Origin: Methanothrix thermoacetophila PT
GTDB taxonomy: Archaea; Halobacteriota; Methanosarcinia; Methanotrichales; Methanotrichaceae
Reading direction: 5' to 3'
Length of the DNA: 64,000 bases
Assembly: GCF_000014945.1 (NCBI RefSeq)
Contig: NC_008553.1
Location: forward strand, 1,426,001-1,490,000
Below, in pieces: positions 1 to 64,000 of this stretch (position 1 is its first letter; each line of letters begins with the position of its first letter). Position numbers and translations under genes: made by a program. The notes below the pieces were generated by a model, which made no database searches, was not told where the DNA came from, and was given only the letters and a program-made list of their open reading frames with translations.

Positions 1-30
1 CGGTCTGTTGCAGGGAAGGTCGGCGGCCGG

Positions 31-738
31 ATGGCATGCTTGTCAAAGCCTGAGCGTGATCGTCTGCTGAGCGAGTACATGAGGCTTGAGGATCCTCTGG
101 AGGTGTTTCGCGAGCTGTCCAGCATCGATCGTGTCAAGGGCCTTCAATGCGAAAATACAGACAAACACATATTTCTGGAGACTGACACGATCAACTTCTT
201 CCCATCGTTTGGTGGTGGGAGCAACGCGCTCGACTTCTCGATCTCGATGAGCAGGCGTATGTACTTCAGAGGCCTGTGGTTCTCGATGATCTCTCTGAAC
301 AAAAGTTATGTAGAGAGGGCGACGGAGAAGATGCTTCTCTTCACGCTCGAACATGAGTTTGAAGTGGCCAGAATATTTGAGGATATAACAAAGGATTCAG
401 GCTCAGAGATAAGGAGATACGATTCAGAGCGCATAGGAAAACTGAACATTACTCCGGATGATCTGAGGGAGGATGAGAGGCTCTTTATGGAGCTGATCGA
501 GACGCAGCCCCTACTGCCCAGGCCGTATGCAGAGATGGCTCTCCTCCTCTACCTTGAGGAGAACTTCTCGATCCTGAGATGCTTCGGCACCCCGAGCACC
601 ACTGCGGATGAGGAGGCGTTCGGCGCAGGCCTATACGAGGAGTTCACAGGATGGAAGGGGTTCACGCAGAACAGCTACAGGATATTCGTCTCTGAGATAA
701 GGAGCAAGATAAGAGATGCATACGCAGGTTATGCATGA
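31..738 (+). CDS. Unrecognised conserved-looking protein, possibly truncated at the left edge
   Basis: I do not recognise this family. The reading frame stays open to base 1, so the true start could lie left of the window; the first ATG in view is at 31 and has only a weak purine-rich stretch before it. The 235-residue product is acidic and apparently soluble, without a signal peptide or membrane segment. It contains a histidine/glutamate-rich stretch near residue 107 (LEHEFEVARIF). The stop lies only a few bases before the TATA-like element of the aIF2-gamma gene, so it is probably a separate unit upstream of that operon. No function is proposed. Confidence 0.75.
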   Translation: MACLSKPERDRLLSEYMRLEDPLEVFRELSSIDRVKGLQCENTDKHIFLETDTINFFPSFGGGSNALDFSISMSRRMYFRGLWFSMISLNKSYVERATEKMLLFTLEHEFEVARIFEDITKDSGSEIRRYDSERIGKLNITPDDLREDERLFMELIETQPLLPRPYAEMALLLYLEENFSILRCFGTPSTTADEEAFGAGLYEEFTGWKGFTQNSYRIFVSEIRSKIRDAYAGYA

Positions 739-753
739 GAGCTGTTCGTGAAG

Positions 754-763
754 TATTTATATA
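754..763 (+). promoter_or_regulatory. TATA box of the aIF2-gamma operon
   Basis: The A/T-only decamer TATTTATATA lies directly after the preceding stop codon. Archaeal transcription usually begins about 25 bases downstream, near 785. That would exclude the in-frame GTG at 764 and supports the TTG start at 809. Confidence 0.6.
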
Positions 764-808
764 GTGTATGCAGTAGGGAGCATCATCGAGACTCGAGGAG
801 ATCCAAAA

Positions 809-2038
809 TTGCCAAAACCGGAAGTTAACATAGGCATGGTCGGCCATGTGGACCATGGGAAGACCACACTGGTCAGGGCACTGTCCGGCATATGGACCGA
901 TCAGCACAGCGAGGAGATGAAGAGAGGTATATCGATCAGGCTTGGCTATGCCGATGCTACCTTCAGGAAGTGCCCTAACTGCCCAGCACCCGACTGCTAC
1001 ACCGTGGACGAGATCTGCAAGCACTGTGGATCCCCCACCAACATTCTCAGAACAGTCTCCTTCGTGGACTCCCCGGGGCATGAGACTCTCATGGCCACAA
1101 TGCTCTGCGGGGCCGCAATAATGGACGGCGCAGTTCTGGTGATAGCTGCCAACGAGCCGTGCCCTCAGCCCCAGACGAAGGAGCATCTGATGGCCCTGAA
1201 CATAACAGGGATAGACAAGATCGTCATCGTGCAGAACAAGATAGATCTCATCTCTAAGGAGGAGGTGCTGGAGCACTACAGGCAGATAAAGGCCTTTGTC
1301 AAGGGCACGGTTGCTGAGAATGCTCCTGTGGTGCCTATATCGGCTCAGCAGAACATAAACATAGACATGGTGATCCAAGCGATAGAGGAGGTTATTCCCA
1401 CGCCGTCGAGGGATGCCAAGAAACCGCCGTTGCTGAAGATAGCGAGATCGTTCGATGTCAATCGCCCCGGAGCTCCGGTTGAGAAACTGATAGGGGGCGT
1501 TGTCGGTGGCACCCTGAGCCAGGGCGTGCTTCGAAAGGGCGACAAGCTCGAGATAGTCCCCGGCAGGCTCGTTGAGGCGGAGGGCAAGAAGCAGTGGGTC
1601 CCGATAGAGACCAAGGTGACGAACCTGAAAGCGGGTGGGGAGGATGTTGCAGAGGTCACCCCAGGAGGGCTGATCGGCGTCGGTACGAATCTGGACCCCG
1701 CGATAACGAAGAGCGATAATCTGGTTGGACAGGTTGCGGGCGCTCCTGGAAAGCTTCCTCCTGTGTGGCACAGCTTCGTTATGGACATGAAGCTCCTGGA
1801 TAGGGTGGTTGGGTCCACGGAGGAGGCTGCTGTTGAGCCGATACATACAAGCGAGCCGTTAATGCTCAACATAGGAACAGCAACGACTGTGGGCGTGGTG
1901 ACGAGCGCTAGGGAGAGCGGCAAGGTTCAGGTACAGCTCAAGAGACCGGTGTGCGCAGAGGTGGGAGACCGAGTCGCGGTCAGCAGGCGCATCGGTGCCA
2001 GATGGCGTCTGATCGGTGTCGGAACCATAGTCTCCTAG
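809..2038 (+). CDS. eif2g: Translation initiation factor aIF2 subunit gamma
   Basis: This is the GTPase subunit of the archaeal initiator-tRNA carrier, which brings Met-tRNAi to the small ribosomal subunit. The N-terminal G domain shows the P-loop GHVDHGKTT, the switch motif DSPGHE and the NKID guanine motif. Four cysteines form the zinc knuckle typical of aIF2-gamma (CPNC followed by CKHC), and two beta-barrel domains follow. An in-frame GTG exists at 764, but it lies next to the TATA box. The TTG at 809 follows GAGGAG with an 8-base spacing and gives 409 residues, the usual family length. It heads a run of co-directional genes for translation and transcription. Confidence 0.96.
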
Positions 2039-2051
2039 AGGTAGAGGGTGC

Positions 2052-2435
2052 TTGAAGGTACTCCTGGATACAAATGCGCTGATGATGCCCGAGCAGTTCG
2101 GCGTCGATATATTCTCCGAGCTCGAGAGACTGGGGTACTTCGATTATATCGTTCCAACAGCTGTGGTCAGAGAGCTCAGGGCGATCTCGAAGTTTGCAGA
2201 AAAAGGAAAAGACAAACGTGCTGCGAGTGTTGCGCTCGGCCTCCTTTCCAGATGCAGAGTCGTGGATGCAGATGGTGTGGCGGACGACGTCCTGGAGAGG
2301 CTGGCATCAGAGACAGGAGCCGCGGTGCTCACAGGAGATAAGGAGCTCAGGAAAAGATTATCTAAAAGAGGCATCACGGTAATCTACCTGCGCCAGAGCC
2401 AGTACCTCGAGATCGATGCGCAGGGGAGGTTCTGA
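2052..2435 (+). CDS. PIN-domain nuclease, FCF1/UTP24-like
   Basis: This is a 127-residue single PIN domain resembling the archaeal relatives of eukaryotic Fcf1/Utp24, which are rRNA-processing endonucleases. The conserved acidic residues are visible: Asp6 in LLDTNAL, the glutamate in VVRELR, and the aspartate in TGDKELRKRL near the end. The TTG start at 2052 lies 14 bases after the aIF2-gamma stop. The gene ends in a one-base TGATG overlap with rpoE1, so translational coupling is likely. Its position between aIF2-gamma and rpoE1 is common in Euryarchaeota and argues for a ribosome-related role rather than a VapC toxin, since there is no antitoxin gene beside it. Confidence 0.88.
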   Translation: MKVLLDTNALMMPEQFGVDIFSELERLGYFDYIVPTAVVRELRAISKFAEKGKDKRAASVALGLLSRCRVVDADGVADDVLERLASETGAAVLTGDKELRKRLSKRGITVIYLRQSQYLEIDAQGRF

Positions 2436-3055
2436 TGTACAAAAGAATGAAGCTTGAGGGTGTTGTGAGAATACCCCCTGAGGATATGGGCAATCCCTTG
2501 AACGACGCGGTGGAGATGGCCCTCCGGAATAAGTATGAGGCAAGAGTCGACAGGACGCTTGGCGCCATTGTGGCCATCCTCGGCGTTGACAGCATAGGAG
2601 AGGGCCGCATAATAGCTGGCGATGGCGCTGTGTATTACGATGTGATATTTGATGCGGTGGTCTTCAAGCCGGAGATGCAGGAGGTCGTGGAGGGGGAGGT
2701 CGTCGAGATAGTCAAGTTCGGTGCATTCGTGAGCATAGGACCGTTCGATGGTCTGCTTCACGTGAGCCAGATAACAGATGAGTACATGGCATACGATGAG
2801 AAGAACGCCAGGCTTGTGAGCAAGGACACGAACAAGTTCCTGGCGGAGGGTGATAGGGTCCGAGCCAGGATAATAGCCGTGAGTCTTAATGAGAGAGATC
2901 CTAAGGGTAGCAAGATCGGGCTCACGATGCGTCAGACAGGCCTTGGAAAGATCGAGTGGCTTGAGGCCCTCCGACGTGGTGAAATCTCAGAGGCAAAGGC
3001 AGAGGTGAAGGAGCAGGTGGAGGAGAGGGCCGAGCAGAAGGCGGAGGCTGAATGA
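2435..3055 (+). CDS. rpoE1: DNA-directed RNA polymerase subunit E' (Rpb7-like)
   Basis: This is the archaeal Rpb7 homologue that forms the stalk of RNA polymerase together with RpoF. It binds emerging RNA and aids promoter opening. The N-terminal RNP-like half (about residues 1-80) is followed by an S1 RNA-binding domain (about 82-160, with the core VKFGAFVSIGPFDGLLHVSQ). The tail from about residue 180 is rich in Glu, Ala and Lys and is probably disordered. The ATG overlaps the upstream stop by one base, after GGGGAGG. The gene overlaps spt4 by four bases. The length of 206 residues is slightly above the usual 185-190 because of the charged tail. Confidence 0.96.
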   Translation: MYKRMKLEGVVRIPPEDMGNPLNDAVEMALRNKYEARVDRTLGAIVAILGVDSIGEGRIIAGDGAVYYDVIFDAVVFKPEMQEVVEGEVVEIVKFGAFVSIGPFDGLLHVSQITDEYMAYDEKNARLVSKDTNKFLAEGDRVRARIIAVSLNERDPKGSKIGLTMRQTGLGKIEWLEALRRGEISEAKAEVKEQVEERAEQKAEAE

Positions 3056-3237
3056 CCGAGCAGGCATGCCGTGAATGCCACAGAATCGTGGAAGGGCTTG
3101 TATGCCCGATCTGTGGATCGTCCTCGCTGAGCAAGGACTGGGCAGGATATATCGTGGTAATAGATCCAAGAGGCTCGGAGATTGCTGCAAAGCTGGGCAT
3201 AACATTGCCCGGAAGATATGCCCTGAAGGTGCGATAG
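3052..3237 (+). CDS. spt4: Transcription elongation factor Spt4 (RpoE'')
   Basis: This small zinc protein partners with Spt5 to clamp RNA polymerase and promote processive elongation. Its 61 residues carry the paired cysteines CREC and CPIC that bind one zinc, followed by the Spt4 core with the signature KDWAGYIVVIDP. The start overlaps rpoE1 by ATGA, and the adjacency of the two genes is typical of Archaea. It was formerly annotated as RNA polymerase subunit E''. Confidence 0.96.
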   Translation: MTEQACRECHRIVEGLVCPICGSSSLSKDWAGYIVVIDPRGSEIAAKLGITLPGRYALKVR

Positions 3238-3238
3238 C

Positions 3239-3775
3239 TTGAGAGTTCTTGTACTTCCTGAGGAACTGCGTGATGAGCTGAAGGAGCCGCTTGGCGTCCT
3301 CTACAGATGTCATGGGGTTGAGTGCGTAGAGAGGATGTCTGATCATCTCAGAGCTGCGGAGAGGGTGATCGCGGTTGGGGATATAACCACGTTCTACCTC
3401 CTAAAGGCATCTTTCATACCAGACCTAATGATAGTCGATCACAAGACCAAGAGGTCTCCGGTCGAGGACAGCATCAAGCGCAGGCATCTCGAGGGGAGCT
3501 ACAGGGTTGTGAATGTCGAGAATCCAGCCGGCACCCTCACGGAGGAACTTCTGGACGCGGTCCGCGAGTCGCTGAATGGATGCACGCCCACTGAGATCAT
3601 AGTTGATGGCGAGGAGGATCTTGCGGCCCTGCCTGCGATACTCTACGCGCCACTTGGATCTGCTGTCGTTTACGGGCAGCCATCTGTGGGAAGCGTTCTT
3701 GTCATGGTCACACCTGAGAAGAAGAGAGAGATAGAAGGCATTCTTAGAAGAATGACCGTTAAAGAAAAGGTTTAA
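3239..3775 (+). CDS. GTP-dependent dephospho-CoA kinase (DUF359 family)
   Basis: This phosphorylates dephospho-CoA with GTP as donor, the last step of archaeal coenzyme A synthesis. The 178-residue protein matches the DUF359 family (Thermococcus-type dephospho-CoA kinase), which is unrelated to bacterial CoaE. Visible family features are the GDITT segment, the DLMIVDHKTKR segment and a late VDGEEDL stretch. The TTG start follows the Spt4 stop by one base. The same gene order (spt4, DUF359, rps24e) is frequent in Euryarchaeota, which supports the call. The assignment rests on family resemblance; the catalytic residues were not checked individually. Confidence 0.88.
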   Translation: MRVLVLPEELRDELKEPLGVLYRCHGVECVERMSDHLRAAERVIAVGDITTFYLLKASFIPDLMIVDHKTKRSPVEDSIKRRHLEGSYRVVNVENPAGTLTEELLDAVRESLNGCTPTEIIVDGEEDLAALPAILYAPLGSAVVYGQPSVGSVLVMVTPEKKREIEGILRRMTVKEKV

Positions 3776-3801
3776 GAGATGTGTGAGAAGGTGATCCGAT
3801 T

Positions 3802-4101
3802 ATGGATATAGAGATTGTGAGCGAGCGTGAAAATCCGCTGCTGAAGAGACGGGAGATCGTGCTTAAAGTTATACACGGCGAGGGTCCGACGCCGACAAGG
3901 AAGAGCGTCGTTGAGAGGCTTGCAGCCATCAAGGACTCGAAGCCGGGACTGGTTGTAGTAAGAAAGATGAACAGCCTGTTCGGGAGGAGAGAGAGCATAG
4001 CCCATGCGAGGATCTACGAAAGCGAGGAGCGCATGAGGCAGGTGGAGAATCCGCATATAGTGAAGAGAAACGTCTTCACAGAGCAGAAGGAGGCCAGCTA
4101 G
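3802..4101 (+). CDS. rps24e: 30S ribosomal protein S24e
   Basis: This is a small-subunit ribosomal protein shared by archaea and eukaryotes, with a single basic S24e fold. The 99 residues begin with the typical MDIEIVSERENPLLKRRE and contain the TPTRKSVVERLA segment. A GGTGATC site precedes the ATG by a few bases. The stop codon TAG ends one base before the ATG of rps27ae, so the two are a coupled pair, as in most archaea. Confidence 0.97.
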   Translation: MDIEIVSERENPLLKRREIVLKVIHGEGPTPTRKSVVERLAAIKDSKPGLVVVRKMNSLFGRRESIAHARIYESEERMRQVENPHIVKRNVFTEQKEAS

Positions 4102-4251
4102 ATGGCTGTGCACAAGTATTATCAGCTCAGCGGCGAGACGATAAAGGCCCGAAAGCCCATCTGTCCGAGGTGCGGGAATGGCGTCTTCCTCGCGGAGCAC
4201 GAGGACCGGATGAGCTGTGGCAGGTGCGGCTACACAGAGTTTAAGAAGTAA
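4102..4251 (+). CDS. rps27ae: 30S ribosomal protein S27ae
   Basis: This is a 49-residue zinc-ribbon ribosomal protein, equivalent to the ribosomal part of the eukaryotic ubiquitin-S27a fusion. Two CxxC pairs, CPRC and CGRC, are separated by 15 residues and bind zinc. The start follows the S24e stop without a gap. In many archaea the next genes are Kae1 and Bud32; here the unit ends instead in a noncoding stretch. Confidence 0.96.
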
Positions 4252-4301
4252 TCCAAGAAAAAGACGTGCCAAAAAGGGATGCGTTTAAGGTCATGGATTC
4301 G

Positions 4302-4338
4302 CAGGTCGTGGACTTAAACCATTGAATGGTTCTGCAAG
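4302..4338 (+). repeat. Short diverged repeat, copy D1
   Basis: This segment matches 12993-13029 at about 27 of 36 aligned positions. A weaker third relative lies near 54785-54822. It sits in the 225-base gap between rps27ae and the next small gene, where nothing else was recognised. It is probably a relic rather than a functional site. Confidence 0.4.
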
Positions 4339-4476
4339 AATCATTTGCTCCGATGGGAGATAACGTTTGGGTTGAGGGATGCGGGTTTCAAGGATAAGTA
4401 CACAACCTGAGCACCAGAAAATGTTATATTGTCACAGAAAATAAAAGCAATCCAAGACTGGAGAGGTGATTACAGC

Positions 4477-4623
4477 ATGAAAAAGCATATCCGCGAAAAG
4501 GAGATCATTAGGATACTTTCGGAGGAGAGCTATCATGGGAAGCTACCACGCGATATGCGCAATCACCTCTGTGAGAGCATCCATCACAACCAAGGCCTGA
4601 TGGCGCGGCTAGCTAAGATGTAG
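4477..4623 (+). CDS. Small basic protein of unknown function
   Basis: The family is not recognised. A TTG at 4429 opens the frame, but the ATG at 4477 is preceded by GAGAGGTGAT at a proper spacing and gives a 48-residue basic, histidine-rich product. The 3' end overlaps by about 15 bases the restored end of the Doc-like pseudogene on the opposite strand. It might be a small partner of that module, but toxin partners normally lie upstream on the same strand, so this is only a possibility. Reality as a gene rests on the ribosome binding site alone. Confidence 0.45.
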   Translation: MKKHIREKEIIRILSEESYHGKLPRDMRNHLCESIHHNQGLMARLAKM

Positions 4624-5003
4624 CTGTTCGGACGTGGGGTGTCTGCGGCTTTTCTTTCTTAGCCATTCTTCTATCTTCTCGATTTTGTTGGTGCATTCGT
4701 ACTTGGCGATTCTGGTTAACACCGATATGATCTTATCTTGCTCTTCATGTATGTAGACCCGTCGGCCCTTAAGATCATGTCAGCAAGATAGAAGGCCGTC
4801 CTCTTCTGTCCATCCCAAAAGGGATGCTGATCAGCCAAATACAGTGCCCAAGCTGCCCTCTTGAAGACATCCCTCTCTTTGTTGATCCTCTCCACAAGGT
4901 AATCGAGAGTGCCTTTATCTCTGATTCCCTGGATCTCCAGATCAGGACCTAGAAGGTCGTGAATCTCGATGATCATCTCCGCAGTGATCTTGTATCGGGT
5001 CAT
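4609..5003 (-). pseudogene. Doc/Fic-family death-on-curing toxin gene, frameshifted
   Basis: The intact frame (from ATG at 5003 to a stop at 4716) encodes 95 residues with the Fic motif HPFWDGQKRTAF. Doc proteins of this family transfer phosphate or nucleotides to translation factors. After the segment ADMILRADG the frame runs into unrelated sequence. The next frame, entered at a GGG run (4758-4760 on the plus strand), continues sensibly with VYIHEEQ, SVLTRIAKYE and IEEWLRKKSRR, and stops at 4609. Adding one G would give a 131-residue protein, the normal Doc length. The gene is therefore a one-base deletion mutant or a homopolymer sequencing error. The canonical N of HPFxDGNKR is Q. No Phd-like antitoxin is visible upstream. 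Confidence 0.8.
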
Positions 5004-5114
5004 GACCAGCCTTCAGCCGCTTGATCGCTCAACAAGCCTCAACAAGTACAAATGCTTGATGAACCTCCCCGCTTCGTTGATTTAGCAGGCTTCGCGAATC
5101 ACATGCACAGGGCA

Positions 5115-7655
5115 TCAGATCGAGACCATCGCTCTCTCGCTCGTGAAATCTGCTGGGTCCATCGGGCTGCTCGACCAGGCCTCATCGATGCTGTCCAAGA
5201 CCTCATCACCTGAGATCAGTTTGAGGTCTGTCAGATGGAGGCGCGAACGCTCTCCGAGCATCACGAACTTCGTCGGGTTGAACCTGAGGGCGACGGTGCT
5301 GTTTCCCTTTCTCAGCGAAGCTGTGTTCGCGATCTCCCCTATCACATCGCCATCATCGTTCCTGAGTCTGGCCGTGATCGTGTAGGTCCCGGGGACGTTG
5401 ACCGTCACCCCGACACCGATAACTATGCTGCTTATCCTGCCTCCAGCGCGCTCGCTCATGTCTGCAAATCTCCTGCTGAAGTATGCCCTGGGTGGTTGGA
5501 ACTCGGACGGGCTTTTATCGATGATCGCTGTCTCGTTGCGCTCATCTAAAACATCGCCGTCCTCTCCGTAGAGAAGAATGTCTCTGAACGAGAGAGGACC
5601 ACATCCACCGCTCTTCCATACCTCACTCCCATCAGCTCTGAGCTCGATAACGCCAGTGTCGTGGATCCATGCGGAGCCGCTCATCCATTTGATCATCCTG
5701 CCTGAGCAGTCAAAGAGCCCCCCTTCAGCTCTGTAAACACCAGGAACAGAAACATTCACCGCGACCTTTATCACGAGGGTGTCTATAAATCCATCATTAT
5801 CATCATCTTCAAAGCCGATGCCATCCACGCCCTTCACAGATGCGCCTGCAACCGTTACCATTACAGGTATCTCGAGGGTGCTGTTATCCCCCCGGAGCTC
5901 GAGATAACCACGAACCTCTTTTGCCGGAGCGTCCTTGGGCACTTTGAGCGTGATGTTCACCTCTCCAGCAGATCCCGACTGAATCTCATTTGGGCCCGAA
6001 ACATCGAGCCATTCCCAGGGCTCTCTGGTGTGCAGCGTTGTTACGAGCTTGAAATCCTGTTTATCGGAAAAGAGATCGTAGCCTATGACAACGACAGTCC
6101 AGCTGCCGGGGGGCGGATCATATACCTGGATCTCCTCTGTGCTCTCATAGCCCTCTGATCGAGCTGCAAGCCTCCCGTCCGGCGAGTAAAGCCTGAGATC
6201 GAGATCGCTCTCCGAGTTATCCCAGAGCAGCCTGAGCGAGAGCCGCCGCACATCATCAGGCACATCGAACTTCGCGGTCCAGGAGAGCCTCTCGCTCACG
6301 TAACCCTCTATGCTGAACGATGTGCTGTTCTCCATGATTCCACTGTAGCTGATGTTTCTGAGTGGTAATCCGTCATTCAGCAGCTGTATTCCCGCAGATA
6401 CCTCTCCGCCGGGTGCCACAGCGCCAGCATCCCATGCAGCCGGCTCGCCCCTCACAAAAGACCTCTCAACCCTGAGCAGGTATCTCTCCGAAGAGGTCGC
6501 GTTCCTCTGGTGCACCGCCAGGATCCATCTGCCGGACGCGGGGTTGGTGAGAACAGCCTCCTCCATGCCACCGGATGAATCCTCATGGTAGTACTCGCTC
6601 GTCGGCGCCAGCAGGAATAGATCCATCTCCGAGCTTCCAGACCAGATCAGCCTGCCTTTTATCTGCTGTGTTCCCAGAGGCACATCAAGATAGTAGTACC
6701 GCCAGGATCCAGGCGAGATCTCGTCGGCCACGGATGCGCTGCCCATGACCATGATCAGAGGCGTGGCGACCTCAACACGCACTGGCACCGAGACTATGGG
6801 GGTGCCCTTCTCGCAGATCTCCATCGATCCGGTGTAAACACCAGGTGCGGTCCCGTTCGGCACCTTTATGCTCGCGCCGAATACAGCATGGCTGTTTCCG
6901 GACAGGGATTCCGGCAGATCCATGACCGTTATCCAGCCCGCAACATCTCCCCTCACATCAACACTCAGGTTCTCCCGCGCTTTATCTGTGAAGAACACAA
7001 ATCTGGTGGTCCAGTCCTCGTCGCCAGGCGCGAGCGCATATATCTTCTTCTGCGGCCTGTCAGCGCCCGAGTCGAGGCCTGCTGAGACCGCCTTCCCACC
7101 GCTCATGAACGCCCATCTACCCGCAATCCAGCGGTCGGGCATGACCCCGCAGAGATCGTCGCTCAGAAGTCTGTACGAGTTATAGGCGTTCACGAGCCCG
7201 GCCCCCTGATAGTATGGCTCGTACTCCTCTCCGAGCGTGTTGTTCAGACGGACAGCTCCCTTCAAAAGTGCTGCCTTCACACCAGCAGGGCTCAGCGATG
7301 GATCCTTCTGGAGGAGCAGCGCTGCAACGCCTGCAACAGCTGGCGTTGATAGCGAGGTTCCAGAAGATTTTGCGTAGTAGGTATCAACATACTTGAGATC
7401 ATTGCGCCCCAGAGGAGCTGATGCTATGACGTTGACCCCAGGAGCGACGATATCCGGCTTCGTTCTTCCATCCCTCGTGGGCCCGGATCCGCTGAAGTCT
7501 GCAATATGTCCCCTGCAATCTGTGGCCCCCACTGTTATGACCTTCACGCCATCTCCCGGAGAGTCAATGCATCCGCTGAGGGCGAGCAGCAGAACAAAGA
7601 AAACCATCAATTTAACCGTTGTTTCCGGCTGCAACACAGACCACCGCTCCGGCAT
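5115..7655 (-). CDS. C-terminal part of a secreted subtilisin-like protease, separated by a frame break
   Basis: This 846-residue frame begins inside the S8 protease domain. Up to about residue 165 it carries the rest of the catalytic domain, including KVITVGATD and the serine motif SGTSLSTPAVAGVAALLL. It then continues into beta-rich modules: two regions resembling bacterial pre-peptidase C-terminal domains (about 305-400 and 440-550) and later repeats with Asp-rich calcium-type loops. The catalytic Asp and His lie in the neighbouring frame at 7612-8424. The first 25 residues look hydrophobic only because they cover the break region. No membrane anchor or sorting motif is visible at the C terminus, so the mature protein would be released or held noncovalently. 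Confidence 0.8.
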   Translation of the reverse strand: MPERWSVLQPETTVKLMVFFVLLLALSGCIDSPGDGVKVITVGATDCRGHIADFSGSGPTRDGRTKPDIVAPGVNVIASAPLGRNDLKYVDTYYAKSSGTSLSTPAVAGVAALLLQKDPSLSPAGVKAALLKGAVRLNNTLGEEYEPYYQGAGLVNAYNSYRLLSDDLCGVMPDRWIAGRWAFMSGGKAVSAGLDSGADRPQKKIYALAPGDEDWTTRFVFFTDKARENLSVDVRGDVAGWITVMDLPESLSGNSHAVFGASIKVPNGTAPGVYTGSMEICEKGTPIVSVPVRVEVATPLIMVMGSASVADEISPGSWRYYYLDVPLGTQQIKGRLIWSGSSEMDLFLLAPTSEYYHEDSSGGMEEAVLTNPASGRWILAVHQRNATSSERYLLRVERSFVRGEPAAWDAGAVAPGGEVSAGIQLLNDGLPLRNISYSGIMENSTSFSIEGYVSERLSWTAKFDVPDDVRRLSLRLLWDNSESDLDLRLYSPDGRLAARSEGYESTEEIQVYDPPPGSWTVVVIGYDLFSDKQDFKLVTTLHTREPWEWLDVSGPNEIQSGSAGEVNITLKVPKDAPAKEVRGYLELRGDNSTLEIPVMVTVAGASVKGVDGIGFEDDDNDGFIDTLVIKVAVNVSVPGVYRAEGGLFDCSGRMIKWMSGSAWIHDTGVIELRADGSEVWKSGGCGPLSFRDILLYGEDGDVLDERNETAIIDKSPSEFQPPRAYFSRRFADMSERAGGRISSIVIGVGVTVNVPGTYTITARLRNDDGDVIGEIANTASLRKGNSTVALRFNPTKFVMLGERSRLHLTDLKLISGDEVLDSIDEAWSSSPMDPADFTSERAMVSI

Positions 7656-8424
7656 CCATCGCTTTATCAGCGGCCATCGTAACTGGCGGATTCGTCTCGC
7701 CGAGGTTAAGCCCTGCCAGGCTCAGGCTCAGAACTTTGGCGTTGTTATCAAGAGACCACTCGATCCCTGCGATTATATCCGAGACCTTTCCGTTGCCATC
7801 GCTCCCTATTACCCTGACATTCAGCAGCTGCGCTCCAGGTGCTATGCCTTTGTATCTCCCCCCAGATGCCCTTCCGGAGCCGGCGATGATTCCCGCACAG
7901 AGCGTTCCGTGCCCGACAAGATCATCCGTCGTGTCCTCTCCTTCCACGAAGTTCTTTTCGCCGATGACCTTTCCGATGAGATCTGGATGGTTCTTATCGA
8001 TCCCCGAGTCTATGATGGCCACTATCACTCCTGAGCCGTCTATGCCCTCGGCCCACACCCTCTCTGCATCGACCATCTCCGATGGGCATATCGAATCCGC
8101 ATCCTGTGAGGAAACAGGGGCTGTGACGCTCACATCTCCGTCCAAGTAGATCCCCTCAACACCATCATCGGCAGCGAGCCTTTTTATCTCATCACTTTTG
8201 CAGACCGCGGAGATCCCATTTATGAGATGGTATCTGTACCGAACATCAATGCCGTCTAGATTGGGAGAGCATCCCTCTTTGAAGAGCACTATCACCGGTA
8301 CTGGCTCATCACTGCTCATCATCCTCTCAACCGCTGGATCGATATTCGAGCTATCGGTATGCGCAAACTGCAATGAGAGCAGAAGGGCCGCAGCGAAAAC
8401 GAGCGCAAGATGCTCACGTCTCAT
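7612..8424 (-). CDS. N-terminal part of a secreted subtilisin-like protease (S8), ends at a frame break
   Basis: The 270 residues start with a signal peptide (MRREHLALVFAAALLLSL), followed by an inhibitor-like propeptide and the first half of the subtilase domain. The catalytic aspartate is in IAIIDSGID and the histidine in GHGTLCAGIIAG. The frame ends in TAA immediately after AAGNNG, the oxyanion-hole asparagine region. The serine half continues one frame over in the 5115-7655 gene. Full-length product would be about 1,090 residues. As it stands neither half has a complete triad, so the gene is either broken or carries a sequencing indel. Confidence 0.82.
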   Translation of the reverse strand: MRREHLALVFAAALLLSLQFAHTDSSNIDPAVERMMSSDEPVPVIVLFKEGCSPNLDGIDVRYRYHLINGISAVCKSDEIKRLAADDGVEGIYLDGDVSVTAPVSSQDADSICPSEMVDAERVWAEGIDGSGVIVAIIDSGIDKNHPDLIGKVIGEKNFVEGEDTTDDLVGHGTLCAGIIAGSGRASGGRYKGIAPGAQLLNVRVIGSDGNGKVSDIIAGIEWSLDNNAKVLSLSLAGLNLGETNPPVTMAADKAMDAGAVVCVAAGNNG

Positions 8425-8503
8425 AACTCCTCCAGGGTACGGGGATGGCGTGCTCGGGAGCGTCTGGAACCATCCCGCTCCTCACACCCCTTGAGAGATA
8501 ATG

Positions 8504-8512
8504 CTAAATAAA
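8504..8512 (+). promoter_or_regulatory. TATA box of the archaeosortase operon
   Basis: CTAAATAAA lies about 27 bases before the artA ATG, so the transcript probably starts at or within a few bases of that codon, making it leaderless or nearly so. No Shine-Dalgarno site precedes the ATG, which fits. Confidence 0.5.
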
Positions 8513-8534
8513 CCTGCTCTTCAAGATCATAACA

Positions 8535-9296
8535 ATGACAGGCGGCATTCTCTGGCTCAGCTTGATACTGCTTCTTATCTCCTCAACCACAAGACGCTCC
8601 GGGATATCCGGTGCAGGATGGATGCTTCTCGGGGTATACTGGCTCATGGAGGCGTGGCACTACACCTCGATAAAGGATTACTTCAACGTGATGGTGGTCA
8701 TTGGAGCTGCTGCGGTCTCGTTCTCCTTCAGCTGGAGGATTCTGTCTGGGGAAATGTCAGAGACAGCTGAATGGATCAGCATGGCAGCCGCCATCTGCGG
8801 TCTTCTCTACTTTCCTTTTGCAGAGGTTCAGACTCTCTCTGAGCTTCTGATAAGATGGACGACGCTTCTTACATTCTGGCTGCTTGCCGGTCTCAATGTT
8901 CCGGTCTCGATGGAGAGCTGGAATCTCCTGGCGCTCAACGGCCGATCTGTGGAGATCGTGCTCGCCTGCACCGCCATTGAGAGCATAGCGCTGTTCGCAG
9001 GCGTGATCCTCTCGGTCAGAGCCCCCCGGGCAAGAAGGCTCGGCGCGCTCATGCTCTCCACGGCGGCGATATACATTCTCAACATCGGGAGGAACGCATT
9101 CGTGCTCCTCGCGTACGGAGAGGAGTGGTTCGGCCAGGAGAGCTTCTATCTTGCGCACAACGTTATCGCCAAGGTGGGCTCAACCCTGGTGCTGCTCATC
9201 ATAGCGTACATGGTCTTTGCGATTCTCCCAGAGCTGCTAGTGCTGATCGATGATCTCTTCGCCGAGCTCAGGGCATCGAGGAGGGCGGAGGTTTGA
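8535..9296 (+). CDS. artA: Archaeosortase A
   Basis: This is an integral membrane transpeptidase-like enzyme of the exosortase/archaeosortase superfamily. It removes a C-terminal transmembrane sorting signal (PGF-CTERM type) and attaches the protein to a membrane lipid. The 253 residues contain about seven hydrophobic segments. The putative catalytic residues are Cys145 in LACTAIES, Arg186 in NIGRN and His208 in LAHNV. It overlaps the archaetidylserine decarboxylase gene by four bases, and the synthase follows. This three-gene association is known from haloarchaea, where archaetidylethanolamine synthesis is linked to lipid attachment of ArtA substrates. A candidate substrate in this window is the protein at 26696-27247. 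Confidence 0.88.
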   Translation: MTGGILWLSLILLLISSTTRRSGISGAGWMLLGVYWLMEAWHYTSIKDYFNVMVVIGAAAVSFSFSWRILSGEMSETAEWISMAAAICGLLYFPFAEVQTLSELLIRWTTLLTFWLLAGLNVPVSMESWNLLALNGRSVEIVLACTAIESIALFAGVILSVRAPRARRLGALMLSTAAIYILNIGRNAFVLLAYGEEWFGQESFYLAHNVIAKVGSTLVLLIIAYMVFAILPELLVLIDDLFAELRASRRAEV

Positions 9297-9880
9297 GCTT
9301 AAGGCTCGCCCCGGGATCGCTGCCATGGGTTGTAACACCATTCGCAGCATCCCTTATGATCTACCCGTTCAGCACCGCGCTTTCACTGATCTTTTTGTTC
9401 GTAACGGCTTTCATGATACACTTCCACCGCGATCCTGAGAGGTTTCCTGAGGGGGAAGGCATGCTCTCACCGGCGGATGGGAGGATAGTCGAGGCAGATG
9501 AAAAACACATTTACATATTCATGGGGCCGATGGATGTTCACGTTAACAGAGCACCCCTGGATGGAGTGGTCAGGAGCGTCGAGTTTCGTGGCGGAGATCA
9601 CTCGCCCGCGTTCCGTCACCCCCTCAAGAACGCGCACAGCATCATCGAGATCGAGAGCGAGATGGGGCGCTTCACGCTGAAGCAGATCTCCGGAATGGCC
9701 GCCAGAAGAGTGGTCTGCTGGGTATCACCCGGCGACAGGCTGAGGCGCGGCCAGAGGATAGGCATGATCAGATTCGGATCGGGAGTGATAGTCACGGCCC
9801 CACCGGGATACAGGATCATCGCGCGAAAGGGATCCAGGGTCCGCGCCGGCCAGACCGTGATAGCGGAGCTGAGGGAATGA
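9293..9880 (+). CDS. asd: Archaetidylserine decarboxylase
   Basis: This converts archaetidylserine to archaetidylethanolamine using a pyruvoyl group made by self-cleavage. The 195 residues have one or two N-terminal membrane segments and the short PSD core: LSPADGRI, the histidine-bearing FMGPMDVHVNRAP and the late RFGSGV, where the serine should become the pyruvoyl residue. Family members often read GSR here, so the Gly after the Ser is a small variation. The TTG start overlaps the artA stop. The synthase gene follows with a four-base overlap, so substrate and enzyme are made together. Confidence 0.88.
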   Translation: MSLRLAPGSLPWVVTPFAASLMIYPFSTALSLIFLFVTAFMIHFHRDPERFPEGEGMLSPADGRIVEADEKHIYIFMGPMDVHVNRAPLDGVVRSVEFRGGDHSPAFRHPLKNAHSIIEIESEMGRFTLKQISGMAARRVVCWVSPGDRLRRGQRIGMIRFGSGVIVTAPPGYRIIARKGSRVRAGQTVIAELRE

Positions 9881-10518
9881 GGCTCAAAGCACAGGATCTT
9901 CTCTCCCTCATGAACGCGATATCAGGGTTCAGCGCCATGATTTTAGCTCATCTCCAGATCCGCGATCTCTCCGTGCTCATGCTTATGGCAGCAGCGCTCT
10001 TTGATGGTGCCGACGGCATTGTTGCGAGAAGATCCGAGCAGAGCGAGCTCGGCCCACATCTGGATTCGCTCGCTGATGTGGTCTCGTTTGGGGTTGCTCC
10101 TGCTCTCATGACGTTCTTCCTTCTAAAAGAGCCGTACCTTCTGATGCTCAGCGCACTGTACATGCTCTGCGGAATGCTCAGGCTCGCGAGATACAACATC
10201 TCCCCGAAGGAATGGGCGCACTTCGAGGGGCTCCCCATAACAGCTGCAGGTCTGATGCTTGGCGTCAGCATGCTTCTGGATTCGCTCATTTTCACCTCCT
10301 GTCTGATGATCCTTCTCTCGGCTCTCATGGTGAGCACCCTGCCGTATCCAAAGCTGAGGGACCCGAGGGTTGTTTTTGTGTGCATGATTGTTGGAGCTGC
10401 CGCGCTTTCAGCGCTTCATCTTTCAGGTATGAGGGCCTCAGCGATCGTCATCCTGATATCAATGGCGTTTTATCTGATAGTGCCGGTGGTGATACCGTGT
10501 ACACGCCGAGGGAGATAG
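9877..10518 (+). CDS. pssA: Archaetidylserine synthase
   Basis: This is a CDP-alcohol phosphatidyltransferase that condenses CDP-archaeol with L-serine. The family signature D-G-x2-A-R-x8-G-x3-D-x3-D is visible in the segment from DGADGIVARR to LDSLADVVSFG at about residues 45-70. The 213-residue protein has several membrane spans. It lies between the decarboxylase and mptD and overlaps both. CDP-archaeol would come from CarS, whose gene is also in this window (55019-55555). Confidence 0.92.
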   Translation: MRLKAQDLLSLMNAISGFSAMILAHLQIRDLSVLMLMAAALFDGADGIVARRSEQSELGPHLDSLADVVSFGVAPALMTFFLLKEPYLLMLSALYMLCGMLRLARYNISPKEWAHFEGLPITAAGLMLGVSMLLDSLIFTSCLMILLSALMVSTLPYPKLRDPRVVFVCMIVGAAALSALHLSGMRASAIVILISMAFYLIVPVVIPCTRRGR

Positions 10519-10823
10519 CGGCATTCGAGGCTGGGATAAAGCTGGGCGCTCTCTACCACCAGTTCGTCGGCACGCCTGTCAGTGTGAAGACCGCGGACTC
10601 GCTGGAGCGGGCCATCGAGCGATCGATATCCCTGCAGCCGTATGTGAAATCTGTGAGCGTGCGCATAGACAGAAGCATGCTCAGTGGGAACGTCTTCGGC
10701 TACTCAGAGCTCTCCGGCAAGATGATAAGGGCAGCGGTTGAGATTGCGTATGAAGGAGCACGCGTGAGGGCCGTTCTTGAGTACGATCCCGAAAAGGATT
10801 ACCCGATGATGCATCTGGAGTAA
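10497..10823 (+). CDS. mptD: Archaeal dihydroneopterin aldolase MptD
   Basis: This splits 7,8-dihydroneopterin to 6-hydroxymethyl-dihydropterin, a precursor of tetrahydromethanopterin, the C1 carrier of methanogenesis. The 108-residue product has the archaeal DHNA fold seen in MptD: FEAGIKLGALYHQFVGTPV, then a run ending in VEIAYEG. It is unrelated in sequence to bacterial FolB. I chose the GTG at 10497 because it follows GGTGGTGAT and gives the family length. It overlaps the pssA 3' end by 22 bases, so it is probably the last gene of the artA operon. Confidence 0.85.
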   Translation: MYTPREIAAFEAGIKLGALYHQFVGTPVSVKTADSLERAIERSISLQPYVKSVSVRIDRSMLSGNVFGYSELSGKMIRAAVEIAYEGARVRAVLEYDPEKDYPMMHLE

Positions 10824-10884
10824 CTGATGCATTGCTGTTTGCCTCTGGAAAGGAGATCAATATGTTGTGGTCACTCCCATTATG

Positions 10885-10909
10885 GCATCACCGCCCATCT
10901 CGGTGATGC
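10885..10909. repeat. Perfect 9-bp inverted repeat (hairpin) downstream of mptD
   Basis: GCATCACCG and CGGTGATGC are separated by seven bases. It lies 60 bases after the mptD stop and 130 bases before fbp. No T-run follows, so terminator function is uncertain; it could be an RNA-processing hairpin. Confidence 0.5.
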
Positions 10910-11037
10910 GGCTGCCCATCTAGAGCCTGCTTGAAGCCATATCTGCTTTGCAGCATGCTCTCCAACACGCTGGTACTGCCGCGGCCGTATGGATTACTTT
11001 TTTATGTCCACTTCCCTTTGTAGCATTGGTGCTGATC

Positions 11038-12153
11038 ATGAGCAAGGTAACTGTAAGCCTTATCAAGGCAGACGTGGGCGGATGGCCCGGGCACGCCTCT
11101 GTGCATCCAGCGCTGATCGACAAGGCTGAGGAGGTTCTGTCTGAGGCGAAATCCGCGGGCACACTTATCGACTTCAAGGTCATGGCATGCGGCGACGATC
11201 TCGAGCTTCTGATGACACACAGGCTCGGAACCGATGAGGCTGAGATCCATGCGATAGCCTGGGAGACGTTCGAGAAGGCGACCGCAGAGGCGAAGAGCCT
11301 GAAGCTCTACGGCGCGGGGCAGGATCTACTCTGCGATGCGTTCTCCGGCAACATCCGCGGGATGGGGCCTGGTGTCGCTGAGATGCAGTTCACAGAGCGC
11401 GACGCCGAGCCGCTGGTCGCGTTCATGATGGACAAGACCGAGCCTGGGGCGTTTAACCTTCCAATCTTCAGAATGTTTGCAGATCCCTTCAACACTGCAG
11501 GTCTTGTGATAGATCCGTCACTCCACAACGGCTTCATCTTCGAGATATGGGACATTCTGGATCACAAAAAGGTATTCATGTCATGTCCCGAGGAGATGTA
11601 CAACATCCTGGCGCTCATCGGGGCGAAGAGCAGGTATGTGATAAAGAGGGTGTACCCAAAGCCCGGAGGCAAGCTCCCCTCAGAGGAGCCTGTCGCGGTT
11701 GTGAGCACTGAGAAACTTTACCAGACCGCGGGGACGTACGTCGGAAAGGACGACCCGGTCGCTCTTGTCAGGGCACAATCAGGGCTTCCCGCGCTCGGAG
11801 AAGTCCTCGAGCCCTTCGCCCTGGGCCATCTGGTATCGGGATGGATGCGCGGCTCACACAACGGCCCGCTGATGCCATGCGCCTTCGAGGATGCTCATCC
11901 CACAAGATTCGACGGCCCGCCGAGGGTGATCGCAGCTGGATTCCAGCTCTGCAACGGACTTCTCATAGGGCCTGTGGACCTCTTCGCAGATGTCGCATTC
12001 GATCTCACCCGGATGAGGGTGCTGGAGATCACGGACTACATGAGGGCGCACGGGCCGTTCGAGCCCCACAGGCTGCCGCTTGAGGACATGGAGTACACGA
12101 CCCTCCCGCATGTGCTGAAGAGGCTCGCGGAGAGGTTCGAGCCTGCTGAGTGA
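11038..12153 (+). CDS. fbp: Bifunctional fructose-1,6-bisphosphate aldolase/phosphatase
   Basis: This archaeal gluconeogenic enzyme (FBPA/FBPase, class V) joins the two triose phosphates and removes the 1-phosphate. The 371 residues start with MSKVTVSLIKADVGGWPGH; this N terminus with its metal-binding aspartate is the family hallmark. In-frame codons run further upstream, but the ATG at 11038 matches the family start. A TATA-like ACTTTTTTAT lies about 35 bases before it, so the leader is short. The gene is monocistronic or pairs with the following TPR-like gene across a hairpin. Confidence 0.94.
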   Translation: MSKVTVSLIKADVGGWPGHASVHPALIDKAEEVLSEAKSAGTLIDFKVMACGDDLELLMTHRLGTDEAEIHAIAWETFEKATAEAKSLKLYGAGQDLLCDAFSGNIRGMGPGVAEMQFTERDAEPLVAFMMDKTEPGAFNLPIFRMFADPFNTAGLVIDPSLHNGFIFEIWDILDHKKVFMSCPEEMYNILALIGAKSRYVIKRVYPKPGGKLPSEEPVAVVSTEKLYQTAGTYVGKDDPVALVRAQSGLPALGEVLEPFALGHLVSGWMRGSHNGPLMPCAFEDAHPTRFDGPPRVIAAGFQLCNGLLIGPVDLFADVAFDLTRMRVLEITDYMRAHGPFEPHRLPLEDMEYTTLPHVLKRLAERFEPAE

Positions 12154-12167
12154 AGTCAAGCATTATC

Positions 12168-12193
12168 AACAGCTCCCCCCAGGAGCTGTTTTA
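12168..12193 (+). terminator. Hairpin terminator after fbp
   Basis: AACAGCTCC and GGAGCTGTT form a perfect 9-bp stem around a five-base loop, with TTTTA at the end of the stem. It lies 15 bases after the fbp stop and just before the next start, so it may terminate fbp transcription or attenuate readthrough into the next gene. Confidence 0.7.
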
Positions 12194-12207
12194 TTCAGGA
12201 GATGCAG

Positions 12208-12816
12208 ATGAGAGAGAGATTTGATGAGATGGGGCCTGAGCAGAGGCTTGAGTATGTCATAGAGAACCTGAGAAGCCTCCCGGCTGAACTTGTGGAACCT
12301 GCGATAGACCTCTTGCTGAGGGCGAACGAGATCGAATACGCTGTAGTGCTCTGCAGGGAGCATGGCATGATCCAGAGGGCTGTCGATATTCTGGTGGATG
12401 CTGGGGACTACCTCTGGGCCGCTCAGATCACGAAGAGCGCGGGATCCCCTGAGGAGGCGGAACGGCTGCTGCGCAGCGGTCTCGAGTACTACATATCGAT
12501 GGAGATGTACGGAAGGGCCATAAGCGCTGCAACTGCCCTGAACCTGCCTCCGGATCAGATAGACGCCCTCTACAGGGAGGGCATCGCCTTCGAGAGCAAG
12601 AGCATGGATCTGAGCAGGGCACATGCAGCCCTGGAGAGCATGATGTCTGCTGTTGCGATGCTGGAGACCGATGAGGAAGTGAAGAGGGAGCTGATGGATG
12701 CGATACAGGAGGAGCTTGACAGAGAGCGCGGCTCAGCTGAAGCGACAGCTCCGCCCGCGAACAGGTCCCAGCTCAGAAGAGAAGATGACAAGATCGATGG
12801 AGACCGCTTCTGCTGA
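12208..12816 (+). CDS. Helical-repeat protein of unknown function
   Basis: No family is recognised with certainty. The 202-residue product is almost entirely alpha-helical, with paired helices that look like TPR or clathrin-repeat units (for example AVVLCREHGM, AVDILVDAGDYLWAAQ, and EEAERLLRSGLEYYISMEMY) up to about residue 120. A charged tail follows. Two ATGs lie six bases apart; the second, at 12208, has AGGAG at a proper distance. Its position behind fbp and the hairpin suggests separate control. A protein-binding scaffold role is the most that can be said. Confidence 0.7.
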   Translation: MRERFDEMGPEQRLEYVIENLRSLPAELVEPAIDLLLRANEIEYAVVLCREHGMIQRAVDILVDAGDYLWAAQITKSAGSPEEAERLLRSGLEYYISMEMYGRAISAATALNLPPDQIDALYREGIAFESKSMDLSRAHAALESMMSAVAMLETDEEVKRELMDAIQEELDRERGSAEATAPPANRSQLRREDDKIDGDRFC

Positions 12817-12860
12817 GGGTCGCCGCAGCGGTTACTGGTGGGCGATGTCTCCTCGTCGCT

Positions 12861-12980
12861 CTTATCCATTTGATGACTTGCCGGAAGGAGGTGTGGTCAT
12901 GCTATGCATTCGTATCGATTGAATGAGTGCTATCACCAACCAGATCGCATGCCCTACACGTTGCTACGCACATATGAGCG
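12861..12980 (+). repeat. Dispersed diverged repeat, copy A1
   Basis: This is alignable over its whole length with 25200-25314, with several indels. The gap between the helical-repeat gene and the SpoIIE-type gene (12817-13073) holds this copy followed by copy D2 and no gene. Translated in suitable frames both copies give the similar peptides ITNQIACPTRCYAHMS and VTNHIACPTSCYPYMS, so the repeat looks like decayed coding sequence; copy A1 has lost its frame. Confidence 0.7.
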
Positions 12981-12992
12981 CTCCTCATTATG

Positions 12993-13029
12993 AGGTCGTG
13001 GGCTCGAATAGCTGAATGATTCTGCCAGA
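12993..13029 (+). repeat. Short diverged repeat, copy D2
   Basis: Matches copy D1 at 4302-4338 at about 27 of 36 positions. It lies directly downstream of copy A1. Confidence 0.4.
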
Positions 13030-13073
13030 GCGATGTCGGGCGCAGGTTGCAGAGGTGGTGTGCGCCGGACGCA

Positions 13074-14984
13074 TCAAACTGATTTCATCACCATGACCGC
13101 CATGCCATCCCCCTTCGGGACCGCCCTTTCTATATCGTCCGCTATCTCTGATGCACTCTTTGTTCTGGAGCCGCGAGCCACACCTATCAGACGCTCCAGG
13201 TCGAAGCCCTGCGCCTCTATCATGCCCTCAGAGTAGATCACAAGGACATCTCCCTTCGAAATGGGTCGGCGCTCATACCCGAGTTTGAGATCGTCCCTGA
13301 TCGTCATGGGTATCCCATCGCCGCAGAGGGTATCCACGGATCCATCCCGGCTCACCACAAACGGCGGAGCGTGGCCTGCATTTGAGTACACCAGCTCCCC
13401 CTGCCCGTGATCGAGGACCGCGTAGAAGCAGGAGATGGGGGATGATGAGCTCTTTGCCAGTATGCTGTTCGCGCGCTTTATCACCTCATCCGGGTGCTGA
13501 GATGGAAGCGCTCTTATAACCGCTCTGGCGATGGCAGCGAGGACGGCAGACTCCATCTCCTCCCCATTTGCTCTACCCATGCACAGAGCGACCTTTCCGT
13601 GCTGGATCTCCAGAACGTCGTGGAACGTGCTTCCTCTCGATATCTGGCGAATGCTGAGATCATATCCCTCGATGAGAGGAAGAGTACCGGCAGTCAGATA
13701 CGTGTCAAATGATTTTAATACAGAGCTCTTGCACTCCTGTGATCCCCTTGCATAACTCTCCGCTTTGGCCCCCTCGAGGAGCGTTCTGAGAGACTGGCGC
13801 ATAGACTCAATGGATTGCACAATCCCCTCGATATCGCACTCCACAGGCACGCGCCTCTCCAGCTCACCCCCGCCGATGCGCTGCAGTGCATCAGATATGC
13901 AGCCTGCAGATCTCCTGAGCTGCCTGCGGATCATTATTCCTATCAATCCGAATGCCACACCAGAGATGATTATCAGTAACAGTCCTTTTGAGAACATTGC
14001 CGCTGTGCTGCTGCGCAGGAGTTCCACGGCTCTCTGACTGAGAGCGTTCGCGCTTCTCTCCACGATGCTTAGGGGAACCATCATCCGCTCGGATGGGTAC
14101 GCAACAACGACTGTCCACCCAACACTCTTCACGGGCGAATAAACCACAAACCAGCCCCGGCCATCTATCATGAGATAATCCGAGCCGCTCTTACCCTTTG
14201 ATATACGATCGCCGAGCTCCGCTAATGCAGAGATGTTGGATTTGTAGAGGTTTCCGGAGAGGAGCAGATTGTCCCATGGGGCATCACCCCTCCGGACCTT
14301 GGGAATCATCACCACATCGCCACTTCTGTTCACTATGAATGGATAGCCGCTGCCTCTGAGCATCGATAGATCTGAGTAGAGATCTGACAGAGATACCTCT
14401 GATGCAGCAACGCAGTAGAGTGTGATATTCCAGTATGCAGGCGTTGCGCACATCATGTGCATCTCGTCTCCGGGAATCCATACAGTTCCGCCGGCAGCCT
14501 GTGCCGCATTGTACCATCCCAGTGATCTGAGTTCGGATGCGTTTATGGCATAATTCCTGATTCCATCTGTCTCCGGCCATGAAGCTATTCTTCCATCAGC
14601 GGTCGCCAGGTATATTCGCTCGATCGCGCTGTTCCTCTTTATCGCCCTAGCTAGGGTCTGTGAGAGGGGGCTGTTCGGATCTGCCACTCGATCGATATCA
14701 GAGAAACCGGAAGCAGCATAGTCTGCCACGAACTGATTGCTCTCCGCGATCCTCCTGAAAAACTCCTCGTACTGCATGGCCTTGGAAGAGACGATAAGCT
14801 CCTGGTCTGTTGCGCCCGAGGAGTAGTTTACTGCGGTGCTGTTTATATCGCCAAGCTGCTCCTGTATCGGCCCCACCATTCTGCTGACCTCTGTATTGAA
14901 GAGCAGCCCCATAATTGCGGCAGGTACCACTGCTGCAATCACCATGATCACGATCAGAGTCGAAGATATGGGCGGTCTCATCAT
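13074..14984 (-). CDS. Membrane sensor with CACHE domain and SpoIIE-type PP2C phosphatase
   Basis: A signal-transduction protein of 636 residues. TM1 lies at about 8-28, followed by an extracytoplasmic CACHE-like sensor (about 30-325), TM2 at about 330-352, a HAMP-like linker with helices to about 405, and a SpoIIE/RsbU-type serine phosphatase domain (about 425-636) with the typical FHDVLEI, YSNAGHAPPFV and GDVLVIYSEGMIEA segments. Family members dephosphorylate anti-anti-sigma proteins in bacteria; the archaeal partner is unknown and no STAS or HPK gene is adjacent. Residues 36-82 are encoded by the 139 bases duplicated upstream. A TATA box at 14997-15007 implies a leaderless or very short leader. 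The ligand is unknown. Confidence 0.88.
   Translation of the reverse strand: MMRPPISSTLIVIMVIAAVVPAAIMGLLFNTEVSRMVGPIQEQLGDINSTAVNYSSGATDQELIVSSKAMQYEEFFRRIAESNQFVADYAASGFSDIDRVADPNSPLSQTLARAIKRNSAIERIYLATADGRIASWPETDGIRNYAINASELRSLGWYNAAQAAGGTVWIPGDEMHMMCATPAYWNITLYCVAASEVSLSDLYSDLSMLRGSGYPFIVNRSGDVVMIPKVRRGDAPWDNLLLSGNLYKSNISALAELGDRISKGKSGSDYLMIDGRGWFVVYSPVKSVGWTVVVAYPSERMMVPLSIVERSANALSQRAVELLRSSTAAMFSKGLLLIIISGVAFGLIGIMIRRQLRRSAGCISDALQRIGGGELERRVPVECDIEGIVQSIESMRQSLRTLLEGAKAESYARGSQECKSSVLKSFDTYLTAGTLPLIEGYDLSIRQISRGSTFHDVLEIQHGKVALCMGRANGEEMESAVLAAIARAVIRALPSQHPDEVIKRANSILAKSSSSPISCFYAVLDHGQGELVYSNAGHAPPFVVSRDGSVDTLCGDGIPMTIRDDLKLGYERRPISKGDVLVIYSEGMIEAQGFDLERLIGVARGSRTKSASEIADDIERAVPKGDGMAVMVMKSV
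14739..14877 (-). repeat. 139-bp perfect direct repeat, copy inside the SpoIIE-type gene
   Basis: Identical base for base to 15229-15367, 490 bp away in the same orientation. This copy encodes residues about 36-82 of the sensor phosphatase, so it is the likely source. Confidence 0.97.
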
Positions 14985-14996
14985 AATAGTTCACAG

Positions 14997-15007
14997 TTTA
15001 TTTTATG
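14997..15007 (-). promoter_or_regulatory. TATA box of the SpoIIE-type phosphatase gene
   Basis: On the minus strand CATAAAATAAA lies about 20 bases before the ATG, so the transcript probably begins at or near the start codon. Confidence 0.5.
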
Positions 15008-15228
15008 CTGTACAGCATGAACGCAGTTTGCAATTTCTGTAATTCATTTCCTATAAACCATTTTTCAAGCCTGGTGCTTGGCAGCGTGAAGAATTTACTC
15101 TGTTAGCAAATCAGGTGCGCACTACTGAGGCGCTGAAGGCATACACACCATCCGATAAAACCGCCGGTTATGGAAGGAGATAAGTCGCTGAATACAGAAG
15201 AGCGGAGCCAGGCGCTATTGTGTTGTCA

Positions 15229-15367
15229 GCTCTCCGCGATCCTCCTGAAAAACTCCTCGTACTGCATGGCCTTGGAAGAGACGATAAGCTCCTGGTCTGT
15301 TGCGCCCGAGGAGTAGTTTACTGCGGTGCTGTTTATATCGCCAAGCTGCTCCTGTATCGGCCCCACC
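15229..15367 (-). repeat. 139-bp perfect direct repeat, stray copy upstream of the SpoIIE-type gene
   Basis: An exact internal fragment of the sensor-phosphatase gene lies in the 506-base gap 14985-15490, 245 bases before that gene's start. It has no start codon or ribosome site of its own and its frame is not continued on either side. The rest of the gap shows no gene. Confidence 0.97.
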
Positions 15368-15490
15368 TTTGGAGAGACAGGCTGTCGGAAGCGCTCGTTG
15401 CTGGGCGTGCATCGCAGAACCAGCGTATCTGCGGGCAGGTTATCATATGTATAGGGGCGGAAACCACCAGCGATTGTCGCCCCCTCCTGC

Positions 15491-15871
15491 TCACCTTCTT
15501 CCTCTTACCAGGATGCATTGCCGGGCATGCGATCTGCGCTGCCCATCCCTGCGGCAGTTAGGGCACAGATCCAGCCAGCTCTTCTGGAACCTCGCGGGCA
15601 TGAGAGCTGCAACATGCTCGATCTCCCTCTCCGTGGCGAATGGTTCTCCGCAGATGCTGCATCGCTTCATCCTGAACGCGAGCGTGATGCTCTCAGTTGT
15701 GAGAGCAGAGGATATCGCACCTGTCGGGCATGTCTCGATCAGCCTGTCTGTCAAGTCCTCATGTGGATGAAACGTTATGCTGCGCATCTCTGCATCCTCT
15801 GATATGGATATGCTGCTCGATATCGCCGAGCACGCGCGGCAGCCAATACATTTTTTCTCATCTATCTTCAT
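15491..15871 (-). CDS. Iron-sulfur protein of the CODH/FDH-like operon
   Basis: The last gene of the cooS operon encodes 126 residues. The N-terminal third has CIGCRAC and a remote CPTGAI, enough for one [4Fe-4S] cluster. The C-terminal half carries two CxxC pairs (CSICGEPF and CPNCRRDG) spaced about 29 residues apart, which could bind zinc or another cluster. Ferredoxin-like domains with such a C-terminal CxxC pair accompany formate dehydrogenase and hydrogenase modules. It overlaps the 148-residue Fe-S gene by four bases. Its role is probably electron transfer between the dehydrogenases and an unknown acceptor. Confidence 0.78.
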   Translation of the reverse strand: MKIDEKKCIGCRACSAISSSISISEDAEMRSITFHPHEDLTDRLIETCPTGAISSALTTESITLAFRMKRCSICGEPFATEREIEHVAALMPARFQKSWLDLCPNCRRDGQRRSHARQCILVRGRR

Positions 15872-16314
15872 ATCCTCACCAGCCTGGCCGCCAGAGCGCC
15901 CGCAGCCCTCCTTCTGGTGGATCTGGAGACCACATCTACATCACCAAGCCGAAGAGCCTCCGCCGGACATGTCATGACACAGATCGGCGTCTCCTTCTCA
16001 ATACAGAGATCGCATCTCTGTATCATTGAACGAAGCTCTATCGCCCCAAAGGGGCATGCAACTACGCACAGTCCACAGCGTGTGCAGAGATCCTGATCGA
16101 ATGCAACCATATCGCCATCCAGCCTCAGTGAGCCGGTGTAGCAGACAGCGGTGCATGGAGAGGTATCGCACTGATGGCAGTACACAGGCACAGCTGCCAG
16201 ATCGCCCACGATGCCCACAGATATGCGTGGATGCCCGTGCTCCCTCTCGCACGCGACCTCACATGAGCGGCATCCGATACACCTCTCAGGGTCCAGGTAT
16301 ATCTTCGCCATCAA
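15868..16314 (-). CDS. Four-cluster ferredoxin-type electron-transfer subunit (HycB/CooF-like)
   Basis: The 148 residues contain four cysteine groups, CIGCRSCEVAC, CHQCDTSPCTAVC, CTRCGLCVVAC and CDLCIEKETPICVMTC, in the arrangement of HycB/DmsB/CooF-type proteins that bind four [4Fe-4S] clusters. Such subunits wire a molybdopterin or Ni-CODH catalytic subunit to other redox proteins. It follows fdhA with a four-base overlap. Together with the 170-residue homologue upstream it provides a second eight-iron or larger relay in the same operon. Confidence 0.88.
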   Translation of the reverse strand: MMAKIYLDPERCIGCRSCEVACEREHGHPRISVGIVGDLAAVPVYCHQCDTSPCTAVCYTGSLRLDGDMVAFDQDLCTRCGLCVVACPFGAIELRSMIQRCDLCIEKETPICVMTCPAEALRLGDVDVVSRSTRRRAAGALAARLVRI

Positions 16315-18299
16315 TCACACCTCCTGATCCTGCACGCGGCGACCTTGAGCTCGGGCATCATAGCTTTCCTGTCGAGAAGCTCTGATGCGATCAGGTTCGT
16401 CTCCGGGAAGTGGAATGGCATGAACAGTGTCCCGCGCTTCTGTCCTTGAGTGATCTGTGCTCGCGCCCTTGCTCTGCCCCATCTAGTCTCGACCATGACG
16501 GCATCACCATCAGCTAATCCGAAACGCATAGCGTCATCTGGATTCACATCGATGTGAATCTCCGGCTCTCGTTTCACAAGCCCTTCACTTCTCATGGTCA
16601 TCGATCCTGAGTTGTAGTGGAGAGCCACACGCCCTGTGATAAGGATCAACGGGTACTCTGTGGATGTGCGCTCAAGCGCTGGGTGATGGACTGGAATGAT
16701 TCTCGCTTTTCCATCCGGAGTGGAGAACCTCTCCCTGTGAAGCAGAGGAGTCCCGGGATGATCCTTATGCGGGCACGGCCAGATGATCCCGCCACGAGCT
16801 CCTGCATTGCTCCTGCTGATGCCGCGGTATGCTGGAACCGCCTGGTTTATCTCCGCCAGAACCTCATCCGGTTCGGATGCGAGATCGAATCCGATGCGTG
16901 CCGCCACCTCTGATAGAATCCACAGATCCATCCTCGCTTCCCCGGGAGGCTCTCCTGCTCGATATATCCACTGGACCCTCCGCTCTGTTGATGTGATTGT
17001 GCCTTCCTTCTCCGCCCATGCAGTCGCTGGCAGCACAAGATCCGCAAGCTTTGCGGTGTCGGTCATGAATATGTCCTGCACGACCATGAAACCTCTCTTC
17101 AACCTCCTCCGGGATACAGTGGGATCTGAGTTCACGATATCCTCGCCCATCACGTAGAGGAACTTGAGATCCGCGTCTGGCATCAGATCAGCGGTAAGTC
17201 CGCGCCCCATCGGAAGGGATCTCGCATTCCATAAACGCCTGAGATCATCGATCGCCCTGGAATCTTCCACAGATCTCCATCCGGGATAGAAATCCGCCAG
17301 AGCCCCCATGTCGCACGCTCCCTGGACGTTGTTCTGCCCCCTCAGCGGAAATATACCGGCGCCAGGTCTTCCAATCTGTCCGCAGACGAGGGCGAGGTTC
17401 GCGCATGCAGCCACATTATCTGTTCCGCATGTGTGCTGTGTGATGCCCATGCAGTAAACTATTGAAGATGCAGGAGATCTCGCATATAGCCTCGCGGCTC
17501 TGATGATATCTCCAGCACTCAGGCCTGTTATCGCGGATACCCTCTCAGGGGTGTAATCTCTGAGATCGAGATTCTCGAATCCAATGGTTCTCTCATTTAT
17601 GAATGCCCTTTTCTCCAGCCCCTCTCTTAGTATTACGTTGATCATGCCGTTGATGAGCGCGATATCTGTGCCAGGGTTGAGCTGCATGTGGAGATCTGCG
17701 AGCCAGGAGGTTGGTGTCACCCTCGGATCTGCTACGATCACAACCGCGCCCCTGTCCTTCGCTCTCAGGATCCACCTGGCTACCACAGGATGGTTCTCAG
17801 CCAGGTTCGATCCGATCACCAGAATGCAATCAGAGAGCGCTAGATCTGATATTGGATTGGTCATCGCGGGGGTTCCGAGCATCTCGCGCAGCGCGATGAT
17901 CGTCGGCGAGTGGCAGCGTCTTGCGCAGTTATCGATGTTGTTCGTCCCCATCAGTCGCGCGATCTTCTGGAAAATATAGTTCTCCTCGTTGGTGCATTTT
18001 GCGGATCCTAGGAATGCAAGGGCCTTCGGCCCTCTCTCCCGCAGAACCTTCTCCATCTCCTCTGCCACTCTGTCAAGCGCCTCGTCCCAGGATACTCTTA
18101 TCCAGTCCTTTCCGACCCTCATCATCGGATACCGCAGCCTCTCCACGTGATTCAGGATATCAAGGGCTGCATTACCCTTCGCGCAGAGAGCCCCCTCATT
18201 GACAGGGTGGTCGGGCATGTACTCCATGCCGTTCCGGGTTATGTAAAACCCGCAGCCCACAGCGCAGTAGGGGCAGACTGTGGGTGTCCTGCCGCTCAT
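16311..18299 (-). CDS. fdhA: Formate dehydrogenase-like molybdopterin oxidoreductase, catalytic subunit
   Basis: This 662-residue Mo/W-bisMGD protein has an N-terminal [4Fe-4S] site (Cys9, Cys12, Cys16, Cys39, then Lys41), the active-site pair Cys129-His130 in NCARRCHSPT, and a C-terminal domain ending like formate dehydrogenases (PELKVAACRIRR). The metal ligand is cysteine rather than selenocysteine. An ATG nine codons upstream is possible, but the one at 18299 follows GGTGATGA and gives the usual N terminus. No FdhB, hydrogenase or F420-binding subunit is in the operon; instead it sits directly behind cooS and a CooF-like gene. Formate/CO2 chemistry is the most likely reaction, but the family also includes other substrates. 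Confidence 0.9.
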   Translation of the reverse strand: MSGRTPTVCPYCAVGCGFYITRNGMEYMPDHPVNEGALCAKGNAALDILNHVERLRYPMMRVGKDWIRVSWDEALDRVAEEMEKVLRERGPKALAFLGSAKCTNEENYIFQKIARLMGTNNIDNCARRCHSPTIIALREMLGTPAMTNPISDLALSDCILVIGSNLAENHPVVARWILRAKDRGAVVIVADPRVTPTSWLADLHMQLNPGTDIALINGMINVILREGLEKRAFINERTIGFENLDLRDYTPERVSAITGLSAGDIIRAARLYARSPASSIVYCMGITQHTCGTDNVAACANLALVCGQIGRPGAGIFPLRGQNNVQGACDMGALADFYPGWRSVEDSRAIDDLRRLWNARSLPMGRGLTADLMPDADLKFLYVMGEDIVNSDPTVSRRRLKRGFMVVQDIFMTDTAKLADLVLPATAWAEKEGTITSTERRVQWIYRAGEPPGEARMDLWILSEVAARIGFDLASEPDEVLAEINQAVPAYRGISRSNAGARGGIIWPCPHKDHPGTPLLHRERFSTPDGKARIIPVHHPALERTSTEYPLILITGRVALHYNSGSMTMRSEGLVKREPEIHIDVNPDDAMRFGLADGDAVMVETRWGRARARAQITQGQKRGTLFMPFHFPETNLIASELLDRKAMMPELKVAACRIRRCD

Positions 18300-18303
18300 T
18301 TCA

Positions 18304-18816
18304 TCACCGACTGCTGACAGCCACACCCCGCGCGACCTTCAGAGCGGATTCTGCCCTCTTCGAGCTCGAGATCTCTTCAACATCCCCGTAGATCAGGGCG
18401 CGTGTGGGACATGCGCTGACGCAGGCAGGTACCTCCAGGTCCGGGCACCTGTCGCATTTTATAGCAACACGAGCCCTTCTGTCCCTGCCAATCACTCCGT
18501 AAGTGCAGACAGAGGCGCACGTCCAGCAACCGATGCAGATATCCTTGTTGTGCCTCACGACTCCAGAGATCGCGTCCTGCGTCAGAGCTCCAGTGGGGCA
18601 AACCGCAACGCACGGCGCATCCTCGCAGTGTCTGCAGAGTATGGGCACCGCGAGAGAGTACTCTGGAACGTGCTCCACGAAGAGACGCTTCTGCGGCATC
18701 TCTGACAACGCTCTGAAGAGATCCCTGCTCTGGGAGTGCTCAACAGCGCATGCTATCTCGCAGGAGCGGCAGCCCATGCATCTCTCCGGGCGAACAAGTA
18801 TCTCCTTCATGGTCAC
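18304..18816 (-). CDS. cooF: CooF-like four-cluster iron-sulfur protein
   Basis: The 170 residues have sixteen cysteines in four groups (CMGCRSCEIAC, CRHCEDAPCVAVC, CIGCWTCASVC, CDRCPDLEVPACVSAC), the pattern of CooF/HycB electron-transfer subunits. CooF takes electrons from CO dehydrogenase. It overlaps cooS by four bases and is followed five bases later by fdhA, so it is well placed to pass electrons from CooS to the molybdopterin subunit. A simple ferredoxin would have only two clusters. Confidence 0.88.
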   Translation of the reverse strand: MTMKEILVRPERCMGCRSCEIACAVEHSQSRDLFRALSEMPQKRLFVEHVPEYSLAVPILCRHCEDAPCVAVCPTGALTQDAISGVVRHNKDICIGCWTCASVCTYGVIGRDRRARVAIKCDRCPDLEVPACVSACPTRALIYGDVEEISSSKRAESALKVARGVAVSSR

Positions 18817-20684
18817 ACCTTCAGACCCAGCGCCCTTCTCTTGCTCTCAATGTGTTCTATAATGAGTTTGGATGCCTTGAACGGATCCGGCTCTACTGCA
18901 AACGTCGCCCCAACAGCATCGCCGAGGTCCTTCGTCAGGATTCTCGTAACCACAGGGCTTCCGAGAACAGGCGGAACCGTGCCCAGCACTGTAAACACTC
19001 CGGATGCAACAACATATGCCCCGATGCTAACCGCCTTCTCGCTCATCCACTCTGGAGCCGCGCCTGCCACTGGAAGATCGCTTATGTCCACGCCAAGCTT
19101 GTTTGCGATCGCTGCTGCCACTACAAGAATTCTGCTTATGTCAACGCATGAGCCCATGTGCAAAACCGGCGGGACGCCGAGGGACTCGCAGACACCTCTG
19201 AGACCGTCTCCGGCCTCCTTTGCAGCCGCAGGCCTGAGCAGACCTGCTTTTGCGCAGGCGATCGCGTTGCATCCTGTGGTTACTACGAGCACGTTGTTCC
19301 TGATCAGCTCCCTGACGAGGTTGACGTGACCATGGTCGTGCGGAACCTTTGGGTTGTTGCACCCGACGACCGCCGCGATGCCCTTTATGGATCCGTTTAC
19401 TATCGCATCTATCAGCGGCTGCGGTGTTCCGCCGAGCGCCTTCAGGATGGCCTCGACGCTGAACCCAACCATGCACTCGCTCCTCTCCCTCGGTATGAGA
19501 ACTCTGCCCCTGTCCCGCTTCGGGTAGTTCTCGACCGCGGTTCTCACGATCTCCCTTGCGATCTCTGCTGCCCTCTCCTCGCTGAACTCCATCCTGAGCG
19601 CCCCGGGGAACTCTGCCTTTGGAGAGGTCGAGATGAACTTCGTGTGATAGCACGCGGCGAGGCCGCCTAGCGACGGCATGATGCACTGCACATCAACCAC
19701 CATCGCCTCAACAGCGCCCGTGATTACAGCGAGCTCCTGCTGGAGGAAGTTTCCTGCAACTGGAATTCCATGGCGCATCAGCACCTCATTTCCGGTGCAG
19801 CATATCCCAGCGACGTTGATTCCGTTAGCTCCGACACTCTTTGCGAGCTTGATCATCTCCGGATCTGATGCAGCTTCAACAATCATCTCCGAGAGGATGG
19901 GCTCGTGGCCGTGGACGATTATGTTAACTTCATCCTCCTTCAGCACTCCCAGGTTCGCCTCTGATCTCCTGGGAGATGGCGTTCCAAAGAGAATATCCTG
20001 CACCTCTGTCGCAATCATCGACGAGCCCCAGCCGTCGGCGATGCTGGTTCTCAGCCCATGCTGCAGGATGTGAAGCGGGTCGTTGTCCACACCCATATGG
20101 GTGCGGTGCATGCACTCCACGATCTCCCTGTCGATGCCTCTCGGGCTTATCCCCAGACTCTCCCAGATCTTCCGGCGCTTCTCCGGGGCTCTGCGGGTGA
20201 GCGTCACATATCCCTCCTGCCTTCCGAAGTCTGAGAGAAGGGCGTTTGCTAGATCCGCTGCACCTCCCTGCTCCCCCCAGCTCGAGATGTTGTACTCGGC
20301 TGCAAGCTCTCTGAGCTTCGCCTCATCCCTGATCTGATAACTCCTTGCCCTTCCCTCTAATGCCTCTTTGAACACTATGACTGCATCCCTTGCATGGTCA
20401 GCATGTGCTGCTGCGCCTGCAGCTATCATCCTCAGGAGGTTGCGCGCAACAATGATGTCAGCTGTCGCGCCACATACGCCCTTATCAGGTCCATCCCCAA
20501 AGGGATCTATTCTGCATGGACCCATGTTGCAGTTGCGGCAGCAAATGCCGAGCTGTCCGAATCCACACTGCGGTTGCTGTTTATTGAAACGATCCCAAAC
20601 AGTCTCCAGCCCAGCCCTGCGTGCCTCGAGCAGCATCTTCGTGGTGGCCGGATCGATGCTTTCCGTTGCAGTTTTGTTCGCCAT
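18813..20684 (-). CDS. cooS: Monofunctional Ni-CO dehydrogenase, catalytic subunit
   Basis: This interconverts CO and CO2. The 623 residues keep all expected metal ligands. Cys40 and Cys48 belong to the D cluster, and Cys49, Cys52, Cys57 and Cys71 to the B cluster. C-cluster ligands lie in IIVHGHEP (His), AGICCTGNE, VDVQCIMP, GCNNPKV, TTGCNAIACAK and HMGSCVDI. The first Met of the frame is at 20708, but the ATG at 20684 gives the family N terminus. It is the first gene of a five-gene operon with CooF-like, FdhA-like and two Fe-S genes. It is distinct from the multi-subunit Cdh complex used in acetate cleavage, which is not in this window. No CooC gene is adjacent; a CooT-like gene lies at 31018. 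Confidence 0.95.
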   Translation of the reverse strand: MANKTATESIDPATTKMLLEARRAGLETVWDRFNKQQPQCGFGQLGICCRNCNMGPCRIDPFGDGPDKGVCGATADIIVARNLLRMIAAGAAAHADHARDAVIVFKEALEGRARSYQIRDEAKLRELAAEYNISSWGEQGGAADLANALLSDFGRQEGYVTLTRRAPEKRRKIWESLGISPRGIDREIVECMHRTHMGVDNDPLHILQHGLRTSIADGWGSSMIATEVQDILFGTPSPRRSEANLGVLKEDEVNIIVHGHEPILSEMIVEAASDPEMIKLAKSVGANGINVAGICCTGNEVLMRHGIPVAGNFLQQELAVITGAVEAMVVDVQCIMPSLGGLAACYHTKFISTSPKAEFPGALRMEFSEERAAEIAREIVRTAVENYPKRDRGRVLIPRERSECMVGFSVEAILKALGGTPQPLIDAIVNGSIKGIAAVVGCNNPKVPHDHGHVNLVRELIRNNVLVVTTGCNAIACAKAGLLRPAAAKEAGDGLRGVCESLGVPPVLHMGSCVDISRILVVAAAIANKLGVDISDLPVAGAAPEWMSEKAVSIGAYVVASGVFTVLGTVPPVLGSPVVTRILTKDLGDAVGATFAVEPDPFKASKLIIEHIESKRRALGLKV

Positions 20685-20813
20685 TTCTGGCCCCCCTTTA
20701 ATGAGCATGTCTCAAATAGCCAGCCGCAACAGGCCGCATGCAGATCCAGCCGAAGGCAAGAGAGGATCATCCTATCGCAGTCGATTACTGGTGCTGTTTT
20801 GAGACACCTTCGA

Positions 20814-20854
20814 TCACAGATCTGCTTATACCTGCCCCGAATGCAGATTTGTGA
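20814..20854. promoter_or_regulatory. Inverted repeat in the cooS leader
   Basis: TCACAGATCTGC and GCAGATTTGTGA are 12-base arms with one mismatch, 17 bases apart. They lie between a TATA-like sequence (20887-20898, minus strand) and the cooS start, so this could be an operator or a leader hairpin. The surrounding gap 20685-21266 holds no recognisable gene. Confidence 0.45.
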
Positions 20855-20886
20855 AGTGTGTGCGTATGCATAGCATGCCATTGTAT

Positions 20887-20898
20887 GACATATAAACA
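20887..20898 (-). promoter_or_regulatory. Candidate TATA box of the cooS operon
   Basis: TGTTTATATGTC on the minus strand would start transcription near 20865, leaving a leader of about 180 bases that contains the inverted repeat. Other A/T-rich stretches exist nearby, so the choice is tentative. Confidence 0.35.
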
Positions 20899-21266
20899 TA
20901 TGGGTACTTAACAATTTTATGATAGAAGTTGACAGCGTGCGCCGCCAGCATACTATTACGCTGCTGGCTGGCGCCGCTCTGCTGTTCTCGCAGTCTCCAG
21001 ATGAGATACCTGCCAGAACATGTCCGACCAATAGACGGGAGCTGCTGTGTTGATAACTTTTTAAAATTACGTCTTATGATATCAATTCCGATCTATTCTC
21101 CACACGTTCCAGGAATCTGTATACCGATTTTCATGACATATCCAACACAGCAACGAGAGACAAAAACCTTACAGCTCTTGTTTATCACAATTACTTTTCG
21201 CTTATTAGCATAAGTCTCCCTGCCATAAAGCAACGCTTATCTTCATGCAGCACAATAGAAATTTTT

Positions 21267-21650
21267 ATGCCCAGGATAGAGATTTCAGAAAACTCAGGTG
21301 CTGAGGAGCTGGCACCCATTGCAATCGCCATAAACGAGATACTCAACCTCCCGGTCACAATGAGAAGCGCCGGAGCCAGGGGGGTGAGAGTGGAGAGGGG
21401 AAAGGTGGTCGATGACGACTACACAGGCCCTGTCCTCGAGGACGTTCTCAGATCTGGAAGAGCAATGAGAACGATACCGTCAAGCGGTGCCTTCAAGGGG
21501 GTTCCGGTATCAGTCGCGCCGATCAGGCTCAAAGATCGTGTTCTCGCTGCCGTCGGCGTGGTCGATGTCGTTGGCACAATCGATATCCCCGAGATCTTCG
21601 GAGCATACGTGGATGTCGTGAGACAGGTTTCGGAGCACAGGAAGCCCTGA
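21267..21650 (+). CDS. DUF2111 family protein
   Basis: The 127-residue product matches the methanogen-associated DUF2111 family, of unknown biochemical role. The core (SAGARGVRVERGKVVDDDY, then TGPVLEDVLRSG and PIRLKDRVLAAVGVVD) resembles a small GAF/PAS-like sensor fold. An A/T-rich AAATTTTTATG immediately precedes the ATG; if it is the TATA box, the true start could be further in. The acetyltransferase gene follows after four bases, so the two are probably co-transcribed. Confidence 0.8.
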   Translation: MPRIEISENSGAEELAPIAIAINEILNLPVTMRSAGARGVRVERGKVVDDDYTGPVLEDVLRSGRAMRTIPSSGAFKGVPVSVAPIRLKDRVLAAVGVVDVVGTIDIPEIFGAYVDVVRQVSEHRKP

Positions 21651-21654
21651 ACAC

Positions 21655-22083
21655 ATGCGGATCCGCAGAGCTTGCATTGAGGATCTCGACAGGATCGTGG
21701 AGATCGAGAGGCTCTGCTTTCCAGAGGAGGTCCTGTTCACAAGAGGTCTCTTCTCATTTCTTTTGAGAAATGCGACAGCCCTTGTGGCCTGCGATGACGA
21801 GATCATGGGATTTGTGATAGGGTATCTCTCCGGAAGAACAGGCGTGATATATACGCTCGATGTGCATCCGGATCACAGACGAAGAGGAGTGGGATCAGCG
21901 CTGCTAGATGCCATCGAGAGGGAGATGCGGGCAGCCGGTGCGAGGCGGTTCAGGCTTGAGGCCGATACCTCAAACAGGGCTGCGCTGGAGCTCTATCACA
22001 GATCTGGCTATGTCGAAGGTGAGGTGCTCAGGAACTACTACGGTTACGGTAAGGATGCAGTCAGGCTCTGGAAGGAGATATGA
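21655..22083 (+). CDS. rimI: GNAT acetyltransferase, RimI-like
   Basis: This transfers acetyl from acetyl-CoA to protein N termini. The 142 residues have the GNAT acetyl-CoA loop VHPDHRRRGVGSALL and the C-terminal motif NRAALELYHRSGYVEGEVLRNYYG typical of RimI/Naa10-like N-alpha-acetyltransferases. It overlaps the following exported protein gene by four bases. Confidence 0.9.
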   Translation: MRIRRACIEDLDRIVEIERLCFPEEVLFTRGLFSFLLRNATALVACDDEIMGFVIGYLSGRTGVIYTLDVHPDHRRRGVGSALLDAIEREMRAAGARRFRLEADTSNRAALELYHRSGYVEGEVLRNYYGYGKDAVRLWKEI

Positions 22084-22616
22084 GTGGTATGCGATCGAAC
22101 GATATGCGAGATGCATGTCTGTTTTTCGTATGCATGATTTTGTGCACGCTCTGGTGCGATGCGGGCGCAGAGACGATCACACTCGGACAGGTGGGTATAT
22201 ACATCGACATGAGCTGCGTGCCGGATCCGTATGTTGTAACTCACGAGGCGATAAAGGAGACGCATTGGCCAGAGCAGATCAACTGCACGGTCCACACAAC
22301 CACCATCGGGCATGCGAATGATGTCATCCTGGAGCTTCACAGGCTGGATGAAGCGATAAATGTGAGCGTGGAGAGGATGCTCTTGTTCGCCGAGCATCTT
22401 ATCCCCCTGGGGTGGAGCACGGAGCATGTGGATTTTGATGTGGCTGGGCATAATGGAGTTTTAATAAATGCGACGGATCTGTACTACCCAAAGATGCGCC
22501 TGATATGTTTCAGCCCTGACGGCGACGATGGTTGGGGGCGCGAAATAATCGTGGCACGGTCAACGATATGGGGCAACCGCAGCATCGATCTATTCAGATC
22601 GATACGTCTACTGTAA
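22080..22616 (+). CDS. Exported protein of unknown function
   Basis: The family is not recognised. The 178 residues begin with a hydrophobic signal-like stretch (ACLFFVCMILCTLWCDAGA) and then form a soluble domain with several N-x-S/T sites and four later cysteines or histidine clusters. It starts inside the end of rimI, but no functional link is evident. The 150 bases after it, up to the metallo-hydrolase gene, contain only a weak seven-base inverted repeat. Confidence 0.72.
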   Translation: MSGMRSNDMRDACLFFVCMILCTLWCDAGAETITLGQVGIYIDMSCVPDPYVVTHEAIKETHWPEQINCTVHTTTIGHANDVILELHRLDEAINVSVERMLLFAEHLIPLGWSTEHVDFDVAGHNGVLINATDLYYPKMRLICFSPDGDDGWGREIIVARSTIWGNRSIDLFRSIRLL

Positions 22617-22768
22617 AGATCATGGGCATGCAGCCCTGCAGCATCGAGCGCCGATTCGATGATGCTCGATTATGCCAGCCCCAACTCACATCTGCGGAGC
22701 GCCTCTGCTAAGTGTCTTCTGCCCCATCATCCGTTCTGATTAAGTACCCCCTCCCATAAGATCCTGAC

Positions 22769-23461
22769 ATGCGATACAAGAACGTGTGCGACAGGGTTTA
22801 TGCGGTTGGAGGCCCTGGCATCACAGGCGGCGATGACTGTTGCGTCTATCTCGTCGACTGTGGTGCCGATCTCGCTCTCATCGATGCAGGCCTGGGAAGG
22901 AGTGTTGATAACATCCTGAGAAACGTCCAGTCCGCAGGATACGAGCCGCACTGGATAAAGTACATAATAGCGACACACTGCCACATCGATCACATCGGGG
23001 GTATAGCGCCGATTGTGAATCTTTACGGTCCGAAGGTCATTGCGCACGAGCTGGACAGGAAGGGCATAGAGGAGGTGCATGATGATCTCACCGCTGCAGA
23101 TCTTTACGGCGTTAAATACACACCGACGAAAGTCGACATATCCCTCAGGGGTGAGCATGAGATGATCCGCATCGGAGACGTAGATTTCCACATGATCCAC
23201 ACGCCAGGCCATACTCCGGGATCCATATCACCCTTCATCGACACAGATGATGGCAGGGTTCTATTCGGGCAGGACATCCACGGGCCGTTTTCTCCACGAT
23301 GGGGCTCGGACCTGGCGAAATGGAAAGAGTCGATGGAGAAGATCCTCTCGCTGAATATCGATGTGCTCTGCGAGGGGCATGCTGGCGTCTACAAGGGGGA
23401 GAATGCGAGAAGGTACATCGAGTCGTACCTCAAAAGATACGGGCAGTCTCGCAGCGTCTAG
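22769..23461 (+). CDS. Metallo-beta-lactamase fold hydrolase
   Basis: The 230-residue protein carries the metal site HCHIDHIGG near residue 72, a later HTPGHTPGS and the final EGHAGV histidine, so a binuclear zinc or iron centre is expected. The substrate cannot be told from sequence; relatives are glyoxalase II-like thioesterases and lactonases. It is preceded by a gap without an obvious promoter and is followed by the BofA-like gene 100 bases later. Confidence 0.9.
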   Translation: MRYKNVCDRVYAVGGPGITGGDDCCVYLVDCGADLALIDAGLGRSVDNILRNVQSAGYEPHWIKYIIATHCHIDHIGGIAPIVNLYGPKVIAHELDRKGIEEVHDDLTAADLYGVKYTPTKVDISLRGEHEMIRIGDVDFHMIHTPGHTPGSISPFIDTDDGRVLFGQDIHGPFSPRWGSDLAKWKESMEKILSLNIDVLCEGHAGVYKGENARRYIESYLKRYGQSRSV

Positions 23462-23560
23462 CAGGCGGAGCGACTCGCATGGATGGAGCATGTCATTATC
23501 CGTTCTGCTCAAAATGGTTAAGACCGATGAGTGAGAACATCTGCACGTGGAGATGATTAT

Positions 23561-23803
23561 GTGATCGAGCTCGGCATGCTTCTGCTTCTGATCGCGGTCC
23601 TGATTGGTCTCTTCGTGATCCTGAAGTCTCTCAGGACCTTTGTGGTCAATGCCCTGATAGGCCTCTTCGTCCTGTACCTCGCAAATGCAGCTGCGGGTCT
23701 CGGCATAGGATACAGCTGGCCTGTTGTCCTGATATGCGCATTCGGCGGAGCGCTCGGCGCCCTGATGGTGATAGCGCTTCATATCATGGGATGGGCGTTC
23801 TGA
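23561..23803 (+). CDS. BofA-like small membrane protein
   Basis: This 80-residue protein has two or three membrane segments and the conserved NALIGLFVLYLAN stretch of the pro-sigma-K processing inhibitor (BofA) family. In Bacillus BofA restrains a membrane protease; archaeal members have no known role. The GTG at 23561 is preceded by GGAGATGAT and is preferred over in-frame upstream codons. It converges with the transporter gene, leaving only 19 bases between them. Confidence 0.75.
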   Translation: MIELGMLLLLIAVLIGLFVILKSLRTFVVNALIGLFVLYLANAAAGLGIGYSWPVVLICAFGGALGALMVIALHIMGWAF

Positions 23804-23822
23804 GAGTCTTTCCGTACCGGTT

Positions 23823-25088
23823 TCACAGAGCAGGCCAGATCTCCAGGAAGAGCCAGTACACGGCCAGGTTCGCTGCTGTGAGAGGGATCCCCGCCTTCAC
23901 GAACTCAAGGAATGTTATCGTGGCTCCATCCTTCTCTGCGTTCTGAATTATTATGACATTGCTCGCAGCTCCAAGTACCGAGAGGTTGCCTGCGATAGTA
24001 CTTCCAGCTGCCAGCGCAACCATCGTCTGGGCAGTCGCCCCGATCTGATCGAGCACTGGCAGGTACAGGGCGACAAAGGGCACGTTTGAGACCAGCTGGC
24101 TCAGTGTGACGCTCAGCCCGAGAACCATGGATACGGAGGCGATGCCATCGCTCTCCAGACTCAGAGACTCCTGGATGAAGCCCGATCTCCACACAGCCTC
24201 CATAAGAACAAACATCGATGCGAAGAATATCAGCGTCTCCCAGTCAATGCCCCTGAGCATCTCCCACCTCCGGTTGCTCAGGGTGATGACAGGGAGAGCT
24301 GCTGCCACCGCAATGTACGTCAGCCTGAACGATTCCCCTGCGCCCAACATCACGGCCACTATCTTCAGGAGTATGAGAACCACTATCGTGGCGAGGGAGA
24401 TCCTGCACACTCGTGCGAGATTCTCATCGCTGAGCGAACAACTCACGTGTATTTGATCCAGCCTCCTGAACTCATTCCTGTAAAAGGCCTTCATCAGGAG
24501 ATAGACTATGAAGAGGTTGATGCATGTAGGTATGAACAGATTGCCGAAGAAGTCCGCGAAGGGATTATCCAGCCCACCGTCGATCGCTATGAGCAGGTTC
24601 TGCGGGTTGCCGATCGGGCTCATCGCGCTTCCTATTGTCACGGCGAACGCCAGCGAGAGGAGCATGAGGGCGGGCGCCACTCTGTGAAGCCTGGAGAGGT
24701 AAAGCACCACAGGGGTGCCTATTATCGCTATGGTGTCGTTCATGAGAAACGCAGAGAGCATGCCCATCCCAAATAGCAGCATTATGAGAAGCTCATCTGT
24801 GCTGTCAGCTCTTCCGAAGAGCCTGTTCGTGAGGTAGAATAGATAGCCGCTCTGGCGCATCGCCTCCCCGACCACGAACATGCCCGCGAGAAAGATCATT
24901 ACATCTGCGTTGATCGATCTTATGGCATCCACGGGGGATATCTCGCCGAGCGCGACAGCAGCAATAGCTCCGCCTGTCATTATCTGCCATATCTTAAGCC
25001 TGATCCCGCCGACCTGCCTGAACGCTATGAGCACGAGAACCAGAAGAAGAATCAGCGTTGAGATCAACTGTGGGTCATCCCAATCCAT
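23823..25088 (-). CDS. ArsB/NhaD-type ion transporter
   Basis: This 421-residue membrane protein has about eleven predicted spans and belongs to the ion-transporter superfamily that includes ArsB, NhaD and citrate/Mg transporters. Characteristic are AFLMNDTIAIIGTPV, the SPIGNPQNLLIA loop, and the C-terminal half-repeat SNVPFVAL with AAGSTIAGNLSVLGAASN. The substrate (arsenite, sodium or an organic anion) cannot be told. An in-frame GTG at 25115 exists, but a TATA box (about 25126-25136) places transcription downstream of it, so the ATG at 25088 is preferred. Confidence 0.85.
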   Translation of the reverse strand: MDWDDPQLISTLILLLVLVLIAFRQVGGIRLKIWQIMTGGAIAAVALGEISPVDAIRSINADVMIFLAGMFVVGEAMRQSGYLFYLTNRLFGRADSTDELLIMLLFGMGMLSAFLMNDTIAIIGTPVVLYLSRLHRVAPALMLLSLAFAVTIGSAMSPIGNPQNLLIAIDGGLDNPFADFFGNLFIPTCINLFIVYLLMKAFYRNEFRRLDQIHVSCSLSDENLARVCRISLATIVVLILLKIVAVMLGAGESFRLTYIAVAAALPVITLSNRRWEMLRGIDWETLIFFASMFVLMEAVWRSGFIQESLSLESDGIASVSMVLGLSVTLSQLVSNVPFVALYLPVLDQIGATAQTMVALAAGSTIAGNLSVLGAASNVIIIQNAEKDGATITFLEFVKAGIPLTAANLAVYWLFLEIWPAL

Positions 25089-25199
25089 CGAATTCGTGGA
25101 CTGAAACTGCTCCACTGTACTCTATGATATAAATCTTCTGCTCCAAGCAGAGGCGTGTTGGAGCTCGATCCGCGAACCTGTCCGAATAAGGACTGCGAT

Positions 25200-25314
25200 C
25201 TTATCCATTTGATGACTTGCCAGAAGGAGCTGTGGTCATGCTATGCGTGGCGAATGAATGAGGTCGTCACCAACCACATCGCATGCCCTACAAGTTGCTA
25301 CCCATATATGAGCG
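25200..25314 (+). repeat. Dispersed diverged repeat, copy A2
   Basis: Alignable with 12861-12980. An open frame runs across it from about 25155 and includes TGT-CCG-AAT-AAG-GAC-TGC just upstream (25179-25196, peptide CPNKDC), like a broken zinc-ribbon coding region. The gap 25089-25469 holds this copy, a second CPNK-like motif on the minus strand (25375-25386) and the promoter of the next gene. Confidence 0.7.
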
Positions 25315-25427
25315 TAAGGATTGAGTATCTCCTCCCATTCAAAAGCAGCACGCCACAGATTCATGAATTCAGCTCTTATTCGGACAGATCCATCTGCAGA
25401 ATCCTCTCGCAGAAGGTCGGCATCACA

Positions 25428-25438
25428 AAAATATATAC
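25428..25438 (+). promoter_or_regulatory. TATA box of the gene at 25470
   Basis: AAAATATATAC is followed by a run of ten A residues or more and lies 32-42 bases before the ATG, a good position for an archaeal promoter with a leader of about ten bases. Confidence 0.55.
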
Positions 25439-25469
25439 CCAAAAAAAAAAGATATCGTTGTGAGCTGCT

Positions 25470-25898
25470 ATGGAGGATATCTCGGATCGCATCGCTGCGC
25501 TGGCTGCAAGGGCGCTCGAGCCGATCATCTCTGCGATGGATGCTGTCGAGATCTCATGTGAGATGGAGGCTGATGGCAGGCGCTGGATGCTGGAGGCGAG
25601 CGATGCGCACATATTCTGCCGCATGGGCATTGCAGACTGCCTGGAGCTCCTGGAGAGGAGTGCGGAAGAGCTTGGTGTGCCGCTGGAGGAGGAGCTAGTC
25701 GTGAGGCATCCCGAGATGGAGTTCGGCGAGAACATGGTCACCGGCTTCTTCGAGGCCTGGAGAGGAGTGGCGGTCAGAAGGAGGAACCCCATGGAGGATA
25801 TACTCGACGCCCTCATCTCCGAGCTCGAGATGCGCGGGGTGAGCATATCTCTGGATGAGGATTTTCTGCTGCTATCCAAGCGCAGATCGATGCGCTGA
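25470..25898 (+). CDS. Unrecognised acidic helical protein
   Basis: The 142 residues are strongly acidic and mostly helical, without membrane segments or metal motifs. I do not recognise the family. It has its own A/T-rich promoter and converges with the exported-protein gene at 25911. The product could be a small regulatory or binding protein, but nothing in the sequence shows this. Confidence 0.68.
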   Translation: MEDISDRIAALAARALEPIISAMDAVEISCEMEADGRRWMLEASDAHIFCRMGIADCLELLERSAEELGVPLEEELVVRHPEMEFGENMVTGFFEAWRGVAVRRRNPMEDILDALISELEMRGVSISLDEDFLLLSKRRSMR

Positions 25899-25910
25899 AC
25901 CGCTCTCGGC

Positions 25911-26531
25911 TCAGCCCTGCAGCGGGCTCATGCCTCTGCTCCTCACATCGATAAATGTGGGAAAGCCCCTTGCATTCAGCTCATCCTCGCCGAGAAGAAT
26001 GCTGTGGCCCTGCGAATCACACGCTCTCAGCCATGATATCCGCCACCTACCAGGCTCCGCATCCGCCGGTATCCTGATATCACCCCGGTAGACGACTCCG
26101 CCGGTGCTGTCAGCGGTTGATGTCTGGTTCAGCTGCACCTCAGCCGACATCCCTCCGGAGGGGCTGACGAGCTTTATCAGCGGGGGAGATGCTCCGATCT
26201 CGGAGAGCGTGAGCGATATGTTAAGAGTATCCAGGCTTGCATTCATCACGCGGGGCTCGATCGTGAGATTCAGCAGATAGGGCCCGAGCCTGGCATCAAA
26301 TTGAGAGTCGATGCCCTCCGCCACACCGCCCGACGGATCGCCGCTCGCGAGGACTATCCTCTTCTCGATCGAGAACACCCCTACCATATCCTCGGTCCTG
26401 AATCCATGAATTGCAGGATGGAGCGACGCGTCCTGAGCCTCAGCGGTTCCGTATGAGATGTGCGCCCATGCCAACGATCCTGAGATCATGAGGAAGAGCA
26501 TGCAGACCAGAAGCAGCGCATCTCTGCACAT
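25911..26531 (-). CDS. Exported beta-rich protein of unknown function
   Basis: The 206 residues start with a signal peptide (LLLVCMLFLMISGSLAWA) and continue as a beta-rich extracellular domain with several N-x-S/T sites. The segment DIRIPADAEPGRWRISWLRA resembles immunoglobulin-like or pre-peptidase-type folds seen in archaeal surface proteins. No C-terminal anchor is present. A second exported-protein gene follows upstream on the same strand. Confidence 0.72.
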   Translation of the reverse strand: MCRDALLLVCMLFLMISGSLAWAHISYGTAEAQDASLHPAIHGFRTEDMVGVFSIEKRIVLASGDPSGGVAEGIDSQFDARLGPYLLNLTIEPRVMNASLDTLNISLTLSEIGASPPLIKLVSPSGGMSAEVQLNQTSTADSTGGVVYRGDIRIPADAEPGRWRISWLRACDSQGHSILLGEDELNARGFPTFIDVRSRGMSPLQG

Positions 26532-26604
26532 CTGCCTGCGAGATGTTGCTCATCGTAGAAGAATTTTGCTCACGGCCGGTGGGAGCTGTCCGGATGGGTG
26601 CTGA

Positions 26605-26673
26605 TGTCGGAAATCTGGACCTTACAGCCTTCAGCAGTCGAAAACACCCAATCCTTATTCAGACAGGTCCGGC
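26605..26673 (-). repeat. Dispersed diverged repeat, copy C1
   Basis: Similar to 28731-28806. On the minus strand it reads RTCLNKDWVF, then KVQI; the other copy reads RMCSNKD, a stop, VF, then KIQIFG. This looks like a relic of a zinc-ribbon coding region. It fills most of the gap 26532-26695. Confidence 0.6.
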
Positions 26674-26695
26674 CAGTGTGTCGCGCATCGACTCA

Positions 26696-27247
26696 TCACC
26701 GCAGCCTTCCGGCTCTTCTGATGCGGGCCGCTGCCATCGCGAGCATCGACAATAGCACACCTGCTGCTGGAATCTGTCTCTTAGCGCTCTCACTCACGTT
26801 ACTCGTTTCGGGATGTTCTCCTGCCAGTTCGGTCGCATTCACAGCAATCCCAGTCTCCTCCGTCACGTTCTCGACGATCAGATGGAAGCTCCTGTAGTTC
26901 GGAGGGGAGCCCTTCGCAGCGATACCGACCTCTATCGTATGATTCGCGGGAGAGATATCTCCTGCTGATAGATTCACGTTGAACGTCATCCTACCACCAG
27001 GATAGACCCATCTGGCTCTCGTCACATTCGATACTGATACACCCTCAGGCAAGCCTCTGAATACCAGTCTGGCATAGGCACCGTCACCTCCAAGGTTCTG
27101 TATCGTTATCGGAAGAGTTATGGTGGTGTTCGGACTCATGCTCACATCAGGAGCGTCAACGACCTTGAAGTACGGCGTGGCGCCTGCGGCATCCGTTGCT
27201 GCACAAATAGCCACAATCAGGACCACGATCACGGCAAGTTTTCTCAT
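26696..27247 (-). CDS. Exported NEW3-like surface protein with a C-terminal sorting-signal-like tail
   Basis: The 183 residues have a signal peptide (about 1-22), a beta-sandwich like the NEW3/NPCBM-associated domain (about 28-130) with several N-x-S/T sites, and a C-terminal tripartite tail: the short motif IPAAG, a hydrophobic helix VLLSMLAMAAA and a basic end RIRRAGRLR. That tail is built like archaeosortase recognition sequences, though it is not the classical PGF motif. It could be a substrate of ArtA (8535-9296). A TATA box at 27267-27275 lies about 20 bases before the ATG, so the transcript is probably leaderless. Confidence 0.78.
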   Translation of the reverse strand: MRKLAVIVVLIVAICAATDAAGATPYFKVVDAPDVSMSPNTTITLPITIQNLGGDGAYARLVFRGLPEGVSVSNVTRARWVYPGGRMTFNVNLSAGDISPANHTIEVGIAAKGSPPNYRSFHLIVENVTEETGIAVNATELAGEHPETSNVSESAKRQIPAAGVLLSMLAMAAARIRRAGRLR

Positions 27248-27266
27248 GATTGTTACATTGTCAAAT

Positions 27267-27275
27267 TTTATAAAA
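27267..27275 (-). promoter_or_regulatory. TATA box of the NEW3-like protein gene
   Basis: TTTTATAAA on the minus strand, with a start codon about 20 bases downstream and no Shine-Dalgarno site. Confidence 0.5.
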
Positions 27276-27347
27276 GCATTTCCGGCTGGTATGTCAGATC
27301 TCGGCGTACTGGACTTCGGAAAGATCAGACGTGAAGATTCATGCTGC

Positions 27348-27890
27348 TCACAGGTGACACTTCACAAACCTCTCGAGGATCCAGCAGTTTCTGACCTCTG
27401 GGCTGAATAAAATACCGTAGACAGGGCGATCGCGTCCCACAAAAGCCTCACAGTTCTCCTCTATGGCTCTCAATTCGGATGGAAGCACCAGACGAAAGGC
27501 GTGGAGGTGGAACACAGGTATCGTCCGCGGCTCTCCGAGCAGCGGCGTCTCAGCGATGATCTTCACGTCTCCCATGCCGATGTGGATATACGGCAGCACG
27601 CTTCCACCCAAAATGGAGCATATGAGAGCTGCTCCAGTCGATATTCCCAGCATCGGGAGTTTGCATTCCCGTATCCAGGAGAGCTGATCTGCATCATCAA
27701 AACAGCGCCTGTCTTTGAGAGCTGTGCCGCAGAGTACGATCTTATCGTAACCATGCGGGTCATCGAGCTCACTGTAATGCAGAACATCGATCTCTGCGCC
27801 AGCTCTGCGAAGCGCTGCTGCAACAGGGTCGACGAACTCGTATCTTGAGAGCGAGCCCGCGCGATAGCACATGTCAAGGACAAGAATCAC
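27348..27890 (-). CDS. Degenerate class I glutamine-amidotransferase-like protein
   Basis: This 180-residue protein has the flavodoxin-like GATase1 fold, seen in YDKIVLCGTALKDRRCF, then PMLGISTGAAL and ILFSPEVRN. In active enzymes the elbow reads GxCxGHQ and the end HPE. Here the nucleophile cysteine is serine and the histidine is serine, so glutaminase activity should be absent. The start lies 11 bases after the Dph6 stop, in the same operon. The pairing of an ATP-pyrophosphatase with a GATase-like partner recalls two-subunit GMP synthase. A binding or regulatory role is inferred. Confidence 0.78.
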   Translation of the reverse strand: MILVLDMCYRAGSLSRYEFVDPVAAALRRAGAEIDVLHYSELDDPHGYDKIVLCGTALKDRRCFDDADQLSWIRECKLPMLGISTGAALICSILGGSVLPYIHIGMGDVKIIAETPLLGEPRTIPVFHLHAFRLVLPSELRAIEENCEAFVGRDRPVYGILFSPEVRNCWILERFVKCHL

Positions 27891-27901
27891 CGTATCACCA
27901 T

Positions 27902-28618
27902 CTACGCATTGCCATTGTTCAGATGCCCCGGCTTCTCCACGAGCCTCGCTGACTCGATCACGTATCTACCCCGATTCCCGCTGAAGTGGCTTGCAGCGCG
28001 GAGAATCTCAAGACGCCTCCTGAAGATAGGCCCGTCCAGCACCAGCGTCTCTAGCTCGCCACCCTCCCCAGAGGGACTTATTCCATACCTTTTTTGAAGA
28101 CCCTGAAGCTTTGCTATCATCCCATCATCAATCTCCGCTCCCAGAAAGCTCTCATCAAGGGGGTACGCGAAGACACCTGTCACAATGACCCTGAAGCCGT
28201 ACGCTCTCAGCATCCTCAGATACTCGATTTGATCTAGCTGCCAGAGGGGGTTGAAGCACCAGAGATCAAGGCTGCTGCAGATCCTCTGGATTCTTGATGA
28301 CTGGTAGACGGACTCGATCGCGCCTGTCACTATCCCCTCGATGCCATAAAGCCTGCGCGCCTCGATGATCGCATCTCTCAAATCCTCCAGCTCCATCTCC
28401 TCCACGCCCGGTGTTCGCCACTTGAGGATATCAACGCCAATGGCGGATGCCACAAGATCCGCGAGCCCTATGTTCGGGGTGTGGAACATGTAGCTCTCTT
28501 CATTCTCAGATATCAGGGTGATCAGACACCGTACGTCCTCATGTTCCATGGCCCTGTAGCAGGCGAAAACAGAATCCTTGCCGCCGCTGAATAGAACTCC
28601 GAGTTTCATATCAGACAT
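27902..28618 (-). CDS. dph6: Diphthine-ammonia ligase
   Basis: This catalyses the last step of diphthamide synthesis on elongation factor 2, amidating diphthine with ammonia and ATP. The 238 residues match the archaeal Dph6 (MJ0570-related) N-type ATP-pyrophosphatase family: the PP-loop FSGGKDSVFA at residues 10-19, IVTGAIESVYQSSRI in the middle and the conserved SGEGGELETLVLDGP near the end. It is followed at 11 bases by the degenerate amidotransferase-like gene. Confidence 0.93.
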   Translation of the reverse strand: MSDMKLGVLFSGGKDSVFACYRAMEHEDVRCLITLISENEESYMFHTPNIGLADLVASAIGVDILKWRTPGVEEMELEDLRDAIIEARRLYGIEGIVTGAIESVYQSSRIQRICSSLDLWCFNPLWQLDQIEYLRMLRAYGFRVIVTGVFAYPLDESFLGAEIDDGMIAKLQGLQKRYGISPSGEGGELETLVLDGPIFRRRLEILRAASHFSGNRGRYVIESARLVEKPGHLNNGNA

Positions 28619-28730
28619 ATCTCATCCGTGCTGCATCTTCGGTACAGACCACCGCATCCAGTATGATATCTGGCATGGAACTTGTCTCACAAATCTCTTA
28701 CTGACGATGAGCGGGACCTTTCCAGATAAG

Positions 28731-28806
28731 AGCTGTGGCCAAAAATCTGGATCTTCCCTCTTCTGCACATCATAAACACCTAATCCTTATTCGAACACAT
28801 CCGATG
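28731..28806 (-). repeat. Dispersed diverged repeat, copy C2
   Basis: Similar to copy C1 at 26605-26673. It includes the minus-strand motif TGT-TCG-AAT-AAG-GAT (28786-28797). It lies in the gap 28619-28885 between dph6 and the chorismate mutase gene; no gene was seen there. Confidence 0.6.
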
Positions 28807-28885
28807 AGCGGATCTCAAAATGCCACATCCCCAACAGGTCGCATGGTGGTCCTGAACCAGATGATGTGATTTTTAGGAGCTCCAC

Positions 28886-29173
28886 TCATGGCAGGTTGTC
28901 CTCGCCATGAAGTCCGTGCTGCTTCTGGAGGCTCATGTCGATGAGTATCCTGAATATGCTCTTTATGCTTCCCGGATCGAGACCGAGCTCCGTGGCCATA
29001 TCCACAGCCCTGCTGAGCACCAGTGCCTCCTGATCCGGATCGGATATCGAGAGGCCGAGCGCTGCCTTATCCCTGTAGATCTTCTCTGCAAGAGCCATGC
29101 GCTTCTGTATCAGCCTCAATATCTCCTCGTCTATTTTCTGTACCTCCAACCTGTGCTCAACCAAGCCCATCAT
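28886..29173 (-). CDS. aroQ: Chorismate mutase (AroQ type)
   Basis: This converts chorismate to prephenate for Phe and Tyr synthesis. The 95-residue all-helical protein shows the AroQ pattern: an N-terminal arginine in EHRLEVQKIDEEILRLIQKR, lysine in RMALAEKIYRDK, and a third helix with SIFRILIDMSLQKQ. Its start overlaps the shikimate kinase gene by four bases, so two steps of the aromatic pathway are translationally coupled. Confidence 0.9.
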   Translation of the reverse strand: MMGLVEHRLEVQKIDEEILRLIQKRMALAEKIYRDKAALGLSISDPDQEALVLSRAVDMATELGLDPGSIKSIFRILIDMSLQKQHGLHGEDNLP

Positions 29174-30036
29174 ATCCCCTCCTGAAAGAGATCCGCCTGC
29201 CCCATCCTGGCGCTTCTGTTCTCAACCGCTGCCCTTATGATCCTTCCGCCGAGAGATGACCATGCCTCCACAACATCATCTCCTGAGATATCATCGACGA
29301 GTGCAGCGTATGCTGGTCCGGTGCCGGAGAGAGTCGCTCCGGCTGCACCAGCCCTGAGCGCAAGGACGATCGGCTCCGGAGACCTGCGGAGCGCTGTGCA
29401 GTACAGTAGCCCGTTCAGTGTCATCGCTCCTGCATAATCCCCCTCAATCGCCATCTCAAACACAGCATCAGCAACCCTGGAGAGCGCTCTGCACCTCTCC
29501 ACGTCAACATCTCTGGAGAAGAACTGTTCCTCAGGGATGAGGAGCACCACATCTGAGTGAAGCTCATCTCTTTTCAGGAGACATCTCTTCAAATTGTCCG
29601 TCACCACAACACCGCCGAGCATGGAGGCGCACGCGTCATCGAACGCACCGGTCACCGTGACGCCTGCGTCGAGAGCCGCCTCGACCCCAATGCGCACCGC
29701 ATCGATCATATCGATCTCCTCGCCCAGTGCATCCACGGTAGCGAGAACCGCGGCGTTTGCAGCAGCACTGCTCGACTTCAGACCGCTTGCGACCGGTATC
29801 TCGCTTCTCGTCCTCACAACACCCCCGTAATCGAGATCGAAATGGCTCAACACACTCTCAACACATCTTACGATGAGCGTGGTATCGATGCCTTCCACAT
29901 CCCCTCTCACACCCTCAGAATCGTCGAGCACAACCTCTGCTGATGTTCGGAGCGATATTCCGAACGCAGAGCCCTTCCAGTTCGCGATGGCGTTCAGCAC
30001 AGTTGCTGCGCCGTATGCAGTGGCGTATCCCCTCAT
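29170..30036 (-). CDS. aroK: Archaeal shikimate kinase (GHMP family)
   Basis: This phosphorylates shikimate in the aromatic amino-acid pathway. It is the archaeal GHMP-fold enzyme, unrelated to bacterial AroK. Visible motifs are the family N terminus YATAYGAATVLNAI, the ATP loop PVASGLKSSSAAANA and the late GATLSGTGPAYAAL. An upstream in-frame ATG at 30066 exists, but the one at 30036 begins at the family's usual N terminus and gives 288 residues. Chorismate mutase follows directly. Confidence 0.92.
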   Translation of the reverse strand: MRGYATAYGAATVLNAIANWKGSAFGISLRTSAEVVLDDSEGVRGDVEGIDTTLIVRCVESVLSHFDLDYGGVVRTRSEIPVASGLKSSSAAANAAVLATVDALGEEIDMIDAVRIGVEAALDAGVTVTGAFDDACASMLGGVVVTDNLKRCLLKRDELHSDVVLLIPEEQFFSRDVDVERCRALSRVADAVFEMAIEGDYAGAMTLNGLLYCTALRRSPEPIVLALRAGAAGATLSGTGPAYAALVDDISGDDVVEAWSSLGGRIIRAAVENRSARMGQADLFQEGI

Positions 30037-30085
30037 GGTGATGACCCCTTTGCCGGCATGCTCCATACGATGTTAAGAGAAGATC

Positions 30086-30610
30086 TCACGCCAAACCTGT
30101 CTCGATCATTCTTTTCAGCTTCTCGAGCTCCATCACGAACTCCAGCTTCTCCTCACGGGTGTACTTCGCCATGAGCTTATCCAAATAATCGAGCTCGCTG
30201 TATGTTGATTCAAAAGAGGGCTCGTAGCTGCCCAGCATGTAAAGCGGAATGACATCAACGCCACCCCTCGATGTTGTCTCCTGCAGATCCCTCACGACGA
30301 TGATGAAGCAGTATCTTCTGTACCCGAGTCCCCTTGCAATATTCTTCGCCAGGCCGTCCATCTGCTGTATTCTTCTTGCTGAGAGGCTCTTGTATGCTGC
30401 CACGGAATCCTTGTATTCCACGAACATAACCGAGTCCTCTGACCAGAGTATGGCATCGTACTCCACTATTGCCACGGAGTTCTTGAGAGCGACGACATTG
30501 AAGAGAACACCCCTGCACCATCCGATGTTCAGATGTATCCTGAAATCGCTCTCGGTTGAGGGGGCCACCCTCGGCTTGAGGACATAAGGATCGCTCCTGA
30601 GCTCGATCAT
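30086..30610 (-). CDS. Putative PD-(D/E)XK nuclease-fold protein
   Basis: The 174-residue protein is of unknown family. A likely restriction-endonuclease-like core is visible: Asp52 in VEYDAILW, then Glu65 and Lys67 in MFVEYKDS (D-x12-E-x-K), followed by a helix with QMDGLAKNI and a strand YCFIIVV. A helical, lysine-rich C terminus follows. It could repair or cut DNA or RNA, but it lacks further domains and no partner gene is adjacent. The motif assignment is by eye. Confidence 0.62.
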   Translation of the reverse strand: MIELRSDPYVLKPRVAPSTESDFRIHLNIGWCRGVLFNVVALKNSVAIVEYDAILWSEDSVMFVEYKDSVAAYKSLSARRIQQMDGLAKNIARGLGYRRYCFIIVVRDLQETTSRGGVDVIPLYMLGSYEPSFESTYSELDYLDKLMAKYTREEKLEFVMELEKLKRMIETGLA

Positions 30611-30740
30611 GAACGAATGTCTGAAACAAGCTTTTATAAAAAAATTCCCATCAGGATGCGGAACTCAAGAAACCATCAAATGGGATCATAACAGAGCTGG
30701 CACATGGAGTATGCTGTGAGCTGGTCCCAAGATAGCTAGC

Positions 30741-30862
30741 GTAACATGCTCAATACGTTGATATGAACTGCCCTCTTGGCAGATTTCTGGGATGAACAAT
30801 CCCCAATGATGGCGACTTCAGTCGACCGCAACTCAAATACGCTCACGATATCGAGCAAATGC
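30741..30862 (-). repeat. Dispersed diverged repeat, copy B1 (decayed coding sequence)
   Basis: Aligns with 54873-54992 in inverted orientation over about 120 bases. Both copies translate in one frame to similar peptides: LLDIVSVFEL and KSAKRAVHINVLSMLR here, LLNIVSVLEL and KSAKRTIYLNLLSMFL there. The gap 30611-31017 holds this copy and a short tandem TTTGAGATTGCCC duplication near 30939-30965, but no convincing gene. Confidence 0.75.
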
Positions 30863-31017
30863 AGCCAGCGCCACCGGCAGGTCGCATGGGATGATGGTAT
30901 AGGCACAACGGGATTGCCCCATCTATTGCCATGCAGTTTGAGATTGCCCGTTTGAGATTGCCCCAGAGAGAACGAAGAACAGCAACAGCACAATTCAGGT
31001 GTGCTGCATATCCGCTC

Positions 31018-31203
31018 TCATGCCTCTATCAGGACCTCCTGCGAGAGTATGTTGACCTCCTTGAGCTTACCGTCAACCTCCATCGATCCCCCGAGTATTC
31101 CCTCGAATAGAATCCTGCCATCCATGACAACGATCCTGACCACGCTCTCCATTACAAGCTCCTTCTTGCCACCGGCAACCATGTAGACCGACAGCTCACA
31201 CAT
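31018..31203 (-). CDS. cooT: CooT-like small nickel-binding protein
   Basis: The 61-residue protein matches the CooT family (once described as predicted RNA-binding), with the conserved N-terminal Met-Cys, in which Cys2 binds nickel, and the pattern KKELVMESVVRIV followed by VDGKLKEVNILSQE. CooT assists Ni delivery to CO dehydrogenase in Rhodospirillum. The gene is 10 kb from cooS, just downstream of tRNA-Arg on the same strand. The link with the CooS of this window is inferred. Confidence 0.78.
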   Translation of the reverse strand: MCELSVYMVAGGKKELVMESVVRIVVMDGRILFEGILGGSMEVDGKLKEVNILSQEVLIEA

Positions 31204-31223
31204 AACATCACCAATGGATATGA

Positions 31224-31298
31224 CGGACCCGGCGGGACTCGAACCCGCGACCCCCGGGTTAGAAGCCCGGTGCTATATCCTGGCTAAGCCACGGGTCC
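31224..31298 (-). tRNA. tRNA-Arg (UCU)
   Basis: The 75-base cloverleaf has acceptor arms GGACCCG and CGGGTCC, the anticodon stem-loop CCGGG-CTTCTAA-CCCGG with anticodon TCT, and the T arm GCGGG-TTCGAGT-CCCGC. There is no intron and CCA is not encoded. It lies nine bases after the prefoldin gene on the same strand and may be cut out of the long superoperon transcript. Confidence 0.96.
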
Positions 31299-31306
31299 AT
31301 TCGGTT

Positions 31307-31669
31307 TCAGCCGCCCCTTGGCGGCATCTGGCCAAGCGACTGCCTCAGCTGGTCCTGAAGCTGATTGAACCTCGACTGTATCCGCTCCTCCTGCTTGGCA
31401 ACCGTCTTCAGGCGGAGATCGAGAAGATCCACCCTCTCCTTCAGCTCTGTCATCAACGTCGCCTTGTCGGATCTGAGCATGAGCTCGCCGACATTCTTGT
31501 AGACCACCACATCGTCCGGAGACTTGTCCAGCTCCTTGATCGCAGCCTCAGCTTCTTTCTTGAGGAGTTCAATCTGGCTCTTCTGCGCAACCAGTGCTTG
31601 AGCCTGCTGCTGCAGCTGCTGCAGCTGAGCAAGCTGATTCTGCACCTGTGGGGGTAACTCTCCGCTCAT
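31307..31669 (-). CDS. pfdB: Prefoldin subunit beta
   Basis: Prefoldin is a hexameric chaperone that captures unfolded proteins and passes them to the thermosome. The 120 residues consist of two long coiled-coil helices (about 8-48 and 78-115, rich in Gln, Leu and Glu) joined by the beta-hairpin KSPDDVVVYKNVGELMLRSD, as in beta subunits. It follows pcc1 with a four-base overlap at the end of the exosome superoperon. Confidence 0.95.
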   Translation of the reverse strand: MSGELPPQVQNQLAQLQQLQQQAQALVAQKSQIELLKKEAEAAIKELDKSPDDVVVYKNVGELMLRSDKATLMTELKERVDLLDLRLKTVAKQEERIQSRFNQLQDQLRQSLGQMPPRGG

Positions 31670-31893
31670 ATCTCAATCATCTCCACACATATCCTGACCA
31701 GCCTCAGCCAGGTGTTCAGGGCCGCTCTCAGGGAGACCACATCATCACCCTCGACGGTCAGCAACAACCCATTATTCGCAGCACGAATCTCCACCCTTCC
31801 ACGATGGAGATCGTCATCAAGCTCCGGTTTCAGTGCATTGAGCACAACCTCTGAATCCGGCAGCTCAAAGATGATCTCTGCGCGGCCCCTCAT
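31666..31893 (-). CDS. pcc1: KEOPS complex subunit Pcc1
   Basis: KEOPS makes the t6A modification at position 37 of ANN-decoding tRNAs, and Pcc1 provides its dimerisation core. The 75-residue protein has the expected fold: a strand AEIIFELPD, a helix with VVLNALKPELD, strands VEIRAANNGLLLTVEG and a C-terminal helix with SLRAALNTWLRLVRIC. It lies between rpoP and pfdB, a usual archaeal arrangement. Kae1 and Bud32 are not in this window. Confidence 0.88.
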   Translation of the reverse strand: MRGRAEIIFELPDSEVVLNALKPELDDDLHRGRVEIRAANNGLLLTVEGDDVVSLRAALNTWLRLVRICVEMIEI

Positions 31894-31897
31894 ACCA

Positions 31898-32035
31898 TCA
31901 GATCGCCTTCATCCGCTTTACGGTTGTCGGCCGTTCCTTCATAAGTATTCTGTGGCCGCAGTAGGGGCATCTCACGCCTGCGTACTCATAATCAACTTCC
32001 ACGGTCCTCTTGCACCTGGCACACTTGTAGGCCAT
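31898..32035 (-). CDS. rpoP: DNA-directed RNA polymerase subunit P (Rpb12-like)
   Basis: The 45-residue zinc-ribbon subunit of archaeal RNA polymerase reads [16 protein letters not shown], then [16 protein letters not shown]. The two CxxC pairs bind one zinc. It follows rpl37ae without a gap and precedes pcc1 by four bases, the standard archaeal order. Confidence 0.96.
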
Positions 32036-32320
32036 CTACTCCGTCTCCATCGCCCTCTTTATCATGGATCTCACAACAGATCTTCCGGCGGATGTCACCG
32101 GAAGGTATGTGCCGCCTGCGAACTCATAGCCGCACTTGGAGCACTGCCATATCGCAGTGCCGACTCTCCTGACCCTGGTCCTGTTGCACCTAGGGCAGTC
32201 ATACCTGACCCTGCTTTTCTCCTCGATATCGGCTACGAGCTTTCTGATCTTTCTTCCATACCTGGGCCCGAACCTGGCTGCGGACCTGGTCTTCCTACCC
32301 TTCTTGAATTGCTTGACCAT
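32036..32320 (-). CDS. rpl37ae: 50S ribosomal protein L37ae
   Basis: This is a 94-residue large-subunit zinc-ribbon protein. It shows the basic N terminus with [16 protein letters not shown] and the zinc pairs CPRC and CSKC, 15 residues apart. It lies six bases behind rrp42 in the exosome superoperon. Confidence 0.96.
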
Positions 32321-32326
32321 AATGCA

Positions 32327-33100
32327 TCATTCCAGAAACTTCTCTCGGATCTCCCTAGCATTATCACATGCTATATCAACAATGCGGTACACCTGATCCT
32401 CAGAGAGCATCCCCGGCCCGCTCTTCTGCATCCCGCATATCGTACCGTCTGCCTTTGTTATCACTGTGAGCTTGGCATCGGCTATTGCCTCCTCATCCAC
32501 ATCCGGATCGAAGAGAACAACATCCCCGAATTCGACGGCTGTCGTGGCTATGGGTATATCCCTGACCGGAAGCTGGAAGTCCTCGCCGAGACCGAACCGG
32601 CTCGCCGGCACAGTGGCTCCGAGAAGCGCTGCGATGGCGCCGAGGCTGGATGCATCCATGATATTCCCACAGTCATCCAGTATGTGTATGTCTATGAATA
32701 TTATCCAGACCTTCTCCCCGGGAACGATGCAGAGTGCATCGAGATCAACAGAACCAGACTCGCGAACTCCCCTGTCGACAACCCGCGCGAGCTCTATTCC
32801 GTACTCGTTCGGCGGTCCCGGCTCGAATATCGGAGATGCCAGCGGCACAAGCTCTGCATTCGTTACTATAACACCACGGTTTGGAGCGTCCGGGAACGGC
32901 TCGCCCGGCTGTATCTTGATCCCGACCATGACCTGGGTTTTTCCGAGCTTGACAAGAGCGCTGCCTTCAGCTTTTTTTATTATGTTCCTCTCGATCTCTA
33001 TCGGCCTGTATTGAGTAAAGGATCTCCCATCTGCACGCTCGCCGCGCAGCAGCAGGTTGTACAGGTAGTCCTTTCTTATCTCAGATATCACACTGCTCAT
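32327..33100 (-). CDS. rrp42: Exosome complex component Rrp42
   Basis: This is the catalytically inactive RNase PH-fold subunit of the archaeal exosome ring. It alternates with Rrp41 in a hexamer and helps bind RNA. The 257 residues show the PH-domain pattern: [16 protein letters not shown] at the start, [17 protein letters not shown], and the second repeat [20 protein letters not shown]. It overlaps rrp41 by four bases. Confidence 0.95.
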
Positions 33101-33834
33101 CTTCTGCTCCCCTCATCCTGAAGGTCCTCGAACTGGCTGTATCTCTCTATGAGCACCCTTCTCTGGATCTTGTAGATCTCCTGGCACCCCTTCTTCGCGA
33201 GCTCCATCGCCTGGCGGAACTCATCCCTGGTCAAGATCCCGTCCATCTGCAATAGCGTGATCTCGCCGGTGGGCGTTATCGCGATCGGCATGTCCGCCTG
33301 GCCGAAGTTATCCTCATCCTTCATGGGATCCAGGACTATTTGGCCATCAACCTTCCCGGCTGCACATGACGATACAAGGCTTCTCATAGGAATGCCCGCG
33401 TCTGCGAGCGCAACAGATGCCGCATTTATCCCTGCAGTCCTGGTTCCGGCGTCTGCCTGTAGCACCTCCACGAATATGTCTATAACAGACTTCGGAAAGT
33501 ATGAGGTCAGTATCACAGGCTCCAGGGCCTCACGGCTGACCTTCGAGAGCTCGTAGCTTCTTCTGTCTGGTCCGGGCCTCCTCCGCTCCTCCACGGAGAA
33601 GGAGGCCATGTTGTATCTGTACCTTATTATGGCCCTGTTGACCTCCTGGAGATGCCTGGGATGGACCTCCCGCGGTCCGTACACAGCAGCTATGACCTTG
33701 TTATCACCCATCTCCATGTAGCATGAGCCATCGGCTCTTTTGAGCACGCCAACCTCCATCTTTATGGGCCGGAGCTCATCGAAGCGTCTGCCGTCAAGAC
33801 GAATTCCATCCTTTATGAATACCCTCTCATCCAT
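33097..33834 (-). CDS. rrp41: Exosome complex exonuclease Rrp41
   Basis: This is the catalytic phosphorolytic subunit of the archaeal exosome, degrading RNA 3' to 5' and able to add tails. The 245-residue RNase PH fold shows [35 protein letters not shown], the phosphate-binding [13 protein letters not shown] and the acidic [11 protein letters not shown]. Upstream in-frame ATGs at 33879 and 33861 overlap rrp4; the ATG at 33834 follows GAGGATGAT and gives the usual N terminus. Confidence 0.95.
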
Positions 33835-33838
33835 ATAA

Positions 33839-34507
33839 TCATCCTCTGGCCCTTCTCGCATCCTTAATGTACTCAACAATCCTGTCTGTGAGGCCGTTCG
33901 TGTGGGCCTCCCTCTCGATCAGGAGTATGGTCTTCAAGGCCAGGTCCATATCCTCCTCGTTCCCGCTGACCCATATCCTGCCGTTCTGCCCGACGAATAT
34001 GTTGCAGTTCAGCTCCTTCTTGAGCATGCTTATCATCGAACCGCCCTTTCCTATGAGCCTCGGAACCCTGGTGTGGCTTATCTCCACGACCCTCCCCGTC
34101 TTGATGACGCCAAGCCTCCTGTCGTTCAGGGTCAGCTCCACCTTCATCGCGGGATCGACATCCTTCACCCTGGCCATGACCGAGCTGCCTATGCGAAGAT
34201 ACTTTGACATATCCTCGACATCTATCTTCTTTGGAAACTCGGAGATGTGAAGGAGACCGTCGTAGGGTGAGTTGATATCCAGAATCCAGTTCGAGAATGT
34301 TATGTCCTTGACGACTCCGATCACGTTATCCCCGACCGCAGGGATATACTTGCCTGCAAGGGGGATCACGCTGATCCTGTCCCTGAAGCTGGCAATCCCG
34401 TAGAGAAGAGAGTACACCTTGCCGTTCCTCACGTATGTGCCTTCACCCGCTCTCCTTGTGTCCTCAGAGAGCAGATCCCCGGGTATCACGATTTTGCGGT
34501 CCATCAC
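33839..34507 (-). CDS. rrp4: Exosome RNA-binding cap protein Rrp4
   Basis: This is an S1/KH cap subunit that feeds RNA into the Rrp41/Rrp42 ring. The 222 residues have an N-terminal beta domain ([21 protein letters not shown]), an S1 domain (about 60-130, [10 protein letters not shown]) and a KH domain with [18 protein letters not shown]. It lies seven bases after the SBDS gene and five bases before the rrp41 start. Confidence 0.95.
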
Positions 34508-34514
34508 AAGATCC

Positions 34515-35213
34515 TCAGTGCTTCAGCAGCTTGGTCTCCGCATCACCCTTTGTGAGCCTGTTCACGAGAGAGTAGAACTCCGTCTGCATCCCTGCAGGGA
34601 TCCTGATAACCCCGATCCAGGAGCCGTCGTTCTGCCATGCCTCCCTCACGAGCTTGCCGAAGGTTGATATCTCGCCGTAAGACTTCGCAGCATAGCTCGC
34701 AGGAACCTTCACCGCGACCTCAACCTCCTCGAACCTTATGGGGATTATGGGGCGTATGGCCTTCATCGTTATCGCGACAAGCTCCTCGAGGGACTTCGTC
34801 GGATCGATGTGAACCTTTGCCTCTGCCATCGCCTGCTCGATCCTCGATGGAGGATGTGGTGTCCTGGTCTGCGGGTTTATCGCATTCCTCGCGATCAGCT
34901 CGATTACCTGCCGCTTCTTGGACTCTATGACCCTCCGGCGCTGCTCTGCCGTGAGGCTGATCTCGCCCTTCTTTATGATGATCTCCGCTATTGCGAGAGG
35001 ATCTGTTGTGCCGAAAGCCTTGAGGAGGTCCTCCTCAGCGCTTCTATCCCCTCTGCTCGCGTTCTCGAAGACATCCTCGACCGCGAGTATGTCCTCTATT
35101 CTGACATCCTCCCCGCGGCGCATCGCAAGGGCTCCATCGGGATCCACAAGAACCTCGAAGACCGCGCCGTGGCTCTTCAGCCTCGCGGGAACAGCCTCAT
35201 CGAGCTTTACCAT
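34515..35213 (-). CDS. sbds: Ribosome maturation protein SBDS
   Basis: This is the archaeal orthologue of the Shwachman-Bodian-Diamond protein, which releases the anti-association factor aIF6 from new 50S subunits. The 232 residues have the FYSH domain (about 1-90, with KSHGAVFEVLVDPDGALAMR), a three-helix middle and a ferredoxin-like C-terminal domain. It lies one base after psmA. The position between the proteasome and exosome genes is the classic archaeal arrangement. Confidence 0.95.
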   Translation of the reverse strand: MVKLDEAVPARLKSHGAVFEVLVDPDGALAMRRGEDVRIEDILAVEDVFENASRGDRSAEEDLLKAFGTTDPLAIAEIIIKKGEISLTAEQRRRVIESKKRQVIELIARNAINPQTRTPHPPSRIEQAMAEAKVHIDPTKSLEELVAITMKAIRPIIPIRFEEVEVAVKVPASYAAKSYGEISTFGKLVREAWQNDGSWIGVIRIPAGMQTEFYSLVNRLTKGDAETKLLKH

Positions 35214-35214
35214 C

Positions 35215-35955
35215 CTAGGCCTCGCCTCCGAGCTGTGATTTCAGCATCTCGATGTACTCAGCGACCTCAGACTCCTCGAGCTTGCGGAACTTCTTGTCCT
35301 CCAGCATTATAACCCCTATCTCCGTCGTCGAGGCGTCGAGCTTCCCCTCTGATGCCCTGTAGAGGGCCTCAAGCCCGAGGAGAATGGCCTCCCTCATGTT
35401 CATATCCTCACGGTACTTCGCCTCGAAGACCTCCATGACGGCTGCTCTGCCAGCCCCTATCCCTGTTGCCTTGTACTCGAGGAGCGCACCGCTGGGATCC
35501 GTCTCGAAGAGCCTCACCCTGTTATCCTCAGCCCCTATTATGAGGAGAGCTGTTCCAAATGGCCTGACACCGCCGTACTGGGTGTAGGTCTGCTTGAAGT
35601 CGCATATCTTCTTCGAGAGTGCCTCAACGCCGATTCTCTCATCGTAGATCAGCCTGTTTATCTGACACTCGACCCTCGCCCTGTCAACCAGTATCCTGGC
35701 ATCCGCAACAAGCCCGGATGTTGCAGCACCTATGTGAGTGTCTATCTGGAAAATCTTCTCTATCGACTCCGGCTCCATGAGCCTGCTCGTTATTCTCTTA
35801 TCAACAAGAACCGCGACCCCATCCGTGGCCTTTATGCCCACCGCAGTCGTGCCTCGCCTGACCGCCTCTCTCGCGTACTCAACCTGAAAGAGCCGGCCGT
35901 CCGGGCTGAACACTGTGATCGCCCGGTCATACCCCATCTGAGGTGCCATCTGCAT
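35215..35955 (-). CDS. psmA: Proteasome subunit alpha
   Basis: This forms the outer rings of the 20S proteasome. The 246 residues start with the gate segment [22 protein letters not shown], the proteasome alpha signature. The first ATG of the frame is at 35979, but the ATG at 35955 follows GGAGGATGTG at a good distance, and the family N terminus fits. It overlaps the 3' end of the RNase P gene by about 29 bases. Confidence 0.95.
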
Positions 35956-36451
35956 AATCACATCCTCCTTCCAAGTCAAAATATGTAAGACCCAGATATC
36001 TGGTATCCAGACCCTCTATATGGTCATCCGGAGATACATCGATCTCATGACCGCGGGTGCTCACAATCACTCCAGAAATTCCCTTTAGGTCTACTCTTCT
36101 CCGATGCTCCTCCGGTTTTATGCTAGATTGCGGTATATACTTTTCTGTGGCGGTTTTGATCGTCCCGGAGACGCCACGGATCCGTATCGCAGCCCGGAAT
36201 CCTGCGATTGCATGAATGGTTGCAAGAGATGCTCTCAGCTCCTCCACATGACCATTTCTGCACCTCACTATGCCAAAGCGCCCGTCGAAAGATATTAGCC
36301 TGGGGCTGGCGCCTCCTGAATCCCCGAAGAGGCTCAGGTAGGAGGACTGAATCTCGATCGAGACATCCCTGGCATCGAGATGCCCCTCGGACTCAAGCTC
36401 GAAGACCAAATAACGCCGCCTGTCCCGCATCACCGGCAGTCTGCTCCTCAA
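35927..36451 (-). CDS. rnp2: Ribonuclease P protein component 2 (Pop5)
   Basis: This protein subunit of archaeal RNase P pairs with Rpp30 to support the catalytic RNA in tRNA 5' maturation. The 174 residues contain the Pop5/Rpp14 fold in about the first 120 ([13 protein letters not shown], then [19 protein letters not shown]), followed by about 50 residues of uncertain fold, longer than usual. It overlaps psmA downstream and abuts rnp3 upstream. Confidence 0.9.
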
Positions 36452-37153
36452 TCAGATCCCACGCTCCTCATTTCGACCTGTCTCAAGCACCTCCACCCCG
36501 GGAGATGCCCACCTCCGCTGGTTCATCTCAAGGATCCTGCCTGGCAGCCGGAGCGCATCAATGGCCTCCTCCCTGGTGATCCCAAGTATATGAGCCATTG
36601 CTATCATATCCCTCGGCGCTCTCAGATCCAGATGTGATCTCGGGCTAGCTGTTATAACAAGCGGAATCCCAAACTTCCTTGCAACCCGCACGTTGTACCT
36701 CTGCAGATCCAGCCATCTCGACCTAGATACCCCCCTGAGCCGGATCATCGGCTGGAGATCGATGGCGAGAGCCACCTGATTCCTCCTGGCAGATCTGGCC
36801 TCTGGGACTGTCAGCCTGAATCCGGCATTCAAAACCAGATCCACCCTGGGATCGTCAAGGGCCTCTCGAAGCACGGGCTCGCTGGTCGCATGAACTGCGA
36901 GAAACGGATAGCGATCCCTCAGAGAGGAGATCCTCCCCTTCAGGCTCCTCGGATCCTTTGATGCGACCTCGACCCCTCTGGCTACGCTTATGCCGCCTAT
37001 CCTGTATGCAGCATCCAGCCCCTGGAGGTCTCCGGATCCGTTGATGCCCATCACGATTATGCCACTGAACCCCAACCTCCGGGCAACAATTGCCATCCTG
37101 CTGGGAGATGATGAACCCTGGGGCATCACATGAACCCTTGGCTCATAGTACAT
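36452..37153 (-). CDS. rnp3: Ribonuclease P protein component 3 (Rpp30)
   Basis: This is a TIM-barrel protein subunit of RNase P. The 233 residues show the strand pattern of the Rpp30 family: ARRLGFSGIIVMG, ISVARGVEVASKD, LAVHATSEPVLREAL, DLVLNAGFR and PLVITASPRSHLDLRAPRD. The stop codon abuts the start of rnp2. It lies 11 bases after the DUF54 gene. Confidence 0.92.
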   Translation of the reverse strand: MYYEPRVHVMPQGSSSPSRMAIVARRLGFSGIIVMGINGSGDLQGLDAAYRIGGISVARGVEVASKDPRSLKGRISSLRDRYPFLAVHATSEPVLREALDDPRVDLVLNAGFRLTVPEARSARRNQVALAIDLQPMIRLRGVSRSRWLDLQRYNVRVARKFGIPLVITASPRSHLDLRAPRDMIAMAHILGITREEAIDALRLPGRILEMNQRRWASPGVEVLETGRNEERGI

Positions 37154-37164
37154 GGAGGCTCCCC

Positions 37165-37581
37165 TTAAATGATCTCCCTGAGCAGCCTCACAGCCTCCTC
37201 ATACCTGGAGGGATATGTTGCAACATGCACCGACACATCTATCGCGTCCCCGGCCTCAGAGAGCCTGACCATCCCCCTGTACGCGGCCTGCTTATCCAGA
37301 CGGAGATGCAGCTTGCAGTCTTCATCAACTCTCTCAGGGATCTCCCTGCGCAGCCGGGAGAGCTCACCCGCGGAGAGCTGCTCTCTGAGCATGTGAATGA
37401 ACTCCAGCCCCTCCTTCCTACGCAGCTCTGCCTCCAGAATGGTTATCGGGTTCCCGTAGTAACCACTGGCCCTGGTTGACCTGATGTGATCGAGGGGGAC
37501 GAAGATCGAAAGGGCTCTCCTGACCCTCTCCTCATCCTCGGTTACCGACACGAACGCTCTGAAGTGAACTCTGTGGATCAC
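37165..37581 (-). CDS. RNA-binding protein of the COG1325/DUF54 exosome-associated family
   Basis: The 138 residues resemble the archaeal COG1325 family, small RNA-binding proteins always found beside exosome or RNase P genes; the biochemical role is unproven. Visible parts are [36 protein letters not shown], and [14 protein letters not shown]. It overlaps rpl15e by four bases. Confidence 0.88.
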
Positions 37582-38165
37582 TTACCCCTACCGTCATGAG
37601 CCCTTATGCTGGGGCGGGTCTTCTCTGTCCCGAAGCCCTTCCTGCGGAGACCGCGTCCCTTCTTGCCTGCGCTGGTCTTGCCCCTCTCGGCCCTGCCTCT
37701 GTGAGAGCCGCCGCAGATCCAGCTGAGATCTCTGTCGCTCTTAATTGCCGGGTGGTTCGGGTCTACAAGTATCACCTCAAACCACTTGTGTCTGCCGTCC
37801 TGCCCAACCCAGTACGAGTTAAGGACCTCCATGTTTCTGAAGCGCCTGGATGCCCTCTCCTCCGCGATCCGCTGGAGGCTCTTTCCCGGGTTCTGCCTGT
37901 GCATGGCCATGTGCTTCGTCCTTCTGTTCCTGACGTACCTGGACTTCCGGAGGGCGCCTCTTCTCACCCTCACCCTGGCCAGCACTATGCCTTGCTTCGC
38001 CTTGTATCCAAGCGCCCTGGCCCTGTCGAGCCTCGTCGGCCGCTCGATCCTCTGAACGCTCATCTCACGCCGCCAGGCTATCATCCTCTGCGCTCTGAGC
38101 CTTCCAACATAGCTCTTCGCGGGAGAGTTCCAGGCATCTTTTATGTATCCGTAGAAAGACCTCAA
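37578..38165 (-). CDS. rpl15e: 50S ribosomal protein L15e
   Basis: This is a basic large-subunit protein, 195 residues with a TTG start at 38165. That start follows GAGGTGA and gives the family N terminus (here [15 protein letters not shown], read with Met); the frame is open further upstream to 38201. The middle [20 protein letters not shown] and the C-terminal [20 protein letters not shown] are L15e signatures. It is the first gene of the exosome superoperon. Confidence 0.96.
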
Positions 38166-38260
38166 TCCGTTCACCTCAGCCTGGTTCAACCTGCAGGTCA
38201 CATCCCAGGCGTGGTTGGCAAAAGCGCTCCTAGAAGATAAACCTTTTCAGGGAATCGTCT

Positions 38261-38941
38261 TCAGAGAAGGTCTGAGAGGACGCTCTTTCTCAGCTCCGAG
38301 TCCCTCACGAGAAACCTGATTCTGAGCCTCCCACCCTCCCTGGTCTTGGTCACGAATATCTGCTGCTCGGATCCGATCTCTGCGAGGATCTTCTCGATCT
38401 CACCCCTCAGATCATCCGATACCTCCAGCTCCTCCTCGCGGGCCGTGATCCAGTTGTAGACGCGCACCCTGTTCTTCCTGCCCAGGGGTTTGAGCCAGCC
38501 CCAGTCTGGATCGTCGAGAGAGTATGCGACAGGCCAGGATATATCTCTGCATCGCTCGTCGGGCTCGCAGTAGCTCAATCCCTGTAGCCCCAGATCCGGG
38601 TATCCCCTGGCCTCGCTCTTTATCGTGCGGCACGAGGGGCAGTTCATCCTGGCGAACCACTTCCTGAAAAGAGATTCACTCAGGCCGGTCCTCTCAGCGA
38701 AGATCTTCCAGAGCTTCAGGGCATCACCCTCGCTCCAGCCTGCCTGGCCGAGAAATGAGGCGAGAACAGCTCCGGCCCTGTTGCTGCCCTCCTCAGATGC
38801 GCGGTGGAGCATGTTCCTTATGCACGGCGGGAACCGCTCCTCCGGTATCCTCTCCATGGATATCCACAGATACCTCTTGCATGAATCCATCGAAATTATG
38901 GAGACCGGTACCTCCGAGCCCTCTTTCACCTTGAGCCTCAT
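38261..38941 (-). CDS. Protein resembling the Fe-S domain of the DNA primase large subunit
   Basis: The 226 residues have the sequence logic of the PriL C-terminal Fe-S domain: PPCIRNMLHRA, a helical stretch with FLGQAGW and LKLWKIFAERTG, then CPSC and a final YCEPDERC. These supply four or more cysteines for a [4Fe-4S] cluster. There is an added C-terminal domain of about 100 residues, and no PriL N-terminal half. It could be a primase-related accessory protein. It overlaps the mmp14 gene by four bases. The family call is by eye and moderate. Confidence 0.6.
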   Translation of the reverse strand: MRLKVKEGSEVPVSIISMDSCKRYLWISMERIPEERFPPCIRNMLHRASEEGSNRAGAVLASFLGQAGWSEGDALKLWKIFAERTGLSESLFRKWFARMNCPSCRTIKSEARGYPDLGLQGLSYCEPDERCRDISWPVAYSLDDPDWGWLKPLGRKNRVRVYNWITAREEELEVSDDLRGEIEKILAEIGSEQQIFVTKTREGGRLRIRFLVRDSELRKSVLSDLL

Positions 38942-40452
38942 CTTCTCAGGTGGCCCTCTGCGACATAATCGCTTACCATACTTCTCTTATCAGCCTGCGG
39001 TATGCCTGCTGTCGGGAGCTTGTTCTTCTCATACTCGATCCGCTCTTTGAGTATGCACCTGCCCCCCCTGATCCCTCCCATCGGGTTCTTTGGCGTACCC
39101 ATCGAGTTCATGCATCTCGCCATGACAGCAGCGCCGCGCGCGAGTCCATCGTCCACAAAAACGATATTCTTCTCAGGCTCATCATACAATCCCAGCTTGC
39201 CGATCTCCTCGAGGATGAGCTCCGGCTTGTTCCCCGATATCCCAGCTCTTCCCGTGACGCCTATCGCTGTTCTTTTTGTGACAAGCCCCTCCTCGATCGC
39301 GACCTCAACGAGCCTCCTGGCGATCTTCGCGCTCACAAGATCGAGCGTGGCGGAGAGCACCTTCAGACCATCCCTCCTGTATATCTCTCCACCGATCTCC
39401 GAGAGCTCGTTGAGCTTCGAGCCATTCTCACCACAGTCGCAGCCTATCAGCACGACCCCCAGCTTCTGCGCTGCTGCGGCATCAAGGGGAACATAGCCGT
39501 ACCGCTTCGTTCCGACCGGCACGCGCTCTATCTTTATCAGGAGATCTATCTCCTCGGCGTAGAGCCTCGCCTTCTTGTTCACACCTGAGTTCTTATCTTT
39601 AAAGATGTCAAGTGCTGTTCCCGTTGTTGCATCCACAAGACCGGTACCCCTGACCACCGCATCAGGTATGGCGCCTGCTACACCACAGAAGTTTCCTATC
39701 GTCCTCGCATAGGGGATCTCCTCGCTCGTTATCCTCCCATCCAGGGTCGTGCCGAAGTCCATTGCAAGACACGGGTTCCTGAAATCAACATCAGTCCACT
39801 TTGCACCCTGCTTTATACCAGCTGTTGCAAGCTCGCCCTCCATCTCGTTTGCCACGATCTCCACTCCAGTCGCGCCCATCGGTGGCCAGACAGACGCCAC
39901 AGGCCCGTTAAAGACGATCTTCTCTATGAGTGAGTACCTGCGGAACCTCTCAGGGATGTTGTAGATGGACATCGCAGGTGTCATCAGTCTTGGAGGCACG
40001 CCGGCATCGAGACAGCCCTGCGCCAGCGCCTGGATGAATATGCCGACCTCCTCGGGTGAGTCGAACTCGGCGACGACACCTGTGGACCTCACCACGAAGT
40101 TCAGATCCCGTTCAATCAGCAGGCCTGCTGCCTGATGGCTCTCAAGCAGAGTATCCCTGACAAGCTCGGCGATCGATTCCTTTGTGAGTGGCGTGCCACA
40201 TATGGTCCTGCCGAATATCTCCTCGCCAGGCTTCGGAGGCCTAACATCCCTGGTCATGCGGACGGTCTTGTTGACTATCTGCGTCTTGCCTGTGTCCATA
40301 TCAGTGGCTGTGAGTATCGATTTTGTCGTTGTATTTCCCACCTCCACGGATGCGACTATGTAGTACGGCTTGCTCCTGAGCTCCAGCAGCTTGACCGGCG
40401 GGCTTTCAGCTATCCTTGGTTTTGGCTTGAAGAGACGACGGGAGATATTCAT
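38938..40452 (-). CDS. Methanogenesis marker protein 14
   Basis: A methanogen-specific protein of unknown function (marker 14), with features of the ASKHA nucleotide-binding superfamily: SVEVGNTTTKSILTATD near residue 35, AMDFGTTLDGRI in the middle and VDDGLARGAAVMARCMNS near the end. It is conserved in methanogens and thought to serve coenzyme M reductase or cofactor maturation. The frame opens at 40632, but the ATG at 40452 (MNISRRLFKPKP) gives 504 residues, near the family length, and removes a stretch without similarity. Confidence 0.9.
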   Translation of the reverse strand: MNISRRLFKPKPRIAESPPVKLLELRSKPYYIVASVEVGNTTTKSILTATDMDTGKTQIVNKTVRMTRDVRPPKPGEEIFGRTICGTPLTKESIAELVRDTLLESHQAAGLLIERDLNFVVRSTGVVAEFDSPEEVGIFIQALAQGCLDAGVPPRLMTPAMSIYNIPERFRRYSLIEKIVFNGPVASVWPPMGATGVEIVANEMEGELATAGIKQGAKWTDVDFRNPCLAMDFGTTLDGRITSEEIPYARTIGNFCGVAGAIPDAVVRGTGLVDATTGTALDIFKDKNSGVNKKARLYAEEIDLLIKIERVPVGTKRYGYVPLDAAAAQKLGVVLIGCDCGENGSKLNELSEIGGEIYRRDGLKVLSATLDLVSAKIARRLVEVAIEEGLVTKRTAIGVTGRAGISGNKPELILEEIGKLGLYDEPEKNIVFVDDGLARGAAVMARCMNSMGTPKNPMGGIRGGRCILKERIEYEKNKLPTAGIPQADKRSMVSDYVAEGHLRR

Positions 40453-40642
40453 GAGTTCCGCGTATACATGACAGACATTAAAACCTTTGGAGAATTCATC
40501 TGAGACCCGCAGGCATTCTCGCAGAGGCGATGCACATGACGATCCTATCAACAAATGCCAGCGATCACCGCTGATATACCTGGAGATCCGGATCACAGCA
40601 GCACCGAAAGCTTGATCGTCGAGTATTCCCACACAGAAATAA

Positions 40643-41548
40643 GTGATACATGTGGCAGTCTACAACCGCATGCCTCCAGAGGAGCTTCAGTCAAGGGCTG
40701 AGGAGGCGATTCGCAGGCTGGAGCACTGCGAGATATGCCCCAGGAGATGTGGGGTCAATCGCATTGAGGGAGAGCTGGGGTTCTGCAGGACAGGTCGCTT
40801 GGCGAAGGTGAGCAGCGCGGGCCCGCACTACGGAGAGGAGCCGCCGCTCGTCGGCTACCACGGCTCTGGAACCATATTCTTCGCCGGCTGCAACCTGGCA
40901 TGCGTCTTCTGTCAGAACTACGAGATAAGTCAGCTTGATATGGGGGTAGAGGTCACCGCAGAACGCCTCGCAGGCATAATGATGCATCTCCAGCTCACAG
41001 GCTGTCATAACATCAATCTCGTCACACCGACACATGTCGTGCCGCAGATACTCGAGGCACTGGTCATCGCAAGCGAAATGGGCCTGAGCATACCGCTGGT
41101 TTACAACAGCGGCGGGTATGATTCGGTGGATACGCTTCGACTTCTCGATGGCATCGTGGACATCTACATGCCGGATGCGAAATACGGCTCCGACGAGATG
41201 GCAATGAGGTACTCCAATGCCCCCGGATATGTGGGGGTCATGAAAGCTGCAATAAAGGAGATGCACCGGCAGGTCGGGGATCTGGTCATCGAGAACGGGA
41301 TCGCAGTCAGAGGGCTTCTCGTGCGCCATCTGGTCCTTCCAGATAACCTGGCAGGCACAGATGAGGTTGTGAGGTTCATATCAGAGCTCTCGAAGAACAC
41401 GTACATCAACATCATGGACCAGTACAGGCCCGAGTACAGAGCAGATCGGTACAGAGAGCTCTCGAGGCGCATAACGCTGAGCGAATACAGAGAGGCCCTG
41501 CGGCTTGCAAGGGCTGCTGGCCTCTCGAGGGGACTGGAGGATATTTAA
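40643..41548 (+). CDS. Radical SAM protein, PflA-like
   Basis: The 301 residues show the radical SAM cluster motif CNLACVFC at about residues 89-96, preceded by CEICPRRC and FCRTGR cysteines, the arrangement of the COG1313 pyruvate-formate-lyase-activase-like family. The GTG at 40643 begins the frame. Family members are thought to activate glycyl-radical or other enzymes, or to modify proteins; the substrate is unknown here. It diverges from mmp14 across 190 bases. AmmeMemoRadiSam proteins are close relatives. Confidence 0.88.
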   Translation: MIHVAVYNRMPPEELQSRAEEAIRRLEHCEICPRRCGVNRIEGELGFCRTGRLAKVSSAGPHYGEEPPLVGYHGSGTIFFAGCNLACVFCQNYEISQLDMGVEVTAERLAGIMMHLQLTGCHNINLVTPTHVVPQILEALVIASEMGLSIPLVYNSGGYDSVDTLRLLDGIVDIYMPDAKYGSDEMAMRYSNAPGYVGVMKAAIKEMHRQVGDLVIENGIAVRGLLVRHLVLPDNLAGTDEVVRFISELSKNTYINIMDQYRPEYRADRYRELSRRITLSEYREALRLARAAGLSRGLEDI

Positions 41549-41609
41549 AGGCATAGGCCAATGATGTGCTGTTAACTCCGGTCTTCAGGCTTTTGGAGGC
41601 ACAGATAAA

Positions 41610-42035
41610 ATGCAGTATGAGTTTCTGGAGCACACTGCTGATGTCAAGTTCAGAGCCTATGGTACCAGCCCGGAGGAGATGCTGAGAAACGCGGCCCTGG
41701 CGATGTTCAGCGCCATGATAGATACCAAGACCGTCAGGCATGAGATGGTATGGGAGGTTGAGCTTGAGGCCGAGGATATGGAGAGCCTTGCGTACAAATG
41801 GCTCTCAGAGCTCCTGTTCCTCTTCAGCGCAGAGCTCGCGGTCTTCAGCGATTTTGATATATCCCTGAGCCATAACAGTGTATGGAGATTGAACGCCAGG
41901 GTCCACGGCGAGCATATAGACAGGAAAAGACACTCATTCGAGACCGAGGTCAAGGCAGTCACGCTCCACCAGTTCGAAGTGCGGCCTGGGGATTCCGACA
42001 GGCCCTGGATAATGCAGGTTGTGCTCGATGTTTGA
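41610..42035 (+). CDS. Archease
   Basis: Archease is an activator of the RNA ligase RtcB, speeding guanylylation and broadening nucleotide use. The 141-residue protein has the typical EFLEHTADVKFRAYG start and the acidic metal-binding positions, including the C-terminal aspartate in VVLDV. RtcB starts 12 bases after its stop, the usual arrangement. Confidence 0.95.
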   Translation: MQYEFLEHTADVKFRAYGTSPEEMLRNAALAMFSAMIDTKTVRHEMVWEVELEAEDMESLAYKWLSELLFLFSAELAVFSDFDISLSHNSVWRLNARVHGEHIDRKRHSFETEVKAVTLHQFEVRPGDSDRPWIMQVVLDV

Positions 42036-42046
42036 GAGGTGGTCAC

Positions 42047-43468
42047 ATGCTCAATAAGATTGATGAAAATATCTACGAGCTGCCGATAGGCTACAAGGAG
42101 GGAATGCGGGTCCCGGGCAGGTTATTCATCTCCGAGTCCCTCCTGGAGATGGTGGAGCCTGGAACGATTGAACAGGTGGCGAACGTGGCCACACTGCCGG
42201 GTATAGTGAAGTACTCCATGGCCATGCCGGATGCGCATCTTGGATACGGATTTCCGATAGGCGGAGTCGCAGCATTCCGGGAGGACGGTGGGGTCATAAG
42301 CCCTGGTGGTGTGGGATTCGATATCAACTGCGGCGTGCGCCTCCTGCGCACAGACCTGACTGTTGAGGAGGTCAGGCCCGTGATCTCTGATCTCATCGAG
42401 GCCCTTTTCAAGGAGATACCTTCAGGGGTTGGAGCCACAAGCAGGCTACACGTCTCAGACAGCGAGCTCACAGAGGCGTTCATCGCTGGCGCGAGATGGG
42501 CTGTGGAGGAGGGATATGGCACGGAGGGAGATCTGGAGCACTGCGAGGAGAACGGATGTCTGAAGGGCGCGGATCCATCCCAGGTGAGCACTAAGGCAAG
42601 GAAGCGCGGAAGGCCCCAGTTCGGTACGCTCGGCAGCGGCAACCACTTCCTCGAGGTACAGTATGTGGGAGAGGTGTATGATGAGCGCATCGCCAGGCGC
42701 TTCGGACTCTTCAAGGGGCAGGTCACAGTCATGATACACTGCGGCTCCAGGGGTGCGGGCCATCAGATATGCACAGATCATCTCGAGGTCCTGGCAAAGG
42801 CTGTGAGGAAGTACAACATCGACCTGCCGGATAAGCAGCTCGCATGCGCGCCCATCGGAACTCCGGAGGCGACGAACTACTTCGGGGCGATGGCTGCAGC
42901 CGCGAATTATGCCTGGGCAAACCGGCAGATCATAGCGCACTGGACCAGGGAGGTCTTCGCGAAGTACTTCGGGGATGTGGAGATGCCCCTCGTCTACGAC
43001 GTGGCGCACAACGTCGCCAAGATAGAGGAGCATATGGTTGATGGAAGGCTCGAGAGGCTGTACGTACATAGGAAGGGCGCGACCAGGTCGTTCGGCCCCT
43101 CCAGAAGAGAGGTACCCCAGGACTACAGAGATGTTGGACAGCCCCTTCTGATCCCGGGGAGCATGGGAACCCCCTCGTATGTCCTCTGTGGCCAGGACAG
43201 GGCGCTCGAGCTCACATTTGGCAGCGCATGCCATGGGTCCGGCCGGATAATGAGCAGGAGCCAGGCGAAGAAGACATACAGAGGATCGGAGGTAAAGGCA
43301 AGCCTCCAGCGAGAGGGGATCAAGGTGATGGCGACGGAGTCTGCTGTGCTCGCAGAGGAGGCGCCGGAGGTCTACAAGCCCAGCCACGAGGTGGTCGAGG
43401 TCGTGCATGCGCTCGGGCTTGCCAAGAAGGTCGCAAAGACGATACCTCTAGGGGTTTCAAAGGGATGA
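42047..43468 (+). CDS. rtcB: RNA-splicing ligase RtcB
   Basis: This joins 2',3'-cyclic phosphate and 5'-OH RNA ends, sealing tRNA exons after intron removal. The 473 residues carry the metal-binding HLGYGFPIGGVAAF and GGVGFDINCGVRLL motifs, the GSGNHFLEVQ segment and the guanylylated histidine region HGSGR near residue 404. The ATG at 42047 follows GAGGTGGTC; the frame is open further upstream, but that part overlaps archease. No intein is present. The tRNA-Gly at 57926 is a likely substrate. Confidence 0.96.
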   Translation: MLNKIDENIYELPIGYKEGMRVPGRLFISESLLEMVEPGTIEQVANVATLPGIVKYSMAMPDAHLGYGFPIGGVAAFREDGGVISPGGVGFDINCGVRLLRTDLTVEEVRPVISDLIEALFKEIPSGVGATSRLHVSDSELTEAFIAGARWAVEEGYGTEGDLEHCEENGCLKGADPSQVSTKARKRGRPQFGTLGSGNHFLEVQYVGEVYDERIARRFGLFKGQVTVMIHCGSRGAGHQICTDHLEVLAKAVRKYNIDLPDKQLACAPIGTPEATNYFGAMAAAANYAWANRQIIAHWTREVFAKYFGDVEMPLVYDVAHNVAKIEEHMVDGRLERLYVHRKGATRSFGPSRREVPQDYRDVGQPLLIPGSMGTPSYVLCGQDRALELTFGSACHGSGRIMSRSQAKKTYRGSEVKASLQREGIKVMATESAVLAEEAPEVYKPSHEVVEVVHALGLAKKVAKTIPLGVSKG

Positions 43469-43505
43469 GTTAGATTTAAGAGTTCAAACGAACCCGCAAC
43501 TGCGG

Positions 43506-44237
43506 ATGAAGCTCAGGGTGGTGCTCGTAGAGCCCAGGTACGAAGGAAACGTGGGCGCGGTGGCGAGGTCGATGAAGAACTTCGGCTTCAACGACCTGGT
43601 TCTCGTCAGGCCCTGTGATATCGGCTCGTTTGGCATGGCAATGGCAGCGCATGCGAAGGACATACTCCAATCCGCTAAAAGTGTTGACCGTCTGGAGGAC
43701 GCCCTGGAGGGTGTGAATCTCATTGTGGGCACCACCGGAAAGCGTCTCTCCAGAGACCATCACCATCTCAGGCTTCACCTCCGCGTCCCATTTCTCACAC
43801 CATCAGAGCTCGCGGAGCGGTTGAGGGATAAGGACGGGACCGTAGCCCTCCTCCTGGGAAGAGAGGACTGGGGACTGACAAACGACGAGCTGATGGCCTG
43901 TGATGTGCTTGTGTCTATTCCCACAAGCGATGAGTATCCCGTTATGAATCTATCGCATGCAGCGACCGTGCTCCTCTACGAGCTGGGCCAGGTCGACTCC
44001 ACACTCGAGATCAGACTGGCTGGCAGAGATATGCTGGAGAGGATATACGAGAGCACAGACCACCTCCTCAGGATCATAAACTATCCGGAGCACAAGATCC
44101 GCTACGTGGTGCTGATGCTCCGCCGCATTTTCGGACGGGCGGAGCTGACGGAGCGTGAGGCGAACACCCTGCTTGGCGTGATAAAGAAGGCGATATGGAA
44201 GGTCGAGGGAGAGGAGGACCAGGCGCCCTCAGAATGA
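43506..44237 (+). CDS. trmJ: tRNA 2'-O-methyltransferase TrmJ (SPOUT)
   Basis: This methylates the 2'-OH of nucleotide 32 in tRNAs, with SAM as donor. The 243 residues have the SpoU signature EPRYEGNVGAVARSMKNFGF, the ALLLGREDWGLTNDEL motif and the knot motif IPTSDEYPVMNLSHAATVLLYEL. The C-terminal 80 residues form the archaeal TrmJ helical extension. Archaeal TrmJ acts mainly on C32. Confidence 0.92.
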   Translation: MKLRVVLVEPRYEGNVGAVARSMKNFGFNDLVLVRPCDIGSFGMAMAAHAKDILQSAKSVDRLEDALEGVNLIVGTTGKRLSRDHHHLRLHLRVPFLTPSELAERLRDKDGTVALLLGREDWGLTNDELMACDVLVSIPTSDEYPVMNLSHAATVLLYELGQVDSTLEIRLAGRDMLERIYESTDHLLRIINYPEHKIRYVVLMLRRIFGRAELTEREANTLLGVIKKAIWKVEGEEDQAPSE

Positions 44238-44296
44238 GACAGGAAAGCCCATTCAGCGGTTCATTCGGATGCTTTGAGAATGGATGCGGCCTCAAA

Positions 44297-47200
44297 CTAT
44301 GCGCCTCCGAGCACGATATCGTCTGCGAAATCCACCCTGTACGTCAGACCGGCGCGGAGCGCCTCGAGCAGGCACTCGACTGTTTTTATTGCGGAGAGAT
44401 CTGAGAGGTTCGCCCTCTCCCTGAGGATATCCTGGAGGCTGCTGACTATGTTCCTGGTCAGCTCTGTTAGCAGTCTCTTAGAGACACCATCTGACTGCGC
44501 TATGTTCAGCGCCTCAAGGTATGTGCTCACAGCTGCGTCTGTTCTCGAAGTCGCCAGCTCGCAGCCGGCGATAACCTCCAGCGCCTTGACCTGCAGGTCC
44601 CTATAGCCGAGCCTTCTGGCCTGTCGCTCTAAGAGGAGGGCAGTCTCCTCTGCCCTGGAGTGATCCTTCCTGTTGAAGTACAGGGTCGCCATGAGCGCAT
44701 ACGTAGAGAGGAGATCGTACATGGAGTTGATCGATTTGAAGAGCGTCAGGGCCTTCTGGAGGTGCTCCTCTGCTTCATCGTAATCGCCGGCGTTCAGAGA
44801 TGCCGCACCGAGACTGCGAAGCGCCACACCCTCATCCCTCGTGAGCCCCATCTTTCTAGCAAGAGCAAGAGCCTTCTGGTAGCTGCTCCTGGCCTCGAAG
44901 GGGGCCTGCGACAGGTAAAAGTCACCCCACTCGATGTAAAGTCTGATCTTCATGGAATCATAACCGGTCTTCAGTATGAGCGTCTCCGCCTCGGAGAGGT
45001 AGAAGCGCGCCTCGCTCATCTCCCCTCTGTTCAGCTTCACCCTGGCCATCGCGAGATATGCCTCGCAGAGATCCGGGATCGCGCCTATGCTCTCAAACGT
45101 GGTGATCGCGGATAGTATATCCTCCTCAGGATCAGCTCCCCTGATCTCCTTCAAAAGCCCCAAGTTGAGACGCGACATGCTGTAGCATGGCGATGCCTTC
45201 AGCGCTCTGAACTCGCTCATGCTCCTCGAGAGGAGGTCCTCGGCGATCGACCACTCACCCCGATCCCTGTAGATCAGAGCCATGTTGAACATCGTCTCCG
45301 CAGCGCTGTACCTGTCGCCGGTGCGCTCGAAGAGCTCCAGGCTCTTCTGGTAATGATCCAGCGCCTCCTCCCAGCGGAAGATGTCAGCATATGCATTTGC
45401 CAGTATCCCGTGCATCTCCGCAGCCATCTCAACATCACCTGCCCTCTCGATCTCCTCAAGCTTTTTGAGATACCCATCGATATCTACAGATGCCTCTCCG
45501 CGGCATGATCTCACCATATCTATGTTCGCCCGGAACTCCGTGGCTGCCTCGTGATCGCCTGCACGCATCGCGCACTCTGCTGCCAGCCTGAAGTGATCGA
45601 CTGCAAGCGACCACTCGCCCCTCCTGTGGTACAGGAGCCCGAGGTTGTTCAGAACCATCGCGGATGCCCCCGAATCCTCAAGCCCCTCGAAGATCTCGAG
45701 GCTCTTGTGGTAGAGCTCTATCGCCCTCTCCCACTCCCCTCTCCTGTAGTGTATGCTCGCAATGTTGCTCAGCGTTGCTCCATAACTATGCATGTCCCCG
45801 ACCCGCTGGAAGTGCTCCATCGCCTTCGAGTACAGGTTCAAAGCTCGGTCCCACTCACCCCTCCTGTAAAGCACATTTGCCATGTTGTTTGTGGTGACCG
45901 CTGTGCTGTAGCCGTCGCCGAGCCTCTCGAATATCTCAAGGCTCTCACTGTAGTGCTCAAGGGCATCATCCCAGTGCCCCTGCTCCGCCAGGAGGTTGCC
46001 GATTGTGCTCAGAACCGCTGCAACACCGAGAGAATCTCCCATCCCCCTGAACCTCTCAAGCACCTTCCTGTACTCTGCAAGAGCCTCCTGCCACATGCCC
46101 TTTCTCTCATAAACAGATGCGATGCTTCCAAGCACCCTCAGGGCCTCTGGCGTATCAAGCCTGAGATCGACACACCTCTTAAAACAGTCCAGCGCATCGT
46201 CCCAAAGGCCACGCTCCAGCGCGATGCTGCCGAGGCCCATGAGAGCATAGGCCGCACCCCTCTCATCTCCAATGCTCTGGAAGGCTTCCAGGCTGGCCCT
46301 GTAGCACTTCTCCGCGCTCTCAGCATCCCCGATCCTCTGGTAGAGCCCCCCAAGATTCCATGATATCTTCGCGATGCTTGCATCTCCACCATCGAGCTCC
46401 ATGCTCATCCTGTAGCTCTTTATCGCCTGCAGAATATCCCCCTTCTCCTCGTACACGTTCCCGAGGTTGTTCATAACCGCAGCCATGCCCCTGCGATCGC
46501 CGATCGCCTCGAACGTCTCCAGAGCATCCTGATAATGGGTTATGGCATCATCCCAGCGCCTCTGGATCTCGTAAAGGGTCGCGAGGTTGATGTGGGTGTT
46601 CGCGGCGCCGTGGACATCCCCGAGCTGCTCCTTCAGCTCCAGGCAGCGCATGTAGTTTCTCTCAGCAGCCTCGATCTCGCCCATGTGCTGGTAGACGAGC
46701 CCCATGTTGTTCAGTGTCTTCGACGCGCCCTGCATATCGCCAAGCCGCTCCTGGATCTGAAGAGCATCGTGATAGATATCCAGCGCCTTCTCCAGATCCC
46801 CCATCATCTGGTACACGCTCGCTATGTTTGATGTGCATGCTGCAGCACCCCTGAGATCTCCCATCTCACGCAGGAGCTCGGCACCCCTCTCATAGTGCTC
46901 TACAGCGCCATCCCAATCGCCAAGGTCTGAGAGCATGTGACCCATGCCTGTGTGCGATGCAGCCATGCCGTCCCTCTCCCCGAGGGCCTCGCTGAGCTCG
47001 AGAGACTTCATGAAATAATTCTGCGCCATCTCATAATCTCTCAATCTGTAGCATGCAGTCCCCATCTCTCTTAGAGCCCTTGCGAGATCCTGTGACTGCT
47101 CAGACTGCAGGATATCAAGAGCCTCGCGATAGCGCTCGACAGCTCCCCTCCACTCGCCCATGGACCCGTAGAGCCTGGCGAGGCTCAGCAGTGTGTTCGC

Positions 47201-48103
47201 CACGCTCTCGCGATCTGATACCTCTCGAAAGCCCTCCAGCGCCTTCAGGTAGCACTCCTCCGCGCTGGAAAACCTCCCCTCGATCGCATGCAGATCTCCC
47301 AGAAGAAGTGCAGTCCTCGATGCTCCCTCTATCTCATGGCAGTGCTCGTACCTGTGCATGGCCATATCGAAAAGGTCCTCAGCTCTCCTGGATTCGCCTC
47401 TGAGCTGAGATATGCGACCCAGCATCTCCAGAGACCTGCACACGAACGGAATCTCCCCCAGCCGCTCGAACTCCTCAAGGCACGTCCTGTAGAGCTCCTC
47501 AGCAGATGATAAATCCCCCATCTCCCTCCGGATCTCGGCCTCCTCCATGATCGCCCTCGCGACGGAGCTTCTGTCTCCTGATGATCTGAGGAGATATATC
47601 GCATCAGAGCTGCACTGCAGTGCATCATCCCACCGTCTTGCCTCTCTGTATGCCATGGAGAGGTTTATGAGGATACCAGCGCGCTCAGGATCCCCGCTTT
47701 CCAGTCGCGAGAGCGCATCTCTGTAGAGAGAGATCGCCCGATCCAAGTCCTCCACATTTGCATAAATTGACCCAAGTCTTGAAAGAACCTTAACCGCATC
47801 TGCTCCTGATGCACGCTCCAAAGCCCTTGAAAGATGGCTCACCGCCCGTTCGAGCGAACCGAGCTGCTGCGAGATCATGCCCAGCGAAAACCAGAGGCTA
47901 TGATCTCTGGATGCTGAATTCTGCTCCGCGATCTCATCTAGATGTGATAACGCCCCGGCGCGATTCGAGGCGAGCACAGCTCTTGCCAGCGATGATATGG
48001 TCCCGTGGGTCTCCAGCGCGATCCTCTCGATCACCCTGTCATCTTTAATAACACCATCCAGGAAACCTGCGATGGTGCGCAAGGCTTCAGCCCCATCTAC
48101 CAC
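44297..48103 (-). CDS. Giant tetratricopeptide-repeat protein
   Basis: The 1268 residues are nearly all TPR units of about 40 residues (around thirty by eye), of the kinesin-light-chain/LGN type with the recurring pattern A-x3-Y-x2-A/S-L-E-x-F/L...GD...A-x5-N/L-G-x2-Y. No enzymatic, membrane or signal segment is seen, so it should be a cytoplasmic scaffold. The start is GTG at 48103, after GGAGGT at the right distance. A promoter at about 48212-48221 gives an 85-base leader. Repeat units differ, so it is not a recent tandem expansion. Ligands are unknown. Confidence 0.93.
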   Translation of the reverse strand: MVDGAEALRTIAGFLDGVIKDDRVIERIALETHGTISSLARAVLASNRAGALSHLDEIAEQNSASRDHSLWFSLGMISQQLGSLERAVSHLSRALERASGADAVKVLSRLGSIYANVEDLDRAISLYRDALSRLESGDPERAGILINLSMAYREARRWDDALQCSSDAIYLLRSSGDRSSVARAIMEEAEIRREMGDLSSAEELYRTCLEEFERLGEIPFVCRSLEMLGRISQLRGESRRAEDLFDMAMHRYEHCHEIEGASRTALLLGDLHAIEGRFSSAEECYLKALEGFREVSDRESVANTLLSLARLYGSMGEWRGAVERYREALDILQSEQSQDLARALREMGTACYRLRDYEMAQNYFMKSLELSEALGERDGMAASHTGMGHMLSDLGDWDGAVEHYERGAELLREMGDLRGAAACTSNIASVYQMMGDLEKALDIYHDALQIQERLGDMQGASKTLNNMGLVYQHMGEIEAAERNYMRCLELKEQLGDVHGAANTHINLATLYEIQRRWDDAITHYQDALETFEAIGDRRGMAAVMNNLGNVYEEKGDILQAIKSYRMSMELDGGDASIAKISWNLGGLYQRIGDAESAEKCYRASLEAFQSIGDERGAAYALMGLGSIALERGLWDDALDCFKRCVDLRLDTPEALRVLGSIASVYERKGMWQEALAEYRKVLERFRGMGDSLGVAAVLSTIGNLLAEQGHWDDALEHYSESLEIFERLGDGYSTAVTTNNMANVLYRRGEWDRALNLYSKAMEHFQRVGDMHSYGATLSNIASIHYRRGEWERAIELYHKSLEIFEGLEDSGASAMVLNNLGLLYHRRGEWSLAVDHFRLAAECAMRAGDHEAATEFRANIDMVRSCRGEASVDIDGYLKKLEEIERAGDVEMAAEMHGILANAYADIFRWEEALDHYQKSLELFERTGDRYSAAETMFNMALIYRDRGEWSIAEDLLSRSMSEFRALKASPCYSMSRLNLGLLKEIRGADPEEDILSAITTFESIGAIPDLCEAYLAMARVKLNRGEMSEARFYLSEAETLILKTGYDSMKIRLYIEWGDFYLSQAPFEARSSYQKALALARKMGLTRDEGVALRSLGAASLNAGDYDEAEEHLQKALTLFKSINSMYDLLSTYALMATLYFNRKDHSRAEETALLLERQARRLGYRDLQVKALEVIAGCELATSRTDAAVSTYLEALNIAQSDGVSKRLLTELTRNIVSSLQDILRERANLSDLSAIKTVECLLEALRAGLTYRVDFADDIVLGGA

Positions 48104-48108
48104 GTAAT

Positions 48109-48115
48109 ACCTCCT
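48109..48115 (-). promoter_or_regulatory. Strong Shine-Dalgarno site deciding the GTG start of the TPR gene
   Basis: AGGAGGT on the minus strand, five bases before the GTG at 48103. Confidence 0.75.
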
Positions 48116-48211
48116 TTACACAAAGAAACATGATCATGAATAAGATCAATCCCCACTTTGCGGATCTCCCCACATATCCGCTCAGATATTCTCACTGTAG
48201 TAAATCTTCTC

Positions 48212-48221
48212 CTTTATAAAA
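48212..48221 (-). promoter_or_regulatory. TATA box of the TPR protein gene
   Basis: TTTTATAAAG on the minus strand, followed by the start codon about 110 bases on. The gap 48104-48339 holds no gene. Confidence 0.5.
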
Positions 48222-48339
48222 TCTACGTTTTTTGAAGTGCGTTCTATTTCAGGGTTTCTGAGTTGATCGAAACGCCTCAAAATTCTAAAAAAGATAGATG
48301 AAAATACATATGCGATGCATCCATAGATCAGGCAACCGA

Positions 48340-48972
48340 TCACCTGGTTCGGGGTCCACCGGGCATGGTTCTGTACACCACCATATCAGGCTTGATGGAT
48401 CCCGATGCGATGAGCTCCTTTGTCTCGCGGGTGATAGCGTTCATGCGTCTTGAGAAGATCTCCACCGCCAGCTCCCGTATTTTTCTCGTATCAGCATAAT
48501 CCCCCTTTCCGATACCGGGGCAGCCTGGATTGTAATCTATGCTGAGAACCACATCCCCCGCGATCTCACGCTCAGATATGCGAAAGGGAAAGAGCCTGCA
48601 CGCCCTGGGCCTGTGCGGGTATATCCTGCAGCCATTGTCGTAAAAGACGCAGGTCGTATCCGGCTTGGATTTAAGTACAGGTATATCCAGCACAACCTTC
48701 AGACCGTCATCCGAGACCCTGACGGTCCTCCCGTTGTAGGGATACAGAGTATCGACAAACTCATCCGGCCTGAGACCATAAACTCTCGATATTCTGGTGA
48801 CCTCATCCTCATTCAGATGTATGAGGTTCGAGCGCTCGACGAACCTCTGCACAAGCTCCGGCGGTATCAAATCCGGAAACTCTGATGGCCTGCGGTGGTG
48901 GCAGCACGCGCCGCAGCGCTGACATTTGAAGCGAACCCTGTCAAATGATAGAGAGATATAAACTTTAGGCAA
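48340..48972 (-). CDS. YkgJ-family cysteine-cluster protein
   Basis: The 210 residues carry the pattern FKCQRCGACCHHRRP near residue 15, then CVFYDNGCRIYPHRPRACRLFPF about residues 108-131 and a later CPGIG. These cysteines chelate iron or zinc in the Fe-S-binding YkgJ (UPF0153) family, whose role is unknown. It is a separate unit between the TPR gene and the mtr operon, with only 46 bases to the mtrH stop. Confidence 0.88.
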   Translation of the reverse strand: MPKVYISLSFDRVRFKCQRCGACCHHRRPSEFPDLIPPELVQRFVERSNLIHLNEDEVTRISRVYGLRPDEFVDTLYPYNGRTVRVSDDGLKVVLDIPVLKSKPDTTCVFYDNGCRIYPHRPRACRLFPFRISEREIAGDVVLSIDYNPGCPGIGKGDYADTRKIRELAVEIFSRRMNAITRETKELIASGSIKPDMVVYRTMPGGPRTR

Positions 48973-48990
48973 AAACAGAACTCCTGAAAT

Positions 48991-49020
48991 GAAAATAAAA
49001 GCAGGGCGGAGTCTCGCCCT
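48991..49020 (-). terminator. Terminator of the mtr operon
   Basis: On the minus strand AGGGCG and CGCCCT pair around a six-base loop, overlapping the mtrH stop codon, and are followed by GCTTTTATTTTC. Confidence 0.7.
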
Positions 49021-49954
49021 ACAGGGTCTTCTTTATTGGATGGTTCGGATCCAGCACCTCGAGGCCGAGCTCCTGGATCGACTCAGCCTTCATGATGTCG
49101 ACCATCGCCGCAGCCGGGAAGATCATCGGAGCGTTCTCGATCGGACCATATAGGTAGAAGTCAGCACCCACGATTCCGGCCACGAGGTTCGAGCCGATAT
49201 CAACAGGTGCGAACGCCTCCTTGTGAGTCTTCTTCCACTTCTTCATCCAGTCCCATGCGGACGCAGCGTTGTGGAAGCCTCCGCCGACCGGCAGGCCCAG
49301 CATCGCCTTGACAGCGATGCATGCTCTGTATGTCGCTCCTGAGCCAGCTCCCAGCGGCATCGCCGCTGTGTCTATGAGAATCCTCGTTATGCCGCAGTCC
49401 TTCGCGTACTCGAGCATCCCCTTCTTGGCGCCGCCCGCCGCCTTTGTGAGTATGTCCATCTTGCCCTTAGTGCCCTTCTCCATGGCGTTGAACGCCAGGA
49501 CTATCGCGGCATCCAGATCGCTCTCCTTCAGCGCCTGCAGCTCCTCATCTGTTATTGAGGCGTTGATTGAGTTGTGTATCGCCCTGTCCGCTACACCGAT
49601 CTCTGTGGCGTATTTGACTCCGAAGGCACGCACCTCTGGAGCAGAGGAATCGATGAGGAAGGGGTAGTCGGAGATCTCCACGAACCAGTCGATCTCCTTC
49701 TGCATAGCCTCGTTCGTCTCTGCCACGATCTGGTTCATGCAGGTGTTCCCTGTGATCTCACTCATCTCAACCTGCTGGTTCCAGAGTTTCTCAGCAGCGT
49801 TCTTATCGAATACTCCATGCTCCGGATCGGATACTATCTTGTGCCTGGCATAGAACATAGTGCCGATGCAGCAAGTTGGGTACTCGCCAGGCTGGCCTCC
49901 GATCTTGAACTTGCCGAAGTCGAAGACCTCCTGCTTTCTATCGAACCTGAACAT
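49019..49954 (-). CDS. mtrH: Tetrahydromethanopterin S-methyltransferase subunit H
   Basis: This transfers the methyl group from methyl-tetrahydromethanopterin (or sarcinapterin) to the corrinoid on MtrA. In aceticlastic methanogens it does so after acetate cleavage. The 311-residue TIM-barrel protein has the typical start KQEVFDFGKFKIGGQPGEYPT and the conserved ADFYLYGPIENA. It is the last gene of the eight-gene operon and abuts mtrG without a gap. Confidence 0.97.
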   Translation of the reverse strand: MFRFDRKQEVFDFGKFKIGGQPGEYPTCCIGTMFYARHKIVSDPEHGVFDKNAAEKLWNQQVEMSEITGNTCMNQIVAETNEAMQKEIDWFVEISDYPFLIDSSAPEVRAFGVKYATEIGVADRAIHNSINASITDEELQALKESDLDAAIVLAFNAMEKGTKGKMDILTKAAGGAKKGMLEYAKDCGITRILIDTAAMPLGAGSGATYRACIAVKAMLGLPVGGGFHNAASAWDWMKKWKKTHKEAFAPVDIGSNLVAGIVGADFYLYGPIENAPMIFPAAAMVDIMKAESIQELGLEVLDPNHPIKKTL

Positions 49955-50209
49955 TCAAATCACCTTAGCCCAGTTGCCGGCATACATGAACAGTATGTAC
50001 GCCAATATTATTATCAGTCCAGCACACACTCCGTAGGCAACACCCAGATCCCTGCCCACGGACTTTCCGGCTCTCATGAACTTCTCAGCCGAGTAGAACT
50101 CTATCTTCTCCTCGATCTTATCGAGACGCGCCATTATCTCCCTGTACTGGTCACGATCGACCACAGCAACAGGGACGACTGGCTTTGTATCCTTCGCCTC
50201 ATCTGCCAC
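49955..50209 (-). CDS. mtrG: Tetrahydromethanopterin S-methyltransferase subunit G
   Basis: This small subunit has 84 residues: a cytoplasmic helical part (YREIMARLDKIEEKIEF) and one C-terminal membrane span (VCAGLIIILAYILFMY). It belongs to the sodium-pumping methyltransferase complex. It starts three bases after the mtrF stop. Confidence 0.95.
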   Translation of the reverse strand: MADEAKDTKPVVPVAVVDRDQYREIMARLDKIEEKIEFYSAEKFMRAGKSVGRDLGVAYGVCAGLIIILAYILFMYAGNWAKVI

Positions 50210-50212
50210 GAC

Positions 50213-50440
50213 TCACACCCCCATCAGCAGGAAGGGGCCCAGTACCATGGCCACAGCGAGGAAGAAGCCGATCGCAAACCCCTGCGGGGCCGCCGCGATG
50301 ACGCCAGAGCTCAGCTTCGTCTCCCTGGCCAGCAGCTGCGCCTTGTACTTTATGTCGTCCACGATCTGATCGAAGAGGGGCATCGCGGGCTCTATAACAG
50401 CCGGAGTTCCCTGTCCGTAAACTATCTCATCACCTGCCAT
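50213..50440 (-). CDS. mtrF: Tetrahydromethanopterin S-methyltransferase subunit F
   Basis: The 75 residues have an N-terminal soluble part with FDQIVDDIKYKAQLLARETK and one C-terminal membrane span. This part resembles the C-terminal region of MtrA, as in other methanogens. It lies one base after mtrA. Confidence 0.95.
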   Translation of the reverse strand: MAGDEIVYGQGTPAVIEPAMPLFDQIVDDIKYKAQLLARETKLSSGVIAAAPQGFAIGFFLAVAMVLGPFLLMGV

Positions 50441-50441
50441 C

Positions 50442-51173
50442 TCAGCTCCCCCCTACCATCTTGAGTATGATCCCGAATATGGCCAGGGTCAGGGTCATTC
50501 CAACCGCGATTCCCTCTATCTTGCCCACATAAACTCCAGCCTGGAATTTATTGAGTAGGCCGTTGTTCGTAACAGCCATATCCATGGCCCGTATCCTTGA
50601 ACGAACCTCCACGACCTCCGCAGCCATCGGTCTAAGGCCGGCCTCACCCTCCTCGCCTGCGCCCTCCTTGATCTCGACGATCATCGGCTCGACATCTAAT
50701 GCGCCAGGGTCTTTGGCGACGAGCTCCTTTATCTTCGCGGTGATGGCACCCATATCCTCTGTGTCGATCATGTTGATCGTGGTGATCTGTTGCCTCCACC
50801 GCTCTATCGCCTCAGGCGTCAGGTTCTGGATGAATGGGATCGCACCCTTGGCCCCGACAATTCTGCCCTCCTTGTCTATTCCGCTGGCAGTGAACGCCTC
50901 TATCGCCTGCCCTGTGATGTGCCCCTTGACCTCCATGCCTGTTATGATCAGATACCTGATATTCGGATTGGAGATCACGTTGGCGACCATCTTCTCTATC
51001 CCTATGTTCTCTGTCTTGCATGGCCCGGCCAGAGCTGCACCCGCGGCTACCAGCTCTGCGTTATTGAGGTGGGAGCCGCATGTCACAACCGCAACAGGGC
51101 TCTCGGGATTGCCGACCTCGTACTCGCCGGTTATCACAGGCCAGGGCTCTGCGGGTTTCTTCTTTAGCACCAT
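50442..51173 (-). CDS. mtrA: Tetrahydromethanopterin S-methyltransferase subunit A (corrinoid protein)
   Basis: This carries the cobamide that accepts the methyl group. The 243 residues have the cytoplasmic corrinoid-binding domain with the axial His85 in GMEVKGHITGQAIEA and a C-terminal membrane span near residues 222-240. The order E-D-C-B-A-F-G-H matches the canonical operon. It starts two bases after mtrB. Confidence 0.97.
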   Translation of the reverse strand: MVLKKKPAEPWPVITGEYEVGNPESPVAVVTCGSHLNNAELVAAGAALAGPCKTENIGIEKMVANVISNPNIRYLIITGMEVKGHITGQAIEAFTASGIDKEGRIVGAKGAIPFIQNLTPEAIERWRQQITTINMIDTEDMGAITAKIKELVAKDPGALDVEPMIVEIKEGAGEEGEAGLRPMAAEVVEVRSRIRAMDMAVTNNGLLNKFQAGVYVGKIEGIAVGMTLTLAIFGIILKMVGGS

Positions 51174-51175
51174 AA

Positions 51176-51526
51176 TCAGGCACCTCCCATAGCCTTTCGG
51201 AGCATCTCAAGCTTCGCCGGATCGCTGAAGACCATGCCGATCAGCACGACAAACGAGATCACCAGACCTATGATGAAGCCGACCCAGATGTTGGTGTAAA
51301 GGCCGCCTATGAGAGAGGTCTTTCCCCTGTTCTTGTACGACTCCAGCAGCTCGTTATCCGGGACCAGCTGGTTCACCAGGTCGTCTGCGATCGCATCAAG
51401 CCTGTCAATCCTGTCCATCACCGGATCGAAGGTGTAGAGAACCACATCCTCCCTCTGCTCCGCGACCACCCCTTTAAGCGGATCGAAGAGCAGCCCCAGT
51501 TCTGGAGATATTCTGACATATCCCAT
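51176..51526 (-). CDS. mtrB: Tetrahydromethanopterin S-methyltransferase subunit B
   Basis: The 116 residues have a soluble part and one C-terminal membrane span (WVGFIIGLVISFVVLIGMVF). The family start MGYVRISPELGLLFDPLKGVV is intact. It is placed between mtrC and mtrA. Confidence 0.96.
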   Translation of the reverse strand: MGYVRISPELGLLFDPLKGVVAEQREDVVLYTFDPVMDRIDRLDAIADDLVNQLVPDNELLESYKNRGKTSLIGGLYTNIWVGFIIGLVISFVVLIGMVFSDPAKLEMLRKAMGGA

Positions 51527-51538
51527 CTTTTTGCCTCC

Positions 51539-52375
51539 TCATAGCGCGCTAGGCGGCAGCAGACCTGTTCCAACAACTGCTGCAGCATCTCTCTTGACCA
51601 GCCTGTAGTACCAGACGTAGAAGTAGTACCATGCAGCTGCACCGATTATGATTGTTATGAGCGCTGCAGCGGCGCTGAGCGTTGCCAGTGAACAGAGACC
51701 AACGGCGACGACTGCCAGAGAGCCTACCATCAGCCCGTTCACCAGTGTTCTGTCCTGCTTCTCATCCGGTCCCAGGTTCGCGTTGAACGGATGCAGGATC
51801 GCAAGGCCACCACAGATGAAGACTATCGCAAGATATCCGGTGTTGAACACCTTATCTACCAGGTCTACATATGCCAGCGATCCAGAGATCGCATAGGACC
51901 AGCCGATGATCGCCATCGCGCCCGCGCCTGAGAGGTCTGTAAGCCCCTCCTCCATTATGGGTATGCCGAATCCAAGAACCTTGTTGGCAATTGTCCCAAC
52001 GATGTAGCCGAAGACCATCGCATAGACCAGAGCTATGATGACACCTGCCATCGATACGCCCAGCTGCTGCGCAGTTGAGAACCCGAACGACGCTCCGACT
52101 ATACCCATGCCTAGTGCGAGCATTCCTATCGACGGGACACCGGTACCTATACCATAGCCGCAGACCCTCCGGACTGCATTGGCTCCGGTTACCGCGGCTG
52201 CCACAGCACCCACTGCAGCTAGAACCGAGAATATGTCCGTATCAAGAACACTGTTAAGCACAGCAGCGAGGTATATCCCGACGAGCGCTCCCCCAAGCCC
52301 GTAGATCCTGAGCTTCTCAGCGGGTATCGCTGCAGGTGCAGTTGGTGCGCCTCCCGCTACTGTCATTTCATGCAC
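51539..52375 (-). CDS. mtrC: Tetrahydromethanopterin S-methyltransferase subunit C
   Basis: This is an integral membrane subunit of 278 residues with about seven spans, forming part of the sodium channel module with MtrD and MtrE. The start overlaps mtrD by eight bases. Typical segments are AVTGANAVRRVCGYGIGTG and YVDLVDKVFNTGYLAIVFICG. Confidence 0.96.
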   Translation of the reverse strand: MHEMTVAGGAPTAPAAIPAEKLRIYGLGGALVGIYLAAVLNSVLDTDIFSVLAAVGAVAAAVTGANAVRRVCGYGIGTGVPSIGMLALGMGIVGASFGFSTAQQLGVSMAGVIIALVYAMVFGYIVGTIANKVLGFGIPIMEEGLTDLSGAGAMAIIGWSYAISGSLAYVDLVDKVFNTGYLAIVFICGGLAILHPFNANLGPDEKQDRTLVNGLMVGSLAVVAVGLCSLATLSAAAALITIIIGAAAWYYFYVWYYRLVKRDAAAVVGTGLLPPSAL

Positions 52376-53057
52376 CTCCCGTTATTGTCACGGCCACCAG
52401 TGCCAGAATCAGGGTGGCAACCAGACATGATCTGAACGCCTTTGTCCATCTCTTGAACTTCGGATCGTGGAACCCCTCGATCGTTCCCTGGATGTTCCAG
52501 GAAGCCAGAACGGCGTTCACCAGGAATATGCCGATCGCGAAGAGGGCACTCAGAGATGGGTTATGATTTATCATCATCAGCGGGTAGTAGATCAGAGCAC
52601 CGCCGAGACCGCCCATGAAGCCGCCGATCGTCCCGCTCACAAAGGAGACTGTGGGTATACCCTGCCCGACTGTGCCGGGGGCAACATACGGTGGCTGAGA
52701 GTATCCGGTGATCGGATCGTAATTGACCTTGGCTGATGCGAATGGTGCGCCCACTGCGTAAGCGTATATCCAGCCACCAACCATCATTGTGGCATCTATC
52801 ATTATCATTGCTCCAACGGCTCCTGATGCCAGAATTGGCCAGATGTTATCTGTGACTGACATCATGAGACCTGCGGCCAGCAGGCCAGTGAGGCCGGATC
52901 CAGCAGCAAGCTGAACTGTGCCCGTGCCAACTCCTGTAGCCTGGGCCATTGCCGCAGGCGCGCCGCCGACCGGCACGAAGTGAACACCCACGCCCACAAG
53001 CAGGCCGCCCACGATGATCTCAAGAATGTACACTATGGTCAACGCGTCAAAGTTCAT
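52368..53057 (-). CDS. mtrD: Tetrahydromethanopterin S-methyltransferase subunit D
   Basis: The 229-residue membrane subunit has about six spans and glycine-rich loops (FVPVGGAPAAMAQATGVGTG). It overlaps mtrE by four bases and mtrC by eight. Confidence 0.96.
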   Translation of the reverse strand: MNFDALTIVYILEIIVGGLLVGVGVHFVPVGGAPAAMAQATGVGTGTVQLAAGSGLTGLLAAGLMMSVTDNIWPILASGAVGAMIMIDATMMVGGWIYAYAVGAPFASAKVNYDPITGYSQPPYVAPGTVGQGIPTVSFVSGTIGGFMGGLGGALIYYPLMMINHNPSLSALFAIGIFLVNAVLASWNIQGTIEGFHDPKFKRWTKAFRSCLVATLILALVAVTITGGA

Positions 53058-53959
53058 GCTGGAATATCCCCCTTGTACCCTGGATACGGACCATACTTTC
53101 TTCTCACCGAGGTCTCAACATAGTAGTTGTAGAGATTCATCAGTATCACAAAGAACAGTCCCATGCCTATTGCCAGACCGGACTGTGTCACCGGGTCGAA
53201 GACTGTTGTGCGCCAGCTATCCAGGAATACCACCAGACCGAACGCAAGACCTGTAAACGGACCTCCAAGCTTGGCACAGAACCATGCGTTGTCGATGGAG
53301 TTCCTCAACCCAGCCTCGGCCTTCCTGACAATCTGGCCCGAGAGCATCGTGTTGAGACCCTGGCCGAAGATTCTCCACTGGAACTCACGCTCGCCTCCAT
53401 AATGAATATCACCCACAGAAGAACCGATCGCACCAACAGCTATTCCCCAGATCATAGCGATAACAGGCATCGGGAACGGATGATGTGGCATCAAAATCTG
53501 TGTCTGTATGTACGCTATACATGTTATGCAGAATGCCGTTATCCATGCATGTGCCATTATGGATGGTGTCGTGTAACGGACTATGTCCAGATAGATCCAC
53601 TGATTGAACCTGCGCTGGCTTGCGTTCCTGCCGAAGTAAGCGCTGGTCGAGAAGACTCCATTGAAGAGCGCTGCAACTGACGCGCCTACGGCTATTGCGA
53701 AGAGCGCAGGCATTGCGAACTTTGTTATCAGCGTGTAAGCCACAACAGCAGCGGTTGTAGCCCAAAGGGCGTTCGCCGGTGGCTCGCCTGAGATGGCCTT
53801 GTTGTATATCCTGTGGGGGTTTCCGACCTGTGCAGCAAGCTGGACCTGCGAGTTTGGATTGCTCTGTGAGCCAACATCCGATTCAATATCCTCGCTGGCT
53901 CCAGCAACGGTCGCAAGGGCCCCCATAGCAGCGACGAGCCCCATGCTCAATGCGTCCAT
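53054..53959 (-). CDS. mtrE: Tetrahydromethanopterin S-methyltransferase subunit E
   Basis: First gene of the mtr operon. The 301-residue membrane subunit contains the conserved acidic residue region DSWRTTVFDPVTQSGLAIGM and VGDIHYGGEREFQWRIFG, which is thought to take part in sodium translocation. The ATG is preceded by AGGAGGAGG. The complex couples methyl transfer to coenzyme M with sodium export; in aceticlastic growth sodium flow is part of the energy budget. Confidence 0.97.
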   Translation of the reverse strand: MDALSMGLVAAMGALATVAGASEDIESDVGSQSNPNSQVQLAAQVGNPHRIYNKAISGEPPANALWATTAAVVAYTLITKFAMPALFAIAVGASVAALFNGVFSTSAYFGRNASQRRFNQWIYLDIVRYTTPSIMAHAWITAFCITCIAYIQTQILMPHHPFPMPVIAMIWGIAVGAIGSSVGDIHYGGEREFQWRIFGQGLNTMLSGQIVRKAEAGLRNSIDNAWFCAKLGGPFTGLAFGLVVFLDSWRTTVFDPVTQSGLAIGMGLFFVILMNLYNYYVETSVRRKYGPYPGYKGDIPA

Positions 53960-53963
53960 TTTT

Positions 53964-53972
53964 CCTCCTCCT
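53964..53972 (-). promoter_or_regulatory. Shine-Dalgarno site of mtrE
   Basis: AGGAGGAGG, four bases before the start, one of the strongest ribosome-binding sites in the window. Confidence 0.8.
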
Positions 53973-53982
53973 ATTCATTTTC

Positions 53983-54007
53983 GCCAAATCATTATGACAA
54001 ATTTGGC
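53983..54007. promoter_or_regulatory. Inverted repeat in the mtr leader
   Basis: GCCAAAT and ATTTGGC are separated by 11 bases and lie between the TATA box and the ribosome site, near the expected transcription start. It may be an operator or a leader hairpin. Confidence 0.5.
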
Positions 54008-54036
54008 TAATAACGCTGTCTTATCCTTTAGCCAGG

Positions 54037-54046
54037 CTTATAAAGG
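54037..54046 (-). promoter_or_regulatory. TATA box of the mtr operon
   Basis: CCTTTATAAG on the minus strand, with a purine-rich BRE-like CGAAA before it, places transcription near 54015 and a leader of about 55 bases. The remaining gap to 54574 shows only a weak possible repeat-A relic near 54241-54280 and no gene. Confidence 0.65.
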
Positions 54047-54557
54047 TTTCGCGAACAAAAACCATTGCTGCATATCAGAATTAAGATTCATATTATTACA
54101 AATTATATTTTGTGCGCCGGCTAATCATGACCTCTATCATCTATCCAACAAAGAAGCCATCGCTCTTATCCCTATGATAATTTTCCCTCAAATGGGTTAG
54201 CCTGGCATGCACTTCTAGCGAATGGATGTGTAGCAAGCAGCTTGCATGCATTCCAAGTTGCTAGAGATATGAAAGAGCGGAAGCCATAATGGTTTACGGG
54301 GAATGCAAGTCACCGAATTTCTGGTTGTGTTAAGAGCCCATCAGCCGAGGCATTTGGCCAGCATGAAAAATAGCTCTCGTATTCAACCTGGGACTCGTGC
54401 AATTTGTTTCTGGAGACGCCAGTTCATTCACCACAAAAACATGACTAAATCTCATGGCAAACCATCAGATGGATATGAGCGAACAGATCTTGAACCATTT
54501 TCATCCACATGGGCGACCCTGTGCGATGAGCGCTTTTTCCCATCATGACAGTGAGAA

Positions 54558-54590
54558 TATGAAAGATGCCGGCCTCAGGGGGCCAGCATC
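54558..54590 (-). terminator. Terminator of the 50-residue membrane-protein gene
   Basis: GATGCTGGCC and GGCCGGCATC form a 10-bp stem (one G-T pair) around the stop codon, followed by TTTC on the minus strand. Its presence supports a real transcription unit. Confidence 0.7.
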
Positions 54591-54727
54591 TTGACCATGT
54601 ATGCGACAATCAGGGCGAAAACGCCAAACCCCAGGATGGCCACCAGCGGAAGATATGCCATCTTCCCAGAATCCTCACCCGCAGGTGGGGTGGTCTTTTG
54701 CTCAAAACCTCGCATGTAATCAGCCAC
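54575..54727 (-). CDS. Small single-span membrane protein of unknown function
   Basis: This is a 50-residue protein with a charged, proline-containing N-terminal half (about 1-27) and one membrane helix (LPLVAILGFGVFALIVAYMV). I chose the GTG at 54727 because GGAGGTGA lies five bases before it; the frame extends upstream to an ATG at 54757, which has no such site. A TATA-like element lies at about 54759-54767. The stop codon lies within a strong hairpin followed by T residues. The gene is 615 bases upstream of mtrE on the same strand. It might be a small subunit of an energy-conserving complex, but nothing proves it. Confidence 0.72.
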   Translation of the reverse strand: MADYMRGFEQKTTPPAGEDSGKMAYLPLVAILGFGVFALIVAYMVKMLAP

Positions 54728-54872
54728 GATCTCACCTCCTGTAGATCTGAGACGCATGATATGTATTCAATCTTTTGATCTCAGGTGGGGTGCTCAAATA
54801 ACCGAATGGCTCTTCTGGAGATTGCCAGGGCAGGAGATTATTCCATAAACTCAGATGTGAGTTTACCATGGT

Positions 54873-54992
54873 ATTTGCTCAATATCGTGAGTGTGCTTGA
54901 GTTGCTGATCAAGTGAAGCCGCTATCATCAGGAGTTGTTCATCCATAAATCTGCCAAGAGGACAATTTACCTCAACTTATTGAGCATGTTCT
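54873..54992 (+). repeat. Dispersed diverged repeat, copy B2 (decayed coding sequence)
   Basis: Aligns with 30741-30862 in inverted orientation, with one stop codon and a shift in the middle. The 291-base gap between the small membrane-protein gene and carS also contains, at 54785-54822, a weak relative of repeats D1 and D2. Confidence 0.75.
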
Positions 54993-55018
54993 TACCATAA
55001 CGATTGTACGAACCGACC

Positions 55019-55555
55019 TCACCATGGCTCCTTCTTCGCCCCGATCATGTATCCGATCACATTTGCGAAGCGATGAAGTACAGGCGTGATCAGGAGAACG
55101 AGGATTATGACTGGAGAGGTGAACTGTGCATTAAACCACTCCGGGGCGAGCAGAAATGTCAGAGCCCATGCGCCCATGACAAAGTCGAGCTGATCGACGA
55201 GAAAGAACGACGCTCCACGCTTCATCCCGAGTCGTCTCTTGATGAAGCTAGCTGTCAGGTCGCCTAACATCGACCCCGCCGAGAGACCGAAGAGAACGAG
55301 AAATAACTCCATCCCATCGCCGAAACTGGGCAGACCAAACACTCCGGCGATACTGTTCTGAAGTAATCCCACGATAATTCCTCCAGCAACTCCTGCGATC
55401 GTGCCACGGATCGTCTTTCCATTTCCAAATACACGGTGCCCATCAGGAAGGCTCATCCCCATATCCAGAGGTGTGCCACCACCGAAAAGCGCCGCGAAGT
55501 TGTTGGGAACATACGCGGGCAGCATCAGCCAGATGGAGTGTACGATTATATTCAT
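55019..55555 (-). CDS. carS: CDP-archaeol synthase
   Basis: This makes CDP-archaeol from CTP and 2,3-di-O-geranylgeranylglyceryl phosphate, an integral membrane step before the head-group transferases such as PssA (9877-10518). The 178 residues have about five spans and the DUF46 signature [19 protein letters not shown], then [12 protein letters not shown] and [13 protein letters not shown] at 55567 is possible; the ATG at 55555 begins at the usual N terminus, with a TATA-like CTTTGATATAG about 27 bases upstream. The gap 55556-55865 holds an A/T-rich stretch near 55758-55790 but no gene. Confidence 0.92.
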
Positions 55556-55865
55556 TGACTTACTCAACCAGCATCAACCGCTATATCAAAGTATCTGAGA
55601 GTGGGGTTTGGTCAGCGGAAGATCCGCTGCACTGGCACAACGTAGTATGAATCTCCGGATGCGGACTTGGATCCTGAGCATTTTGGGTTTTGGCATTCAC
55701 TGGCATAACAAATCACGAGCCCTGCAAGGCAATGCAGTTCGGCTCAGCGAAACGATCATGCAAATTATATTAAATTAATATTACAAAGTCACATGCCTCT
55801 GAATCCATTGCTGTGAACGCGTATCAAAATTATGGTTGTATCTCCTCTTCAACATGACAGTCGTT

Positions 55866-56378
55866 TCAGTCGGATGTTATCTTCCCGTACTCCAGCTCCT
55901 CTTTTGGCACAGGAGGCTTGGTCTCATCAGGATAGCCGAATGCTATGATCGACTCCACGCGTAGATCTTCCGGAAGACCAAGAACCTCCCTCACGTACTC
56001 CTCAGAGGTCTTGCTCGCATTGTGCATCCTGTTTCTTATCTGGATCCAGCAGGATCCCAGGCCAAGGCTGTGGGCTGTGAGATGCATGATGATGGATGCT
56101 ATCGAGCAGTCTTCTATCCACACATCAGACTCGCTTTCCTTAGCGCAGACGACAACCCCCAGACGGGCGTCCTTGAGAAACGACGAGCCGCTCTCCTTCG
56201 CCCGCGATAGCTCTTCAAGCGTCTTCCTGTCTCTTATGAAGAAGAACCTCCATGGATTTATTCCCCGAGATGTCGGAGATCTGAGCGCTGCCTCCTTCAA
56301 AAGCTCTACCTTCTCAGGCTCGATATCCTTTGCCTTATACCTCCTTATGCTCCTCCTGCTTCTAAGCAAGTCGATCAT
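55866..56378 (-). CDS. Nitroreductase-family flavoprotein
   Basis: The 170 residues have the FMN-binding nitroreductase start RSRRSIRRYKAKDI, RSPTSRGINPWRFFFI, and the final GLPEDLRVESIIAFGYPDE. Such proteins reduce nitro compounds, flavins or other acceptors with NAD(P)H; the substrate is unknown. It is divergent from the GTPase gene, with about 70 bases between. Confidence 0.92.
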   Translation of the reverse strand: MIDLLRSRRSIRRYKAKDIEPEKVELLKEAALRSPTSRGINPWRFFFIRDRKTLEELSRAKESGSSFLKDARLGVVVCAKESESDVWIEDCSIASIIMHLTAHSLGLGSCWIQIRNRMHNASKTSEEYVREVLGLPEDLRVESIIAFGYPDETKPPVPKEELEYGKITSD

Positions 56379-56452
56379 GCCGGATCACCTTTGTAATCAT
56401 GATGAATTTCCTGGAAAAAGTTATTGTCGTGAAGATCTTCCCACAAATGATC

Positions 56453-57769
56453 ATGTCCAGAGAGAGGGTTCTGATCTTGGGGGCAGCAGGGCGTGACTTC
56501 CACAACTTCAACGTGCTCTATCGCTCCGATACCGAACATCACGTCGTGGGGTTCACGGCCGCACAGATACCAAACATCGCATTTCGCGTTTATCCACCAG
56601 AGCTATCCGGTCCTCTGTATCCTGATGGAATACCCATCTTCCCGGAGAGCGATCTCGATAGGCTGATCGGAGAGCTGGATGTCGACAGATGCGTTCTCTC
56701 ATACAGCGATCTGAGCAACCAAGAGGTCATGGAGATCGCATCCAGAGTGATCTCATGCGGCGCGGATTTCGAACTTGTGGGCAAAAGAACGATGATCCGC
56801 TCATCAAAACCGGTCGTCGCAGTGTGCGCGGTGAGGACCGGCGCAGGAAAGAGCCAGACCACCCGTTACGTGGCTGATGTGCTGAGATCACTCCATCTGA
56901 AACCAGCTGTGATCAGACATCCGATGCCGTACAGGGATTTCCGCGCAGTCCAGAGATTCTCAGCTCCCGAAGATCTGGATCCCCTGAGCATCGAAGAACG
57001 TGAGGAGTACGAATCTCACATCATGAATGGCACAGTCGTTTATTCTGGAGTGGATTGCGAGAGGGTGCTCAGAGAGGTTGAGAACGAGGCTGACATCATA
57101 GTCTGGGATGGAGGAAATAACGATCTCCCGTTTGTCAGGCCGGATCTCTGGGTAACCGTTGCGGACGCGATGCGCCCCGGGCACGAGCTCACATATTATC
57201 CTGGAAGCATCAATTTCAGATGTGCTGATATCATAGTGATAAACAAGGTGAACAGCGCCTCTGAGGACGATGTTGCGATTATAGAGAGAAACGCTGCGCG
57301 GCTCAACCCCAGGGCAAAGGTATTCAGAGCCGCCTCCGCCATAAGCGTAGAGAATCCAGATCTCATAACGGGCAGGAGGGTTCTGGTGATCGAGGATGGC
57401 CCCACCCTGACGCATGGAGGCATGCCGTCAGGAGCCGGCAGAATAGCAGCTGAGATGTACAGCGCCGCGGAGGTCGTGGATCCCAGGCCGTTCGCCGTCG
57501 GAAGTATCCGTGAGACGCTCGAGAGGTACGGTCACATCAAGGATGCCCTTCCCGCGCTCGGCTATTACCCGGAGCAGATGAAAGAGCTCGAGGAGAGCAT
57601 AAACAGATGCGACTGTGACGCGGTGGTCATCGCCACGCCGGTCGACCTGCGCCGCGTGATGAGCATAAACAAACCATCGACCTCTGTCAGGTACGAGCTC
57701 ATCGATCCCGAGAACATGCTCGCTGACGCGATACGCAAACACCTGAACCGGATGGGAGTGCCTGTGTAA
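56453..57769 (+). CDS. Cyclic 2,3-diphosphoglycerate synthetase-family GTPase
   Basis: The 438 residues resemble the cPGS family, which makes the thermoprotectant cyclic 2,3-diphosphoglycerate in some thermophilic methanogens. The N terminus LILGAAGRDFHNFN, the P-loop VRTGAGKSQTTRYV, WDGGNNDLPF and INKVNSAS are visible. Many distant archaea and bacteria encode relatives of unknown function, so cyclisation activity here is uncertain. The frame extends to 56399; the ATG at 56453 begins at the family N terminus, with 56447 also possible. Confidence 0.82.
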   Translation: MSRERVLILGAAGRDFHNFNVLYRSDTEHHVVGFTAAQIPNIAFRVYPPELSGPLYPDGIPIFPESDLDRLIGELDVDRCVLSYSDLSNQEVMEIASRVISCGADFELVGKRTMIRSSKPVVAVCAVRTGAGKSQTTRYVADVLRSLHLKPAVIRHPMPYRDFRAVQRFSAPEDLDPLSIEEREEYESHIMNGTVVYSGVDCERVLREVENEADIIVWDGGNNDLPFVRPDLWVTVADAMRPGHELTYYPGSINFRCADIIVINKVNSASEDDVAIIERNAARLNPRAKVFRAASAISVENPDLITGRRVLVIEDGPTLTHGGMPSGAGRIAAEMYSAAEVVDPRPFAVGSIRETLERYGHIKDALPALGYYPEQMKELEESINRCDCDAVVIATPVDLRRVMSINKPSTSVRYELIDPENMLADAIRKHLNRMGVPV

Positions 57770-57925
57770 AGCGCATGCCGCATTCTCCACGCGAGTGACC
57801 AGAGGTGCCTGGAAGAGCGCGTCACTGGGAATTCTGTAAGCGCAGGAAGCAACCAGTGGGACCAGGCAATCCGGGCGTGCTCAATCGAAAGCATTAAAAG
57901 TCTGGCATGAGACAGAATGGCGAGC

Positions 57926-58011
57926 GCGCCGATGGTCTAGCGGTTATGACTTGGGCCTTCCAAGCATCCCGAAGAAAGCCTACAACCCGGGTTCGAATCC
58001 CGGTCGGCGCA
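57926..58011 (+). tRNA. tRNA-Gly (UCC) with a 14-base intron
   Basis: The 86-base gene has acceptor arms GCGCCGA and TCGGCGC, T arm CCGGG-TTCGAAT-CCCGG and anticodon TCC. Between the anticodon stem halves TGGGC and GCCTA an extra 14 bases (57963-57976) follow position 37. A bulge-helix-bulge is visible: CTTC pairs with GAAG, flanked by three-base bulges CAA and AAA, while the inner helix is minimal. Removing the intron gives a normal 72-base tRNA-Gly. No CCA is encoded. Confidence 0.95.
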
Positions 58012-58067
58012 TCACTATTTTGCAGACAATCTCCATCATCGTTGAATGCCGAACGACATTTCGCCAT

Positions 58068-58077
58068 CTTTATATTC
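58068..58077 (+). promoter_or_regulatory. TATA box of the mevalonate-entry operon
   Basis: CTTTATATTC, about 25 bases before the ATG at 58099, suggests a leaderless transcript for the HTH gene. Confidence 0.55.
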
Positions 58078-58098
58078 TAGTTGCTCAAGTTAACTGGC

Positions 58099-58818
58099 AT
58101 GAATTCTGAGGGTGAGTTTTCAAACATCAGGGGCTTGCTGGCCGAGAAGATCGCCGGCGAGATCACGCTTTCCCAGAACCCTGGCGAGACCCTCAGAAAG
58201 TGGCGCCGGAACTTCGGGATAAGCCAGACAGAGCTCTCGAACTACCTGGGCATATCACCGAGCGTGATAAGCGATTACGAGAGCGGAAGAAGACGATCAC
58301 CAGGCATACTGATCGTCAGCAAAATCATCGATGCGCTTCTCAAAATAGATGAGCTGAGAGGATGCAATGTGCTGCGCGCATACGAGAGCATGTTTGGGGA
58401 TATGGTTGGTCTCAGCGCGATCTGCTCCGTATGCGAGTATGCCAGGCCGGTCACGCTTGCGGAGTTCATGGCCGAGATCGATGCGACACTTATATGCGGG
58501 AGCACGGATGTGCAGATCAACGGCTACACGATAATCGATAGCATAAAGGCGATACTGGAGCTTCTGCCTGAGCAGTTCTATAAGATATATGGTCGAAGCA
58601 CTGCCAGAGCACTTATATTCACAGGTGTCACAAGGGGTAGATCGCCGCTGGTTGCAATAAGGGTTTCAAACCTGAAGCCAGGGGCGGTCATCCTCCAGGG
58701 CATAGAGGCTGAGCGCGTGGATCCGGTGGCTGTAAAGATAGCAAGGGTGGAGAACATACCCCTTCTTACCACGCTGCTCTCGCCAGAGGAGCTTTCCAGC
58801 AGCTTGAGCAGGATATGA
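58099..58818 (+). CDS. HTH-type transcriptional regulator
   Basis: The 239-residue protein has a Cro/C1-type helix-turn-helix near residues 33-75 ([26 protein letters not shown]) and a C-terminal ligand-like domain with [26 protein letters not shown] and [14 protein letters not shown]. This architecture is found in archaeal regulators next to HMG-CoA synthase. It overlaps the following gene region and probably controls the operon. A TTG at 58081 lies upstream, but the TATA spacing favours ATG 58099. Confidence 0.88.
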
Positions 58819-58829
58819 GAGGGGATCAC

Positions 58830-59867
58830 TTGGGCGTCGGTATAGTCAGCTATGGCGTTTACATTCCGAGATACAGGATAAAGGTCGATGAGATTGCCAG
58901 GGTCTGGGGTGAGGTGGAGGACATCGCGAGGGGGCTAAATGTCTACGAGAAGGCGGTTCCAGACCTGGATGAGGACACAGCCACAATCGCTGTTGAGGCG
59001 GCCAGAAACGCAATATCCAGGGCGAATATCGATCCGCACAGGATTGGCGCGATATACACAGGCTCCGAGAGCCACCCATACGCTGTAAAGCCGACCGGGA
59101 CCATAGTCGGAGAGGCTATCGGCTGTTCTCATTCTCATACCGTCGCTGATATGGAGTTCGCCTGCAAGGCAGGCACTGCAGCTCTGCAGGCATGCATGGG
59201 TCTCGTCAGGTCGGGCATGATAGATCTGGGGCTGGCCATAGGCGCAGACGTGAGCCAAGGTGCACCTGGAGATGCTCTGGAGTACACAGCAGCTGCTGGT
59301 GGGGCAGCATATGTTGTGGGCGCCGCGGATCTGATCGCGGAGATAGAGGGCACGTACTCATTCACCACCGACACCCCGGATTTCTGGCGGAGAGAGGGCA
59401 TACCGTATCCCGAGCACGGTGGGAGGTTCACAGGGGAGCCGGCGTACTTCAAGCACGTGATGTCCGCCGCGAGAGGACTGATGGAGCTGCTAGGGAAAAA
59501 ACCGGAGGATTACGATTATGCCGTCTTCCATCAGCCCAACGGAAAGTTCCCCGTGAGGGTCGCGGCAAAGCTCGGATTTACAAAAGAGCAGATCGCTCCA
59601 GGGCTTGTGGTGCCCCACATAGGGAATACCTACTCCGGCTCGACCCTGATCGGCCTGGCGGCGACACTCGACCAGGCAGAGCCGGGGGAGAGCATCTTCG
59701 TCACCAGCTTCGGATCCGGCGCGGGAAGTGATGCCTTCAGCATTAGGGTCACAGAAAGGATAAATGACATCAGGGATCGCGCTCCTGGCGTGAGGGATTA
59801 CATAGCAATAGCGGAGTACATCGACTACGCGAGATACGCGAAGCATAAGGGGAAGCTCAGACTATGA
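58830..59867 (+). CDS. hmgB: Hydroxymethylglutaryl-CoA synthase
   Basis: This condenses acetoacetyl-CoA with acetyl-CoA to HMG-CoA, leading to archaeal isoprenoid lipids. The 345 residues have the family N terminus [17 protein letters not shown], the nucleophile cysteine in [15 protein letters not shown] and the histidine in [12 protein letters not shown]. An ATG at 58815 is in frame; the TTG at 58830 follows GAGGGGATC and fits homologues. The thiolase overlaps the stop by four bases. Confidence 0.94.
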
Positions 59868-61027
59868 GATCGGTCTCCATAATAGGGATCGGATGCACGC
59901 GGTTTGGCGAGCGGTGGGGCAGCTCCCTGCGCGATCTGGTCGTGGAAACGGGAATCGCTGCGATAGAGGATGCTGGCGTTACAGGCGAGGCAATAGACGC
60001 GCTCTACATCGGAAACATGAGCGGTGGCAGATTTGTGGAGCAGGAGCACATAGGCGCTCTGATTGCAGACTACGCAGGTCTCTCAAGGCTGCACATACCA
60101 TCGACAAGAGTGGAGGCTGCATGTGCGTCCGGTGGCCTTGCGCTCCGTGAGGCGTTCCTGGCAGTCGCCAGCGGCTACGCAGACATAGTTATAGCAGCCG
60201 GCGTTGAGAAGATGACCGATGTCTCAAGTGGTGTCGCGGCGGATGCCCTTGCTGCAGCTGCTGACAGAGAATGGGAGTGCTTCTTTGGCGCGACATTTCC
60301 TGCGCTCTATGCGATGATCGCGAGGCTTCACATGCGAAGGTATGGCACGACAAGAGAGCAGCTCGCGCAGGTGGCTGTGAAGAACCATCACCATGGACAT
60401 ATGAATCCGATAGCTCAGTACCATACAGAGATAAAAGTGGACGATGTCATCAACTCCCCGCTGGTCGCAGATCCTCTCAGAATACTGGACTGCTCGCCGA
60501 TAACCGATGGAGCGGCTGCGGTTGTTCTGGCACCCACAGATATCGCATCAAGGTACTCTGACACACCCATCAGGATCCTTGCGAGCGCGCAGGCGAGCGA
60601 CAGCCTCGCGCTTCATGATCGTAGAGACATAACGACGCTGGATGCGACGGTCTATGCGGCGAAGAAGGCGTTCGCTCAGGCGCGGTTAACTCCAGCTGAT
60701 ATAGACATAGCAGAGGTTCATGACTGCTTCACCATAGGAGAGATACTCGCCATTGAGGACCTCGGGTTCTTCCCCAAGGGAGAGGGGGGGATTGCGACAG
60801 AGGAGGGGAGGACTTCAATAGGAGGCGATGTCGCAGTCAACACCTCTGGGGGGCTGAAGGCGTGTGGCCATCCGGTGGGCGCCACGGGCATAAAGCAGGC
60901 GTATGAGATCGTGCTCCAGCTGAGGGGCGAGGCGGGCAAACGTCAGGTGAGTGACGCTGAGATCGGTCTGACTCACAACGTTGGCGGCTCCGGAGGAACT
61001 GCACTGGTGCACATACTCTCGAGGTGA
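59864..61027 (+). CDS. Acetyl-CoA acetyltransferase (archaeal thiolase)
   Basis: This makes acetoacetyl-CoA for HMG-CoA synthase; in the archaeal complex the product is channelled via a DUF35 scaffold. The 387 residues show the nucleophile [14 protein letters not shown], the histidine region [14 protein letters not shown] and HNVGGSGG. It is the SCP2-thiolase-like archaeal type, not the bacterial PhaA type. It overlaps the HMG-CoA synthase gene upstream. Confidence 0.93.
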
Positions 61028-61031
61028 TACC

Positions 61032-61439
61032 ACGACGACAAATGCTCCGAGGTTCTGGAGGTGCATACCCCAGAGGTACAACCTGATAGGAACGCACTGC
61101 AAGAGCTGTGGTGAGTACTATTTCCCTCCCAGGACGCTATGTCCGAACTGCAGGAGGACAGGCCAGATGGAGGAGCACAGCTTCAGGGGTACAGGCACTG
61201 TGATCACATACACCACGATATACAGCGGAACAGAAGACTTTGAGAGGCTCACTCCATACAATTTAGCGATAATCCAGCTCGACGAGGGGCCGAAGCTCAC
61301 AGGACAGGTCGTTTGCTCGCCTGAGAAGATGAAAATAGGCATGCGGGTCAGGCCTGTTTTCAGGATACTCGGAAAGGAGGGGGAGAGGGGCATAATATAC
61401 TACGGCACGAAGTTCGCCCCTGCGGAGGATGCTCCTTAG
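61032..61439 (+). CDS. DUF35 OB-fold/zinc-ribbon protein of the thiolase/HMG-CoA synthase complex
   Basis: DUF35 proteins bridge thiolase and HMG-CoA synthase in archaea. The product has a rubredoxin-like zinc ribbon (CKSCGEYYFPPRTLCPNC) and an OB-fold (TGTVITYTTIY, TGQVVCSPEK). The start is odd. Homologues begin about where ACG codons stand at 61032 and 61035, preceded by GAGGTGAT at 61021, but no ATG, GTG or TTG is in frame there. The nearest standard start is a TTG at 60981, inside the thiolase gene, which would give 152 residues. I list the ACG position as a hypothesis; either way the gene is real. Confidence 0.8.
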   Translation, partial: TTTNAPRFWRCIPQRYNLIGTHCKSCGEYYFPPRTLCPNCRRTGQMEEHSFRGTGTVITYTTIYSGTEDFERLTPYNLAIIQLDEGPKLTGQVVCSPEKMKIGMRVRPVFRILGKEGERGIIYYGTKFAPAEDAP

Positions 61440-61522
61440 GATGGTGCGATCAGGAAGACCCGCTCTTCAGCGGGTTCGCCAGAATCGCCCAGAGACGCTT
61501 TTGGCACGCTGTATCCACATGA

Positions 61523-63472
<1,950 letters not shown>

Positions 63473-63475
63473 TTC

Positions 63476-64000
63476 ATGGCAGAGATAGATGTCGATGTAA
63501 CAGAGGAGATGAAATCCTCCTACATAGATTACGCGATGAGCGTGATCGTCGGGCGGGCTCTTCCCGATGTCAGGGATGGCCTGAAGCCGGTCCACAGGCG
63601 CATCCTCTACGCCATGTACGAGCAGGGCGTGACATTCGATCAGCCGTACAAGAAGTCCGCCCGCATCGTCGGTGACGTGATGGGTAAATATCACCCGCAT
63701 GGCGATGTGGCGATCTACGACACCATGGTCAGGATGGCACAGGACTTCTCGATGCGCTACACCCTTATAGATGGGCAGGGGAACTTCGGCTCGGTCGATG
63801 GAGATCCGCCAGCTGCGATGCGTTACACAGAGGTTCGGCTCTCGAAGATCGCGGGCGAGATGCTCGCAGATATCGAGAAGGATACTGTGGATTTTGTCCC
63901 GAACTACGACGGTTCCCTCAAAGAACCGACCGTGCTCCCGTCCAGGCTCCCGAACCTTCTCGTCAACGGATCCACAGGCATAGCTGTCGGAATGGCGACG
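63476..64000 (+). CDS. gyrA: DNA gyrase subunit A, N-terminal part (cut by the window end)
   Basis: Only the first 175 codons are in the window. They include the start [32 protein letters not shown], the quinolone-region [22 protein letters not shown] and the active-site tyrosine in [12 protein letters not shown]. The gene follows gyrB by three bases, as a coupled pair. Confidence 0.97.

Follow-up and report, generated by a model that had tools for sequence, protein, structure and literature searches.

Background

Two lines bear on the nitrogen source of the last step of diphthamide synthesis: yeast Dph6 uses ammonium (PMC5354562), which it takes in vitro (an in vitro assay is mentioned in PMC3585130), yet several lineages have Dph6 joined to modules that are proposed ammonia sources. 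In Methanohalophilus and Methanosalsum, Dph6 is fused behind a class-II glutaminase of the AsnB type and an Asn-synthase module, and ammonia supply is the role that de Crecy-Lagard and colleagues propose for the class-II module (2012; PMC3541065). Yeast Dph6 carries RidA/YjgF domains, which are described as accessory and as a proposed ammonia source (PMC3541065, PMC3585130). Loss of glutamine use has been described for CPSI, which derives from CPSIII, the active-site Cys being changed in Xenopus (PMC2566978). In the portions of the open-licence Dph6 and diphthamide literature that were available, we found no description of a class-I GATase as a partner of Dph6. Here we describe such a partner from the archaeon Methanothrix thermoacetophila PT, in which the glutaminase residues have been replaced, and follow it across its relatives. 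The window refers throughout to the whole stretch of DNA analysed, which comprises 64,000 nucleotides (NC_008553.1, positions 1,426,001 to 1,490,000).

Results

The gene pair in the window genome

The window belongs to a genome of a single contig of 1,879,471 bases. On its minus strand we find, in this order, dph6, which encodes a diphthine--ammonia ligase of 238 aa (27902..28618; TIGR03679, 287.5 bits, cut-off 197.3), an 11-base spacer from the dph6 stop codon to the start of the partner (27891..27901), and the partner ORF, which has a GTG start and encodes a class-I GATase-like protein of 180 aa without the glutaminase residues (27348..27890; PF00117, 37.9 bits, cut-off 22.8). These scores confirm the Dph6 and amidotransferase-like identities that the original prediction had given to an ORF pair at this place and on this strand, and the two motifs that it had read in the partner, GISTGAAL and FSPEV, are both present in the protein, where they hold the nucleophile elbow (GISTG) and the His-Glu motif (FSPE). 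The PP-loop SGGKDS and GEGGELE motifs of Dph6 are intact, the signature of archaeal-type Dph6 being EGGExE and not ENGE(F/Y)H (PMC3585130). The EGGELE motif and the TIGR03679 score rule out a B12-salvage paralogue. The genome also encodes Dph2, Dph5 and an EF2 with the sequence LHEDAVHRG, in which we take the HRG context to mark the His that is modified.

Just upstream of dph6 lies a dispersed repeat, roughly 90 bases long (28713-28806), with at least 41 matches in its own genome including itself (40 of the 88 first-look candidates were scored) and six further places in the sister genome G044. A second short stretch (30738-30864) matches 11 places in G044 and is probably another dispersed repeat. 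Between 26500 and 31500, Rfam at the gathering threshold returned no family except one tRNA.

Identity and fold of the partner

The best NCBIfam match of the partner is GMP synthase subunit A (NF001975), where it scores 36.6 bits and the cut-off is 198, and the protein lies far below the cut-off of every NCBIfam model that it matched; in the five members tested, the GATase part likewise scored below the cut-off of every NCBIfam GATase model. A separate true GuaAA is found elsewhere in the genome (257.5 bits, motifs intact), and on these two grounds we rejected GMP synthase subunit A as the identity of the partner, although archaeal GuaAA is the nearest fold and sequence family to it. We conclude that the Dph6-linked GATase is a distinct archaeal protein and not a GMP synthase. 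The AF2 model of the window partner (pLDDT 94.0) has structural matches in GMPS subunit A (2a9v_B; Z 24.5, rmsd 1.6, 172 aligned) and human CPS1 (6uel_A; Z 19.2, rmsd 2.0, 161 aligned). The protein has the fold, the PF00117 match and the triad Glu165 of a class-I GATase and lacks the Cys, the His and the Gln, and it shares with the Dph6-linked group both the adjacency to dph6 and the EFVxP, GTxLxD and FxPEVxN scaffold. A contig scan for relatives that used the window partner protein alone confirmed none.

Linkage of the partner to Dph6

Across a sample of 50 genomes of the order, the partner was present in 43, at 44 places (matches at E 1.6e-28 or better), the seven genomes without it being G004, G027, G030, G032, G044, G048 and G049. 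At 43 of these 44 places it adjoins or is fused to Dph6. At the exception, in G014 (L074, L075), the first 26 residues of the partner lie beside Dph6 and the remainder about 73 kb away, reflecting either a rearrangement or a misassembly. A scan for GATase motifs that was not seeded by Dph6, with one genome per species, yielded 79 loci from the best 80 of 109 relatives, in 77 of which a same-strand Dph6 gene precedes the partner. The other two are L145, on the rearranged contig of G014, and L164, where the contig ends inside the gene. Occurrence of the partner without Dph6, which the original prediction had named as evidence against a joint role, was not found, the two unlinked loci being the one on the rearranged contig and the one cut off by its contig end. 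Judged by their titles, the loci come from groups such as Methanomicrobiales, Methanofastidiosia, Theionarchaea, Bathyarchaeota, Altiarchaeales, Woesearchaeota, Nanoarchaeota and Aenigmatarchaeota. One further Dph6-GATase pair (L161) sits on a contig labelled Desulfobacterales; to our knowledge, bacteria would not be expected to carry diphthamide genes, and this may be a case of misbinning or of transfer.

When separating the 77 linked loci by their arrangement, we count 13 open fusions and 64 separate pairs. Overlaps are found in 53 of the separate pairs, 48 of them by exactly 4 bases; six pairs are 0-30 bases apart, one is 116 bases apart and four lie beyond 200 bases. Of these four, L132 is a fusion with a frameshift; the distance in L170, L171 and L175 is 0.8-3.4 kb. 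In four sister species of the window genus, hereafter g1, the search-hit ends of dph6 and the partner are 28-30 bases apart, and 23 bases separate the two genes in G047, a member of the sister genus with an intact partner.

A profile search of 196 genomes of the phylum, each at least 90% complete, gave strong partner matches in 44 (at least 134 bits; next best 86) and Dph6 in 195. Seven of the 44 belong to the family of the window species. The loci of the other 37 were read, and every one has Dph6 upstream; the distance is at most 160 bases for 36 and 1,390 bases for G053. Within the window's family, G027 has Dph6 without the partner, flanked by one ORF that looks like a cobyric acid synthase and another that looks like a homocitrate synthase. 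The frequent presence of Dph6 without the partner, as in G027 and in the phylum sample (195 genomes vs 44), indicates that the partner is dispensable in evolution. In G044, a member of g1, both dph6 and the partner are absent and Dph2 and Dph5 are present. Both flanks of the pair were found there well inside contigs, with other genes next to them, indicating joint loss or joint relocation of the two genes, a missing contig being possible.

Fusion with Dph6

Dph6 and the GATase form a single frame at 14 places in 13 of the 50 order genomes, in ORFs of 404-493 codons, the shortest of which (G021) is frameshifted inside Dph6. Originally 15 ORFs had been flagged as fused, and G002 was left out, its Dph6 being in another frame. 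The order fusions form one clade (support 0.905); the 13 open fusions mentioned above come from the 79 named loci among the best 80 of 109 relatives. The AF2 model of a natural fusion, L105 (438 aa, 126-row alignment), reached a pLDDT of 94.3 and a pTM of 0.91, the latter not being an interface score. Its Dph6 part matches the Pyrococcus structure 3rk1_A (Z 33.3, rmsd 1.3, 218 aligned) and its GATase part 2a9v_B (Z 25.0, rmsd 1.9, 176 aligned). The high pTM suggests that in the fusion the two domains would hold a defined mutual arrangement. Foldseek and VIA matched the domains of the fused model singly, with no chain spanning both among the matches listed, which does not count as evidence against the arrangement.

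Loss of the active site in the window genus

The alignment places Ser84 of the window partner (codon 27639..27641) at the catalytic Cys, Ser163 (27402..27404) at the catalytic His and Ala88 (27627..27629) at a conserved Gln, while the triad Glu165 (27396..27398) is kept, all four codons being on the minus strand. We take Gln88, the last residue of GxCxGxQ, to be the glutamine-pocket residue of class-I GATases. All 62 aligned homologues have C84, Q88, H130, H163 and E165, a conservation that is partly built in, since this set was found through motifs that include the Cys or the His (GICAGMQ, HPEVR). The alignment holds 62 of the 66 unfused GATase references (L120, L132, L145 and L164 were omitted) and shows the Cys in all 62, including where the motif search of the named loci misread or missed the site (L134, L153, L155, L182). 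Comparisons free of this motif bias are provided by the family places in the order sample and by the 37 phylum loci.

The original prediction had the catalytic Cys and His both replaced by Ser. This holds for the window species, whereas across the genus both residues are lost and their replacements vary. In the five readable g1 species the Cys column reads S,S,S,S,A (S,S,S,A in the four sisters) and the His column S,N,D,N,N (N,D,N,N in the four sisters), and the Gln88 column is A in 5 of 5. A loss common to five species led us to reject a sequencing error or a single-strain oddity. Of the family's gene places in the order sample, the 39 that lie outside g1 all retain the Cys and the His. A loss typical of the order was accordingly rejected. 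Intact triads in close homologues, which the original prediction had named as evidence against its reading, are what these 39 places contain, so inactivity is no general trait of the pair in Methanotrichales. We read the inactive state as a derived loss in the window genus and, independently, in another genus.

We then examined the five g1 proteins at the 32 positions where at least 90% of the 60 intact sequences agree. All five differ at 84, 85, 88 and 163, which belong to the active site, and at 127; some differ at 70 and 144, and the remaining 25 positions are unchanged in all five, including those of EFVxP, GTxLxD and FxPEVxN except the His itself. The damage in g1 is concentrated at the glutaminase site. 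The 78 sequences used for the tree and for this comparison consist of 35 of the 37 phylum loci read, the five g1 proteins and 38 sequences from among the 79 named loci; G227 and G123, which have long insertions, were omitted, and both read GICAGMQ and FHPEV. The 60 intact sequences include some duplicates, a few named loci being the same genes as phylum rows.

A second loss and other lesions

Upon examining the 37 phylum loci, we observe that nine, all from a genus of another family (g22), read GISSGM(R/L), with Ser in place of the Cys and Arg or Leu in place of the Gln. In the tree, g22 and g1 form two separate clades among intact sequences. A search of g22 found the partner gene in 32 of 35 genomes, and across the 30 loci read the nucleophile position is Ser in 30, the Gln is lost in 30 and the His is kept in 29. 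The nucleophile was therefore lost, with the protein retained, at least twice, and g22 looks like an earlier stage of loss because most of its members keep the His. The EFVxP stretch is unchanged in all five g1 and nine g22 sequences aligned. Changes of other kinds also occur: the Dph6-linked GATase of G095 (L220) keeps the Cys and has Tyr for the His and His for Gln88, possibly a third independent lesion, in a single genome, and Gln88 is replaced by Glu in the partners of G103, G145 and G216.

Selection on the partner

For the dead g1 partner we obtain a dN/dS of 0.243 (bootstrap 0.172-0.324), with 0.092 for g1 Dph6. The corresponding values are 0.226 (0.172-0.279) for the intact partner of genus g8, with 0.177 for g8 Dph6, and 0.281 (0.210-0.358) for the g22 partner, with 0.159 for g22 Dph6. 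With a value similar to that of intact g8, the dead partner evolves under purifying selection, and its conservation across five species at this dN/dS exceeds what chance would give. A pseudogene was rejected on the open frames and the dN/dS of 0.24; no stop or frameshift is present in the five g1 species, at pairwise dS of 0.26-0.59. Relative to its own Dph6, the g1 partner evolves faster than that of g8 or g22, which is possibly a sign of partial relaxation.

Discussion

Because the Cys and the His are intact in all 39 family places outside g1, the ancestral partner probably supplied glutamine-derived ammonia for diphthamide synthesis. In the intact relatives, the partner would hydrolyse glutamine at Cys-His-Glu, the ammonia would pass to the ATP site of Dph6 and diphthine would be amidated there, with Dph6 and the partner presumably forming a physical complex in the unfused species. 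In g1, where the glutaminase site is gone, Dph6 would draw on free ammonium and the dead partner would stay as a scaffold. We consider it probable that, with the site lost in g1, Dph6 there uses free ammonium and the partner is kept as a non-catalytic subunit which stabilises or shapes Dph6. The intact Dph6 motifs and the presence of Dph2, Dph5 and EF2 suggest that diphthamide is presumably still made in the window species, with free ammonium. The earlier interpretation is supported in part. Of the roles it suggested, a structural relic of a subunit that once delivered ammonia has the best support, given relatives with intact Cys, His and Glu, some of them fused to Dph6.

A partner without any function in g1, which persists merely for lack of time, would agree with the lost active site, the raised dN/dS of the partner relative to its own Dph6 and the absence of both genes from G044. 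The overlap with dph6 is also gone (11 bases in the window, 28-30 in the sisters), but intact G047 likewise has 23 bases. Such a gene on its way out is unlikely: the reading frames have stayed open across five species whose pairwise dS is 0.26-0.59, the dN/dS of 0.243, with an upper bound of 0.324, is close to that of the intact relatives, and none of the five g1 proteins departs from the intact ones at 25 of the 32 conserved positions. The retention of the scaffold in two genera after independent loss of the Cys, with EFVxP unchanged in the 5 g1 and 9 g22 sequences aligned, would suit a new function instead, in which the dead GATase, as a subunit, serves regulation or EF2 docking and acts as a licensing factor like yeast Dph7; a plain structural subunit predicts the same conservation, and we hold this reading to be quite unlikely. 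A broader scheme has a small chance of being correct: a dedicated archaeal class-I glutaminase subunit made EF2 maturation glutamine-dependent, at least two genera independently turned it into an obligate non-catalytic regulator or EF2-licensing subunit, and g22 perhaps has a remodelled Ser-His-Glu site.

Catalysis with Ser in place of the Cys could be invoked for g22, where the Ser is invariant in 30 of 30 loci and the His kept in 29. It applies to g22 only, since the His column of g1 holds N, D or S and one g1 species has Ala at the nucleophile, and with Gln88 lost in both genera it is barely credible. That two functionally unrelated genes are simply co-transcribed is very improbable; Dph6 is indeed widespread without the partner, but one-frame fusions join the two, the pair is conserved from Methanotrichales to Methanomicrobiales, Bathyarchaeota, Woesearchaeota, Altiarchaeales and others, and Dph6 is fused in parallel to an unrelated GAT-II module in other lineages, as described in PMC3541065. 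The catalytically dead forms found in two genera amount to natural experiments in which ammonia delivery can be told apart from a structural role, and the presence of the class-I module in many archaeal groups, in some of them fused, puts glutamine-dependent diphthamide synthesis within reach of a direct test.

Comparison with known systems

As in the AsnB-type fusion, a glutaminase module is joined to Dph6 here, but in the class-II system the GAT-II and Asn-synthase modules, of unrelated fold, are N-terminal, whereas the class-I GATase lies downstream or C-terminal. The joining of two unrelated glutaminase types to Dph6 in different lineages supports a role in ammonia supply. In at least 26 genomes of the phylum sample, Dph6 is part of a longer ORF, of 636-776 codons; 21 of the 26 were read, and the one scanned with Pfam contains Asn_synthase, GATase_7 and Dph6. 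None of the 44 genomes with the class-I partner is shared with these 26 among the matches listed; the genomes share ancestry and are not independent counts. Class-II glutaminases need a Met-Cys start, which is found in 15 of the 21 long ORFs. Those of G120, G072 and G207 (L228, L246, L239) have Ser or Thr after the Met and not Cys, and those of G112, G060 and G115 have no clear Met-Cys start. Inactivation of Dph6-linked glutaminases may have recurred among class-II forms as well.

The RidA/YjgF domains of yeast Dph6 resemble the partner in the accessory ammonia-giving role proposed for them, and differ from a class-I GATase in fold and chemistry. CPSI offers a precedent for the inactive state: a class-I GATase domain is retained, glutamine use is lost and the synthetase takes ammonia, so that by analogy the dead partner would parallel the passage from CPSIII to CPSI. 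The synthetase is a different one, and the window partner lacks the Cys, the His and Gln88. The GATase domain of CPSI is fused, and the CPS chains matched by the window model each exceed 1,300 residues. Relative to the literature covered, the novelty lies in a Dph6-linked glutaminase of class I, where a class-II module was known, and in its derived inactive state, which resembles the one in CPSI.
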